Source: Pollenia angustigena
Taxonomy: Eukaryota > Arthropoda > Insecta > Diptera > Polleniidae
Length of the DNA stretch: 64,000 nt
Direction: 5' to 3'
NCBI GenBank assembly: GCA_930367215.1
Contig: OV884057.1
Location: forward strand, 251,188,830 to 251,252,829
The position numbers and the translations under genes are program-made. The notes beneath the pieces were generated by a model. It had not been told where the DNA came from. It saw only the letters and a list, made by a program, of their open reading frames with translations, and searched no databases. Position 1 is the stretch's first letter. The number at the start of each line of letters is the position of its first letter. This document shows, piece by piece, positions 1-64,000 of the stretch.

Positions 1-418
1 AATGACAACGTGTGTAAAAAAGATATGGGTATTGAATGGAGCAAGCAGGCCTTGTAAATCGAAAAGAAGGAGTACATAGGCCTTCTAGAAGACACCCTTG
101 CTTCTTCTTTTTTACGGCGGACAATTACTATAAGAATAACACGTCAGATGCACCCATACAGACATACAAACATTTACTATCCCATTATAAATACATACAA
201 ACTTGTTTGTCTGCTTAAATTTTTGGACGTGTTGCCCGTGTATAGACCACAGTATTGACTACAAAATACTGGAATAAATACTTTAACGTTCATTTAATCT
301 TTTTCTGTTTTGCACCTCCTTGTCGTCCTTGTTTTAAGGCTTCATTTGTTCATTACACCCATCTCTGCTCAAGGGAAAAATTTAATGCTTTTGTTGTTAG
401 TTTTTATTATTGAGATTC

Positions 419-847
419 TTCCCAATAAAAAATGGAGCTTCCAACGAAGCAGGTTTGTAAGGGAGAAACATAAAAGTTTCGCTTACCATTGCGCTTACGG
501 AAGACATGAATTTTATATGGCGAGTTCCCACTTTGAAGCAATACATTTTTGACACAAAAAGCGCATTATTCAGCGCACATAAAAATTGTTAGATGTAACG
601 ATCAGCTTTACACACTGAATGCTTTGATACTGTTATTTTTTAGTATTCTCCCTTACAAACCTGCTTCGTGGTAAGGGAATGCCGTAGCACTTGAAATGTT
701 ATTTTTTTTAATAAAAGTTGTTGAGAGTTCTTTCACTTACTTTACTGCATTTCTGTATGTCTTATTGCGTAGCGCATATTTGTGCGCTTATTTTTTTAAA
801 TGTACCTTTAGTGCTTTGCAAAATGATAAAATTTTTTACTGGGTTAC
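419..847. mobile_element. MITE with TTACCCAGTAAAAA-type ends (copy 1)
   Basis: The element starts TTCCCAATAAAAAATG and ends TTTTTTACTGGGTTAC, which are imperfect inverted repeats. Inside lies a second inverted pair, CGAAGCAGGTTTGTAAGGGA near 442 and its complement near 650, so the element can fold on itself. An inverted full-length copy lies at 7741-8170, and shorter relatives sharing the termini lie at 15582-15835 and 10214-10279. There is no coding capacity, so it is presumably moved in trans by an unknown transposase. The target duplication is not clear. Superfamily not assigned. Confidence 0.7.
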
Positions 848-1318
848 AACTTCATGTTGCAAGAATAACATTTTTTTTTATTATTATGAGTTTAATAATC
901 AAGTTTAAACAATATAAGAAAAAAATATAAAGAAAATAAAAATTACGATTATGATCATGATGATGCGGATACATATTCGCAAATTTTAAAATATAAAATA
1001 ACAGATTGTTACTAAGAAGCAGTATTAAGTAGAAAAATACAGGAACATTTTTAGACTATTAAAAAAATTTCTAATTTATTGTTAATACTTAAGAAAAAGC
1101 GCTAATGTTAGAAAATGTTCTATTAAAAAAAAAAGTTTTTTCTTATAACTAAAAAGCAATATTGATGAAGTCTTTCACTTTAAACCAACTATGCCCCCAG
1201 GGGCCGAGCACTATTCGTGATTTCTGCACACACTACAGGAATGTTACCGAAACTAACTTCAAATGATTAAGTTTATTTTCCTCTCTTTTCCAGAATTGGT
1301 GTTTCATTGCACCCAATA
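848..1318. other. AT-rich spacer, nothing recognised
   Basis: Very AT-rich sequence with short poly(A) and poly(T) runs. No conserved reading frame, RNA gene or repeat with another copy in the window was seen. Confidence 0.5.
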
Positions 1319-1691
1319 CCTTGCAAATAATATTGGACTACCTGATCCATTTTGATCAAATGGACTACTTCCTGGACTTGTCCAATGTAATACAAGCATG
1401 GACCATGTCATTGTTAAAAAGAGTTTGTAGTGAAACGACATATCTTCGTTTTTTAAGGACATGTTTTCGTTTTTAAACGATTTCCAAACTAATCCTCTGG
1501 AGTATACCATGGAATGGTTTTAAGACTACTCCTTTTTAATACAAAGCTAAGTTATATGGTCCTGCCCTAAGACATCGTAATGTTAAATATACCATGTTGT
1601 TTCCAAACATTGGGGTTACCTTTGGACTTGTCCTAGTACCTTATGGGCTAAATTTTACATGCGTGTATGAACTAGTCGCATTATTTGCAGG
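1319..1691. mobile_element. Short TIR element, CCTTGCAAATAATATTGG family (copy 1)
   Basis: The left end CCTTGCAAATAATATTGG is the approximate inverse of the right end GCATTATTTGCAGG. The subterminal text ATTGGACTAC followed by a TGATCCA or TGGTCCA motif is shared with the ends of the element at 9741-10416, so the two belong to one family. Both carry repeated GGACTA/TAGTCC words, typical of subterminal transposase-binding repeats. No reading frame resembling a transposase is present and no convincing target duplication was found. Confidence 0.6.
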
Positions 1692-2572
1692 CTATGCACT
1701 CACCACAACATACAGATTTTTAATTGTCTCTCTTTGTGATCACCGCTGCTTTTAACATCCTTTTTCAGCTGAAAATAATACAAATAAGGATACATGAAAA
1801 ATATTTAGTGGATTTAAAAGAAGTATTAAAAAGTGTGCTAGTTATCATAAAAATAATGGCAATCGGAAAGAATCAATTTTTTTTTTGATAGTGTAAGTGC
1901 TTCCATATTTTTAAATTAATTGCACATAAGTTCTCTGTGCAATTTATTGTTTTTTTTTTTTTGAGATATTTGGAGACAAAACGATTAATGTAACCAGATC
2001 TTTTACAGCTAAATATGGTTTTTTTAATGAATTTTTGTTAAAAAAATTTGTTAAAAATTTATTAACAGTATAAAATTTTATTTAAAGCTAAATACATTTT
2101 AGTCCCTCATTTGCAACAAAATTTAAATAAATTGTTATATGTAAACAAGTGGAAAGATTTTCGTAAAACATCTAATTTAACAGATAATTCTTGCAGTCGT
2201 GATCCAATACTTTTTCGATTCGAAAGCAATTTTTTTCTAATTCTTTCAGTCGATTCTGAACTTTAATAAATTGAACATTAAAAACAAAAATATAATTAAA
2301 AAATTTGTTTATCAAAAATTAGTTAATCAAGGTCATCTCTTTAATCGATAAGATTAAAAAATTTTTAGATTACGGCATTTGATACCGATCGAAGTTACAA
2401 TACATTTAATATGGAAGCTTCGAAAAATTTAAAATTGGTTAAAACAAAAGTGAAATACCTTTATGGGCAAAATTTAAAAACAGCTTAATTAAAAAAACTC
2501 TTTTTTAACAGTTTTCGTATATTTTTTTCAGCTGAGTTATAGCAAACCATTTAGCATTTAAACTTTCTTAGA
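1692..2572. other. AT-rich spacer, nothing recognised
   Basis: Homopolymer-rich sequence in which short open frames are frequent by chance. No domain, RNA or repeat was recognised. Confidence 0.5.
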
Positions 2573-3147
2573 TTATCAAAGTTATTTACGGGAATACAAA
2601 ATTTATTATTAAGATTTTTGTATGACGTGCTAAATTCCCAATTTCCCATATTTGATAAATACACTGAAATTTATTGTTGAGGGAAAGCTAGCTTCTATGC
2701 GCATTTCACTGGTTGCTTAGGCCAGATCATCAGGAAAACTTTTCCAAAGATTTTAGAAAAGCTAAAAATATTATACAAATAAAACCCTAAAGCGAATAAG
2801 AATTTCAAACACTCAAAGTCTTACTTGTAACAATATCAAAGCTTAAACAAAACACCAACAATAAACAGTGAGTTTATCTTTTCTTACATCCCTCTACAAT
2901 TGGTTGGGTTCTTTTCGACTCGAATTGTAGTTGTAAGTGGGTAAAAAGAAAAAACAAAATTAAAAAACAAATTGTTTCATTCTATTGTCATCGCAAGAAA
3001 ACAACAAAAAAAACCAATTTGGCAATTCAGTTTTCTGCACGGGCACATGCAAGTATATTATCAAAGTTATTTACGGGAATACAAAATTTATTATTAAGAT
3101 TTTTGTATGACGTGCTAAATTCCCAATTTCCCATATTTGATAAATAT
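2573..3147. repeat. Dispersed repeat with an 88-bp direct repeat at its ends
   Basis: About 88 bp beginning ATCAAAGTTATTTACGGGAA occurs at about 2575-2662 and again in direct orientation at about 3061-3147. The body contains GCGCATTTCACTGGTTGCTT and is nearly identical to 42250-42725. More diverged members of the family are at 11745-12085, 32863-32940 and 34464-34975, where the element is flanked by inverted instead of direct repeats. Direct repeats of this size could be short terminal repeats or a local duplication of one end; which is not decidable here. Confidence 0.65.
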
Positions 3148-4170
3148 TAGATTATGTTTTCTATAAACTTCTAAAGATCAACTAAAAAATCATATCTTAA
3201 ACTTTATTCCGTCCAAGCCAAAGAAAAATCTCTTTAAAACTTAGACCCACGTAAAAGTCATAAAAATCAAAGTATTTTATTTAAACAAAACAAAAAAAAA
3301 AAATAAAATCCTTATCACTGCTTTATGCGTATGTGTATATCAGAGTTTTGATATTTTTCAATAATTTCTTGCGTTATTTCGTAACTTGTTCATTTTAATA
3401 GCAAAAAAAGATTTTTACTCCGTAAAGTATGCTACTTATTTGATGTATAAATTAATTTGTTTTTCTGCAAAAGGAAAGGTTTTTGAGAACGAGAGTATAT
3501 TGTGTGTTGTTGAAAATATAAAACTCCCGTGCAACGTCTAGTAGATGACTTTTTGATGATACTTGGCTTACATTGTTAGGGCACCAAAGCTGTTAAAATT
3601 TTTGGCAAATGGGAAAGAAGAAAGGAGTATGAAATTTGTTTTCTATGGTTTTTGTGTTCGGAACTCGGCGAGACGCTTTGTTTACATTTATTTTTTGTTG
3701 TCATTAACTTTGCTTTTGACCAAAAAGCACAATAGTAACAGAATGTTTCCGGCAAACTATTCGTCTGCGTGACCGCGAAACACAAAAAAGATTTCGAAAT
3801 GTTTTCCATCCAAATGTTCGCTCGTATAAACTCGGACTTGTATATAGCATACCAAATTTACGCAGCGGCAATTGCACTGTATGAATGTTGTAGCCAGATT
3901 ATTTTTAACAGCCGCTGCCGCCGAAAATTTATCGACTAAAGTCGGCTTAAAATCAGCCGCCGGTCACAGTCATTTAATCGAAATAACCAAAACTAGAAAA
4001 AAATTTGTTCCATTCTTTTTATTTTTAATACAAACAGTTTTTTTTAATAAATACAAATATTAATGAATAAGATATAGTCCTTGTATATCTTCAAAGGTTT
4101 TGCGGTAAAAATTTAAAATCTTATTTAGGAATAGATAATAGTCCATTAAAATAGGCATTAAAATAAGTAT
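3148..4170. other. Spacer with a small GC-rich patch
   Basis: Mostly AT-rich and unrecognised. Near 3905-3965 there is a GC-rich patch (GCCGCTGCCGCC and CAGCCGCCGG). A similar patch sits at 4968-5025. The two patches bracket the element at 4171-4897 and may be remnants of an older element around it. No gene was supported; overlapping 69-77-codon frames at 3563-3809 on both strands show no family resemblance. Confidence 0.4.
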
Positions 4171-4897
4171 ATATGGGCATTTCCTTGGGTCACGAACGTA
4201 CGTTCGTACGCTTTTGATGTACAAATAATATAGAAAACAAAACTTTTCCTAGCATTTTTTTTCGATTCGATAGCAGTTGGGTAGCTCTATGTTTAGTGCA
4301 AAAGATGGATTTCATCGAGTTTAAGTTTTCATAATAAGAGTTATAAACATGTGGTCACGAACGTACGCAAAAGAGAAGTCAACTTGGGCTGACAGTAGTG
4401 AAATGTAAAAATCTGCGCAATGGAACGGAATATTCAAAAGTGATTAATTTACAAAATAAAATATCTCTCTTAGTTTTTGTTTACTTGGCTTATTTACCGG
4501 TCGCGAACGTACGATTTTTCCATATGTTTTTTTTATTATTATCACCACGCATTTTCCCATAAATGTCATCAAATTTCCTTAATAAAAATACTTAATACTC
4601 CTTTTACAATTGATTTTAATGGAGAGATTATGAAAAAAGAGTGTAAACATAACATATTTCTTGCATGAAAAATAAGTATATAAAAATGTCTTTAAAAGTA
4701 GAAAATACAGAAAGATATAACATTTTCCAGTTTCCAGTTTCCAGCACAATTTCCTAATGTAAAATAGCTGAGATATGCTATGAAACCATTCTTTTATAAG
4801 AACAAAGTCTTTTTTATAATAATAAACAATAAAAGACGATGATAATCAACATTTTATTTTTTCATCCTGGTAGACCTTTCTGGGGAAATGCCCATAT
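4171..4897. mobile_element. 0.73-kb TIR repeat with GAACGTACG motifs (copy 1)
   Basis: The ends are ATATGGGCATTTCC on the left and GGGAAATGCCCATAT on the right, an inverted repeat. Inside, the word GAACGTACG occurs at least three times (near 4194, 4355 and 4505). The first is a 14-bp perfect palindrome, CGAACGTACGTTCG. A second copy of the body is at 7450-8605, where it is split by a MITE. The element has no plausible coding frame, so it is best read as a non-autonomous DNA transposon. The motif repeats may be binding sites for its transposase. Confidence 0.6.
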
Positions 4898-5126
4898 GCA
4901 AATTAATTTTATTATTTAAACTAAAATATGAAAGTTGGTAAAAAAAAATAATTTATTTATTTATAAGCCGGCTTTGAGCCGCCGCCGGCAATATTTTTGC
5001 AAGCCGCCGCCGCCGACAAAACTTGACGGCGCAGGTCTCTGGTTGTAGCATTCGACGAAGCTACGTTGCACGGTGGTTCAGCTTCATACGATTGGCGGCA
5101 TTAAATATAAGGAAACATGGGAGAGA
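4898..5126. other. Spacer with GCCGCC-rich patch
   Basis: Contains GAGCCGCCGCCGGC and GCAAGCCGCCGCCGCC at about 4976-5020, unlike the AT-rich surroundings and similar to the patch at 3905-3965. No gene recognised. Confidence 0.4.
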
Positions 5127-5695
5127 CTTGAATTTCGGTACGGACAAATATTTTCTGGTGATAAAAAAATGCTGCAAAAATGAAGAAAATCCGAGCACAA
5201 CCACGCCTACTTCCCATATAACACAGAAGTTTAAAGTCGTTATAGAGTCAAAATTTTTCGTTCAGAGCCTTGAATTTCGGCATGAACTAATATTTGGTTG
5301 TGATAAAAGAATACTGCAAATATAAAGAAAATCCGAGCACAACCACGCCTACTTCCCATATAACACAAAAGTTACAAATCATTATAGAGTCACCATTTTT
5401 CGTTCAGAGCCTTGAATTTCGGCATGGACTAATATTTGGTTGTGATAAAAGAATACTGCAAATATGAAGAAAATCCGAGCACAACCACGCCTACTTCCCA
5501 TATAACCCAAAAGTTAAAAATCATTGTAGAGTCACAATTTTTTGTTCAGAGTCTTGAATTTCGGCATGGACTAATATTTGGTTGTAATAAAAGAATACTG
5601 CAAATATGAAGAAAATCCGAGCACAACCACGCCTACTTCCCATATAACACAAAAGTTAAAAATCATTGTAGAGTCACAATTTTTTTCTCATGGCA
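5127..5695. repeat. 142-bp tandem repeat, four units
   Basis: The phrase CTTGAATTTCGG begins at 5127, 5269, 5411 and 5553, giving an exact 142-bp period. Each unit contains GAAAATCCGAGCACAACCAC followed by GCCTACTTCCCATATAAC. Units 2-4 are close to one another and unit 1 is more diverged, as expected when expansion occurred from one side. This could be a fragment of a longer satellite or the internal minisatellite of a transposon. Confidence 0.9.
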
Positions 5696-5976
5696 ATTTT
5701 ATCAAAAATCTGCTAACAACCACGCCTACCTCTCACGCAAAATGACCACAAAAAATCCAAAATTTTCCTTATAAGCAAAGCTAGATCGATTAAAACAGCT
5801 ACACTGGTTTAAATTTTCGTGTTTTTTATTTGATTAAAATATAAATAAAATGCAGCAACAGTCACGCCCATATTTAATGAAAATATCTGTAAATAAATAA
5901 AAGAAAATATTAAAACAAAATTTTAAAAACAAAGTAATTGGTGTACCTTTACTAACATAACAAATTTTTTACTTCA
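5696..5976. other. AT-rich spacer after the tandem repeat
   Basis: Holds degraded pieces that still resemble the tandem unit (AACCACGCCTACCTCTCACG near 5720, CAGTCACGCCCATA near 5860). Nothing else was recognised. Confidence 0.4.
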
Positions 5977-6601
5977 TCAGGAAATTCCAATATATCCTTC
6001 TCGCAAGTAACATGTGCATGACATCTTCAATCGTCTAGAGGTATTGCTTTCGTTCGTTGAGCCCATTCCTTGTTTAACCATGTCCACATTTATGCCTAGA
6101 ACCAATTTCAAATTCCTTTGGATTTCCGCTTTTGATACTTCTCTTTCATGTTTTGTATCTTTTGTTACTCTCCACTTTGAAAAACTTTTGTTGTATGCTA
6201 TATGCACTCCATAAATTTTATTCTCGCATGTAAAGGAAAACTCCAAACTGAAGCTCTTCTTCCGAAACTGGGTTTGTCCTTAATACATCCAAATTGTTCA
6301 TTTCGCTTGGCTTAGCTTCACATATAAAACATACAGCCATTCCTGATGTTTGTATGATTGTATTCGAAACTTTTCCATCAATCAAGGTTAAAACAGGAGT
6401 ATGTAAAATTTCAAAACTTTTGTCATAAATGTTAACAACAGTTTTTTTCAAATCTTTAATTTCATTTTGCACTCTTTCAACTTCTTCAGAAATTACATTT
6501 GCCATTTTTTTTACAAATTCAAATTTTATTGGCCTACAAAAAGTTGTTGAAGATGGCCTTGTTTTTCGCCAGTAATCATTCGTGCCATCAATACATTTCA
6601 A
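5977..6601 (-). pseudogene. Transib (RAG1-like) transposase remnant, central part
   Basis: Two overlapping frames (6601-6218, then 6246-5977) read as one broken protein. The upstream part contains RPSST, then CRPIKFEF, an IDGKV motif, and a CFIC zinc-knuckle pair followed by EMNN. The downstream part contains GSTNESNTSRR. From memory, this order of motifs (RPSSTxxCRPIxFxF, IDGKVxN, CxxCxxxPxEMN, then a GxxNxxNTARR block) is the one seen in Transib transposases, the family from which the RAG1 core derives. The N-terminus, the catalytic C-terminus and the ends are missing, and at least one frameshift lies near 6230. No CACAGTG terminus was found nearby. The family call is by eye; a profile search would settle it. 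Confidence 0.6.
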
Positions 6602-7449
6602 ATTGAGAGGAACAATACTTGTTAAAAAATATTTTTGTAAGTTAAATTTGGATCATTGAATTTTGTATGGTATTCACCATGTTTTTTTTTTTAAAACGGC
6701 GATATTTATCGATTTTTTTTAAATATTAATATTTTTGCCCATTCCTATGCGCAATACCATGCTTGTGAATGAAATTTGTCCTAATTTTTTTAGTTTTTTA
6801 CACCGGAATTGCTTAGGGGCAAAAATGGGCAGCTGAACTTTTGAGTATCGTTAGCTGAGACTTCAAGCTTTAATTTGATATAAGTCTCAGGCTAGAGGTC
6901 GTTGGAGATCAATATATGCAAGCCATAGAAGTTGGAGAAAATAAATATTTTTGGACGATTTATAGTAGTAAAAGAATTTTTTTTTTTTTAATTTCCAAAA
7001 ATTTTTTTATTTGCATATATATAATTTATAACATCCAATTGTAAAAAAAAAATTATTGTAGTGTTGTTACAAGAGTATTTTAAAAGCATGAAGCGGTAGA
7101 AAGTAGCATATATTATACGGCCATTTCAAACGCATTCACTTAGGTCAACTTTGAATGTCTCTGGACAAAAAAGTAATAAAGCTATAAGCCTAATATTTTG
7201 GATACATGATTTATTTATCAGCAGACATGAAAAAAATTAATTAATGCCGCTCTTGAACCAGTGTGCGTTGTCAATTTTAAACGTACAGATAATTTACAAG
7301 GCCACACAATAGCTGGAGCAAACTTAACATCGTATCTACGTCGTACATCGACTTAGATCTATTTATTTCATAGAAAAATATATAGTTTTGAACAAAATTT
7401 TTTTTGTTTATTTAATCGAATGTTCAAAAAATTTGTTTCTGCTTTTTTC
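6602..7449. other. Spacer, nothing recognised
   Basis: AT-rich sequence with several T runs. Some stretches of ordinary complexity (near 6840-6960 and 7110-7380) may be unique DNA or old repeats, but no reading frame or RNA is supported. Confidence 0.4.
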
Positions 7450-8605
7450 AAATCGAATCGCATTTCCTAATGTCACGAACGTACGTACGCTTTTGATGTT
7501 CAAATAATATAGAAAACAAAACTTTCCTAGCATCTTTTTTTTGCGATTCATTTGGGTAGCTCTATGTTTAGTGCAAAATATGGATTTTATCGGGTTTATG
7601 TTTTTGGTAATGATAGTTATAAACATGTGGTCACAAACGAACTCAAAATAGAAGTCAACTTTGGCTGACAGTAGTGAAATGTAAAAACCTGAAAAATGGA
7701 ACGGAATATTCAAAAGTGATTAGTTTATTTTAAAAGTGTATTCCTAATAAAAAATTTTATCATTTTGCGAAGCACTAATGGTACATTTAAAAAAAAATAA
7801 GCGCACAAAAATGCGCTACGCAATAAGACATACAGAAATGCAGTCAAGTAAGTGAAATAACTCTCAACAATTTTTATAAAAAAAAAAATAAAATTTCAAG
7901 TGCTACGGCATTCCCTTACTACGAAGCAGGTTTGTAAGGGAGAATACTAAAAAATAACTGTAAAAAACATTCAGTGTGTAAAGCTGTTCGTTACATCCAA
8001 CAATTTTTTATGCGCTGAATAATGCGCTTCATGTGTCAAAAATGTATTGCTTCAAAGTGGGAACTCGCCATATAAAATTCATGACTTCCGTAAGCGCAAT
8101 GGTAAGCGAAACTCTTACATTTCTCCCTTACAAACCTGCTTCGCTCGAAGCACAATTTTTTATTGGGTTAATGTAGGTGTCTATACAGTTTATATCTATC
8201 TTGGTTTTTGTTACATTGGCTTATGTGCCGGTCGCTAACGTACGGAACGTACGATTTTTCCATATGCTTTTTTTATTATTATCACCATACATTTTCCTAT
8301 AAATATCTTGAAATTTCCTTTAAAAAAAACTAAATACTCAATTTACAATTGATTGTAGTGGAGAGATTGTGAAGAAAGAGTGTAAACATAACATATTTTT
8401 TTCATGTAGGATCAGTTTAAAAAAATGTCTTTAGACGTAGCTAAAAAAGAAAATATAAAATTTTCCAGTTTACAGCGCAATTTCCTCAAACAGAACAGCT
8501 GAGATATGCTATGAAGCCATTCTGTTATAAAAACATAGATTTTTTTTATAATAATAAATAATAAAAGACGAAGATTATCAACATTTTCTTTTTTCATCCT
8601 GGCAG
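7450..8605. mobile_element. Second copy of the GAACGTACG repeat, split by a MITE
   Basis: Left part 7450-7735 matches 4190-4450 and right part about 8185-8605 matches 4465-4870, in the same orientation and order. The word GAACGTACG is again present near 7474, and a doubled version occurs near 8240. The roughly 440 bp between the halves is absent from copy 1 and coincides with the MITE at 7741-8170, so the MITE arrived later. The right TIR seen in copy 1 (GCCCATAT) is missing here. Confidence 0.65.
7741..8170. mobile_element. MITE with TTACCCAGTAAAAA-type ends (copy 2, inverted)
   Basis: Inverted relative to 419-847 and alignable across its whole length, including the internal pair CGAAGCAGGTTTGTAAGGGA and its complement. 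It interrupts the repeat at 7450-8605. Ends read CCTAATAAAAAATTTT and TTTTTTATTGGGTTAA. Non-coding. Confidence 0.75.
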
Positions 8606-9740
8606 ACCATCCTGGTAACATTTTAAATAAATTTTGAATACATTCTAATGTAGTTTTCGAAAGAAACAAAAAAAAGTTTACGATGGAATTGTGGGTAAAT
8701 AGAGTAGGAATGTTCAAAAAATATTAATATATTAAAATGCTTTATTTAAAATAAGACCATCGATGTATATAGCCGATATTCAAAAAACCCATGTATCGAT
8801 AGTTAATAACGACTACTGAATTCGATATTTTTAAGCGCTCTTTATACGAAAATTCAACATTTTAGGCGTTTTTCACTACTTTTGTTAACAAGAAAAGAAG
8901 AGAAAAAAAAACAAGATTTTTCATTGTACATTTTTAAAATAAACACAGTTAAGGCGAATAAAATTTAATTTTTTTTTAACATGGTTTTGCTGAACAAAAT
9001 AGTTGGTTTGTGAAAAGAATTATGTCTTCCTAGTGGAAAAAAACACAAACCTGTTTCATGGATTTTATGTAGAACGCCATAAAAAAACTTTTAGAAAGAA
9101 AATCAGATCCTTTAAAGTTTAAAATGAATTGTCGACATTCCACGAAGAACAGTTGGCCTGTTATGCAACTAAATTAAAATAAAAACTTTTAACAAAAAAC
9201 AAATAAGCAATTACAAAATCGTTTTAAATTGAAATTGATAAAACAAAATATTTAATTTTCTACAAATCCTCTTCTAAGCTTAATTTTAAAGCAAAATGCA
9301 CTTTCTAATAAATAACACCAAAACAGCCTAAAATGTCTATAAATCCGTCTGCAGTTTTATTTCTCACATTTTCTTTTTCACTTGGGACTTCACTAACAAA
9401 ATTAAACTTTAAATTTGTTTTGTTAAATCAACCTTGCATACACTATTTCCCAGAAATAGAAAACAACTCTTAACTCGACTCCTCTTTTTCAACGATCAAT
9501 TGAAAACGCATTATCGATAGCAGTTTTCGTTATAAATCTTAAACAGACAGTCCGAAAAAAATGTCAAAGACTTTTCTTTAAGCAAAATGAAAAAAAAATA
9601 ATTGTAATGGTCGTTAGACGAAAACAATTTAATAAAAAAAACCAAAAGTAACTACTTTTACTTGAACTGCTAGTCTGGTTTTCTAAAAGTGGCAAATTAA
9701 CCGAGACGTTTATATTTTATTTATTTATTTTTTGGCCAAG
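8606..9740. other. Non-coding spacer with ATCGAT-type motifs
   Basis: TATCGATA-like words occur near 8760 (CCATCGATG), 8797 (GTATCGATAG) and 9512 (TTATCGATAG). In Drosophila, TATCGATA is the DRE/BEAF core element found at promoters and boundaries. Here no gene was recognised beside them, so a regulatory role is only a possibility. The rest is AT-rich. Confidence 0.3.
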
Positions 9741-10416
9741 CCCTGCAGATAACGAGACTAGACCATACATGCACGTAAAGAGTAGTCCATTAAGGAGTAG
9801 GAGTACTCCAAAACTACTCCAAATATATGGGTAAAAGGTGGTCCATTTAAAATTACGATGTCCTAGGAGGGGACCATATAAGCCACTGAAGTAGTCCCTA
9901 AACTACTCCATGGAGTACTAAAGTGGGTTGATTTTAAAAGTACTCCGTGTTACTACAGTATGGATTACTACCCCTTAAGTTTAAGCCTTTTTCTTTTTAA
10001 TTTTTTGCTAATCGCCTTTATGGTTTGCTCTGTAGTCAATAATTGCTTTTATTAAATGTATTTACTTGGTATTTTTCATTTTTTTTTTTACCTTTTTTCC
10101 ACAAATTTCACAAACTTTCACTTTTAAATAAACAATTAATAATGGTCACCATCAGCGCTACCAATGTGTAATACTGTACTCTATAGAAAAGTATACATCA
10201 TGCAGTTGTTACTGCTACTAAATAATGAGTGAAAAGAGCTATTCATTTTGAAAAAGTAAGCGAAGTTTTTACTGGGTAACAAATATAAATATACAAGAAT
10301 AAATGCACTGCATGTTAATTTCTTATAACATGGTCCATACTACAGTACATTTGACCATGTTGTAAGTAGTCCATTTAACTCACAGTGGACCACGTAGTCC
10401 AATATTATCTGTAGGG
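9741..10416. mobile_element. Short TIR element, CCCTGCAGATAA family (copy 2)
   Basis: The left end CCCTGCAGATAA is the inverse of the right end TTATCTGTAGGG. Towards the inside, ACCATAC and GTAGTCCATT words are repeated on both sides. The right subterminal ATTGGACTAC is shared with 1319-1691. A truncated member of another MITE family (10214-10279) sits inside. No coding capacity and no clear target duplication. Confidence 0.65.
10214..10279. mobile_element. Truncated MITE end nested in 9741-10416
   Basis: About 66 bp ending AAGTTTTTACTGGGTAA match the inverted left end of the MITE at 15582-15835 almost base for base. The other end is absent. Confidence 0.7.
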
Positions 10417-11104
10417 AGGTGTTTAATTTGAAGTTTTGGATATTTAAGGTAATTCCATTCAAGAAAATGTTCAACATGAATCTTGTATATAATTTTTTTT
10501 TTTTTTTGATTTATTGCCAGTCATTTAAAGGTAGCAAAAAAGACAACTTAAAATAAAACCAAAATTACAAAGTCAAAAGGAAACTTTGTTACAACAAACA
10601 TCGAGGGACAAGTTCACAGGAAACCAAGTGAATGGAAAGAAAGTTAGAGAAATAAAAGCCAAAAAGCATAAGATCATAAAGTTTGCAACATTAATTTTAT
10701 AACCTGCAATTATTTCAAATAATTTGCTTTACAAACTTTTCTTTTATAAATGTTTAAATGAAACAGTCCAACCTCTGGAGCAGAAGGAATATTAAATTCT
10801 TGTGGTAGCTTATATATATTTTTGTCATTGATAACAATTAATTTATTAATGAGGCCAAAAGCAATGACATATTCACATACACAGACACCTAAATAATAAA
10901 AATATGTATAGAAATGGATAAATGAAGATGTTATGCTTTCATTTCATTATATGCCTGAATTCATATTTTTTAAAGTGTAAGCGAGTCAGTCAGTTATTGA
11001 CTTATTGTATGTATGTTTTTATTTTGTAAGTTTTGGAGGCCTTATTAATTAAGGCCTCCAAAAGTTTTCCGCTGGAACACTCATCGTACACAACTCGTAT
11101 TATT
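10417..11104. other. Spacer, nothing recognised
   Basis: AT-rich sequence with a small palindrome at about 11036-11065 (GGAGGCCTTATTAATTAAGG and continuation). No gene supported. Confidence 0.4.
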
Positions 11105-11360
11105 TATTTATTTATCAATATATTATCCTGTACAACAAGACATTAAGTCTTATAATTACAGTTGTAACGTGACGTTACAAACCTACCCTACATTTACATT
11201 TAATCCTTACATTTTAATACTAACATCATAAAGTATAAGTAACCCAACACCTTGAATACCCTTATTATTTTACTTACTACTATGAATACCCTTACTATTT
11301 ACCTACATAACCTTTTTACCGTATAATTCTCATTTAGTTCATTTTATTTTTGAATAAATA
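11105..11360 (-). mobile_element. Possible LINE 3' end with (TAAA)n tail
   Basis: Read on the minus strand, a 3' tail of repeated TAAA units follows a stretch containing AAGACTTAATGTCTTGTTG. The layout resembles the 3' end of the LINE at 46265-47670, which also finishes in TAAATAAATAAA. No RT sequence remains, so this would be a heavily 5'-truncated insertion. The call rests on the tail and on general resemblance. Confidence 0.35.
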
Positions 11361-11654
11361 GACAAGGTTTGCCTCAGAACAAACAGAGTAGGTATTGCCC
11401 CAGTATTTACTCTCGGTAGTTAGTAGTAACCGTAGTTAGTCGTTTTACCCGAACACCTCGCTCTCGAATTCCGTTGGTGCCCGAGTAAATCGAACCAGTA
11501 TTTAATCGTATATTAGCCGAACACCTCGCTCTCGCATTCCGTTGGTGTCCGAGTAGTTTAACCCGTAGTTAGTCGTTTTACCCGAACACCTCGCTCTCGA
11601 ATTCTGTTGGTGCCCGAGTAAAACCGAACCAAGAAATATAAATTTATGTGTTTG

Positions 11655-12250
11655 GCGGACTCTGATTTACTGAACAACCTAAACAAAAGCGGCAAGCGTT
11701 TTTTTAAATATGAAAATTTTTTATCAAAAAGTAATTTCAATTTTTGGGAATACAAAATTTTAATTTCAAAAAGATTGTAGTGGGGAGTGTAAGATGAGAT
11801 AAACCCACTTTTTTATTGTTGATATATTTTGTTCAAGCTTTGATATTGTTACAAGTAAAACTGTTGCTATAAGTCTTATACGTTTAACAGTTTTATTTGG
11901 TTTAATATCTTTAGTTTGTCTAAAATCTTTATGGATGAAGTTTCCTGATGATCTGGCCTAAGCAACCAGTGAAATGCATAGGAATAGCTTATCCCATCAA
12001 CAATAAATTCAAGTGTTTTTATCAAGAATAAAAACTGGGAATTAAGCACGAATAACAAAATCTTTTTGAAATGAAAATTTTATTTAAATACAATTTCAAT
12101 AAAACAAACCGACATAGCGATCTGTCAAATTGGATTTATCAGCCGGGTGGTTTCTAATTCGCATTCTAATGGTTTGTTTCGTATAAATTGTATGCAAATG
12201 AGAAGTTTTGACATACAAAAAACGCTTCCGCTTTTATTTAGCTCAGTAAG
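11655..12250. mobile_element. TIR element inside the tandem array, itself interrupted
   Basis: ACTGAACAACC with AAAAGCGGCAAGCGTTTTTT at the left faces AAAAAACGCTTCCGCTTTTA with GCTCAGTAAGT at the right, an imperfect inverted repeat of about 45 bp. Most of the interior is the separate element at 11745-12085. Non-coding. Confidence 0.5.
11745..12085. mobile_element. Non-autonomous element of the GCACGAATTA family
   Basis: Bounded by an inverted AAAATTTTAATTTCAAAAAG motif. The interior contains TTGATATTGTTACAAGTA, the AAGCAACCAGTGAAATGC block and ATTAAGCACGAAT, all shared with 34464-34975, 2573-3147 and 42250-42725. Confidence 0.6.
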
Positions 12251-12288
12251 TCGTACACCACGCTCTCGCATTCCGTTGGTGCCCGAGT

Positions 12289-13997
12289 CAGAGTTACCGT
12301 TATGCGACTTAAGTCGCATTTTTGCCCCTTTTTTAATGCCTTGCCACTTTCTTTGCCCCTTTATTTTAAATCCCCTTTTGTATCATTTTGTATGTTTTTG
12401 TGCCCCTTTTGCCCCTTTTTGAACTTCCAGCTTTTATATGATTGTATGTTTTTACTTAACCGCATAGAAGTGCATCCGCTTAACGGATTTTTTTTTAAAT
12501 TAGCATTATAAAACAATAAGTGGTCCATTAGACTAAAAGTAGATACCTGGCAGTCCATATTGAACTTATAAATAAATATACATAGATGCATATTTTCGAA
12601 AATTAGATTTTTATATAACAACTAAAGAAACAGCATAGTACTGTAATGCATTAATAAAAAATCGTACCACTACTAACTTCTTCTAATAGGAAATTTCAGC
12701 ACTAAATTTGTTCCACCTATCACTCATAATAAAAGCGCTATTGTGACAAAGCGCTTATTTTGGGAATTATAACGTGGTTATAAGTCTATTACTAAGTCAA
12801 TTAGTAACCGATTTTGTTTAATTAAAAATGGAATGACAAACTATATAACAACGAACTAACATATATATTTCCAGCTGTGGTGAAGAGTAAAATTATATGC
12901 AACAGTTCATACACGTTAACTTGCAAACAAGACGTGTGTTTTCACTGTGTATATATATGTACATTCGAACATCTCTATAGTGAAGTTCTATAAAATGAAG
13001 CTTTCTATATAAAAAAATTTAAAAAAATTATAATAATTTGATCTCCTTACACACAAAAAAATCATAGATAAAATAACCTTAAAATATGGTATTAAATTAA
13101 CTAAGCGCAAAGGTAGCATGGCAGTATCTTAGTTTCTTGATAACGACTTTTACAACAGTCGCTCGTTTTAGTGGATAAAAATGTAGCAGCATTTCTTTTA
13201 AAATAAATTTAATAATTAAAAGTTAAATAAGCAGCACAAAAGGTTTTGTAGCCTAGCAGATTATTTTCCAGCACTTTATTTCGTACAAGCAATTAAACAC
13301 TTAACGCAAAAGTCTTCAAACTTTTCCTTATAAGTATATTATTGAAGCAAATGTTAATCGATAATCGAACTAAAATACCAGTTTTTATTAACAAAAGTAG
13401 AAAAAATTTTAGTTCTGTATAATATAGTGAAGTTCGACTATATATGAATGTGTCAAAAGCTAAAAGACATCCACAAAATAAAAAGTAGAGAAAATAAGTA
13501 TTGTTTGAAAAATGGATTTACAAAATTTAAAATGCTACAAAAAGAAATTTGCCAAACACACGAAGCTTAGTAATCCATATTTAAGCAATAAATAATGGCC
13601 TAATTTTGTTATGTATATTTTCCTTTTATCTGGCTGGTAGCTTCTGAAAACATCAAATAAGATTAAAACCCCATACCAATTTTTCATATTTTTTAATGGA
13701 AAATATTTAAATTATAAAAGAACAAAATCATTTTCAAAGCGTTCACAGCTATTTAGATAGTAATATAACAAAATTGAAAAATTGTCGAAAAGTGGAGTTA
13801 GGCCTTTTATTTATACATAAGAAGAGGCATATTTTTTGTAACGTTTATGTTTTCAGTGAAAATAACTTAATTAAAATGAAAATGGTCTTATTTTTAAAAT
13901 TGCCCCTTTTTTTCTCAGAATTCCCCTTTTTGTGCCACTTTTATTTTGAAAATCCCCTTTTTGTGCCCCTTTTTGAAAATTTTGAACGGTAACGCTG
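12289..13997. mobile_element. Non-autonomous hAT element with perfect 8-bp target duplication
   Basis: The element starts CAGAGTTACCGTT and ends AACGGTAACGCTG, a 13-bp TIR with one mismatch. It is flanked on both sides by GCCCGAGT (12281-12288 and 13998-14005), a word belonging to the tandem array into which it inserted. CAG...CTG termini and 8-bp duplications are the hAT signature. Next to both ends are repeated GCCCCTTTT / CCCCTTTTTGTG words, typical hAT subterminal repeats. No transposase frame of any length is seen in 1.7 kb, so it is non-autonomous or internally replaced. Confidence 0.88.
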
Positions 13998-14384
13998 GCC
14001 CGAGTAGTTAAAACCAGTAGTTAGTCGTATTTACCCGAACACCTCGCTCTCGAATTCCGTAGGTGCCCGAGTAAAACCGAACCAGTATTTAGTCGTACAC
14101 CACGCTCTCGTATTCCGTTGGTGCCGAGTAGTTAAACCAGTAGTTAGTCGTATTTACCCGAACACCTCGCTCTCGAATTCCGTAGGTGCCCGAGTAAAAC
14201 CGAACCAGTATTTAGTCGTACCACGCTCTCGCATTCCGTTGGTGCTCGAGTAGTTAAACCAGTAGTCCACGTATTCTTACCAGTAGTGAATACGAACCAG
14301 CACTCAACCCGTAGTTAGTCGTATTAAGCCGACCGCCGGTACCGCCGAATTCCATTCGGTAGCCGACTTAATACCAACCGTATT

Positions 14385-14800
14385 TAACCGAACCTGATAA
14401 ACCAGAACCGTATTTAGTATGGTACCCGAAGTATTCTACCAGTATTTAACCGAACCATATTTAACCGAACCTGATAAACCAGAACCGTATTTAGTATGGT
14501 ACCCGAAGTATTCTACCAGTATTTAACCGAACTGTATTTAACCGAACCTGATAAACCAGAACCGTACTTAGTATGGTCCCCGAAGTATTCTACCAGTATT
14601 TAACCGAACCTGATAAACCAGAACCGTATTTAGCATGGTCCCCGAAGTATTCTACCAGTATTTAACCGAACCTGATAAACCAGAACCGTATTTAGCATGG
14701 TACCCGCAGTATTCTACCAGTATTTAACCGAACCGTATTTAACCGAACCTGATTAACCAGAACCGTAGTTAGCCGAACGCCAAGGCCTCCGAAATCACTT
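14385..14800. repeat. 77/62-bp tandem repeat with 15-bp sub-unit
   Basis: The phrase CCTGATAAACCAGAAC (GATTAACC in the last unit) starts at 14393, 14470, 14547, 14609, 14671 and 14748. The spacings are 77, 77, 62, 62 and 77 bp. The difference is presence or absence of a 15-bp duplication of CGTATTTAACCGAAC, so units come in two lengths. Each unit also carries GGTACCCGAAGTATTCTACC or a close variant. Confidence 0.9.
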
Positions 14801-14959
14801 GGTGTCTGAAGTATTTTTAAGTAATTTTTAGTATTTAAGACCGTAGTTAGTCGCACCATGGCCAGACAACCGTCAGCCACCGACCTATGCGAGGCCGCAG
14901 TTAGCCGAGCACCCGAGGTTGCGAGATCCTCCTGTGTTCGAAGCGCTCGGCCCAACTAG

Positions 14960-15420
14960 TCGAAGTAGTTAGTCGTATGTACAGCCAACTACGGGGCGCA
15001 CCGAATGCTCCGTACACGGCATAGTTTCGATCGTAGATGTAGATACTAACAACCTATAACCGAAACCCGTTTATTATCTTCTCTGCCAGATCGAATACTC
15101 AGTAACTAAACGATGCTCCACGGAACGCCACCGTACGTGCCTACTGGAAGCAACATCTAGCCGTTTCGTAACGTCATCAGCCGTACGTGCACGGAATTAC
15201 GCTGCCTCAGCACCCGTTCCCGTCTACAGCCACGCCGAATCAGTCGAAGGCCGTCGTAGTTCTAAGTATTTAGAGTAGATTAAGATTTCGTAAATAAAGC
15301 TTTGTTAAAATTATTGTAAGCGAACATGCACGAAAACATCCCGTGTTTCATTTCAAAGGAAGCAGACCTTCGAATTGACCCTGGACAGACTGAGTAATAC
15401 CTCAGCTGGGAAAGTAAACT
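14960..15420 (+). other. GC-richer segment with poly(A) signal, possible LTR or transcript end
   Basis: This follows the tandem array without a break and is less AT-rich than any nearby sequence. AATAAAGC occurs at about 15293, a canonical polyadenylation signal, and is followed by AT-rich sequence and a return to moderate GC. No reading frame was recognised. The combination (tandem repeats, GC-rich tract, AATAAA) would suit the LTR of an endogenous retroelement or the 3' end of a non-coding transcript. No matching second LTR is in the window. Confidence 0.35.
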
Positions 15421-15581
15421 GCGTTACACAGTACAGAATTAGAAAAGGTAAATGGAAATTTTCAAAACTATATTAACAAAAGTTAGAACAAAATTTAAAA
15501 TTACATACATATATGATAATTACGTAGAAATAGTAAACAAATTAAAGGAAGCAATAATATTTATTTGTATATTTATATTTG

Positions 15582-15835
15582 TTGCCCAGTAAAAACTTCG
15601 CTTACTTTTTCAAAACGAATAGCTCTTTTCACTCATTATTTAGTAGCTTTCTTCTATAATTACTTTTTTCTACATACAGTAAAAAAAAAAAAATAATGAC
15701 TAACTTTTGAATGCGTTCGTTTTGGGACATCCCTTGTACAATTCATTGGTTCTTTCAGTAGAACTGGAAGTAGTGATTTTATGTTTTTCTGATTACTCAA
15801 CACGTTATTTTGTAGGCGAAGTTTTTACTGGGTAA
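15582..15835. mobile_element. MITE with TTRCCCAGTAAAAACTTCGC ends
   Basis: The left end TTGCCCAGTAAAAACTTCGC and the right end GCGAAGTTTTTACTGGGTAA form a near-perfect 20-bp TIR around 254 bp of non-coding DNA. It interrupts the LINE remnant on its right. A truncated relative is at 10214-10279, and the larger MITEs at 419-847 and 7741-8170 share the outermost motif. Confidence 0.8.
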
Positions 15836-16193
15836 TGAAAGAAGTTATATATAGCCCTTTTAAAATGCATTGGATTACTAGTAAATTGAATACTTGGGGA
15901 TAATAAGTTCCAAAGAAGAATTGAGTGGGTATAAAATTGCCACGATGACTGTAATGTACGGTATCTGACATGCATCAAATCATTGGATCTTTGTGAACGG
16001 GTAGACGAGAGTCTCCTATAAAGAAACATAGGTATACGTTTATTAATAGTTTTGTGCAACAGAAATTAATGTTCTTATTTTCAATAAATTGATAAAAATT
16101 AACTCCATATAAGTCACTTGCATATGTTGTGATATGATCAAATCTCCTTAAACCATACACATATCTAATCACTGCATTATAACTAAGTTTCAA
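15836..16193 (-). pseudogene. LINE ORF2 C-terminal remnant
   Basis: On the minus strand two frames (16193-15975 and 16059-15836) together give a sequence of the type that follows the RT domain in jockey/I/LOA-group LINEs: YNAVIRYVYGLRRFDH, then YGVNFYQFIENK, then, in the other frame, LSSTRSQRSNDL and ILLWNLLSPSIQ with MHFKRAI. The frameshift is near 16020-16055. The MITE at 15582-15835 cuts off the 3' side. RT motifs proper are absent, so the copy is 5'-truncated or eroded. Confidence 0.6.
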
Positions 16194-16455
16194 TCACCAC
16201 TTGAATCACCATTTCTAACAATTTTACATCCCTATAACACCTAATTGATTATCAAAATTTAATGAACACATACATATTTACCCCCGTAGTCATAAGCGAT
16301 TATTAAATTTAATAAACGTTTTTAAAGGAACTTTTAATTTTAGTTTTGTAAAACTTTATTAAATCTAAAATATTTTTATGAGTACGGGCATTAATGTTTT
16401 AATGTTGTAAGAAATTTAGATAAAATAATACTGTGGTAGTAGCAAATTTTAAAAA
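16194..16455. other. AT-rich spacer
   Basis: No feature recognised; may include remaining decayed LINE sequence. Confidence 0.35.
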
Positions 16456-16750
16456 GCTGGGAACCCTACTGGTAAAGCTAACTCCAGTACGCTAAATTCA
16501 GTGTTGATAGTCGTTTTTTAAAGTTAGCGCTCGTATAAGCGATATTCGCAATTAAAAATCTCAATCCTAATGTACCTTAAAGCGATATTTTATATACTTT
16601 AGAGATACTTGTTCAATTTAAATCAATTCATATCATTAGTATTAAAATGTTTAATCTCTATTACCGCGAATACGTTTGTTAACTTCAAAAAATGACTACC
16701 ACCATTGAATTCAGCGTACTCAAATTAGTTTTACTGGCAGGTTGCCCAGC
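16456..16750. mobile_element. 295-bp MITE with about 75-bp inverted ends
   Basis: GCTGGGAACCCTACTGGTAA at the left pairs with TTACTGGCAGGTTGCCCAGC at the right. The pairing continues inward for about 75 bp, through CGCTAAATTCAGTGTTGATA opposite its inverse. The centre is AT-rich. Non-coding. No clear target duplication. Confidence 0.75.
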
Positions 16751-16888
16751 TTGTTAATAGAAAAGTGTGACCTTCGTGCACAATGTAAATAGTCAATACA
16801 ATTATTACAGATAATATGATGGTAAAACTTTTAATCCAGATACATCCACTTTATAAAGAAGCGTAGTAGATTGTTAATTTAGCTTATT

Positions 16889-17160
16889 TGAACTAGAGAT
16901 GACCTAGAGCTGAACTAGAACTAAACTAGAACTGAACTAGAACTGAACTAGAACTGAACTAGAACTGAACTAGAACTGAACTAGAACTGAACTAGAACTG
17001 AACTAGAACTGAACTAGAACTGAACTAGAACTAAACTAGAACTGAACTAGAACTGAACTAGAACTGAACTAGAACTGAACTAGAACTGAACTAGAACTGA
17101 ACTAGAACTGAACTAGAACTGAACTAGAACTGAACTAGAACTGAACTAGAACTGAACTAG

Positions 17161-17163
<3 letters not shown>
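16889..17163. repeat. (TGAACTAGAAC)n minisatellite, left block
   Basis: About 25 near-perfect copies of the 11-bp unit. The block ends ...CTAGAAC at 17163, immediately before the T run that is the complement of the first LINE's poly(A) tail. It is part of one array that continues at 19536-19727 and 27164-27390, split by LINE insertions. Confidence 0.95.
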
Positions 17164-17200
<37 letters not shown>

Positions 17201-17510
17201 GACATTTTTTATTTAACAATTCATATAACAGTAGGTTCCGCAAAGCTTTAAAGCTTGTCTGCAGAGATTACTAGTTGCTAATATTCTTTTAATCGAAAAT
17301 AAGTGGTAAACAAATTTGTTGTAATAAAAAAAAAATGAGAAAAATATATAAAAAGATAAAAAAGAAAAATTATTTACAATTAATATATAAATAAAAAAAA
17401 AAAATAAAATAATAATAAGACTATATTAGTAAATGTTAATAAATATTAAATACTATTTACTAATTAAACTTCAAGATTAATAAATTCAATAATTTTTTCA
17501 CAAATTTTAT

Positions 17511-19535
17511 TTATTGCAAACTTATAAAGTGTTTCTTGATTAGGTGTGTTCTTTTCTTTTCATCTGATGTATTAATTATGTTGGTTGGTAGTAGATTGAG
17601 GATTTTGGGCAAAGTTACAGAAAGAGTACTTCTGCCAAATTCGTTAGAAAAACGGCTTATTTTAAATTTTCCCTGAGCACGTCGTCTGGTGTTGTAGGAA
17701 TGGTCAATTGGCTGTAAAAATCTGTTATCCTGGAAAAACTCTTTGACTATAGTTGAGTAGTAGATATTTTTTACGTTGAGAACGTGCAGGGTTTTTGCAA
17801 GAGAGTTTGTGTGGTTGCCATTACTGTTGTGGTTGGTAGTATGGTTGTTATTTACGATGTTGTTGTTGTTTCCAAAGTTGACATTTCTACAGTTGTTGTT
17901 AGCGATATTATTGTTGTTGTTGCTGATGGTAACATTGTTGCCATTGATAATAACATTGTTGTCGTTGATATGGTTATTGTTATTTGCATTGTGATTGAAG
18001 TTGTTGTTAACGGCTATGTTGTTGCTGTAGATGTAGTTGACGATTCTGCTGTTGTTGTTGGTGTAAATATTGTTGTGTGCAGTATTGTAAACGCTGTTGT
18101 TGTTGCCGCTGTTACTGCGGGAGTTGTTGTTGTTGGGGTATCTGTTATTGTTGATGCTGATGTGCATGTTATTGTTGTTTATGCTGTTATTGTTTAGGTT
18201 GCTGTTATTAATGTTGCTTTCAATGTTATTAAAACGGTGTGTCGGCGCGTAATGGTTTTGTTGTGTTATTGTATTATCAATAATGTTGTTTGTTCGGCAT
18301 GTTGTTTGTAGTTTTTTCAATAAGATTTTTAATATTTGATTTTGTGCTTTTTGGAGTGTTGTGCTATATTTTACGCTCCCCCAAGCTGTAATGCCATGTC
18401 GAATGTAGGACTCCGTAAGCGAAAAATATGCTTGTCGTAGTACGCTGTATGTTGCACAGTGGCTTAAGTGGTAGAGCATGTAGGATGTTGTTCTAAGCTT
18501 TTTTTGCAAGTTTTCTATGTGTACTTTCCATTTAAAACTGTTGTCAACGTAAACTCCGAGATACTTGTATGTTTCAACTTTCTCTATAGTTGTGGAGCAT
18601 GTTTCAACGAAGTTTGTGTTGTTGAGTACTCTGGCATGTAGACAGTCTGTACTGTGAAATAAAAGGTTGATTTGTGAGCTTGGTAGATGACGAGGTTTAA
18701 TGTGCATAATCTTCGTTTTTTTAGCATTGATTATAAGGCCGTTGTCATGACACCACTTTGTTGCGATATTTAACTGATTTTGCATAATTTCTGTTGCATT
18801 TAAAATGTTTTTATCTGCAACAATAACAGCTGTGTCATCTGCATATGCAAAAGTTTCGCAATTTCTTAAATAATTTAGCATATCATTTGCATAAATTATG
18901 TATAAAATTGGTCCCAGCTTAGATCCTTGTGGCACTCCACAGTCGTACTGTACTTCCTTGCTAAGATTGTTGCCTATTTTTACATAATACGATCTGTATT
19001 CCAGATAACTTTTGAACCAATTCAAAATTCTCCCTCTTATGCCATTTCTTTCTAAAACATGCAGGATATTGTTGTGGGAAAGCGTATCGAAGGCTTTACT
19101 AAAGTCTATAAATAATGCCATTACGTGCATATTCTTACTTAAACACTCGTTGATATAGTTTGCAAAGTTTCCTAAAAGCTGGTTGATATTTTTTCCTTTT
19201 TGAAACCCGTATTGATTTTTGTGGATAATTTTGTATTTGTGGAGGAAGTCTGTGAGCCTTCTGACGATGATTTCTTCAAGAACCTTATCAATTACAGAAA
19301 GAATGGCAATTGGTCTATAATTGCTTATTTCTGATTGTGTCCCATTTTTGTAAATTGGCCTAACTATTGAGGTTTTTAATAGATCTGGAACTGTTGAATG
19401 TTCAATGCTTGAATTTACTAGCTTGGTTAAAACCGGTGTTAAATGGCTAGCGTTTAATTTCAAATCTTTCGGTCGGATTTTATCTAGGCCTGGGCCTTTT
19501 TTTTCGTTAAGGGATTTCAATATACCATAAATTTC
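17511..19535 (-). CDS. LINE ORF2 fragment: reverse transcriptase with Asn-rich insertion
   Basis: An open frame of 669 codons (from the Met at 19520; the frame enters from the truncated 5' end at 19535). RT landmarks in order: GPGLDKIRPKD at about residues 9-19, NYRPIAILS at 67-75, FSKAFD at 141-146, GVPQGSKLGP at 195-204, YADD at 226-229, GLIINAKKTK at 261-270 and YKYLGVYVD at 318-326. The fold and the YNTRRR...GRSTLS C-terminal block fit the CR1/jockey group. Residues of about 410-571 are dominated by Asn (NNN runs) and have no counterpart of that size in copy 2. The catalytic YADD is intact. The product could not mobilise itself because the endonuclease is missing. Confidence 0.88.
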   Translation of the reverse strand, partial: EIYGILKSLNEKKGPGLDKIRPKDLKLNASHLTPVLTKLVNSSIEHSTVPDLLKTSIVRPIYKNGTQSEISNYRPIAILSVIDKVLEEIIVRRLTDFLHKYKIIHKNQYGFQKGKNINQLLGNFANYINECLSKNMHVMALFIDFSKAFDTLSHNNILHVLERNGIRGRILNWFKSYLEYRSYYVKIGNNLSKEVQYDCGVPQGSKLGPILYIIYANDMLNYLRNCETFAYADDTAVIVADKNILNATEIMQNQLNIATKWCHDNGLIINAKKTKIMHIKPRHLPSSQINLLFHSTDCLHARVLNNTNFVETCSTTIEKVETYKYLGVYVDNSFKWKVHIENLQKKLRTTSYMLYHLSHCATYSVLRQAYFSLTESYIRHGITAWGSVKYSTTLQKAQNQILKILLKKLQTTCRTNNIIDNTITQQNHYAPTHRFNNIESNINNSNLNNNSINNNNMHISINNNRYPNNNNSRSNSGNNNSVYNTAHNNIYTNNNSRIVNYIYSNNIAVNNNFNHNANNNNHINDNNVIINGNNVTISNNNNNIANNNCRNVNFGNNNNIVNNNHTTNHNSNGNHTNSLAKTLHVLNVKNIYYSTIVKEFFQDNRFLQPIDHSYNTRRRAQGKFKISRFSNEFGRSTLSVTLPKILNLLPTNIINTSDEKKRTHLIKKHFISLQ
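17808..18293 (-). repeat. AAC/AAT codon repeat inside the LINE RT frame
   Basis: On the plus strand this is a long run of GTT/ATT triplets, on the minus strand AAC/AAT codons encoding about 160 mostly Asn residues. The triplet period keeps the frame open and also opens unrelated frames on the plus strand, which I do not regard as genes. Confidence 0.85.
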
Positions 19536-19727
19536 TGAACTGAACTAGAACTGAACTAGAACTGAACTAGAACTGAACTAGAACTGAACTAGAACTGAAC
19601 TAGAACTGAACTAGAACTGAACTAGAACTAGAACTGAACTAGAACTGAACTAGATCTGAGCTAGAACTGAACTAGAACTGAACTAGAACCGAACTAGAAC
19701 TGAACTGAACTAAAACTTAGCTAGAAC
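19536..19727. repeat. (TGAACTAGAAC)n minisatellite, middle block
   Basis: About 17 units, more variable at the right end (TGAACTGAAC, TAAAACTTAG). It separates the two LINE copies. It starts with TGAAC at 19536 and ends with CTAGAAC at 19727, the same phases seen at the outer junctions. Confidence 0.93.
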
Positions 19728-19926
19728 TTTTTTTTTTTTTTCTTCTTTTTTTTTTATTATATATTTAAAATATTTGGATTACAAAAAATTTTCATGATAG
19801 TCCCACGAAGCTATGAGCTTGTCTGCAGGAGATAATGCATAATAATTCTTATAATCTATGTATATTAAAAATAAAAATTTTACATTTCTTTTATGCTTAA
19901 GCTAATTATTTGATATATTAATAACT

Positions 19927-22290
19927 TCATTGCAAATTTATAAAATGGTTTCTAATGAGTTTATTTCTTTTAAGTTCATTTTTGATATTTATTATATTAA
20001 TTGGTATTTTATTGAATACTGTTGTCAATATCACTTGGAGGGTACTTCTTCCATATTCATTGATGTATCTATCGACCCTGTAACGTCCGTGTGCACGTCT
20101 TCTAGTATTTTGGGCATGATCAATTGGCTGCAGAAATCTTGTGTCGTTGTAGAATTCTTTTGTTAATGTGGTGTTGTATATGATTTTCACGTTTAAGAGA
20201 TGTAAGGATTTAGCACCGTTGAATGTTTTATGGTTTGTGTGGTGTATTGCGGGCTGTGAAGCTACGGGATTTAACATGTTGATGTTTGTTATTTGCTGAA
20301 CTACGTTATTATTTGCCTGGTGTTTTTTTTCCACAATATTTTTAATATATTGTCTTGAGTTTTTTGTAAGGTGCTGCTGTACTTTACATTTCCCCACGCT
20401 GCAATACCGTGTCTGATGTATGATTCAGCTAGTGCGTAGTAGGCTTGCAAAAGTACACTATAAGTAGCGCAGTTGCTCAAGTGATAAAGCATGTACGATG
20501 CTTTGCGAAGCTTTATTTGTAGTTGTTCTATGTGTCTCTTCCATTTATAATTTTCATCAACGTATACTCCAAGATATTTATAAACTGGTACTTTTTCTAT
20601 AATAGTTGAACAGGTATCCATTAGATTTGTGCTGTTGATGTTTACTTTATGTATACATTCGGTAGTATGGTATTTTAGTTCAACTGTTGAATTTGTAAAA
20701 TGAGACGGCTTAATGTGCATTATTTTCGTTTTACTAGCGTTTATGATAAGTCCGTTGTCGTGGCTCCATTTTGTTGCAATATCTAATTGCTTTTGCATTA
20801 AATCTTTTGCTTTTGATAAATTTGTGTCTGCAACTACTATGGCGGTGTCGTCTGCATAAGCGAAGGTTTTGCCTTCTTTAATAACTTTCAGCATATCATT
20901 TGCATAAATAATATATATTAACGGTCCCAGCTTAGATCCTTGTGGAACTCCGTAATCGTATGGTATTTTGTTACTTGTTCTGTTATTAATTTTTACGCGA
21001 TACGCTCTACATTCTAAGTAACTTGTGAACCATTTAAGTATGCTACCTCTTATGCCGTTTTTTTTTTCAAGTTTTTCTATTATTTTGGTGTGTGACAACG
21101 TGTCAAACGCTTTGCTGTAGTCGATGTACAGCACTAATACATGCATTTTTTTACTCAAACATCCGTTTATATATGTTGAGAAATTCCCCAAGAGCTTATT
21201 AATATTTTTACCCTTTTGGAAGCCATACTGGGTTTCGTGGATAATTTTATATTTTTGCAGAAAATTTCATATCCTTTTCACTACTACTTCTTCCAATATT
21301 TTGTCTACTACCGATAATATAGCTATTGGCCTGTAGTTATTGAAGTCCGTTTTATTACCGCTTTTATATACCGGTCTTATTAAGGAGGTTTTTAGCAATT
21401 CTGGTACAATTCCATTTTCTAAGCTAGAGAAAATTAGTTTAGTTATTATTGGTGTTAGAACATTTAAGTTCATTATGAGGTCTTTTGGACGTATACCATC
21501 TATCCCTGCTCCTTTGTTTATGTTTAGTGTGTTAATGATACTGTATATTTCTTCTTCACTTGGGTAATCCATATAAATTGTGTTTTGGGTTGCGATTTGT
21601 GTAATGTTTAGTGTTTTAATATTGCATGCGTGTATTATTTTTTTAAAATTTTTACTTAAATTTGTTGCAAAATTGTTCAATACATAATCTATCAGCTATG
21701 TGATGGAAACCGATTTGAAAAACGAAACGATTTGAAACCGAAAATAACGTTTTCAGTATCTTTTAAAATGGATTTTAAATACATATTCCTTTAATTTTCA
21801 GCCATTATTCTTTTAAATGTTATATTATATACGTTAAATGAAGTGTTTTCCGAACGAAAATTCAAGACTATAATACAGAAATGGATTTTAAAATCCCTCG
21901 AAATTCATCACACCTTTTAAAAGCGTTCGTTTTGAAATCGATCGATTTTCATCACATACCTGTATATTTCTGTTTTAAAATTTTTTATTACGACACTGTC
22001 AATGTTTGAACTAGTTTTTCCAATTATCTCATTTAAGAGCTGCCACGTCGCGCGGATATCATTTCTGTTTTCAATAAATTTTTTTTAAAAATAGTTGTTT
22101 TTATAGTATATTATTTTTTTGTTCACAGTATTTCTAAACTTTTTGTATTCTTCTTCGTATCTTTTATTTCTATGATTATTACGCCATTTTTTAAAACGTT
22201 TATCCCTAATATCACAATATTTAACTATGTATTTCATCGTTTATCCATGGGTTAATTGATCTCTTTACACTTGTTTTGTTAATTGTTAAT
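19927..22290 (-). pseudogene. LINE copy 2: linker, reverse transcriptase and C-terminal domain (broken)
   Basis: From 22290 downward the linker region is readable (PWINDEI, then RDKRFKKWR). The RT begins before the MITE at 21693-21962 and continues at 21680 with GAGIDGIRPKDL, NNYRPIAIL, then after a frameshift near 21265 YSKAFDTLSH, GVPQGSKLGP, YADDTAIV and YKYLGVYVDE (frame 21191-20301). A second frameshift near 20350 leads into the C-terminal part (NTRRRAHGRY, EYGRSTLQV), ending at 19927. The Asn-rich insertion of copy 1 is replaced here by a short AN-containing stretch. Confidence 0.85.
21693..21962. mobile_element. 270-bp MITE in LINE copy 2 (CAGCTATGTGATG ends)
   Basis: The left end CAGCTATGTGATGGAAA pairs with the right end TTTTCATCACATACCTG. 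The inner sequence continues the pairing (CGATTTGAAAA / TTTTGAAATCGATCG). It separates the linker from the RT of the LINE. Duplication length is uncertain: TA next to both ends is possible, and CAG...CTG would also suit hAT. Confidence 0.75.
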
Positions 22291-22459
22291 GAGTTTTGTA
22301 TATTTCATTAAAGGTTTCATGTAATTTATTGTAAAGATTATTTGTATTAGATGTTTGATTCATAATTGCGCTCCAATTCGTTTCTTGTATTTTTTATTTA
22401 TTTTGAAATTATTAAACTTTGGCCCCTGTCTAGATATGTTTTCCTTTACCTGACTGTTT

Positions 22460-23627
22460 ATTTCTTTGTTAACACAACAAAAGAGCGAATAGTGAACCGA
22501 TATTGTTGTCATCACTATTGATGTTTGTGCTTGTGTTGCTGTTGTTTTATTAGTTTTTAAAAAGAGATGGTCAATGCATCCCAGCGGGAAAATAAGGAAT
22601 TGATTACATAAATAGCTAAAAAAATAATGTGTTATTTTCGAAAGAATAATAATGCATTCATGGGAATCGAGAAGGTTATTTTATTGACACAATAATTATG
22701 ATTTGATTACCACTTATATTCTCACATTTGCAGAACAAGGAATGTATTGTTTCCATTCGTAAAAATGGTTTTTGTTTTTTCTTCTGTTCGTGACAATTAT
22801 TCGTATTTTTTTAGAATTATTTAAGTCATTCCCAGTATACATTTAAATAATTTATTACAATCCTAGGACATGTACTGTGTTAAGAATAATGAGTTCTGGA
22901 ATCAAATATTTATCAATATATGTATTACATTCTCGTTTCCTATTGATTACATCTTCCCGCTGGGATGTTCTTGCGTTTCTCTTTATATCTTCGCGTGTAC
23001 ATTCGTTTACCATACATTTTAAACCATTACATGTTGTCATATTAAGATATGTTGTTGTTGTGCTGTTTTCTTTTAAGGTATCAATATTAACATCTCCCAC
23101 TAATATTATCTCTTGTTTTTTCTTAATTTTATTTATTATCGTATCTAGTTCACTAATAAACAAGGAAACTCTTTCATGATGGGACGGTAGATGGAAAGTA
23201 TAGATGTAATTTTGTTATTGATATTAACGTCTATTTGAATCGTTTCAAATGATATTGTATTTAAGGAGATTTTACTAAATGTGAGGCTTTCTGCGATATA
23301 TACAGCAATTCCTCCACCTTTGCCTTCTCTGTTAAAGAATACAGAGTTGAAGCCTTGTATACTGTAAAAGGGGGTTTCACTGTCCATTATATTTGTTTCA
23401 ACTAAGACGATGAAATTTATTCTGCTTATTATATTATTAATTGCCGCTAGAAAGGATGAAAAATTTAACCTGAGGGAGCGTATTTTCATATATATTAATG
23501 ATATGGGATAACTTAAGGATTCTTTATTTATCTCATTGAAATTACTAAATATTCGTTTTTGGTTTTTATTCATTTTTTGTTTGTGTTTTCCTTTTTTTTT
23601 TTTTTTTTTTGATAAATATCTATGCAA
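22460..23627 (-). pseudogene. LINE copy 2: ORF2 start and endonuclease domain (broken)
   Basis: The ORF2 frame starts near 23627 and overlaps the end of ORF1. An endonuclease/exonuclease/phosphatase-type domain is recognisable by order: VLVETNI at about 23400, GKGGGIAVYIAES, then in a shifted frame GDVNID (GD(x)N motif), NGLKCMVNECTRE, and, beyond the nested MITE, IDHLFL and ISVHYSLF. In active enzymes the last block reads SDH; here the Asp is Val, so catalysis should be lost. Frameshifts occur near 23160 and around the MITE at 22577-22967. Confidence 0.78.
22577..22967. mobile_element. 391-bp MITE in LINE endonuclease (CATCCCAGCGGGAA ends)
   Basis: CATCCCAGCGGGAA at 22577-22590 and TTCCCGCTGGGATG at 22954-22967 are a perfect 14-bp inverted repeat. 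The LINE endonuclease frame stops making sense at the right end and resumes as IDHLFL at the left, which places both borders. AT-rich interior with no coding potential. Target duplication not resolved. Confidence 0.78.
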
Positions 23628-24465
23628 AATACTAATTGGTTTATTAACTCAATATCAGAAGTGTTATTGATAGTAAATAGTGGGGCATTTTCGTTTTTAC
23701 GGGCAAATATATTTCCATTTCGGACCCAAACAAATTTCCACTTTGCTTCCTTGGCCTTGTTTTTTGCTAGCCATAGAAGGCGTCGCACAGTGCTTTGGCC
23801 CATAGACATAAATCAAAAATAAAAACAAGTCTTATATTGTACTTAAAAATGTACAGATCGATAGATAACAAAATAATTAAAATGAATTTTGAAGAGTTTT
23901 TAAGATTTAACTCTTTTTGGCGGCGCTAGAGGGCGCCAAAGTTTGAGAATTTATAGTAAAAAGGGCCAAACAACTACTTGAGTCTTACATGCTTTAGGAA
24001 AATGTTGTAAAACTATTGTTTTTTAAAGCACGAGATTGAAATTTTTTTCTGTAGTAGTTTACTATATTTAGAACTAACTGTAAAAAAATTTTATTGAATT
24101 ATTTTCTCATAAGTGTTTTTTTATGGGTTTGAAAAATGCTTATTATTTACTTAAGCTCTAAAAATTTCCTAACTTTGATGGAATATTAAAAAAAAAAGAA
24201 AAATACCGTCTATAGGTTTTTTTCTGACTTCGAATATTTAGACTGTTTTATAATAACTACAAGAAAAAAAATTGAAAAAATTTTACCACAACTTGAAAAA
24301 AAATGTATTTAAAAAAAAGCTATTTTCGTGATTTTCGCTCAAATTTTCATATATTGAATTAGTTTAAAAAAAATAAACTAGGAACATAATAAGAAATATT
24401 AAGGTATTAAAGTAGCTTTATGTAATTATAATGAAACGTAACTAATAACTAAAATAAATTTCAGG

Positions 24466-24764
24466 ATGCTTGTCCGAAGAAGCATTGGAAGTCAACCACA
24501 AAATCGTGAGAAAAACCAGACTTTCCCATACGAGAAAAACGTCACGACGACACTCATAAAGATTTAATGACTCATTTAATACATTCCTCAGATCCGTTGT
24601 TATCTTCAAACAGGAATCCAAAGACTAAAAAAAATATATTTTTTGAAGAAGTTGAGAAATATATACTGAGAGAAAATGTACCAGTTAAAGATGACGAAAC
24701 AAATGTTTTGTTGAGCGGCAATATTTTTTTGGAAGAATTCAGTACTGAAGATGATTTATTGTAA
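24466..24764 (+). pseudogene. Transib transposase C-terminal exon (copy A)
   Basis: After AAATTTCAG, a good 3' splice site, an open segment reads GCLSEEALEVNHK, then SHTRKTSRR and LMTHLIHSSDP, with an acidic tail and a stop at 24764. In Transib transposases the motif LSEEALE...R...SR...L..SSDP lies near the C-terminus. It corresponds to the RAG1 segment holding the third catalytic acidic residue (the Glu after the SEGNE-like motif). The exon is a little over 30 codons before the first Met and about 98 codons in total. Upstream exons are absent. The same exon with the same splice acceptor is in copy B. Confidence 0.75.
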
Positions 24765-24854
24765 TTAAAAAATATGAACATACATATGTAAATAATAAAT
24801 AAATTAGTTTAAAGAAAATAAATTAGGAATATAATAAGAAATAAATTCAAATAA

Positions 24855-25505
24855 TTCGTTAGATCGGCTCAGAATCACTTTCTGAGTCGATCTAACGATG
24901 TCCGTCCAACCGGCTGGCGGTCCATGCAACCTTGTGCATACAGATGAAATTTGTCCCAGAGGCTCTGACTGGTACAAGGACCAAGCCTATTAAAAATGGA
25001 ACGAATCGGTCCATAATTTTACAAAAGCCAGCTTGTTACATCGGCAAGATTAAATTTGGTCCAAACCAAACTAATTTTATTGCAATCAAAATCAGCTTAT
25101 CAAATTGTATTAGAATCTTTCTATTTTTCTATTTTATCATTCTCCCGAAAAAGCTTTTAATGCCAGCTTCCTTAAAAATATTAGTATTTACATACAAATT
25201 GGCGACAATGACTTTTACGATAGCTACTAAGTCATGACAAAATGTTGTCCAGATAGGTCCAAAATTAACTGTAGGTTCCATATAAACCCTCATCCAAAAA
25301 ACTCATATACGGAGCTTAAGATATCTAAACAATATTCGGGAGAAAGAACTTTTAAACGAATCTTAACCTCATAACATAATTTTGTTCTGGCGGGTCCATG
25401 ATTGCCCATGGGTCCCAAATAGATTACATTCTAGGAAATTTGTTTTTAAATACTATACTATAGGGTATCACATGGCTTGACCGATTATACTTTCTTACTT
25501 GTTAT
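24855..25505 (-). repeat. Dispersed hairpin-ended repeat nested in Transib copy A
   Basis: On the minus strand it starts AACAAGTAAGAAAGTATAAT and runs through AGGCTTGGTCC, CCTTGTGC and GAAAGTGATTCTGAG to about 24855. The same order of words is found at 36472-37153, so this is an independent repeat family carried inside the Transib copies. Confidence 0.6.
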
Positions 25506-27163
25506 TTTTGCAAGAGCATTTTAAGCGTTTTTAACTCGTTTTTTATTAAATGATGTTTTTGTATTTTTCACATTAATAATCCGATTCTACCAAAATTCGG
25601 CACACATATATATCTAACAAATATCAATTCCCGTACCAAATTTCATTACGATTGGATAATTTTTGAAAGTGTTATAGCATTTTTAAGAAAAAGGATATAT
25701 GGCAGGACCTTGAGTCCTTGTTCAGATGTAAATGAAAATTTGCACAAACGTTGCTAGTTGTGTGTGTATTAGCCAGACCATTTTTTGTAGTTTTGTGGGC
25801 ATTATTGAAGCTAAAATTACATTTTTCCATTTCAGGACACATGGGAGGTAGACGTGTCCTTGAACCGATTTCTCCAAAAAATCATATTTTTCTTAACTAA
25901 GCTATTTTATGCTAGTGTACGAAATTTCAAAAATTTCTGACATCTCCTTCTATTTATGCACTGTGGGTCGGTTACTAAATGTAAGTTGGTCGTTTATGTA
26001 TATAAAGTTGTTATTGTCGCCACTGTCATCATTATTGTTTACAATTTTTGATTCTACTCTATGTTTATTTATTTTGCCCATTAATTCATTCTTTTTACCA
26101 AAAGAGGAGAATTCGACTATTATTTTTTCTTTCTGTTTTTTAAGCGATATGCTTGATTAATATCTCTTACATTGATTTCTACATTAAGAGATGTGCCAAT
26201 TGTTTTGATGACTTCGACAGCAGAGAGTTCTGTATTTGTTATATTTTTTATTTCAATGTTTTGGTTTATCATTTGCTGCTCCAGTTTGTTTATGCGTGCA
26301 TCCAATATGTCTATTTGTTGATCCCTTTTCTTGTCTTTCTCATTGAGTTCTTTTACTTGAGTAACTAGTGTTGTTAAAGTTGTTGTTATTTTACTTAGTG
26401 CGAATTGAGTTTCTTCTTTAATTTGAAGATTTGATGCGTTTATATTTGCTGAGAGTTTTTCCATTGTTTCTTTGACCTCTTTCAGATCTGATTTAAATTC
26501 AGTTACATCCGACTGAAAAGAGTCTAATTTTGTGTTGACAGAGGTCAATGACATTGTCTCTTTATATTTTTTGGCCTGATCTTTCTCTAAATTCTGATCA
26601 TCGTCATCAGTTCGTGCCTTTTTTTTATTGTTTGTTTCATCAAAGACAAATGCTTGGTACATGGTGTTAGGGGATTTGCTTCGTGGTTTGCATATTTGGC
26701 ATTTCCATGACGTTTTTCTCTCACCATACATACTAAGATATGTGCTTTCAGACAACGGAGAACAGGTAGAGAAGTGGTAGTTAGAGTTACAATTGTAACA
26801 CTTAACATTATTTATAGATGTTATTGCTATTTTACAATGGTTGCATATAATTTGATTTGATTGACTAATTTTTTTTCTCTTTTTTTTTTTTTTTGGAACT
26901 CTTGATTTTTTTATAATTTTTTATTGTTTTTCCTTCTCTTTTTTTTCTACACTTTTAATTTTTAATTGAATTTGCAGTTTTTTATTAAAAATTGGTTGTT
27001 TTAAACCAAGTAATTTCTTGATTTATAGGTAGTTCGTTTGGTGGCACTTTGCTTTTTCTTTTTTGTACACTTGATTATTTTAATTTAAAGTTTTAAGGGT
27101 GATTTTGTTTGGCTTTAGGGCACCAGTAGAAAAAACACAACCGTTTGCAACGAAGTTCGGCAC

Positions 27164-27390
27164 TGAGCTAGAACTGAACTAGAACTGAACTAGAACTGAA
27201 CTAGAACTGAACTAGAACTGAACTAGGGCTGAACTAGAACTGAACTAGAACTGAACTAGAACTGAATTAGAACTGAACTAGAACTGAACTAGAACTGAAC
27301 TAGCACTTAACTAGCACTGAACTAGAACTGAACTAGAACTGAACTAGAACTGAACTAGAACTGAACCAGAACTAAACTAGAACTGAACTT
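27164..27390. repeat. (TGAACTAGAAC)n minisatellite, right block
   Basis: About 20 units with scattered substitutions (TAGGGC, TAGCAC, ACCAGAAC). It begins TGAGCTAGAAC directly after the 5' end of LINE copy 2 and decays into unique sequence after 27390. Confidence 0.93.
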
Positions 27391-28845
27391 TAACTTAAAC
27401 ATTATTGAATCTCCTAACCAATTTTAATTTAGATCTTACTAACGGTTGTAAGTCGTGCCGTATCTGCTGTTGCTCTATTCTCTTTGTACCACATGTTTTT
27501 CGTCCAGTTGAAGACCAGTTTCGTCCACGTCTTTTTCGAATAAACAGGGCCGGGGCTCGTCATTTGTTAAACGTGGATTTTTGGTGGCCGAAAATCGAAA
27601 ATTCTGTTTATTCAAGTATATAGAGAATCGAAAAGGACTTTCATACCCCATGGCGATTTTCGATGAAAACAATCATTCCTTATTATTAAAGAATATAGAG
27701 CTTCATTTTGTTATTGAAGTGTATTTTATATATGTTTACTTCAAAAATTCCAAAGCAGAATTGACACTTACCACCACTTGCAAAAATTATAGCATCTTTC
27801 GATGTGGCGATGACCCTTGACAAAGAGACGCTTGTAGAAAAATAAAATCCGCTATTCTATTAAATAAATTTTCAACATATTTTCTTTTATATTTATTTCC
27901 TTATATTATAATCACTCATTTATTTCAATAATTCTGTTTTAATCAATACTTGACCAGCTTTTATTATTATCTTTGTTTAAATATATTTTATCATACTTAA
28001 ATTTTTCTTTTTTTTCACTTTCCTTCTAATGTTTTCTTCAATTTTCGCTGCAATTTCATAAGTTTTTATTATTAAAAAAGAAATGAAGGGGAATTTTTTA
28101 GACTTTTTTAATGCAGAAATAGCTTTTATATTTTTCATTTATGTAGGAGAAAAGCATACTTTTATAAGTCTGTGTATATGAGTGTATTATAAACTTTTGT
28201 TCTAAATTAAAACACCTCATGCCCACCTTTTTTCTTTATTTCCTAAAATGTTCAATCTTTTTTTTTGTATATTCGTGTTATTTTTTCTTCTATTTCATCT
28301 AAAATTGAATAAGAGGAATTAAACTTGCCAGGCACGTTGCAAGACGAACAATTTTATTCGTGATGATATTCGTTGATGATGGATACTGGTACTATTGCTA
28401 ACGGAATTAGTGTCAGTGCTACTGGGTGGAGAGATGGTGTGAGTTTGTTAAACAGACTCATAAACACAGTTTGATAGAGAGAGATGTAAAGGGACTAATT
28501 ATTAAGGAGGATTAAAATGTAATACAATTTACTGCATGCAGACACAACCAAAACAAACACATACACTCTCACTTAGCAAAAAAAAAAAAAAGAATTCGAT
28601 TTGAGAACATGATAAGTGAAAACATATGGCAGCAAATTTAATTTATTTTTGTGGTTTATAAAAAGCAGCTCAAGAGAAGAAGCAAAAATAATAAAAAAAT
28701 TGTTTTTAAAACTTTAATACTTAAAAAAATTCAGTTTATATTTTGCATTTTAATAAATCGGTATTTATAAGATATTTTCCCTTGCACTTCAAATGAACAG
28801 CTAGTTTTATGAATAGTTTTTTTTTTTTCAAATGAATAAACATTT
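27391..28845. other. Non-coding spacer, nothing recognised
   Basis: Part of this stretch (28300-28560) is of ordinary complexity and without copies elsewhere in the window, so it may be unique host DNA. No conserved frame or RNA was recognised. The opposed 65-79-codon frames around 27475-27820 show no family features. Confidence 0.4.
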
Positions 28846-29857
28846 CTGTGGCCGTATGGAAAAACTAGATAACTGCATTTTTTTAAAACACGAGAAAAAC
28901 ACACTTTAAGTTTTAAACATAGTTCGCTTATTATTTCATATGAATTTATGTTATTATGCATGCGCACTTAACAAAACATAATTTTAAATAATGTTAAAGA
29001 TTTCTGGTCCCATTAAACTAATTTTTGGACATAAAAACCAAAAATCAGTGTCAGTTAACTTGTTTTTTCGAAAAGTGGAGTTATCTAGTTTTTTCGAAAA
29101 AATTTTTTTTTCTCAAATTATATTCATATTTTACGGAATTAAGGCAACTTAAGTAATGATATGTGGGAAAACATTAACTATTTGGCTCAGCACGTTAATT
29201 TACCCGTTTTTTTACGAAAAGATGGAGTTATCCAGTTTTTCCAAACATTATTTTTTTTCCTTTTATGCTTATATATCAAAAAATAAGCCGAGTTTTTGTC
29301 TGTTTTTATGCAAATACTTAATTAAAAAGTTTACCCTTCTTGATGTTATGAAATTCATAGGCCAGTTTTTGGGACGTGGATTAACGTTATACTCGGTTTA
29401 ACAAAGGTTGAAATTGAAAACAGCTATTGAGTTTGTGGTTTATTTTATTTCAATAAACATTAAAATTTTAAACAAAAGGTGTTCGTTAAATTTTTATAAT
29501 AAACTTCGTAATAAAATCGTTTTTAGTTTAGCTGACCAAAACCATTGTCTTAGGCTTCTACTTTGTTTGTTAATGTTCTCTAAAAAAACATAATAGTTAC
29601 ACGTACGTGCAAAAAAATGTCAAAATCCACGGAAAAAATATTGTTTAATTGACTGTTACTTTTTTTAATTGTGTTTTTTTGAGGTAAGTGCCATTTCATA
29701 AGATTTATTTTTAATTTAATTCCAATTCTCAATTCTCCGGTTGATGAGCATTTAACATTGAGAAGATCGTCAAGGTTCCAGAGAAAATAATTTTATAATA
29801 TTAAAATTGTATTAGTATTAAATATCATATTGTGTTAAAAATATGAATATGTTCTTA

Positions 29858-30042
29858 CACTCGATTTACATGATGAATTTAATGACGTCCAATTTTGGAC
29901 GTCATTTTTTGTTTGGTAGCAAGCGGTGTAGAGAAGAAAGAGGGGTAGAAAAATAGACATGATTTCTGTTTTCCCATCCTCTTTCTTCTCTACACCGACG
30001 TCTAAAACTGGACGTCATAAAATTCATCATGTAAATTGAGTG
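29858..30042. mobile_element. 185-bp palindromic MITE with TTA duplications
   Basis: CACTCGATTTACATGATGAA at the left is inverted at the right (CATCATGTAAATTGAGTG). Pairing continues through GACGTCCA and GGTGTAGAGAAGAAAGAG, so almost the whole element folds. TTA flanks both sides (29855-29857, 30043-30045). The short TIR, 3-bp TTA duplication and size fit PIF/Harbinger MITEs; a TA-duplicating Tc1/mariner element is the alternative. Confidence 0.8.
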
Positions 30043-30077
30043 TTAGTTAAATTTAAAAATAAAGAAATTTACTGCGA

Positions 30078-30201
30078 GGCCCACAATGTCGACAAGAACA
30101 TTTCTTTCGCATATTTATATTGAAAACAATAATAAAAAACTAAAATTTTTTTGTTTTCAATATAAATAAACAAAAGAAATGTTCTTGTCGACATCGTGGA
30201 C
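30078..30201. repeat. 124-bp perfect-stem palindrome
   Basis: CACAATGTCGACAAGAACAT is inverted at the right as ATGTTCTTGTCGACATCGTG. Pairing continues through TTTATATTGAAAACAA to a short AT loop. It could be a MITE or the relic of an inverted duplication. Confidence 0.75.
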
Positions 30202-30396
30202 AGGGCAGTTAATTTGTTTTTATTTAAAGAAATCTGTGGCCGTATATAAAAACTATGTTACTCCATTTTTTTAATAAAATTTGCTTGTCTTCCAGATTTA
30301 TTCCAAGAAAAAAAACTGCATAAAAAAATTATAATTATTTTTGTACGTAAAAATACCTTAATATTATCTTTGCAACAGAAACATAAAAAAAAAAAA

Positions 30397-30666
30397 ATAA
30401 TAAAAATAAAATAGTTGAGCTCGAGGCCTGGATTGTTCTTTAAAATTCTTCTTTATTTATTTCCAATATTTCGCTACTCTTCGAGTAGCATCCTCAGGGA
30501 GTATAATGGATTTTAAATAAACAAACAAAATTCCAAAAATTGTTTCTCCTTTCCTTATCTTTGCTTTTAACTCGTCATCATAAATATTAAATAAATAGTT
30601 AACAGCAAAGATAAAATGTTAAAGAACAATCCAGGCCTCGAGCTCAACTATTTTATTTTTATTATT
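30397..30666. mobile_element. 270-bp element with 48-bp inverted ends
   Basis: TAGTTGAGCTCGAGGCCTGG plus flanking A/T-rich bases at the left is repeated inverted at 30620-30666, about 48 bp and almost perfect. On the minus strand the interior contains CTGAGGATGCTACTCGAAGA followed by GTAGCGAAA. That is a CTGANGA box, a 7-bp stem and a GAAA box, reminiscent of the hammerhead core found in Penelope-like elements. Class not assigned. Confidence 0.65.
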
Positions 30667-31253
30667 AAATTGGAAAGGTCAAATAAAAAACAACTTTAAT
30701 ATAAAAAAAAATATATTAATGGGTAAGTTGAAACCTTTCTCAAAGTTACTGTGCCACATATGGTTCGGTAGATCCATGTATGTTAAATACTATTACTGAA
30801 AAAGATTTCGGGTGTTTGGCAGTCGTAGTCTTTAAATCAAGAACTTCAGAATTGATATAATATGTATAAAAAGAATGCATTCTTTATATTATCGGGAGTT
30901 GCAATTTTTAGGTTCAATATTTTGACCCAAAGAGCTTGTGACCCGAATTTGTTCTATTTCGCTTTTTTTTCTCTTAGTTTTCGAAACAACGTCGTTTTAA
31001 ACTTCTTATTTCTCTGTTTTTTAAGACATTATGAAGTAAACTTGTTTTTTTCAAAAAATGTATGGAGTTATCTAGTTTTTTCAAAAAATTTGGTATTTTT
31101 CTGATTTTTGTTTTTCAAATAACTTTTAAATGAGATAAAATATCAAAATTTCGATCTGACAGAGTGATAGCAAATGAAACACGCTTTCTATTTTTGGCGT
31201 TATCTCAATTTTCCCAAAAAGTGGAGTTAACTAGTTTTTCCATACGGCCACAG

Positions 31254-33524
31254 ATTTGTTTCTTTGTATTTTATCTGGAATTGAGCCAACGAAATTTAAT
31301 TTTCTTGTGTTCAACTGGACGTATGATTGATGTAATAAAGTTTTTGGTTTTCGTAATAGTTTTGTGCTTTTTTATTTTTATTTATCTCTATCTCAAAACA
31401 TATAAATAATTTATTTTAAAGCTATTAGATTAGAATTGTAATGGAAACTGAAAACTGAAAACTTATTAGTTTTAAAGGAAAACAGGCATTATATTTCTAA
31501 ATTTCTGCCTTAGGCACTGCCTTATCATTTGAATAGCTTTCAATTTATTTTAAGTTAAAAAACAAATTAAACATAAGAACCTAAATTAAGTGGAATATAC
31601 ATCGATTCCCTTCAGACACTTTTGTCTGTTTCAGTGCTTTATTCAGCTAAGCCGAATCTTATGAACCCTTCACCATGATCCGAAAAGAACTTCTCCAATC
31701 CCGCCAATATATTTGTACCCAATTTGGAACAAATCCGTTTTCCAGATAAACAGAAAAAAATAAAAAGCAACACGAAATTAACTGATAAATTTTGCTTGTT
31801 AAGCCTGGTATCCTGTTTAACATTTCACGTGAAATGCTGTCAAAACATATGAATATGAAAAAAACTTGAGCGGAATTTCTATGAAATAATGTTGATAGAG
31901 TTGTACTCTGTTCATCTTAAGAAAAAGTTCTGACAATGTTTTTCTACAACTGCGAACTAATACAAGCTGCACTTATTTCGCGTGAAATTTTAAGCAAATG
32001 GAAAAATGCATAAACTTTATATGAAATAGAAAAGAAAAAAAAAAAAAAAATAACTTGTAAAAATGTTTCATTCACGTAGGACTTAAAAATAAAACTCCAT
32101 TATAATTTTGTTAAATTATAAAGAAAAAAAAACCTTTATTTAAATAATATTAAATTAAAAAACAGCTTCAGTTGGGTTCATTGTCCAATTCTACTCTGTT
32201 CTATGGGTACCACAGTGCTCATGAAAATAAAATTTTGACACTGTTGAGGCAATTAACATTTCACTTGCCCTGCAAGCTAATATACATTTTGACATTAGCG
32301 TAGAAATTCTTGACAATTTTAGTTCACCATAAAACTCTGCGACCGTTTCACAAACACCATTTGTCCTAAAAACCTCTTCTCAGTCGCAACATATTCGCCA
32401 TAACACCAGTTCGCTCACATTAAACACCTCGCCACTTGTTAAAACAGAGTCGAATACATTTAATGGATCTTTCGACTCCTGGTAATATGCCCACTGCCAC
32501 CCGATCCCACATTAATAGTTACTTTCTTTTTTATTTAAAAAAAACATAAATAAATACGTTGTTGTAAAATACATGTGGGGTTTGTTTACATACTCAAAAC
32601 AATTTCGCATATTTTGAAGGAAAAAAAAAACGTCAAATGAAATAAGAAATGATGCTTAAAGTTTTTCAAAAATTTCAATAGAGTACTAGGGTTTAAATGT
32701 TAGCTATCTTAAAACTCTATGGCCCGTTTTCACAACTTACCGATAGCTAAAAGTAGACTTTAACCGGCCTTATAAAAAGTGTTCCATTATTAAAACTTAA
32801 CTTTGACCAAAAGTGAGCGATAAAGTAAAGTAAGGTTCATCCTACCTAATACAAAATTTTGTTTGTCGTGCTTAGTTTCCAATTTTTATTCTTAATAAAA
32901 ACACTGAAATTGATTGTTAACAAAACAAAATCTTGTCAATTCAAATATTGTATTGTTTTTATTTTCCACTCTAAAATAATTTCTTTTTTTAAAACATACA
33001 ATAGTTTAATCGGAGACCATTTTCTTTGATTTACCCTAAAAAATGGCAACATCTTTTGTGATTTAAGTTTTTATTCGAAACTTAAATGCACAGAGAAGGG
33101 CCCTTAAATGGCCCCATGAACAAATAAATATGTACTAATACGAATAAAAAATCTAAGTTCTCAAAAAAATTTTACAACTTTTTTTATTACTTTTGTTTTA
33201 TGCTCTCAAAATAATATCCTTTTTTTATTGTCTATATTGTTTGAGTGTGCTTTAGTGGTTTTATTATTTTTTGTCAAATATTTTGTTTCGAAACCCCAAA
33301 AGAAACATAAATACCCAGCAGTTCTGCAAATAGCAACAACTAACATTTGAGGATACTTATATCTCAGTCACTTATGGATAGAATTTAAAGAGCAAACTTT
33401 TAGACGAAGCGACGGGCATTCATTAAAACAACTTCAACTTTTCAGGGACAAAGGTCAAAATTGTAGAAGGTACAAACTGAATGACAAAGTGATATACGCA
33501 CCCTTTCCACATGTGTTTAAGGAT
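31254..33524. other. Non-coding region; one repeat start recognised
   Basis: At about 31630-31675 AGCTAAGCCGAATCTTATGA and CCCTTCACCATG resemble the start of the hairpin-ended repeats at 34350 and 39978, but no end was located. At 32863-32940 there is a fragment of the GCACGAATTA family. The segment 32160-32560 is of ordinary complexity and unrecognised. No gene supported. Confidence 0.4.
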
Positions 33525-34145
33525 ATGACAAGTAAAAGTCATATATTTGGCAATGCCGGTTCTAAAATACCCTTCACCATAGTATTAAAAATCGTGTCAA
33601 AACCTCTTATTTTGGAGTGAACCTGTATAGGGGACGATTAAAATAATAAGCCGATTTCGTTAACTTTATTAATGCTTGTCTTTGGGAACACTTTGAGCCA
33701 AATTTGTTTCTCCTGGATTATATTTTACAGCCGTTATTGTGCCAAAAACATTTTTTCTGTTGGCAAGAAAAAAGTAGATATTTGCTCAAACTCAATTATC
33801 TATAAATTTTGTTTGTTAATTTGCACTACTTGTATTCTAATAAAAAGACTTAAAAAATAATTTATACTTAAAAAATAAAGGTATACTGGCAAAATTTGAG
33901 ATTTATAGGTAAAACTTAGAGGGAGTCGTCGATCAGACTGGATTTCAATAGCAAAATATTTCGGACTATGGGTAATACAAATATATAACAACATATTTTG
34001 GGTCTCCGGAAATTGGAGCGGCGGACAAAGCAACTCTTCTTATCATAAGAATCCATAATGAATAAATGTATACTTTAAAGGCTCCAAGACGAATATTGTA
34101 GAAATGAAATGACCCATTCCACCTGTGGTTAAGGGTGGTATAAAA
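33525..34145. repeat. Hairpin-ended dispersed repeat (diverged)
   Basis: Begins near TACCCTTCACCATAG (33569) and ends CCACCTGTGGTTAAGGGTGG followed by TATAAAA near 34130. This is the same end architecture (ACCC..CACC start and a GGTGG...TATAA terminal hairpin) as the copies at 34350-36395 and 39978-41238. Non-coding. Confidence 0.45.
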
Positions 34146-34349
34146 GTATAAAAAGTACTTTTCAAGAAAATCATCTAATGGGCACAAATTATCGTTGACA
34201 AATTGATATTTTCTAGTAAATGGTGTAACGGAAAATTTGTTATGCAAGTTTGAAGTCTAGATAGTGTAGCAGCTACTGCTTGGGCAAACCGTTGGGCATA
34301 TAACTATGTGTACATCTGTATAAGAGTGAAAGTAGTTGTCCTTTCCAAA

Positions 34350-36395
34350 AAATAACAAGTTAGAGTGCTATATTCGGCTATGCCGAATCTTTGATACCCT
34401 CCACCGACAGTTCGTATGTTTTAGGAGTAATATCTAAGTGGTGTCTATTTATTATTATAATCTAAAAGATTTTGTTATTCGTGCTTAATTCCCAATTTTT
34501 ATTCTTGATAAAAACACTGAAATTTATTGTTGATAGAATAAGCTATTGCAATGCGCATTTCACTGGTTGCTTAGGCCAGATCGTCAGGAAACTTCATCCA
34601 AAGATTTAAAAAAAACTAAAGATATTAAACCAAATAAAACTGTTAAGTGTTTAATACTTAAATGCAACAGTTCTACTCACAACTACAATTAATGTTGGAA
34701 GAATTCCAACCAATTGTAGTGGGGAATGTAAATAAAGAAAAACTCACTGTTTATTGTTGATGTTTTTGTTTAAACTTTGATATTGTTACAAGTAGAACTG
34801 TTGCATTTAATTCTAAAATGCTTCACAGTTTTATTTGGTTTAATATCTTTAGTTTTTCTAAAATGTAAGCAACCAGTGAAATGCGCATTACAATAGCTTA
34901 TCCTATCAACAATAAATTTCAGTGTTTTTATCAAGAATAAAAATTGGGAATTAAGCACGAATTACAAAATCTTTTAAATTAAAATTTTGTATTCCTAAAA
35001 ATTACTTTGATAATTATTATAATCTTTATAAAAACAGACATCTGCATTTAAATTGGTTGCGGTTAAGACATATATTAAATTATTGCCCGACAATCAGAAA
35101 GTTGTATGCTTTTGTTTTAGCAATTTTAACTAGCTTGAGTAAATTATGATGATTCGTTACAGTTTCAGCCGAACTTAAATGATTTTCAGATATTGGAGCC
35201 ATGGTAAATTATGAACCAATCAACCTTAAAATCTGCAGAATGATTTCTGGTGTTAAAAAACATAAACTGCAATACAGCGGTGAAATTAGTTTTATCGTTT
35301 GCAGTGAATTTCAGAAGGCTGCTTCAAATAGATCTAAGGTCGATAAAGCACTGTATATCATAAAATTGCATAACATTTGTTCTGCCCATATGAAGCTTAG
35401 CTGGAAGAAAGTTTACCGCATTATCTATATCTGCTACGGGTTTAGGGCTTTTTATTTATTTAACCAGAGTGGGCTATAGTAGATTATGGGCCGATCATTA
35501 CGAAATTTTTTAGTGTGATTTCTAGTTATATAAAACTGTGAAGTATTAAATTTAATTCTTATTGCATTATTAATTATGGTTTTAGGCATACTTAACTGTT
35601 TTTTGGGAGTAGGATTTATATGCGGCCTTAGGTAAATTATGGACCGATCTTCACGAAATTTCACAGTGTCATTTCTAGTCCTAATAAACTGTGGCGCGTT
35701 AAAATCTGTTATGGTACCATTGTTAATTAGGGTTTTAGACGTACTATACTGTTTTCCGGGAGTAGGGTTTATATGGGGCTTAGGGTAAATTATTGACCGA
35801 TCTTCACGAAACTTCACAGTGTTATTTCTAGTCCTATTAAACTGTGTGGGGCCATAATTTGTTATTATAGCATTATTAATTATGGTTTTAGGTTTACTTA
35901 ACTGTTTTCCGGGAGTAGGGTTTATATGGGGCCCAGGGTAAATTATGGACCGATCTTCACGAAATTTTACAACTTGATTACCAGTGGAATAAAACAAATT
36001 GTTGCAAAATCTTATATCATTCTGTATATTTTGCCACCATTTATGTTAGTTTTTGTAACAAAATTATAAATTTTTTTATGTGGTGGTTCCACATTTTGAT
36101 TCATAGCTCTGATCCTATTGAACCGATTTTGATGGATTTCAATCCCAAACTGCTTAGGATAATTACAAGCAATTTGACACCAAGTTTGTTTATATCTTTT
36201 GAGTTTTTCGAAAGTGAGCGTGTTTTCAACAGACGGAAAGACAGACGGACATGGCTAAATGGACTTAGAATTACTCAAGGACCCAAAATATATTTACTTT
36301 ATGGGGTCTGAGATGAATTAATAAAAAAGTTTCACACGGAATGACAAACTTAGAATACCCTCTTCACAACTATTTGTGGTGGAGGGTATAAAAAT
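34350..36395 (+). repeat. Hairpin-ended repeat with 153-bp tandem units, split by a MITE
   Basis: Starts AACAAGTTAGAGTGCTATAT with the hairpin ATTCGGCTATGCCGAAT, then GATACCCTCCACCGACAG. It ends TTGTGGTGGAGGGTATAAA. It is the same family as 39978-41238 and in the same orientation. GTTTTTTGGG/GTTTTCCGGG marks recur at 35598, 35751 and 35904, a 153-bp period. Because 153 is divisible by three, a 181-codon minus-strand frame (35997-35452) is open with a 51-residue period (KFREDRSIIY). I regard that frame as a by-product of the tandem repeat. The element at 34464-34975 is nested. Confidence 0.7.
34464..34975. mobile_element. 512-bp element with long inverted ends (GCACGAATTA family)
   Basis: AAAAGATTTTGTTATTCGTG at the left is inverted at the right as CACGAATTACAAAATCTTTT. 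Pairing continues for more than 100 bp, through CACTGAAATTTATTGTTGAT. Best-preserved member of the family that includes 11745-12085, 2573-3147 and 42250-42725. Confidence 0.75.
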
Positions 36396-36471
36396 GTATC
36401 TTTCAATAAGATTATGTATTAATTTTTTTTTGTTTACTACATATTTGTTTTCAAAATGAATTAAAACAAGT

Positions 36472-37153
36472 AAGAAAGTATAGTCGGTCAAGCCCGACCA
36501 TATGATACCCTACACCACAGTATTTAAAACACATCATGCTTATGTGTCCATGTAAATATGCTTATAAATTTCATGAAAATCGGTTTGAAAGTTTGTGGTC
36601 CTATTTTTAAAAAACTGTATAGCTTATGTATCCCTATAGATATGGATCTATCTATGTTTTAAATTTCATTAAAATTGGTTTGAGAGGCAGAAATTGCCCC
36701 TATCTCCCCTCGTGGTCCGATTTTTTTAAAAATGTATACATTTTGTGTCCATATAGATATGGTTCTATCTCCCCTCGTGGTTCGATTTTTTTAAAAATGT
36801 ATACACTTTGTGTCTATATAGATATGGTTCTATCTATGTTTTAAATTTCATTAAAATCGGTTTGATAGTTTCTGAGAGGAAGAAATTTCCCCCTATCTTC
36901 CCTCGTGGTCCTACGATTTGGCCCATTTTCAATAGGCTTGGTCCTTATGCCCATAATAACCTATGACCCAAATTATCTCCAAAACTGCGACCTGTACTTT
37001 GCGCACAAGGTTACATGGACAGCCAGCCAGCCAGCCAGCCTGCCAGCCTGGCCAGAAAGTGATTCTGAGTAGATCTAGGACCACTATTTTAAAGCGTTAC
37101 ACACATAAGCACAAATGCATAATACCCTCTCCACTATTGTGGTGTGGGTATAA
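36472..37153 (+). repeat. Hairpin-ended dispersed repeat, GTCGGTCAAGCCCGAC type
   Basis: Starts AACAAGTAAGAAAGTATAGT with the hairpin GTCGGTCAAGCCCGAC, then ATGATACCCTACACCAC. It ends ATACCCTCTCCACTATTGTG plus GTGTGGGTATA, a terminal hairpin. Internal words repeat (TATACATTTTGTGTCCATAT, about 110-bp spacing near 36732 and 36800). The CCAGCCAGCCAGCC run near 37023 is a local microsatellite. Relatives are nested inside the Transib copies at 24855-25505 and 58563-59045. Confidence 0.65.
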
Positions 37154-37158
37154 ATATT

Positions 37159-37384
37159 CAGCCATGTCACAAAGTACAATTCCATTCGGAATTGAAGAAA
37201 ACATATTTGTTTATTGATAGAAAGTGTATCTCGATAGTTCTTCGGCCTTTCGGATACAAGAAACTCTTTAATGAAAACAAAAACGGTTGCATTCCGAAAA
37301 CCTTTTTCGTCATTTTCTGAAGCACCAAAATATGGAAAGATTTCCAATTCCGAGCTTCCGAAATTGTACTCTGTGACATGGCTG
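37159..37384. mobile_element. 226-bp MITE, CAGCCATGTCACAAAGTACA ends
   Basis: CAGCCATGTCACAAAGTACA at the left is inverted at the right as GTACTCTGTGACATGGCTG. Internal words such as ATTCCGAAA and CGGAATTG add further pairing. CAG...CTG ends suit hAT, but the flanks do not give a clear 8-bp duplication. Confidence 0.75.
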
Positions 37385-37551
37385 ATTATATAATATTTGT
37401 AATATGTTTTTCGATGTTCTTTAATAAATCAATATTTTGTCAAATTTGTTTATAGTAGACTGCAGTTTATATTAAAAAAAACTTAAGTTTTTTATGTTGC
37501 CAAAATTGTTCACGCACTTTGGATGTCGAGACAAGTTTTTTGTTCTTTAAC

Positions 37552-37657
37552 CCCCAATTTCACCAAGTTGAGTTGTAATTAACTATCAGTTATAGCTGAT
37601 TGTTAACTGAAAATTAAAGTAGTAGTTAGTTTTAACTGAACTTGGCGAAATTTGGGA
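37552..37657. mobile_element. 106-bp palindromic MITE
   Basis: CCCAATTTCACCAAGTTGAG pairs with AACTTGGCGAAATTTGGG, and the centre continues as AATTAACT...AGTTAGTTTT. Non-coding fold-back sequence. Confidence 0.6.
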
Positions 37658-37828
37658 TAAGTTTCCTTATTAAATTGTGGTTAAATTTCAGTCTGACGAA
37701 ATAGTTTCCATATTAAAGCTTTAAATATTTTAAAGCTAATAATAAATATTTTTAAAATTTTTTTTATTATACATCTTAACGAAGGTAAAAGGGTATAAAT
37801 ACTGTTTACAGTTTGTCATTGTCTACAA

Positions 37829-39346
37829 CAGGGGTCGCCAACTGGCGGACCACGGTCCGGATCTGAACCGTAGACCTATTTTATGCGGACCTTGTGTTAA
37901 CAATACAAAATATTTTACATTATGTAAAGTAATAGGGAAACCTATTCAGAATAAAAAGATAATTTGGGAGCGATAACACAAACAATTTCATATTCATGTC
38001 ATCATAAGTTTGTCTATATATGTACATACATACTTATGTGCATAAGTACTGAGTAGAAATGAACTCAAATCAGCCTTCTTATGATGATCCGTTATTGCAT
38101 TATAATGTGGATGGTTACGCAAGGATGAGTTTTCCACCGATTCTTAACCATTTTAGAAGACTTGAAGACATTTCTTTTCAAAATCGATTAAACGTCAACA
38201 AACGATTACTTAAGTTTTCTTAGCGATAAAGAAAACTTAACTTCCATTGCTTTCTTATCAGATTTTTTAAACACATCAATGACCTACACCTTAAATTGCA
38301 AGGCAAAGGAAAGCTTGTATGGGAGCTCCTGACAGAAGTAAAACGCTTTTTGCGAAAACTCAATATTTTCAACATTGATCTGGGATAATGAACGTCTGCG
38401 CTTCCGTAATTTAAAAACAAATCTATAATGACAACGAGCTTGACGTCGGCCAATACAATACTCTCATTGAGGATCTAAATTCGGAATTTGCAAACAGATT
38501 CGCAGATTTTAAGAAAATTGGGAATGTCGTCGATATTCTAAGTAATATTTACTCTCTGAATCCTGGGGATGAATGGAGTAATGAATCTGCAAATATTTTC
38601 GGGAGTAATAAGGCTTCTCACCAGATGGAAATGATCGAATTCCAAGAAAATACAATTTTAAAACACCAAAAAAAGGAAGTTTCTTGTCAAGAGTTTTGGA
38701 TAAAATTTGTTTGGGCTAATAAATACCCACAATTAAATAAATTAGCCTTGAAACTTCTCACTTTGTTTGGGTCAACATATCGAACTCTAATAGCGAAAAT
38801 GATGTAACTTACCACATTTAAGATTTTTATGTTTTGATGAAAATCGATCATTTTTGATCATTTGCATCAGCTCTAAAAATCTCATATCTCTGGGAAGTAC
38901 CGTTACGAAATAAGAGCAAAAGCAATTTCAAACGAAAATATAGACTTGAAGCAAAGATATTTAAAAAAAAACCTTCTCCTGTAAAATTTTATTTTATTTG
39001 GTTACATAATTTATGCTATAAGGGCTGGATATGTTTGTGAAGAAGTATTTTCTATGATGAACTTCATTAAAAATAAATTCCGAATGAGAATAGCCTGTAG
39101 AATGCAGAAGCTTAACTTTCATTTTTCTCATTAATATTGTAAAAATCCTTAGAACCTACTTCTTTTTATTCAAAGCATTTTTAAATTATTTTATAAAATA
39201 ATGCACCGAAACCCATTCGTTTTATTTGTCCATTGATACAGTATCTAAACATTTTATTTAAATAGTTCAGTTTATTACCTTTCGAACCGCGACGGTCGTG
39301 ATTTTTTAAAAAACGGACCCCAAATGAAAGTAGTTGGTGACCGCTG
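37829..39346 (+). mobile_element. hAT element with perfect 8-bp target duplication and decayed transposase
   Basis: Starts CAGGGGTCGCCAACT and ends AGTTGGTGACCGCTG. The flanks are GTCTACAA on both sides (37821-37828, 39347-39354), a perfect 8-bp duplication. Subterminal GGCGGACCACGGTCCG at the left has a counterpart GACGGTCGTG and AACGGACCCC at the right. A decayed transposase lies on the plus strand at about 38060-39135. Confidence 0.92.
38060..39135 (+). pseudogene. hAT transposase remnant (C-terminal half with dimerisation domain)
   Basis: Plus-strand fragments in changing frames give LQGKGKLVWELL, then ELDVGQYNTLIEDLNSEF, NRFADFKKIGNVVDIL, the open segment 38625-38807 with MEMIEFQEN, CQEFWIKFVW and YPQLNKLALKLLTLFGSTYR, and after about 240 bp of extraneous DNA SMMNFIKNKFRMR. 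The order (LQGK, QMEMIELQ-like, FW...YP.L...A..LL..FGSTY..E..FS.MN.IK.K.R) is that of the hAT C-terminal region in the ZBED5/FAM200-like group. The insertion separates GSTY from FSMMN. Several stops; inactive. Confidence 0.8.
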
Positions 39347-39354
39347 GTCTACAA

Positions 39355-39856
39355 TATTGATCACAGATGCTATTAACATATATGTTATGAAAACTTGTGA
39401 ATAGTTCATTTAACGACGCCGTTTGTCCGTCTTTCAGTTGAAATGTGTTTTTCGAAGACCCATAGTCGTTTTTTGTAAAAGATGAAAGTATACAGCTTGT
39501 GTGTTACTTTAATCTATTACAAAAAAACGACATAGTCGCTTACGGCAACTATAACCGACTTAACTTTTATTTATTTTCATAATGTAAGTAAGAGTTCTGC
39601 CTTTATTTAATATCGTTAAGTATCTATTCAAAATTTATTACTTTTTTTTAAGGTCTCCCTTTTAAAACTTTACCTTAAAAGGTTAAGACCCACTGCATGT
39701 TTATCTCTAATAAATCATTGTTGCTTAGTGCTTTCCGTTTTTCATTTGTTCTCGCTCATTGCTTTTTTTCCTGATGGTTGCTATTACCAAATTTTCAAGG
39801 CTAAAGTAACAACAAATAACCAGCCAACTCATAATTTCTTAAGAAAGATCCTCTAC

Positions 39857-39887
<31 letters not shown>

Positions 39888-39977
39888 TGTGTTGGCAAAT
39901 CACAAGAATTCATTGTTTCTTTTTGCGGTTTAGAATGAAAACAACAATTTCCAGAATGCATTTTTCATTTTATTAAA
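39355..39977. other. Non-coding spacer with A30 run
   Basis: Contains a run of 28-29 A near 39858. Nothing else was recognised. Small open frames here depend on the homopolymer. Confidence 0.4.
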
Positions 39978-41238
39978 AAACAAGTTAGAGTGCTATATTC
40001 GGCTGTGCCGAATCTTTGATACCCTCCACCGACAGTTCGAATGTTTAAGGAGAAATTTCTGTATGATGTTATTATTATCTTAAACAGTGACGATTTGTTA
40101 TTAATTATGGATTTAGGCGACTAAACTGTTTTCCGGTAGTAGGGTTTATATGGGGCCTAGGTTAAGTTATGGACCGATCTTCACGAAATTTCACAGTCTT
40201 TTTCCCAGTTCTATAAAACTTTGATGTACCAAATTTTGTTATGATAGCATTATTTTTTACGGATTTAGGCGTACTAAACTGTTTTCCGGGAGTAGGGTTT
40301 ATATGGGGCCCAGGGTAAATTATGGACCGATCTTCACGAAATTACACAGTTTTATTTATTGTCCTATAAAACTTTGATGTACCAAAGTTTGTTATGATAG
40401 CGTTATTTTTTACGGATTTAGGCGTACTAAGTTGTTTTCCGGGAGTAAAGTTTATATGGGGCCTATGGTAACTTATGAACCGATCTTCACGAAATTTCAA
40501 AAATTTGTTTTTAGTTCTATAAAACTTTGATGTACCAAATTTTGTTATGATAGCATTATTTTTTACGTTTTTAGGCGTACTTAGTTGTTTTCCGGAAGTA
40601 GGTTTTATATGGGGCCTATGGTAAATTATGGACCGATCTTCACGAAACTTAACGGTTTAATTTCTAGTCCTATGTAACTGTGACTTGCCAAAATTTGTAG
40701 TGATAGCATTGTTAGTTAGGGTTTTAGGCTTAATATACTGTTTTCCGGGAGTAGGGCTTATATGGGGCCTAGGGTAAATTATTGACGGATCTTCACGAAA
40801 TTTCACAGCTTGATTTCCAGTTGAATAAAACGAATTGTTGCGAAATCTTATATCATTCAGTGCATTTTTCCACCATTTATGTTAGTTTTTGTAACAAAAT
40901 TATCAATTTTTTTTACGTGGTGGTTCCACATTTTGATTCATAGCTCAGATCCTATTGAACCGATTTTGCTGAATTTCAATCCCAAACTGCTTAGGATAAC
41001 TACAAGCAATTTTACACCAAGTTTGTTGATTTCTTTTGAGTTTTTCGAAAGTGAGCGTGTTTTCAACAGACGGACAGACGGACAGACAGACGGACATGGC
41101 TAAATCGACTTAAAATTACTCAAGGACCCAGAATATATATACTTTATAGGGTCTGAGATGAATAGTAAAAAAGTTTCACACGGAATGACAAACTGAATAT
41201 ACCCTCTTCACAACTAATTGTGGTGGAGGGTATAAAAA
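39978..41238 (+). repeat. Hairpin-ended repeat with five 153-bp tandem units
   Basis: Starts AACAAGTTAGAGTGCTATAT plus hairpin ATTCGGCTGTGCCGAAT and ATACCCTCCACCGACAG. It ends with the terminal hairpin TACCCTCTTCACAA...TTGTGGTGGAGGGTATA. GTTTTCCGG begins at 40128, 40281, 40434, 40587 and 40740, an exact 153-bp period. Each unit has GGACCGATCTTCACGAAAT. Full copy matching 34350-36395. ACAGACGG tetra- and octamers near 41068 are a small microsatellite. No coding role is evident. Confidence 0.8.
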
Positions 41239-41929
41239 AAAAAAAATATATTAAACCATTTCGCCACTTTTCTTAATTTAAAATGCATTGGAATGTCTGC
41301 AGTTCCACATAAAACATGAAAAAGTTAATGTTGTTGTTTGTAACATTATTATAGCAATTTTTGGTTGTTTTGTGTTTTAGTGTTGTTGCTGTTGTTATTT
41401 ATGGAGTGTGCATTTTCTTTTGAACGTCTTGATTTTTTGTAACTCTGTGTATTTTTAAGTTTAAAGATTTGGATTCATTCGATTTTATGCTGTTTGGTTG
41501 GTGTTGGCCATGTTGGTTATCTTATTTTTCGCCTCAAAATGAAAGTTGTGGTTAAAATATTATTAATCCCTGTGTGTCTGCTAGTTTATAATTTACAATA
41601 GTGTCTATGGTTTTGTGGCAATGTTTTTTTTTATAGTATAGCAGGTTGGGAGATAATACACAATTTTTTTATTAATTTTTTAAAACTTTTCTACTTAAGG
41701 TTTGTTTGTTGGATTATGACCGTTCTTCTTGCTAGTGTAAATGTTTTCATAATTTTTTTTAAATAATATGGAAGTAAGTTTGTTATCTGAAAAGAAAATG
41801 GGAATTGTGTGCAGTTTTAACAAACGTTCTTAAGACTTTGAAGATGAAATATGGCTATCATCATAGAAGTTTCATGAAAAATTTGCGCTCAACACATTAA
41901 TATATCTCGGAATGTATATTAATTCAGTG
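41239..41929. other. Non-coding spacer, GTT-rich in part
   Basis: The stretch 41330-41420 is rich in TTG/GTT triplets. No copies elsewhere in the window and no frame of interest. May be unique host DNA. Confidence 0.4.
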
Positions 41930-42230
41930 CATGCATTAAATTAACATTGTTATATGGAATCGAAGCTGGGCTTATAACAAATAAATTAACACAAAAACTC
42001 CAACTATTCATTAAAAATATGCGAAAAATGTTGGCCTCACAAAATTTTAAAAGCAGAATTACACCACTTGACTTGTGTTGAACCAATTGTTTGCCAGAAA
42101 GTAAGACAAAAATGGAAGGAAAGCCAATCAATAGCACCAAGGGAAGGCGTTGGAAACAAACCTGCAAAGAAGTAGAAGCCCAGGTCGTCCAAAAACACAT
42201 GGCGCAGATCAGTCCTTAACGAGTTAAAAT
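41930..42230 (+). pseudogene. RTE-like LINE ORF2 C-terminal remnant
   Basis: In shifting plus-strand frames: LLYGIEAGLITNKLTQKLQL and FIKNMRKML near 41955-42035, then QKWKE near 42105, then SKNTWRRSVLNELK near 42185-42230. The pattern LLYG.E.W..TK...KL..F.......+L followed by a GRP..TWRR block is typical of the tail of RTE/BovB and related insect LINE proteins. At least two frameshifts. No RT domain or 3' tail located. Confidence 0.55.
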
Positions 42231-42249
42231 TAAAATTAAATAAAAATCA

Positions 42250-42725
42250 TATCATCAAAGTTATTTACGGGAATTCAAAATTTAATATCAAGATTTTTGT
42301 ATGACGTGCTAAATTCCCAATTTTTTCATACTTGATAAATACACTGAAATTTATTGTTGAGGCAAAGCTAGCTTCTATGCGCATTTCACTGGTTGCTTAG
42401 GCCAGATCATCAGGAAACCTTTTCCAAAGATTTTAGAAAAGCTAAAAATATTATACAAAAAAAACCCTAAAGCGAATAAGAATTTTAAACACTCAAAGTC
42501 TTACTTGTAACAATATCAAAGCTTAAACAAAACACCAACAATAAACAGTGAGTTTATCTTTTCTTATATCCCCCTACAATTGGTTGGGTTCTTTCCGACT
42601 CGAATTGTAGTTGTAAGTGGGTAAAAAGAAAAAAACAAAATTTAAAAACAAATTGTTTCATTCTATTGTCTTCTCAAGAAAACAACAAAAAAAAAAACCA
42701 ATTTGGCAATTCAGTTTTCTGCACG
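42250..42725. repeat. Copy of the 2573-3147 dispersed repeat
   Basis: Alignable without large gaps to 2575-3045: ATCAAAGTTATTTACGGGAA, GCGCATTTCACTGGTTGCTT, TTACTTGTAACAATATCAAA and ATTTGGCAATTCAGTTTTCT. It lacks the second 88-bp direct repeat. A minus-strand frame (42907-42674) runs off its right edge, is rich in Lys and Arg, and is not recognised. Confidence 0.75.
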
Positions 42726-43177
42726 TTTTCAAAATCATATCGTCGGCTTAATAAGCACATCTTCTTAATCCACTTTTTAAGTAAATTGAGATTTTTATGA
42801 CGTGTGGTTGTGAAAGATACGCCTTTTCGGCAAGCATGTAGTTTTTCTTCAATTAGAGTCTTAAAGTGTGTTGAGCCAACTATATTTTTGTTTTGTCTCA
42901 AGCACAAAAAGTTGTTTGTCTCTCCTGTTCAGTGTGGCCATATCCAAAAATATTTTACAGCTAAATCGGCTTTCAAATAATGCTAAAAAATGCCAAAAAA
43001 AATCCTAAACTGTCAAAAAATAATGCTAAAATTTTAATTGTGTTATTGTTTTGTTATTTTAGTTAATATACCTTTATACGTGATTTATTTTACATAATTC
43101 ATCCCTATAATCATATTAATAGAACAAACTGATTAAAAAATAGCAATAAAATATTTATTAAACATAAATAATCTTAT

Positions 43178-43722
43178 GGCCATTTTCTCAATGTATCGAC
43201 AAACTGTCTGTTACTTAATGCCAACATAAATTTATGAGACCGATAAACTGTAAATTAACGATTTTGGGTTTCTCAATATACCGACAAAAAGCATTGTTTT
43301 CAGTTGGCAACACCACTCAAAATAGATATAAAAGTTGGGAGTTAGCTGATTGAATTTATCTGTATGTCAAATAAAAGGAAAATAAATAATTGGCAGATGA
43401 GTGCTGCAGCCGTATTCTGCAATTCGCTAAAGCTAAATTTTTATCGCTAAAAATCTAGAAAGTTGATTTACCGATTTTTGGCTACTAATGCAATTCTGTA
43501 ACTTGCATTGCTAAATTTGGCAATGCCTTACAAATTTCATTCGCCTCTCTAAGGCATTTTAGCGATCGAGATTTAGCTTTAGCTAAGCGAATTACAGAAT
43601 ACGGCTGCTGGTGAGTTTTGCGACCGAATAGAAGCAAATGAGACATTGAGAAACCCAAATTTCCTTAATGTGCAGTTTTTCGTTGGGTAAAAAGATAATC
43701 GCCTAATGAGAAAACGGCAATT
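43178..43722. mobile_element. Probable TIR element, interrupted
   Basis: TGGCCATTTTCTCAATGTAT at the left and the inverse of TTTGGGTTTCTCAATG / CTAATGAGAAAACGGCAA at the right pair imperfectly. The MITE at 43407-43607 interrupts it. Borders approximate. Confidence 0.4.
43407..43607. mobile_element. 201-bp MITE, CAGCCGTATTCTG ends
   Basis: CAGCCGTATTCTGCAATTCG at the left pairs with CGAATTACAGAATACGGCTG at the right. Pairing continues through CTAAAGCTAAAT / ATTTAGCTTTAG. CTG flanks both sides (43404-43406, 43608-43610). Non-coding. Confidence 0.82.
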
Positions 43723-43927
43723 TAAACTATAAAACAAATATATTTCAGTCTTTATGTACGTATGTGCATAAAAAGTTTTCAAACAAAAGATACCATACAA
43801 TAACAAAAAATCAAAGGAACTTGACGCATAAATGTCTATTATTTTTCAATATAATTTACATAACAGTTTTAATAAAAAAATTAATTTTATAAATTAAATA
43901 CGTCATCAAATGAATAATCTTCTTCTT

Positions 43928-44200
43928 CTATTTAACGTCATTATATTTCGAATTTTCGGTTTTAAGAGATTTATACCACTTAAAACCTATTTTAACTTCC
44001 GCGTTGCTAAATGGCAAAACCAAGAACTTCGTTGCAAAAGAATTTAATTCACTGAATGGATTTTCATTTAATGCATTTTTATATCCATATACATTTATCC
44101 AGAAATCAAGTGTTGATTTCTTATTTAACAATTCATATGAATTTTGTTTTTGCCGCTGATGTTCCAAAGTTGAATTTTCATCTGCAGTGAAATCAATCAT
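43928..44200 (-). pseudogene. hAT transposase C-terminal remnant
   Basis: A 90-codon frame with STLDFWINVYGYKN, FSELNSFATKFLVLPFSNAE and a degraded tail. FW........EL..FA...L.LPFSNAEVERVF is the hAT dimerisation motif. After SNAEV the frame diverges from expectation, so a frameshift is likely near 43985. It lies in the expected position and orientation inside the hAT element 42930-44856. Confidence 0.7.
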
Positions 44201-44223
44201 TTCTTCTTTAAAATGTTAGCTTA

Positions 44224-44366
44224 GTCTGGGATTACACTATGAAAGTTTTCTTTCAGAAAGTTTGAGTTTTTTGGTGACAGGGGAAAATAACATATTTTTC
44301 TTCTCTCTTCTCTCACCCATAAACTTAGACTTTCAGAAAGAAAACTTTCATAGTGTGAACACAGAC
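44224..44366. mobile_element. 143-bp palindromic MITE with TTA duplications
   Basis: GTCTGGGATTACACTATGAA at the left pairs with CATAGTGTGAACACAGAC at the right and inward through AGTTTTCTTTCAGAAAG. TTA lies on both sides (44221-44223, 44367-44369). PIF/Harbinger-type by TTA duplication and size. Confidence 0.8.
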
Positions 44367-44856
44367 TTAATTTGCATTTATTAGTATTTTCTGCACAAAA
44401 AAAGTAAGTATTTGTTAAATTATGATAATTGTTTGGCAACCGTTGCCTAAGTTGACTTTTTGATTAAGCTATAAAGTCCCGGCATGTAATACGTATTTGT
44501 TTTTTTATTTTAAAAATTATGGTATTATGGTATATTATGGAAAAATCAGCATAACGTGAATTTAATGGATCAAGCTGTTCAAATTTTAAAACAATTTTAT
44601 ATGAAAGATATTTTAAAATATTGAACAGTTTACATAGCAAAAGAGTAGGGATTTGTATATGCATTCAACAAAAAAGTGTGGTAGATTTTCAAAAAAACAT
44701 TACTGGAATAATCTTAAAATAAATAATGCTAAAAAATGCTAAATATGTAGTTGAAAAATGCTAAAAGAAATGCTAACTGCTAAATGAAAAATTTGCAGCA
44801 AAATCAGACAAAAAAATGCTAAATATAGCTGCAAAAATGCCAAAATGGCCACGCTG

Positions 44857-46264
44857 CTCCGGTTAAATGTGCTAAAAGAGAGTGATTAGTTTTGCATATT
44901 AAGCCGACGATGTGTAAAGAAAGACTAAGTTTTAGTACTCTTCTAAGAGCCCGCTGTTCCAAAGTGGAATAGAATTAACCCACAAAAAAAAAAAATAATT
45001 TTTTTTCATCGCATTTCTTGAAAATTATACAAAATCATTCTTTTTTTTATATTTTGTAATTATTTGCTAAAAAGTGCAATTTTTGGAAACTATTAAAATT
45101 GTTTGTAAAATTGTATTTTTTTGTAAATATGTACTTTTTTTGGAATAATATATATTTTTTTTTTTTTTTTTTGTAAAAATCTAGAGTTTAAAATGGTACT
45201 CTCGTGCATAAAGAAGTTTATATTAAAAATTACTTTCTTGAATTTTTTTTTTTGTAAAAATGTGGAGCTTCAAAAAAGGTGCAAAAAAGTAGCTTCATTG
45301 TTAAAATTACTTTCTAGGTATAAGTTACTTTTTTTGTTAAAAGGTACTTTTTGTTAAAAGGTGCTTTTTTGCAAAAAGCTGAGAAGGTACCTTAGGAAAA
45401 GTCGGAGTTTGTAGTTGCTTTTGGTCAAATAGTAAAATTGCACTTTTGGGAAAAACATACATACTTAGGTGAAAAGGTACTTTTGGTAAAAAGGTACTTT
45501 TTTTTTTAAAACGGTAAAGTTTTATAAGAAGGCATTTTAATTCGGTCAAAAAGTACTTTTAAGGTCGTTTAATTATAGCATTTTAAAAAGTTACAAAAAA
45601 GCTATTATTAAAACGTTGAAAGATTTTTTTTTAAATGTGTTAAATTTATTGTATAAAATAAAACTTTTTTAAAAGCAATGACTTCTTGCATGTTTGAAAA
45701 AGTAATATTACAATGTTTTCCCTATAATCACTATAATATTCCCTTCAACAGTTTCTCAATATTGTCCCCGAATGAGTGGAAAATAAAAAGTAAAATAAAC
45801 TATGAAATCAAAACATCACATTAGTAGTTACTAATGTGACTTATTCGATTAAACGAATAACATTATAAAATTAATCGAATAATACCAAATCCAGAAATTT
45901 TTTAAATTACGGGATTTTTTCTTCAACATTTTTTAATTTTTCGAATTTATTCTATGAGCTAAATTTCAGTTATGTATTTTATAAAGCTTTTTTTCGAAAT
46001 TTTAGAAAAAATTAGTACTTGAGTAAATAAACAAAATTTTTTAAATAAAACTTGTCAATGCTGCTCCAAATTGTTGCTTCACTTCGGGCATATTTAAGCC
46101 CTTAGATTTTAAAAGAGTCAATATTGCTTTGGATTTTTTGAAACTTTTCTCGGACTTTCCATCCCTGCTATGCTTCTGGAAATAATTTCCTATAGAAAAT
46201 CGATCGAAGCATTTTGTTTAAAATATTTATTCACTTATATGTTATATTCACCTTGAAGGTGGTA
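44857..46264. other. AT-rich region with degenerate GGTACTTTT repeats
   Basis: Between about 45190 and 45560 the word AAAGGTACTTTT and relatives (GTGCTTTT, GTACCTTAGG) recur irregularly, probably a decayed simple repeat or subterminal repeat tract. A stretch at 45945-46010 (GAGCTAAATTTCAGTTATGT) recurs inverted at about 57075-57130. No gene supported. Confidence 0.45.
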
Positions 46265-47690
46265 AATTAGTGAAGTATTTTTTTTTATTTATTTATTTAA
46301 AGTCTATGGAATAATCCTTGCAGACTAATTCAAATATACATATTACAAAAGAAATTGAACAGTACAAACATATAATTTAAGACTATCTAATTATTTATTT
46401 ATTTAAATGTAATATGATATCTCTTCTTACGATGTCCAAACTTTTATTAAAATCAATGAACGGATATAATTTATTAAATTCATTACAAATTCTACGAAAT
46501 GGATCAAAGTTGGCATAATTACTGCAATAATATTTGATAGTCAATAAATCATAATTTCTTAGTGACCGATATGGTATATTAATGTCAATTTTACTGAGAA
46601 GAAATTCCGAATTGATGCTACCATTCATCAGTTTCATGAGGAAAGAAACATTTAACATGTGTCTGCGGCTTTTCAATGTAGGAAGCTTAATGAGAGCAAG
46701 ACGATTCTCGTATGATGGTAACTTTTTATTTGGATCCCAACCCAAACCACGAAGACAAAATAGCAAAAATTGAACTTGAACTGATTCAATTTTGTTATAG
46801 TGTACATGATATTGTGGATCCCATACTACAGATCCATATTCAAGAATTGGTCTAACCATTGTAATAAACAATTGTTTTGTTGTGTACGGATCCGAAAACT
46901 CTTTAGCCCATCGTTTAATGAACCCAAATACACCAGTAGCTTTATTAATTGTTAACGAAATGTGACTCTTAAATTCCAATTTTCCATCTAATAGAACGCC
47001 TAGATCGTTGAAACTATCAACCAATTCGAGAGCTGTATTATTCATAACATAGCGGCCATTAATTGGAAATGATCTTGTAAATATCATATATTTGCATTTT
47101 TTAACATTTAGTTCCATTAAATTAATTTTACACCAAGTAGTTAATTGGTTAATGTCATACTGTAAAAGTGATTGTTGATCAGCATTGTTGAAGGAAATAA
47201 AGATTTTTACATCATCGGCATACATAAACATATTTGAGTGTTTAAATACAGATGGAAGATCATTTATAAATAATGTGAATAAAAGCGGTCCTAGGTGACT
47301 ACCTTGAGGTACACCTGATATTACGTTAATATTATTGGAGAAAGAGTTTCGAAACTTAACAGACTGCTTTCTATCCTTTAAATACGAACTCAGCCACTTT
47401 ATGATCGATGTACTAAAGCCCATACGATCGAGTTTAAAAAGTAATAGATCATGATTTACTTTATCAAATGCCTTGCTAAAGTCATTATAAATAACATCTG
47501 TTTGTTTCCTATTGACAAACCCTTCATTTACCCGAGTTGTTAATTCAAGCAGATTTGTAAGTGTAGAACATGATTTGCGGAATCCATGTTGCATTGGAGA
47601 TAAAATAGAGGATACATGATGTGACAGCGTGTTGTATATAAGTTTTTCAAAGTAGCTTAGGAACATTTACGTGAATACATTTTTGGACAC
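46265..47690 (-). mobile_element. 5'-truncated LINE with (TAAA)n tail
   Basis: On the minus strand an RT frame (47666-46395) is followed by a short 3' UTR and a tail of TAAATAAATAAATAAAAAA near 46290-46273. The 5' end falls inside the RT near 47690. The frame is intact over 423 codons, so the insertion is likely recent compared with most elements here. Confidence 0.85.
46395..47666 (-). CDS. LINE reverse transcriptase fragment
   Basis: 423 codons without interruption. Landmarks: QHGFRKSCST at about 26-35, NDFSKAFDKVNH at 61-72, SGVPQGSHLGPLLF at 117-130, YADD at 149-152, ELNVKKCKYM, LGVLLDGKLEFKSHI and the C-terminal RPILEYGSVVWDP, SVQVQFLLFCLRGLGW, LPTLKSRRHML, FRRICNEFN. This is the usual insect jockey/CR1-group RT tail. 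The N-terminal RT motifs, endonuclease and ORF1 are missing, so the first Met is arbitrary and the frame cannot act autonomously. Confidence 0.88.
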   Translation of the reverse strand: MFLSYFEKLIYNTLSHHVSSILSPMQHGFRKSCSTLTNLLELTTRVNEGFVNRKQTDVIYNDFSKAFDKVNHDLLLFKLDRMGFSTSIIKWLSSYLKDRKQSVKFRNSFSNNINVISGVPQGSHLGPLLFTLFINDLPSVFKHSNMFMYADDVKIFISFNNADQQSLLQYDINQLTTWCKINLMELNVKKCKYMIFTRSFPINGRYVMNNTALELVDSFNDLGVLLDGKLEFKSHISLTINKATGVFGFIKRWAKEFSDPYTTKQLFITMVRPILEYGSVVWDPQYHVHYNKIESVQVQFLLFCLRGLGWDPNKKLPSYENRLALIKLPTLKSRRHMLNVSFLMKLMNGSINSEFLLSKIDINIPYRSLRNYDLLTIKYYCSNYANFDPFRRICNEFNKLYPFIDFNKSLDIVRRDIILHLNK

Positions 47691-48689
47691 CTGTTATATT
47701 TAGCATTATTAGATTTATCATTCGTACACTATTTTTAAGCCAAATTAATTTTAAAGGGAGAAACACATGAACAAAATACGCGCGTGTTCTAGAAATCGAA
47801 ATGAATTGCATTTAAAATCGAGCAATTTTTTAAAACGACCCTGTCATGAAAGTTCATAAAAACATTATATTTTATCGACTTCATTATTTAAGTTAATCTC
47901 ACCTCATTTCGATTTCTAGAATATACCCGATAAGTTAATATAAATCTTTGAGTTCACATACCTACTTTTGTCGGGTTTTCTTTTGTGAAATGAATTATTA
48001 AATTTTGTTGAAAAAATTTAACAAAAATATAAGCTAAATTACCCACTAAACATAACTGTTTTATTTTAATTCCAACGAATACATACATTTGGTTTGTTTA
48101 ATCGGCTTACAACTTTAAAAAGAATTGTACATTTAACAGGTATAAATTCTTCGAATAATCCATTAATCGCAATAAGCAATTTTAAATTATTCGAACAATT
48201 AATCGTCTAAATTGTTCGAATAATCGAACAAGAATTAAACTACTGAACACCCTAGTAGATTCTGGAGTAAGAGAACAAATGTGTTCTCGTACAATGCATT
48301 TTTATATACGTTCATTTATTCAAAGCATTTTGTTCCTTTGGAAACTCATTTAGAAAATAAGAAAATTCTTGACTTTTGAGGAGAATATTTAATCTAGAAA
48401 ACATGCAAAATTCATTACCGAAAAGTTCATTTGCTCTTCTTGTGTTAGAAAAGTTTTGCATGTCATCAATATGCATTTAAAAGATATGAAAAGGTATTTT
48501 AAGTTCTAGCGGATTATTGTATATTGGGGATTTCATGTTATGGTAGTAATATATTTTATATAAAATTTTATTTTAGAAATAATAAATTTATATTGTGTTT
48601 ACAATTGAAAAATCCAATTTGTTTTTATAAATATTTAAAATTATTTGAAAGATAAAACAAAACTTATTTTATATATAAATTAAATCCAA
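47691..48689. other. Non-coding spacer with a small palindrome
   Basis: TTCTAGAAATCGAAATGAA at about 47789 is inverted at about 47916-47934, suggesting a roughly 150-bp fold-back element. TTCGAATAAT words recur near 48150-48230. No gene recognised. Confidence 0.4.
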
Positions 48690-49399
48690 ATTTTTAATAT
48701 TTTTAATTAGGCTTAAGTTCATGAAATTTAATTTTTATTAAATTATTTTTGTGAAGAAAGGAATTTTACAACATGAAAATTAATTAAAATTGTTATTGAT
48801 AATCTTTCATTCTTGACGTGGCTCGGGCTCGAACCCTGGCCGGCAGGTTACCATGACATGTTTCGATCGACACCACTCGATCTCCTCAGATGGATTTGCC
48901 GTCTTACACTCGAAGCCATCGACGACTGCTGACGTCACTAGTCAAACATCAATCCTTAAACCAAATTGTATTTTAACATTTGGTAGATCGAAATTTGCTT
49001 TCCTAAATGATTATCCATTTTAATTGATTTTACATGTTTTTTCCTTACTTCTGTTTTTTCGTACTTTCGTCAAGAATTTTTCTTGAAGTCCAAGTACATT
49101 TTTTTTTTTTGTTTTTTCACTTTGTCTTTCTCTTTTCTGTTGACCTTTTTCAGCACAACTTGAAGGACAAATGTACACATAGAGCTCGTGCCTTAGCTTT
49201 AACAATCCTTTCTTCACAAAAATAATTTAATAAAAATTAAATTTCATGAACTTAAGCCTAATTAAAAATATTAAAAATTTGGATTAAAAACCATAAATAG
49301 ATCAACAAAATAACCACAATACTAATTATTTATAAATTAAATATTCTCAAGTGAAATTATTATAACTTGTAAAGTATATAAAACACCCATGTCACCACA
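48690..49399 (-). mobile_element. Candidate 3' LTR/UTR region of the gypsy element
   Basis: On the minus strand, pol ends at 49471 and a purine-rich GAAGGGGGAGTAA (about 49415-49403) is followed by TGTGGTGACATGGGTG. That is the polypurine tract plus TG start expected of a 3' LTR. The right border is not determined because no second LTR is in the window. An inverted repeat of about 80 bp (48690-48765 against 49208-49288, GGCTTAAGTTCATGAAATTT) lies inside, with a possible SINE between its arms. Confidence 0.4.
48790..48950 (-). mobile_element. Possible tRNA-derived SINE
   Basis: On the minus strand GATCGAGTGGTG (about 48877) resembles a pol III A box. About 35 bp downstream GGTTCGAGCCC (about 48832) matches the B box consensus GGTTCGANNCC. 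The sequence around it is GC-richer than its surroundings. A cloverleaf with correct acceptor pairing was not achieved by eye, so this is not called a tRNA gene. Confidence 0.4.
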
Positions 49400-49470
49400 T
49401 TACTCCCCCTTCGAAAACAAACCAATATCCAACAAATTGAAAGTAACATGTTTTGATTTTTAGTCAGTGT

Positions 49471-52195
49471 TTAAGTATTTTTAACATTATCTAAGGAATT
49501 TTCTGTAATAGCTGGTTTAAGTCGATCAATTGGTACTGATATTATTTCTCTATCTTTCTCAATCTTAAAACATTTCTTGCCTTTTTCTACGACTTTGTAT
49601 GGCCCCTCATATGGTTGTTGTAAGGATCTTTTATTGTTAACTCGCAGAAATACAAATTTACAGCTATGTAAACTCTTTGGAATATTAAAACCTGATTCAG
49701 AATCCGTATGATGTACAATGTTTGATCTTACATTTTTAAAATGATCTTTTAACTTGAATAAAATATCGGATGCATCGAATTGATTTTCATGAACAACAAT
49801 TTCTCCTGGTATTCGAATATTTTGACCATATGTCATCTCAGCAGGAGTGGTTTTTAAATCCTCTTTATAAGTGGAACGTAGTCCTAGTAGGGCTATTGGA
49901 AGTTCATCGTACCATTTTGATGAATCAGCTCTGCACATTAATGAAGCCTTAATTTGTCTATGAAATCTTTCGATAATACCATAAGCTTGAGGATGATACG
50001 ATGAAGTAGTAATATTATGACTACCCAAAAACTTTGATAATTCCGAAAACATGTACGAAGTGAATTGACTACCTTTGTCTGTGGTTATTTCCAATGGTAC
50101 GCCGAATCTTGAAATGTAATTGCGTATAAGTGTGTCTACTACAGTTTTTGTATTTATATCTCTTAATGGGTATGCCTCGGGCCATCGAGTGAACCGATCT
50201 ATTAAAGTTAGTAGATATCTATAACCATTAGACGGAGGCAGTGGTCCAACAATATCTAAATGTATATGTTCAAAACGACCTTTTGGTATGGGTATTTTAA
50301 TGACAGGAGATTTTGTATGTTTGTGAACTTTGGACTGTTGACAATTTATACACTCTTTTGACCATTGGTTTATTTGCTTACTCATATTTAACCAAAAATA
50401 TTTTCTAGTTATTAAACGTTTTGTTGCACGGGTACCCGGGTGAGAAATACTATGTAATTTTGAAAATACAAGTTTCCTAAGACTTACAGGCACATAGGGT
50501 CTAGTATGATTATGTGATATTTCACACCAAATTTCTGAGTTAATTAGTGGTACTTTTATTAATTTAAGATTACACGATACGTTTCTATTTTCTGTTAAAC
50601 TTTTTATTTCCGAATCGTTTTGTTGTTCCTCGTGTAAAATTCGTAAATTTAATTCACCATCATCTATAATATCAATATCAAAAGGTCTGGAAAGAATATC
50701 GGCAACAACATTAGATTCACCCCTTATATATCGAATATCTGTAGTAAATTGTGCAATATATTCTAGATGTCTAGTCTGTCTTGGACTTCTTTCAGTTTTC
50801 GAATTCATGGCACACGTTAAGGGTTTGTGGTCTGTAAAAACCACAAACGAGCGACCTTCTAATAAATACCTAAAATGCTTAATGTTTAAATAAATAGCAA
50901 GTAATTCCCGATCAAATGAACTGTACTTGATTTCAGCGGGGGTAAGTTTTTTTGAAAAAAAACGCTAACGGTTCAACTTTACCATTTAAAACCTGATGTA
51001 ATACACCCCCCACTGCAATATTCGAAGCATCGACCGTTAAAGTTAATTCTGCATCTTTATTAAAATGATTTAATAATACACGTGATGCAAAATTACTTTT
51101 AATTTCGTTGAAAATCCCAAAAGCGTTATCATCCCATTCTATATTCTTATTTTTGTTCTTAATAGCTTTGTTCATTAGTTCATATAAAATAACAGTTCTG
51201 TCAGCTAATTTTGGTATATAACGATGATAATAATTTATCATTCCCAAGAATTTCTGCATTTGTTTAACAGATATTGGCCTATCAAAATCTCTGATTGCAG
51301 CCACCTTCTCCTCTGAAGGCTTAATGCCTTTCTCTGATAAATGTGACTCAAAAAATCTATATTTTAAACTCCAAAAATGCATTTTCCTGGTTTAATATTT
51401 AAACCATATTCATCCAGTCGTCCAAAAACCTCTTTTAAATGTTCGAAATGCTGTTCCTCGTTTTCGCTAGCTACTAAAACGTCATCGATATAAGCAAAAA
51501 CCAAATCTAATCCTCTAAATACTTCACTTATGAAACGTTGGAATGTTTGAGCTGAGTTTCTTAGACCGAATGGCATTCGCAGGAATTCGAACATACCGAA
51601 AGGCGTAGTTATTGCCGTTTTGTAAACATCTTCCTTAGCCATAGGAATTTGATGATAAGCGCGGATTTAATCTAATTTCGAAAATACTTTCTTATTCCTC
51701 ATGTTTAAATTTAGATCATGAATATGTGGTAATGGAAATCGAGCGGGAACTGTCACAGTGTTAAGGCGTCTAAAATCGCCACAAGGACGCCAATCATTTG
51801 GATCCTTTTTTGGAACAAGATGCAGAGCTGAAGCAACATTAGAGACGGTCTACAAATACCCGATTTAACTAAAAATTCGAATTCTGACCTAGCAACTTCA
51901 TATTTTAATGGATCTAGTCTTCTAGGTTTGGTATATGGTAAAGGGCCTTCAGTAATTAATCTATGCACAGTAGAATGTTTTACAGGCTTTGTATAGTCTG
52001 GTTCAGAAGTTAGTGACGGATATTCTTTTAACAATTTAGTATATCTATTATCAACTGCAAAAAGCTTCGGTAATTATATATAACAAGTAGACGATATTGC
52101 ATCTACTGTTAAATTTGTAAGTGGGTCGATTAGCTGTTTATGCTTGGCATCCACTAATAGACCGTACAGATCACAAATTAAGAGACAATTTGACG
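49471..52195 (-). pseudogene. Ty3/gypsy pol remnant (end of protease, RT, RNase H, integrase)
   Basis: Segments on the minus strand in order: LLVDAKHKQLIDPLT near 52160 (end of the protease region); 52034-51753 with EYPSLTSEPDY and GPLPYTKPRRL (start of RT); 51642-51364 with TPFGMFEFLRMPFGLRN and YIDD (RT core); 51382-50933 (RNase H start, FLGMINYYHRYIP, TVDASNIAVGGVL); 50844-49471 with FTDHKPL, then integrase HHCC (H131, H135, C165, C168) and D197, D256 and E292. Frameshifts lie near 51750, 51370 and 50950, and a stop is in the protease-RT linker. The integrase frame itself is open for 457 codons. Protease, gag and 5' LTR are cut off at 52195 by the next repeat. Confidence 0.9.
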
Positions 52196-53508
52196 AAATT
52201 TGTCACAGAGGCTTTGACTGGTACAAGGACCAAGCCTATTGAAAATGGAGCGAATCGGTCCATAATTTTACAAAAACCATCTTATTACATCGCCAAGATT
52301 TAATTTGGTCGAAACCAAACTAATTTTATTTCAATCAAAATCAGCTTATCAAATTTTATTGGAATCTTTCTATTTTTGAACATAACTCCCATACAAATCA
52401 TTCTCCCGAAAATCGCTTTTAATGGGAGCTTCCTTAAAAATATTAGTATTTACATACAAATTGGCGGCAATGACTTTTACGATAGCTACTATGTCATGAC
52501 AAAATGTTGTCCAGGTAGGTCCAAAATAAAACTTCATAGGAAAGAACTTTTAAACAAATCTTCACCTCATAACATTATTTTGTTCTGGAGGGTCCATGAT
52601 TGCCCAAGTAGATTACACTCTAGGAAATTTGATTACACTCTAGGTTGTTATTTTTGCAAGAGCATTTTAAGCGTTTTTAATTCATTTTTCATTAAATGAT
52701 GTTTTTATATTTTCCACATTATTATGTAGTCCGATTCTACCAAAATTTGGTATGCATATATATCTAACATATATCAATTTCCATACCAAATTTTATAACA
52801 ATTAACAATTTTTGTAAGTGTTGTAGCATTTTTAAGAAAAAGGATATATAGCAGGACCTTGAGTCCTTGTCCAGATTTAAATGAAAATTTACACACACGT
52901 TGCTAGTAGTGTGTGTAACAGTATGACCATTACTTTTGTGGGCATTATTGAAGCTAAAATTAAATTTATCCATTTCAGGACACATGGGAGGCAGGCGTGT
53001 CCTTGGACCGATTTCTCCAAAAATTCATATTTTTCTTAATTAACTAAGCTATTTTTAAAAAATGAGATGATTGTATTTTTTTCTACTGCATTAAAATCTC
53101 AATTTCTAAAAAATGTGGAATTAGAGCCTTTTTATGTTAAGCCAGCGTTATACGATTAAAAATACGTTTTAATATTTTTGCAATTCACACAAGAATTTTG
53201 GATGATTAATATTAAATTAGGCAAAGTTTTTAATAAATATCTGGCATTGTGTATTCCTGGAATTTATTTTAAGCTGAACTAATTTAAAACATTTCCTAAG
53301 GCCAAATTGAGTTGAAATGTATTTAACAAATTTTAAACAAACACCAGCAACCAAAATAAATAAATGCGTAAATGTGTTTTTGTTTTTATTAAAACCAAAA
53401 AGCCAAAAACAAATTACAAATTACTTTAAAAATTGGTAGTGATTATTAAAAACAATTAAAGCTTCATATTGGTGGCAGTGGCGGCGGTTATTGTCTGTTG
53501 TAATGCAA
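52196..53508 (+). repeat. Left arm of a 1.3-kb inverted duplication (Transib-related copy C)
   Basis: From TTGTCACAGAGGCTTTGACT onward the sequence is inverted at 57679-59000 with high similarity along the whole length. Its first 850 bp also match Transib copy A from about 24945 to 25900. Beyond that, both arms share an extra 0.45 kb (through GGTGGCAGTGGCGGCGGTTA) that copy A lacks. The arm joins the gypsy remnant abruptly at about 52195. No transposase sequence lies in this arm. Confidence 0.75.
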
Positions 53509-55200
53509 AAATTAATTTGTGCCTGTTTGTTGCAAAGTAAATGTGTCTGTATGTGTAAAAATAAATGTTAAAATTAAACATTTTGTTGGTTGGCATGTTG
53601 TTTGGTGTAATGGTTTTGCTTATTTTTGTTTTCTTTTCTGTTTTATTATGAATCTGTTTTTTACAACATTAAAATCTGATATAAAGGCATTATCATGATG
53701 TTGGCAATAACGTGTATTTTGCTGCAGCAAGTATTTTTCTTTATCCGCTGTATAATCAAATAATTGTTGTGTTGCTTGTTTAATTTTTTTGTGGTGTTGC
53801 TGGTAAATAAATTGTTTGTTTTAATTCTTCCCATATTATCTATGTTATACTTTTAAATAAATATACACATAAGCAACAAAAGCAGAGAGAAAGAATTTTT
53901 ATTTTTTTTTTGTTATTGCGACGTATGAGTTCTTTATTAACACTCATACGTCCTGAGGTGAAACATTTTTAATTATAATTTACAGTCAAGCAAACATTCA
54001 GGATACATACATATGTATGTTAGCAACTAAAATTAGTTAAATAAATGAAAACCATTTAAAACAACTCAACTGTTCGACTCTAAAATAAAAACGAATTTTG
54101 GAAAGAGAAGTTACACTGAGACCAGCTCAAATTAATGGGATTATCCACTAAAGGCTGATTACCATGTTACGCTGGTACTCCCGTGACTCATTTGGTACTA
54201 TTTCCAAATTTTTCAAACCTACATATTTATAATTGATATAAAATAGCAATTCGCATTTACTTTCAAATGAATTTATTGTTGGATTTAACAAAAGAGCTAT
54301 GATATTTCGCATTTGCTCTTTTACAATACCATTTGCACCAAACACTTAACTCCGCTACTGTGAATAGAGTTTTGCACTTGTTGATTGAACGATAGCTTAT
54401 GCCACATTCTAAGTTTAGTATCAGTGGCAGCATATAACCGTTTTCCAATGATATTGACAAGTTTTTAAAAGATATAGGAAACCACTTCTGCAAAAGTTCT
54501 ACATAGTAGAAGAGACGAATTCCTCTCAATTATATTTTCAAATATTCTTCAACAAGTTGGTTGTCACGTCAAGAAGAAATCAACAGAATTTTTGAAAAGT
54601 GGGAGCCCACTCCATTATTTTACTCCGAATTATTTTTAAGGAGATTTTACAAGCGCTAAATAAAATTTTATTATATTCGGACTTTCTACTCCTTTTCTGT
54701 TCCTGCAGTACAAATTGAAAATTGTAAACACAATAAATTTGGAAATGCAATTCGTATTAACATTTTTTTAGAACGCTTAAAGCTACGTTCACAATCAAAA
54801 AAACAATTTCGTTTTTTCTTCTATCTTTTTTCTTACCAAAGTATTTCATATAATTTCCATTCATTTTTAGAACAAAAATGTAACTAACATTTTTTTAAAA
54901 ATGTAACTAAAGTTGAGTCAACTAGAACTTCAGCAACAATTTGTATGAAATTGTTTCTGACGTTTAAAATAATTTTACTTAGTTTTGAATGAAAATTTTA
55001 TCATAATGTTGAAAAAAATAATAATTAACGCATACAATTGTTGTGGCTAAAATTTGCAAACGGTTTCTTAATGCAAAACGTGTGTGTTTGCAAAATAAAT
55101 TGTTGCTCTATTATGAACACCAAGTGAAAATGTATTTTTGATTGTGAACGAAGCTTAAAACGCTTTCGTTTAAAATTCGAGATTGCATTTTGAAAAATAT
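53509..55200. other. Spacer between inverted arms; unidentified open frames
   Basis: Contains a small palindrome at about 53920-53955 (GACGTATGAG / CTCATACGTC). Minus-strand frames at 54529-54263 and 54345-54148 (88 and 65 codons) overlap in different frames and could be pieces of one decayed protein, but I do not recognise them. Otherwise AT-rich. Confidence 0.35.
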
Positions 55201-55224
55201 TCGTCAATGTTCCACAATAAAAGA

Positions 55225-55800
55225 CGAAACCCTTGTGGAGCCCAACCGAAAAGTCCGATCGAGATAAATGGCATATCGTTGGAAAGGCAACTGAATGCCT
55301 TTTCCGTCGATATGCTAAAAGCGCAATTTGAAAAAAATCGGATGAAAAATAAAGGTTTTATTAAGGATTTTGTGGAACGACAATATTTTCATCCCATATA
55401 AAATTCCGCCTTTTTTTTAACCATCAGTTTTAACGTATTTAAAAAAAACGGAATTTTATATGAGATGAAAAATATTGTCGTTCGACAAAATCCTTAATAA
55501 AAACTTTATTTTTCATTCGATTTTTTTCAAATTGCGCTTAAAACGTTGGTAATCAAATATACTATTTGGCTAAAACATAAAACATTCCAGATATTTAACA
55601 TAACGTAGAAAAAAACGAAATAAAAATGAAAAATTTTGAAAAAAACGTAAAAATAGGCAAATTTCGAACTTTGAGGTGCCATAACTCAGCCAATTCTTAT
55701 CAGATAAACATTTTTAGCATATCGACGGAAAAGGCATTCAGTTGCCTTTCCAACGAATTTATCTCGATCGGACTTTTCGGTTGGGCTCCACAAGGGTTTG
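55225..55800. mobile_element. Fold-back element with an insertion in one arm
   Basis: Left arm 55225-55425: CCTTGTGGAGCCCAACCGAA, CCGATCGAGATAAATGGCAT, then AAATCGGATGAAAAATAAAG and ATAAAATTCCG. The right arm is inverted and split: 55448-55540 and 55715-55800, separated by about 170 bp. Loop about 25 bp. One arm is open for 72 codons (55183-55401) and the other for 76 (55626-55856), but each is the inverse of the other, so neither is a gene candidate. Confidence 0.75.
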
Positions 55801-56007
55801 AGTGGGACCATACACCGAAAAACACAAAAGTACCGTTATCTAAAAAACTTAACTAATGAAAAAAAAATTACAGCGTTTTTCGTGTTCAGGAGGTCAAAGT
55901 TAACTTATCTAGGCACGTGGCGTTCTTGGTAATTTTCCAAATTAAAAATTTGTAAAGCAGTGTAATTAATGAACAAATACATTTTAAGTACCTTTTGTTG
56001 TATTTAA
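55801..56007. other. Short spacer
   Basis: No feature recognised. Confidence 0.3.
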
Positions 56008-56870
56008 TACTAGCTGACCCGGTCCGCGTTGCTGGCCCTAAGCAAATATTGTTGTATTACCAGACGATTTAAATTGAGCTTTAAACGAAATTTACGGCCT
56101 TTAAAATGTTCCTTCTGTAAAAACCTAAGTTGGACCATGGCGATGATTTTAAAGAAAAAATCGTCCAAATCGGCCCAGCCGTTCTCAAGTTATGCGCTTA
56201 ATAGAAAAAGTGGGCGTAAAAGTAGGCGTGATACATTTTTCTTTCGATGAAAACGTAAAATGGATTAATACGAACATTTAAAAGAAAAATTAGTCAAATC
56301 GATGAAGCCCTTTTTTTTAGGTAAATCGAAAAAAGTGGGCGTGGCAAAATTTTCTTTCCGTAAAAACCTAAGTTGGACCATGGCAATCATTTTAAAGAAA
56401 ATCGTTTGAATCGGTCAAGCCGTTCTCAACTTATGCGCTTAATAGAAAAAGTGGGCGTAAAAGTAGGCGTGGTAAATTTTTCTTTCGATTAAAACTTAAA
56501 GTTGATTAATACGAACATTTGAAAGAAAAATTAGTCAAGTCGATGGAGCCGTTTTCTGATTTTAGGTAAATCGAAAAAAGTGGGCGTAAAAGTAGGCGGG
56601 GCAAAATTTTCTTTCCGTGTAGATCTAAGTTAGACCATGGCGATCATTTTAAAGAAAAAATCGTTCAAATCGGTCAAGCCGTTCTCAAGTTATGGTTTTT
56701 GCCACGCCCCTCCGCCCCCAGACCGAAAATCAAAAATCAGACTTCCCTATGTTACCCGCCTGAATATTCTGAAGATTCCCTGAAAATTTCATCAAAATCG
56801 GCCCAGCCGTTTTGGAGTCCATACGTTACATACACACATACATACACACATCCAATTTTATATATATAGA
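56008..56870 (+). repeat. Dispersed repeat starting CTAGCTGACCCGG with 2.5 tandem units
   Basis: Starts TACTAGCTGACCCGGTCCGC and ends TACATACACACATCC then TATATATAGAT. Internally GTTGGACCATGG (GTTAGACCATGG in the third) occurs at 56129, 56372 and 56629, units of about 243-257 bp that include GTGGGCGTAAAAGTAGGCGT and AAATCGGTCAAGCCGTTCTC. Repeats with the CTAGCTGACCCGG start and this ending are, from memory, widespread in insect genomes. I do not assign a class. Confidence 0.6.
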
Positions 56871-57678
56871 TTTGTTTTTAAAAATAAAAAAAAAGATTTA
56901 GTACTATTGGGACCGAAAAAGTACAATTTCAAATGCTCGTTGGTACGATATTGGCTTTCTCATTTATCATCCCTGCCATGTTATATGGCTATGTAAGTTT
57001 ATTTACAGCTACAAAATACATTTATGTATTTTATTCAACATTTTTCATTTTTTTTTAAATTTATTTTATTACAAAAAAGCTTTATAAAATACATAACTGA
57101 AATTTAGCTCATAGAATAAATTTGAAAAAATGAAAAATGTTCAATATAATATAAAGTTACCTTCGGAAGGAAATAATTCCCAGTTTTTATGTATTATATT
57201 AAAATAATTTTTAAATTTATACATAACGGTATAAATGTAATCAAATCAAGAAAAATAATTTGTTTTCACTTAATTTGCATAAAATTTAGTTAAAATTTAC
57301 TAAAGGTAACAATTTACAAATATGTATATGGGGGATTTCAAATCAAGTGACCCAATTTTTAAATCGATGTCTTCCGATTTGGGTGAAATAAGCACCAAGC
57401 GTAGTCCTATTAAATAGACCGGTCAAAAAGTTTCTGAGATAAAGGCGGTCAAAGTTTGACATTTTGGTATTCTTTCTCGTCCATGTAACTTATTACCTAT
57501 TGGTGTTAGACAACTTTGTCCCAAGTAGCTTAGATAGGTATTTGATCAATCTTTTAAAAAAAAAATATTTTTGTTTTTTTTTTAAATTTTTTAAAAGTTT
57601 TTTTTATATTTTTTTAGCGGGAATGTTTTTTTTTTGTTTTTTTTTTTGCTCAAAAGAAAGCTTATGTCTTTATGAGTT
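56871..57678. other. Non-coding spacer
   Basis: Contains the inverted match to 45945-46010 at about 57075-57130 and long T runs near 57560-57650. No gene supported. Confidence 0.4.
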
Positions 57679-59000
57679 TGCATTACAACAGACAATAACC
57701 GCCGCCACTGCCACCAATATTAAGTTTAAATTGTTTTTAATAATCACTACCAATTTTTAAAGTAATTTGTAATTTGTTTTTGGCTTTTTGGTTTTAATAA
57801 AAACAAAAACACATTTACGCATTTATTTCTTTTGGTTGCTGGTGTTTGTTTAAAATTTGTTAAATACATTTCAACTCAATTTGGCCTTAGGAAATGTTTT
57901 AAATTAGTTCAGCTTAAAATAAATTCCAGGAATACACAATGCCAGATATTTATTATAAACTTTGCCAAATTTAATATTAATTATCCAAAATTCTTGTGTG
58001 AATTGCAAAAATATTGAAACGTATTTTTAATCGTATAACACTGGCTTAACATAAAAAGGCTCTAATTCCACATTTTTTAGAAATTGAGATTTTAATGCAG
58101 TAATGTGCAATAAGTAAAAAACATTGATTTAAATGAAAAAAATACAATCATCTCATTTTTTTAAAAATAGCTTAGTTAAGAAAAATATGAATTTTTGAAG
58201 AAATCGGTCCAAGGACACGCCTGCCTCCCATGTGTCCTGAAATGGAAAAATGTAATTTTAGCTTCAATAATGCCCACAAAACTAATGGTCATACTGTTAC
58301 ACACACTACTAGCAACGTGTGTGTATATTTTCATTTAAATCTGAACAAGGACTCAAGGTCCTGCTATATATCCTTTTTCTTAAAAATGCTACAACACTTA
58401 CAAAAATTGTCTAATTGTTATAAAATTTGGTATGGAAATTGATATATGTTAGATATATATGTATGCCAAATTGGTAGAATCGGATACAAAATAATGAGAA
58501 AAATATAAAAACATCATTTAATGAAAAATGAATTAAAAACGCTTAAAATGCTCTTGCAAAAATAACAAGTAAGAAAGTATAATCGGTCAAGACCGACCAT
58601 GTGACCCAGAGTGTAATCAAATTTCCTAGAGTGTAATCTACTTGGGCAATCATGGACCCTCCAGAACAAAATAATGTTATGAGGTTAAGATTCGTTTAAA
58701 AGTTCTTTCCTATGAAGGTTTATTTTGGACCTACCTGGACAACATTTTGTCATGACTAATATTTTTAAGGAAGCTCCCATTAAAAGCGATTTTCGGGAGA
58801 ATGATTTGTATGGGAACTATGTTCAAAAATTGAAAGATTCCAATAAAATTTGATAAGCTGATTTTGATTGAAATAAAATTAGTTTGGTTTCGACCAAATT
58901 AAATCTTGCCGATGTAATAAGATGGTTTTTGTAAAATTATGGACCGATTCGCTCCATTTTCAATAGGCTTGGTCCTTGTACCAGTCAAAGCCTCTGTGAC
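57679..59000 (-). repeat. Right arm of the 1.3-kb inverted duplication
   Basis: Inverse of 52196-53508, beginning ATAACCGCCGCCACTGCCAC at about 57695 and ending AAAGCCTCTGTGACAAGG near 59003. The arms are about 4.2 kb apart. This arm continues into Transib copy B, whereas the left arm stops at the gypsy remnant. Confidence 0.8.
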
Positions 59001-59117
59001 AAGGTTGCATGGGACAGAAAGTGATTCTGAGCCGATCTAACGAATTATTTGAATTTATTTCTTATTATATTCCTAATTTATTTTCTTTAAACTAATTTAT
59101 TTATTATTTACATATGT

Positions 59118-59395
59118 ATGTTCATATTTTTTAATTACAATAAATCATCTACAGTACTGGATTTTTCCACAAAAAAAAAATTGCCGCTCATTTCTCAATT
59201 TCTTCAAAAACTGTATTTTTTTAAGTCTTTGGATTCCTTTTTGAAGACAACAACGGATCTGAGGAAAGTATTAAATGAGTCATTAAATCTTTATGAGTGT
59301 CTCTTCTTGACGTTTTTCTCGTATGGGACAGTCTTGTTTTTCTCACGATTTTGTGGTTGGCTTCCAATGCTTCTTCGGACAAGCACCCTGAAATT
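59118..59395 (-). pseudogene. Transib transposase C-terminal exon (copy B)
   Basis: On the minus strand, after AAATTTCAGG: LSEEALEANHK, SHTRKTSRRDTHK and LMTHLILSSDPLLSS, then a stop replaces the acidic tail and about 40 codons are degraded. It differs from copy A by a handful of substitutions and keeps the same splice-acceptor-like start. Confidence 0.75.
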
Positions 59396-60027
59396 TATTT
59401 TAGTTATTTTCAACGTTTCATTATAATTTCAAAAAGTCACTTTAATACCTTAATATATCTTATTATATTCCTAGTTCATTTTTTTTTTAAACTAATTCAA
59501 TCTTTGAAAATTTGAGCAAAAATCACGAAAATAGGATTTTTTAAATACATTTTTTTTCAAGTTGTGGTAAATTTTTTTAATTGTTTTTCTTGTAGTTATT
59601 AGAAAACAGTCTAAATATTCGAAATCAAAAAAAAAACCCATAGACGATATTTTTTTTTTTTTTAATATTCCATCAAAGTTAAGAAATTTTTAGAGCTTAA
59701 GTAAATAATAAGCATTTTTCAAACCATTTCAAAAATATGTATAGGAGAATAATTCAGCTAAAAATTATTCATAGTTGATTTAAAATATAGTTAGCTGTTA
59801 CAGAAAAAAATTTCAATCTCATAATACAGAAAATGAATTTTTTACAATTATTTTCTTGAAACAATAAAAAACCAAGGGCATTTGTGATTTCAGCGCCCTC
59901 TTATGCCGTAAAATGCAGACAAACACAAGCAATTTTTTATACAGATTTTGATTTTTGTTTTATTTTATTGAACGGTATAAGTTTGAATTTATATTTCACA
60001 GTATTTGTAGTTTATTGTCTTTTAAAC

Positions 60028-61309
60028 GGCTGTAGGAAATATCGCCCAAAAAAAAAAAAAAAAAAAAATGAAAAATCGCCCAAATGAAGAATCGCACAAA
60101 AGAACATGAAAAATGACTCAAAAAGTTATATATGAAATTTTGCCCAAAAGAAAAGAAAAAGGGCCCAAAATATAAATGAAAAATGACCCAAAAAGAAAAA
60201 ACTAATTTTTTCCCAAAAAAATAAAATTAAAAAATACCCAATATGCAAAACAGTGTTAGTATTCATATAAATTTAGTAACATACAAATGAAAGTTTTATG
60301 TAAAAAATTGCATTGTATTTTCAACGACTGAGCGGCAGTATGGACAGTAATACTTATTTGAGCCCTGCGCCAAACTTTGTGCACTATTCAATAGTTAAAT
60401 ATAATAGCTAAATAGCAAAAACCGGCTTCGCTAACTATAGCTTCTCTGAATAGCCGGCCTTCGGCCGGGCTCAAGGATTTTCTTCTCTATGATATAACAA
60501 AGACCGGCTTCGCTAACTAAAGCTTATCTGCGCAGACGGCCTTTGGGCGGGCGCAAGGATTTTTTCCTTTATGGTATAACAAGTACCGGTTGCGGTTAGT
60601 AAAGCTTCTAAAATCTGCCCTGTTTCCGAACGAAGGCCGACTTCACAGATAAGCTTTAGTTAGCGAAACCAGTATTTGTTATACCATAGAGTTAGCGATG
60701 CCGGTTTTTGTTATACTATAGAGGAGAAAATCCTTGCCCCCGGCCGAAGGCCGTCTGTGCAGAGAAGCTTTAGTTAGCGATGCCGGTTTTTGTTATACTA
60801 TAGAGGAGAAAATCCTTGCCCCCGGCCGAAGGCCGGCTGTGCATATAAGCTTTAGTTAGCGTAGCCGGTACTTGTTTTATCAAAGAGGAGAAAACCCTTG
60901 CGCCCGTCCAAAGGCCGGTTATGCTTTCGAGTTTGTAAGCTATGCTTTCGAGTTTGTCCATGGACACTATGACACTGGATGTTGACATGCCACCTTTTCG
61001 CAATATGTCCCGTTATTTTTATAAATAAAATTTAGGAATTCGACGTATAGTAATATTGAATGATTTAGACAAATAGTATGAAAGATTTTGACGAAATTTT
61101 AAAAATGAAAAATGGCCCGAAAAAATGGGCTAATTTTCATATAATATTTAAAAAAAAACGAAAAATCGCCCAATAATAACGAAAAATAGCCCAAGTATTT
61201 TGGGTCACTTTTCATATGAATTCAGGCCCAATTTTACATGGAATTTTTTTGGGCGATTTTTCATTTATTTTTTTGGGCCATTTTTCTTTGGGCGATTTTT
61301 CCTACAGCC
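60028..61309. mobile_element. 1.28-kb fold-back element with 9-bp target duplication
   Basis: GGCTGTAGGAAATATCGCCC at the left is inverted at the right as GGGCGATTTTTCCTACAGCC. The flanks are CTTTTAAAC (60019-60027) and CTTTTAAGC (61310-61318), nine bases with one mismatch. Long subterminal tracts repeat GAAAAATCGCCCAAA-type words on both sides. The centre (60420-60930) is GC-rich and made of inverted and direct GCCGGCCTTCGGCCGGGC-like blocks with AAGCTTTAGTTAGCG. A 9-bp duplication plus long TIRs suits a MULE/Foldback-like element. Non-coding. Confidence 0.82.
60420..60935. repeat. GC-rich nested direct/inverted repeat
   Basis: ACCGGCTTCGCTAACTA...AAGCTT...GGCC(T/G)TCGGCCGG...CAAGGATTTT...ATATAACA blocks occur twice in one orientation (60420-60590) and three times in the other (60600-60930), spaced roughly 100-115 bp. 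Strong hairpins are predicted by inspection. Confidence 0.75.
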
Positions 61310-61687
61310 CTTTTAAGCTCCTGAAAACTATGAAAATTTAAGCAAAAATCATGAAAATAGCCATTTTGAAAAAAAAAATTTTTTTCGAGTTGTGGTAAAA
61401 TTTTTTTAATTGATTTTCTTGGAGTTATTAGAAAACAGTCTAAATGTTCGAAATCAGAAAAAAACCCATAGACGATATTTTTCGTTTTTTTTTATATTCC
61501 ATCAAAGTTAAGAAATTTTTAGAGCAAGCATTTTTCAAACCAATAAAAAAAAAACACTTATGAGAAAATAATTCAATAAAATTTTTATACAGTTAGTTCT
61601 AAATATAGTAAACTACTACAGAAAAAATCTCGTGCTTAAAAAAACAACAGTTTTCCTGAAGCATGTAAAACTCAAGTAGTTGTTGAG

Positions 61688-62632
61688 TAGGTTGGCAGCG
61701 AAATGTATGGAGCAATTTTTTTGTATTAATATTGATGTCTCCAGGGCAGAATATTGTGCCACATGGTCTAAAATTGATGTCGAAAAAATTTCAGCCAAAT
61801 CGGGTAACTTTAACCCGTGCCCCTTTGAGGTCAAAGTTCAAATGATAAAAAAAAAATTTCCATACAAGCAAAAAATTTTTCTTTCGATTTTTTATTTTTT
61901 TTATTTTTAATATTAGTAAGCTTTATTCGCTTATTAACAACAAAAAATTTCATTTCGATCGGAAAAGATTTTCAGTTTCAAAAGTGACTCTGAAAAAAAA
62001 TTTTCAGGCTTGTTAGGGGCTTACTCTAAAAAATTTTCAAATTTTTTTTTTTTTTTAGTTCTGACAAGCATACATTAAAGGTATTTTGCCGCTCTTAATA
62101 ATAGGTTTTTTTAAACATTTTTTGTGACGTCGTAATTTTGTTTTTTAATAGAGCCAAAAACTAAATTTTTGCAGCTTTTGGCCCCAATTAAGAACAAAAC
62201 TTCGATGTCACCAAAAAAAAAAGAAGATTTAAAAAACCTGGTATTAAGAGCAACAAAAAAACTTTAATGTGTGCTTATCAAAACTAAAAAAAATTTTTTT
62301 TTTTAAATTTTTTAGAGTAAGCCCCTAACAAGCCTCAAATTTTTTTTTCGGAGTCACTTTAGAAACTGAAAATAATCTTGTCCGATCGTAATGAGATTTC
62401 TTGTCGTTAATAAGCTTATAAAGCAAACTAATATTGAAAAAAAAACGAAATTTTTTTTTTGCTTGTATGGAAATTTTTTTTTTTTTATCATTTAAACTTT
62501 GACCTCAAAGGGCCACGGGTTAAAGTTATCCGATTTGGCTGAAATTTTTTCCACATCAGTTTTAGACCATGTGGCACAATATTTCGCCCGGGAGATGTTG
62601 AAAATCCAAAGTTTAAATTTAGTTGAACCCTA
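61688..62632. mobile_element. 945-bp fold-back hAT-like element with perfect 8-bp duplication
   Basis: Flanked by TTGTTGAG on both sides (61680-61687, 62633-62640). The ends are TAGGTTGGCA and, inverted, TAGGGTTCAA. Almost the whole element is one palindrome: ATATTGTGCCACATGGTCTA, CAGCCAAATCGGGTAACTTT and CTTTGAGGTCAAAGTT at the left are inverted at 62470-62590, with a loop near 62110-62220. It inserted into Transib copy B after the block matching copy A near 23970. The 8-bp duplication and TAGG start fit hAT. Confidence 0.83.
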
Positions 62633-62802
62633 TTGTTGAGCAATTTTTACTTTAAATTCTCAAACTTTGGCGTTAAATCTTAAAAATTCTTCAAAATTCA
62701 TTTTAATTATTTTGTTATCTATCGATCTGTACATTTTTAAGTACAATATAAGACTTGTTTTTTTTTATTATTTATGTCTATGGGCCACAGCACTGTGCGT
62801 CG

Positions 62803-63489
62803 TTTGCCTTCAGTAATTACAACATTATTTCAGTGTAGTGTGAGTTTTGTCAAAAGTGTTTTAATATTTTGCAAATTTTTTTAAAAATATACATATTTCA
62901 AATGTCGTTTAATTATTTAAAAAAAAAATTTCTTTTACATTTGACGAGAACAAAAAAAAAAGCAAATAATTTCGACAAGATATTCTTTTGTTAAACACAT
63001 ACCAAAAACATGCTTTACTCGTACCACGTTACGTATGAGTGCTATGAAATATTTTAATAATATGAACAAACAGACTTACATGCCATAAATATTTATTTAT
63101 ACGTGTACATTAGGGATATAACTTTTTAACAATTTTTTAAGATACCAAAATCGGCATAGCACAGTTCGATAGAGCATAAAAAACTATAAGGGAACTTATA
63201 TTTACTTTTTCGGTCAAACAAGTTCACACACCAACCGCGAAGAAGTTTTGAAAATTTTTAATTTTATTTTTGGTTAACCCATTTTTCGCCGCACATAGTT
63301 CCTGTCGAACAATTTCCATAAAACTTTATTTTTTACCTAATATAATGCTAATTTAGAAAATTGAAAACCTTAATTGCGATTTTTTTTTTTAGTTTTCCGG
63401 AAAATGAGTGGTGATTATTATCACCACCGGCGAAATATGTAAACAAATGAAATTTTTTTTAGAAACGATGAAAAACATTTTATTTATTA
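62803..63489. other. AT-rich spacer, nothing recognised
   Basis: No reading frame, RNA or repeat with another copy was recognised. Confidence 0.4.
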
Positions 63490-63850
63490 ATAATTTTATA
63501 TATTATTATCAGTGTTGTATATTTCAAAACATTTCGTATGTAGGTGAACCTCACACATCTTGCACATAAATTGTGTATGGCCGTGGCGTTGCTTACATCG
63601 ACGTTTTTTGCCTTCCTTCTGTCTTACAATAAAGTGTTGTGACAATTTTGTACGTTTTGAATTTGGTTGTTCTGATTCTGTTCGCTGATGGACTTCATTC
63701 TCAGAAACAAGTAGAGCTCTAGCGATTTCAGACCGAAAGTCTAGTTGTGGTTTGGCTCGGGTTTTTCCAATATTACACAAAAAAAAAAAACAGTGCATTT
63801 TCCAGACGTTTACAATAGCAGAATCCGCAGCGTTTGAAAAATTAATAATA
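63490..63850 (-). pseudogene. piggyBac transposase C-terminal remnant
   Basis: Minus-strand frame 63798-63496, with a likely upstream continuation to about 63850 (AADSAIVNVWK). LDFRSEIARALL is followed by RCKQRHGHTQFMCKMCEVHLHTKCF. piggyBac transposases end in a cysteine-rich zinc-binding domain preceded by an FR..IA..LI segment. Here one of the expected paired cysteines is missing (CKQR instead of CxxC), which argues for decay or a derived finger. The catalytic core would lie at higher coordinates; what is seen up to 63850 suggests the C-terminus only. No TTAA-flanked terminus was found below 63490. Confidence 0.65.
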
Positions 63851-64000
63851 TGTTTATTTAAAACAAAAAATAGCTCAAGTATGAGATTTCATTAATATTT
63901 AGAGATGGTAAGAGATTTTTCTGCAAACCAAAACGTATCTTTAACCTTTTTTAACGAAAAAAAGTAAAAAATTAATAAAAAACACCGTATAAAATTATAA

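Follow-up and report, generated by a model that had tools for sequence, protein, structure and literature searches.

The locus examined here, part of a 64,000-nucleotide stretch of the genome of the fly Pollenia angustigena that we call the window, raises the question of how two different LINEs came to lie in one 11-bp minisatellite, (TGAACTAGAAC)n: whether they inserted into arrays that were already present, and with what specificity, or whether the repeat travelled with the elements. The original prediction, of an undescribed target-specific family with a satellite as its niche, started from the embedding of both LINEs in the repeat in the same orientation, and this description was borne out, with two minus-strand LINEs lying between three plus-strand arrays, as follows.

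16889-17163, plus strand: (TGAACTAGAAC)n array, 25 units.
17164-19536, minus strand: LINE-A, 5'-truncated inside the RT domain (RVT_1, E 1.2e-41).
17164-17193, minus strand: poly(A) tail of LINE-A, 30 A.
17511-19536, minus strand: end of LINE-A ORF2.
19537-19727, plus strand: (TGAACTAGAAC)n array of about 16-17 units, with higher variability.
19728-27161, minus strand: LINE-B, extending to its own 5' end, frameshifted and carrying a foreign insert.
19728 to about 19757, minus strand: tail of LINE-B.
19927-23648, minus strand: LINE-B ORF2, broken into pieces.
23145-23648 and 22855-23214, minus strand: endonuclease pieces of LINE-B ORF2.
21267-21695 and 20301-21266, minus strand: RT pieces of LINE-B ORF2.
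19927-20424, minus strand: C-terminus of LINE-B ORF2.
26120-26920, minus strand: N-terminal part of LINE-B ORF1, with a PHD-type Cys/His pattern, a coiled coil and an RRM-like stretch.
23570-23785, minus strand: C-terminal part of LINE-B ORF1, baculovirus-FP-like, severed by the insert (recognised by eye against P0128).
23786-25965, minus strand: DNA-transposon-like insert of 2.18 kb inside LINE-B ORF1, ends CACAGTG / CACTGTG, flanks CGACC and CGACG.
27162-27390, plus strand: (TGAACTAGAAC)n array of about 20 units.

The three arrays contain 57 of the 59 matches to the unit at one mismatch or fewer, the mean for shuffled sequence being 1.13. The RTs of LINE-A and LINE-B are 68-69% identical over 300 residues, and in a FastTree tree that contains close relatives only they are weakly supported sisters (0.69), 0.46 substitutions per site apart. 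No in-frame ATG was found ahead of the PHD part of LINE-B ORF1. The ends and flanks of the insert in LINE-B recall the rules of Transib elements, and we take it to be Transib-like; pieces 80-89% similar to it lie at 52192-53055, 58164-59863, 61311-61684 and 62633-62802 of the window. A long asparagine-rich linker joins the RT to the C-terminus in LINE-A ORF2 (17813-18240) and occurs also in a Lucilia cuprina relative, P0072. Both LINEs have kept a 3' UTR hairpin, CTGCAGACAAGC...AGCTT (17194-17330 and 19760-19870), possibly an RT recognition element, of which only the LINE-B version folds better than shuffled sequence (2 of 200 shuffles as good, against 43 of 200 for LINE-A).

Whether the association extends beyond the window was read from the 3' flanks of related copies in the 1.37-Gb genome, ranked by RT similarity and not by flank. 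A search with LINE-A ORF2 returned at least 66 copies, 65 of which were examined (30 loci and 35 fetched stretches), and 18 of the 57 that were readable have the array directly 3' of the tail. The LINE-B family comprises 15 other copies (86-97% identity), of which 13 were fetched and 12 were readable; 5 of these 12 lie in the array, or 6 of 13 with LINE-B itself. Overall, (TGAACTAGAAC)n adjoins the 3' end of 24 of 70 readable copies, and, when the two window copies are set aside, of 22 of 68. These counts exclude nine copies with unreadable 3' ends (L008, L012, L019, L063, L067, L084, L093, L095 and L148) and leave out C3:169439656 from the LINE-A search and C2:230011442 and C1:26531278 from the LINE-B search; L141 was scored as outside despite a short degenerate array-like sequence at its 3' side, L140 was scored as inside although its tail lies beyond the stretch, and L080 and L096, both outside arrays, have a common flank and are perhaps one insertion. 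A 62-bp 3' piece resembling family D, with a tail of 8 A, also lies within an array (L113:714-790) and stands outside the counts; short pieces of this kind escape ORF-based searches, and true array insertions are therefore under-counted.

The repeat itself is rare. The genome holds 8,242 exact 27-mers of it and none of a reversed control, which gives an estimated share of about 245 kb, or about 0.018% of 1.37 Gb; the calibration used 15,909 bp of array stretches, mostly adjoining LINEs, with 535 27-mers, and an estimate from exact 27-mers under-counts degenerate arrays. On this estimate the array is in excess at LINE 3' ends by about 1,800-fold, a figure that would fall to about 320-fold were the array 0.1% of the genome, and P against the genome share is about 4e-49 even at 0.1%. 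The preference for the minisatellite is thus real and strong, yet neither strict nor single-phase. The satellite niche that had been proposed is a true insertion niche, and it is the strict one-phase specificity attached to it that falls away: a majority of copies outside the repeat had been named as the finding that would count against a target-specific family, and 46 of the 70 readable copies do lie outside. As to the repeat elsewhere, an array of about 1.6 kb free of LINEs (L033, G000:C1:7349269-7352295) has GTAAGT-like and TTTTAACAG-like flanks and is perhaps an array in an intron; the only match in a search of genome contigs, about three TGAACTAGAAC units in an Acidobacteria contig (L001:1205-1231), was taken as coincidence, and viral contigs searched with the repeat and with P0001 gave no matches.

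The junctions are not random, and they do not share one phase. Both poly(A) tails in the window adjoin ...CTAGAAC, at 17163/17164 and 19727/19728, just as had been described, but the claim that all four junctions lie at one phase, improbably by chance, does not hold: the 5' junctions are two bases apart, the array restarting as GAAC/TGAAC at 19537 after LINE-A and as AC/TGAGC at 27162 after LINE-B, and agreement of the two 3' phases, with its 1/11 chance, is weak evidence by itself. Among 23 3' junctions in the genome, the sequence after the tail, in the sense of the LINE, is CTAGAAC in 8, GTTCTAG in 7 (including LINE-B), GTTCAG in 3, CTGAAC in 3, GAACTGAA in 1 and odd in 1 (L065); four LINE-B-family junctions were read by eye, and a mismatch is present in some of them. 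Single-phase targeting is rejected on these counts, since at least five positions are used, on both strands, with the array in one orientation at 13 junctions and in the other at 10. At 22 of the 23 junctions, the exception being L065, the array can contribute an A to the poly(A) tail, a pattern with a chance of about 4e-6 under uniform placement in a test framed post hoc. Both strands are used, as is each of the five (C/T)T steps in the unit; because all junctions but L065 fall at A-offering positions, the nick probably lies at or beside a (C/T)T step.

What the data show is insertion into existing arrays, in both orientations, at frequencies that depend on the family and at restricted junction positions. 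We suggest, with a probability of roughly 0.65, that one group of APE-type, poly(A)-tailed LINEs, comprising several young families, inserts by target-primed reverse transcription, and that several of these families have a strong, though not exclusive, affinity for (TGAACTAGAAC)n arrays already in place. The LINE would putatively be recruited to the entire array, through its DNA shape, its chromatin or a protein bound to it, and a permissive endonuclease would then nick at a (C/T)T step, the terminal T of which would pair with the poly(A) tail and prime reverse transcription. The closest competing account, which we regard as possible but unlikely, dispenses with recruitment and has the APE domain recognise a short motif of the unit, for example around CTAG or GAACT, more loosely than telomere-repeat LINEs recognise theirs. 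Such a loose motif fits the data nearly as well as recruitment: junction positions are few, two of them accounting for 15 of 23, and one family C copy (L028, G000:C4:11962879-11967879) sits in another 11-bp array that contains CTAG, (GACTATGACTA)n, with 45 copies at 99% in 500 bp. Against it, the same near-identical families also insert outside arrays, and the spread of junctions over every one of the five (C/T)T steps, on either strand and in varied contexts, tips the balance slightly towards recruitment. The (GACTATGACTA)n unit is, like the main repeat, a 6+5 composite with CTAG; another copy, L090, has an (ACTATT)n microsatellite 17 bp away.

Were the arrays hotspots for insertions of every kind, as fragile or open DNA might be, several LINEs per array would be expected. 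The window shows this, and inspection by eye adds L016 and L022, the arrays of which each hold a second LINE of a different family. The hotspot explanation is improbable, given the differences among families and the absence of the array from an unrelated control LINE. With families defined by eye from identity and pre-tail sequence, array shares are 4/9 for A, 8/10 for B2, 2/14 for C, 3/7 for D and 1/6 for F (B2 versus C, P 0.003), and no array copies occur in E (0/5), G (0/3) or the others (0/3), the sister families E and G speaking against a general hotspot on small numbers. Most copies of A, B2 and C, in and out of arrays, are nearly identical in a FastTree tree from which LINE-A is absent and in which the match taken from locus L002 is LINE-B's own RT, and this near-identity indicates that the insertions are young. 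The unrelated control LINE, also in the window (46395-47666), with 27-34% identity to the LINE-A/LINE-B group, an open RT part of 423 aa, an AAAT-type tail and about 100 matches in the genome, was found with the array in none of 20 copies, a small sample of elements whose AAAT-repeat tail differs from the poly(A) of the group. This sample was drawn from the first 24 of the 100 matches, minus the window's own copy and three in which the match ended early, and a shortened 3' UTR in L123 leaves 19 clear cases; Fisher P against the control is 0.001 for 24/70 and 0.002 for 22/68.

That arrays preceded the LINEs is apparent at the locus itself. In its own sense, LINE-B has GTTCTAGCTCAGT before its 5' end and GTTCTAGCTAAGT after its tail, equal at 12 of 13 bp, and this duplication rests on a variant unit, AGCTAGAAC, present in 3 of 60 units, two of which are the units that flank LINE-B (chance about 0.002, computed post hoc). 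LINE-A has lost its 5' part and still has the array on its 5' side, so that the array there is target and not element. Together, the duplication and the array on both sides of a truncated copy indicate that the array was present first and that insertion of the LINEs came second. In the genome, 17 array copies were inspected at the 5' side, and in 11 of them the array continues there without a change of orientation, L013 being counted among them with its exact junction beyond the fetched stretch; the 5' array was not fully seen in the other six, with only 19 bp in L015 and none in L006, L070, L072, L073 and L076, for which the fetched stretch may end short of the LINE 5' end. Target duplications of 11-15 bp can be fitted in L003, L007, L014 and L016; the fits in L022, L027 and L068 are ambiguous or weaker, and L065 and L094 give no clear fit. 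One by one, such fits within a periodic array are weak, and that of LINE-B is the telling case.

An array that forms part of the element, as 5' UTR monomers or as a 3' transduction, is ruled out by 5'-truncated copies flanked by array on both sides. The first five C1 arrays also count against it: no LINE was recognised in four of them in the stretch read (by tblastn for L032, L033 and L061 and by tails or eye for the rest), the array of L115 continuing past the end of its stretch; the fifth, L113, is the one with the 62-bp piece. The same four arrays, and the sharing of array and orientation on both sides by copies with differing 5' truncations, disfavour the alternative attached to the original prediction, that the minisatellite spread together with LINE ends. 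We consider it very improbable that the repeat moved with the LINEs or that recombination copied LINE-plus-array blocks between arrays; arrays recombine easily, some hold several LINEs, and the pair L080/L096 looks like a duplicated block, but array copies do not agree in where their junctions lie, in orientation, in the length of the tail or in the point of truncation.

The affiliation of the group was judged from ORF1. ORF2 combines APE and RT (RVT_1 in both LINEs; an APE-type domain through the similarity of LINE-B to P0005 and P0013), and its RT matches in the PDB are confined to R2, L1 and bacterial RTs. The PHD-type ORF1 that had been predicted was recovered by eye as C4HC3-type spacing in P0003, P0044 and P0128, the Pfam PHD match being weak (E 1.2); ORF1 also has a coiled coil, an RRM-like stretch and, in the relative P0128, a Baculo_FP_2nd end (E 4e-19). 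The named relatives come from calyptrate flies, those of ORF1 from Calliphora vicina and Lucilia and those of ORF2 from Haematobia, Stomoxys and Lucilia. Full-length copies (L097-L105) have a common 5' motif like TTGCGAACGGACGTGTTTTT, which is reminiscent of the downstream promoter element that jockey-type LINEs carry in Drosophila. No CCHC knuckle was matched in P0003 or P0128, which sets them apart from the ORF1 type of the Jockey lineage, to which Jockey-3 belongs. According to the available text of PMC4120745, a PHD-bearing ORF1 is restricted, within the Jockey superfamily, to the CR1 and L2 lineages (types IC, IIB, IIC and III), and the Jockey lineage has a single PHD-free type with an RRM and three CCHC knuckles. 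Given that distribution, ORF1 with its PHD-type cysteine pattern and baculovirus-FP-like end, rather than an RT tree, would place the group on the CR1/L2 side of that superfamily. The APE-plus-RT ORF2 agrees with CR1/L2 elements, as would a PHD finger in ORF1, the RRM-like/FP-like end of which probably resembles type IIC; the poly(A) tails differ, and the text available of PMC4120745 describes no such target preference. No CR1/L2-side element with a minisatellite as its target was found in the literature on minisatellite- or satellite-targeting LINEs, in which subscription papers were scarcely covered, and among the papers listed for six of the 22 possible rotations of the repeat unit none concerns a satellite by title or abstract.

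TRAS/SART-type LINEs are known for high specificity to one site. Like them, the present group consists of APE-type LINEs that lie in short tandem repeats with several families per array; unlike them, it uses both orientations and several positions and has 46 of 70 copies outside the array. Strict single-site specificity of that kind, which the equal 3' phase of the two window copies and the 8/10 of family B2 might suggest, can be dismissed almost entirely on these figures. Nearly all copies of a strictly target-specific LINE would lie in the target, as against 24 of 70 here, and one orientation and one position per unit would be used, as against 13 versus 10 and at least five; the group therefore acts in part as a repeat-targeting LINE, failing these two features of the strict type. 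In the available text of PMC4640811, TRAS, SART and other R1-clade LINEs are named in telomeric repeats or microsatellites, most target-specific families are placed in the early-branched, Tx1 and R1 groups, and HERO and Togen, which insert into microsatellites, carry a restriction-like endonuclease. HERO and Togen likewise prefer simple tandem repeats, in the case of HERO in some families only, and differ, as far as that text goes, in endonuclease type and LINE branch. Jockey-3 (G2) is, from what is accessible of PMC6516634 and PMC11620609, another fly LINE enriched in satellite-rich DNA, associated with Drosophila centromeres and not, as here, with a dispersed 11-bp minisatellite.

In summary, target choice by APE-type LINEs has mostly been described as strict (R1, Tx1) or loose, and here young relatives in one genome differ in their use of one rare repeat from 8/10 to 0/5 of copies. 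Such a spread among near relatives implies that swaps of the endonuclease or of ORF1 could reveal the part that sets the target. Tentatively, and at less than even odds, we propose that LINE families of the CR1/L2 side have acquired a homing tendency, graded from 0 to 80%, towards a single dispersed 11-bp minisatellite through recruitment to the array and not through one cut site, that array chromatin may be read by the PHD-type ORF1, and that the arrays may serve as shared safe havens in which families reside side by side, the dispersed minisatellite thus being a common landing zone for LINEs.
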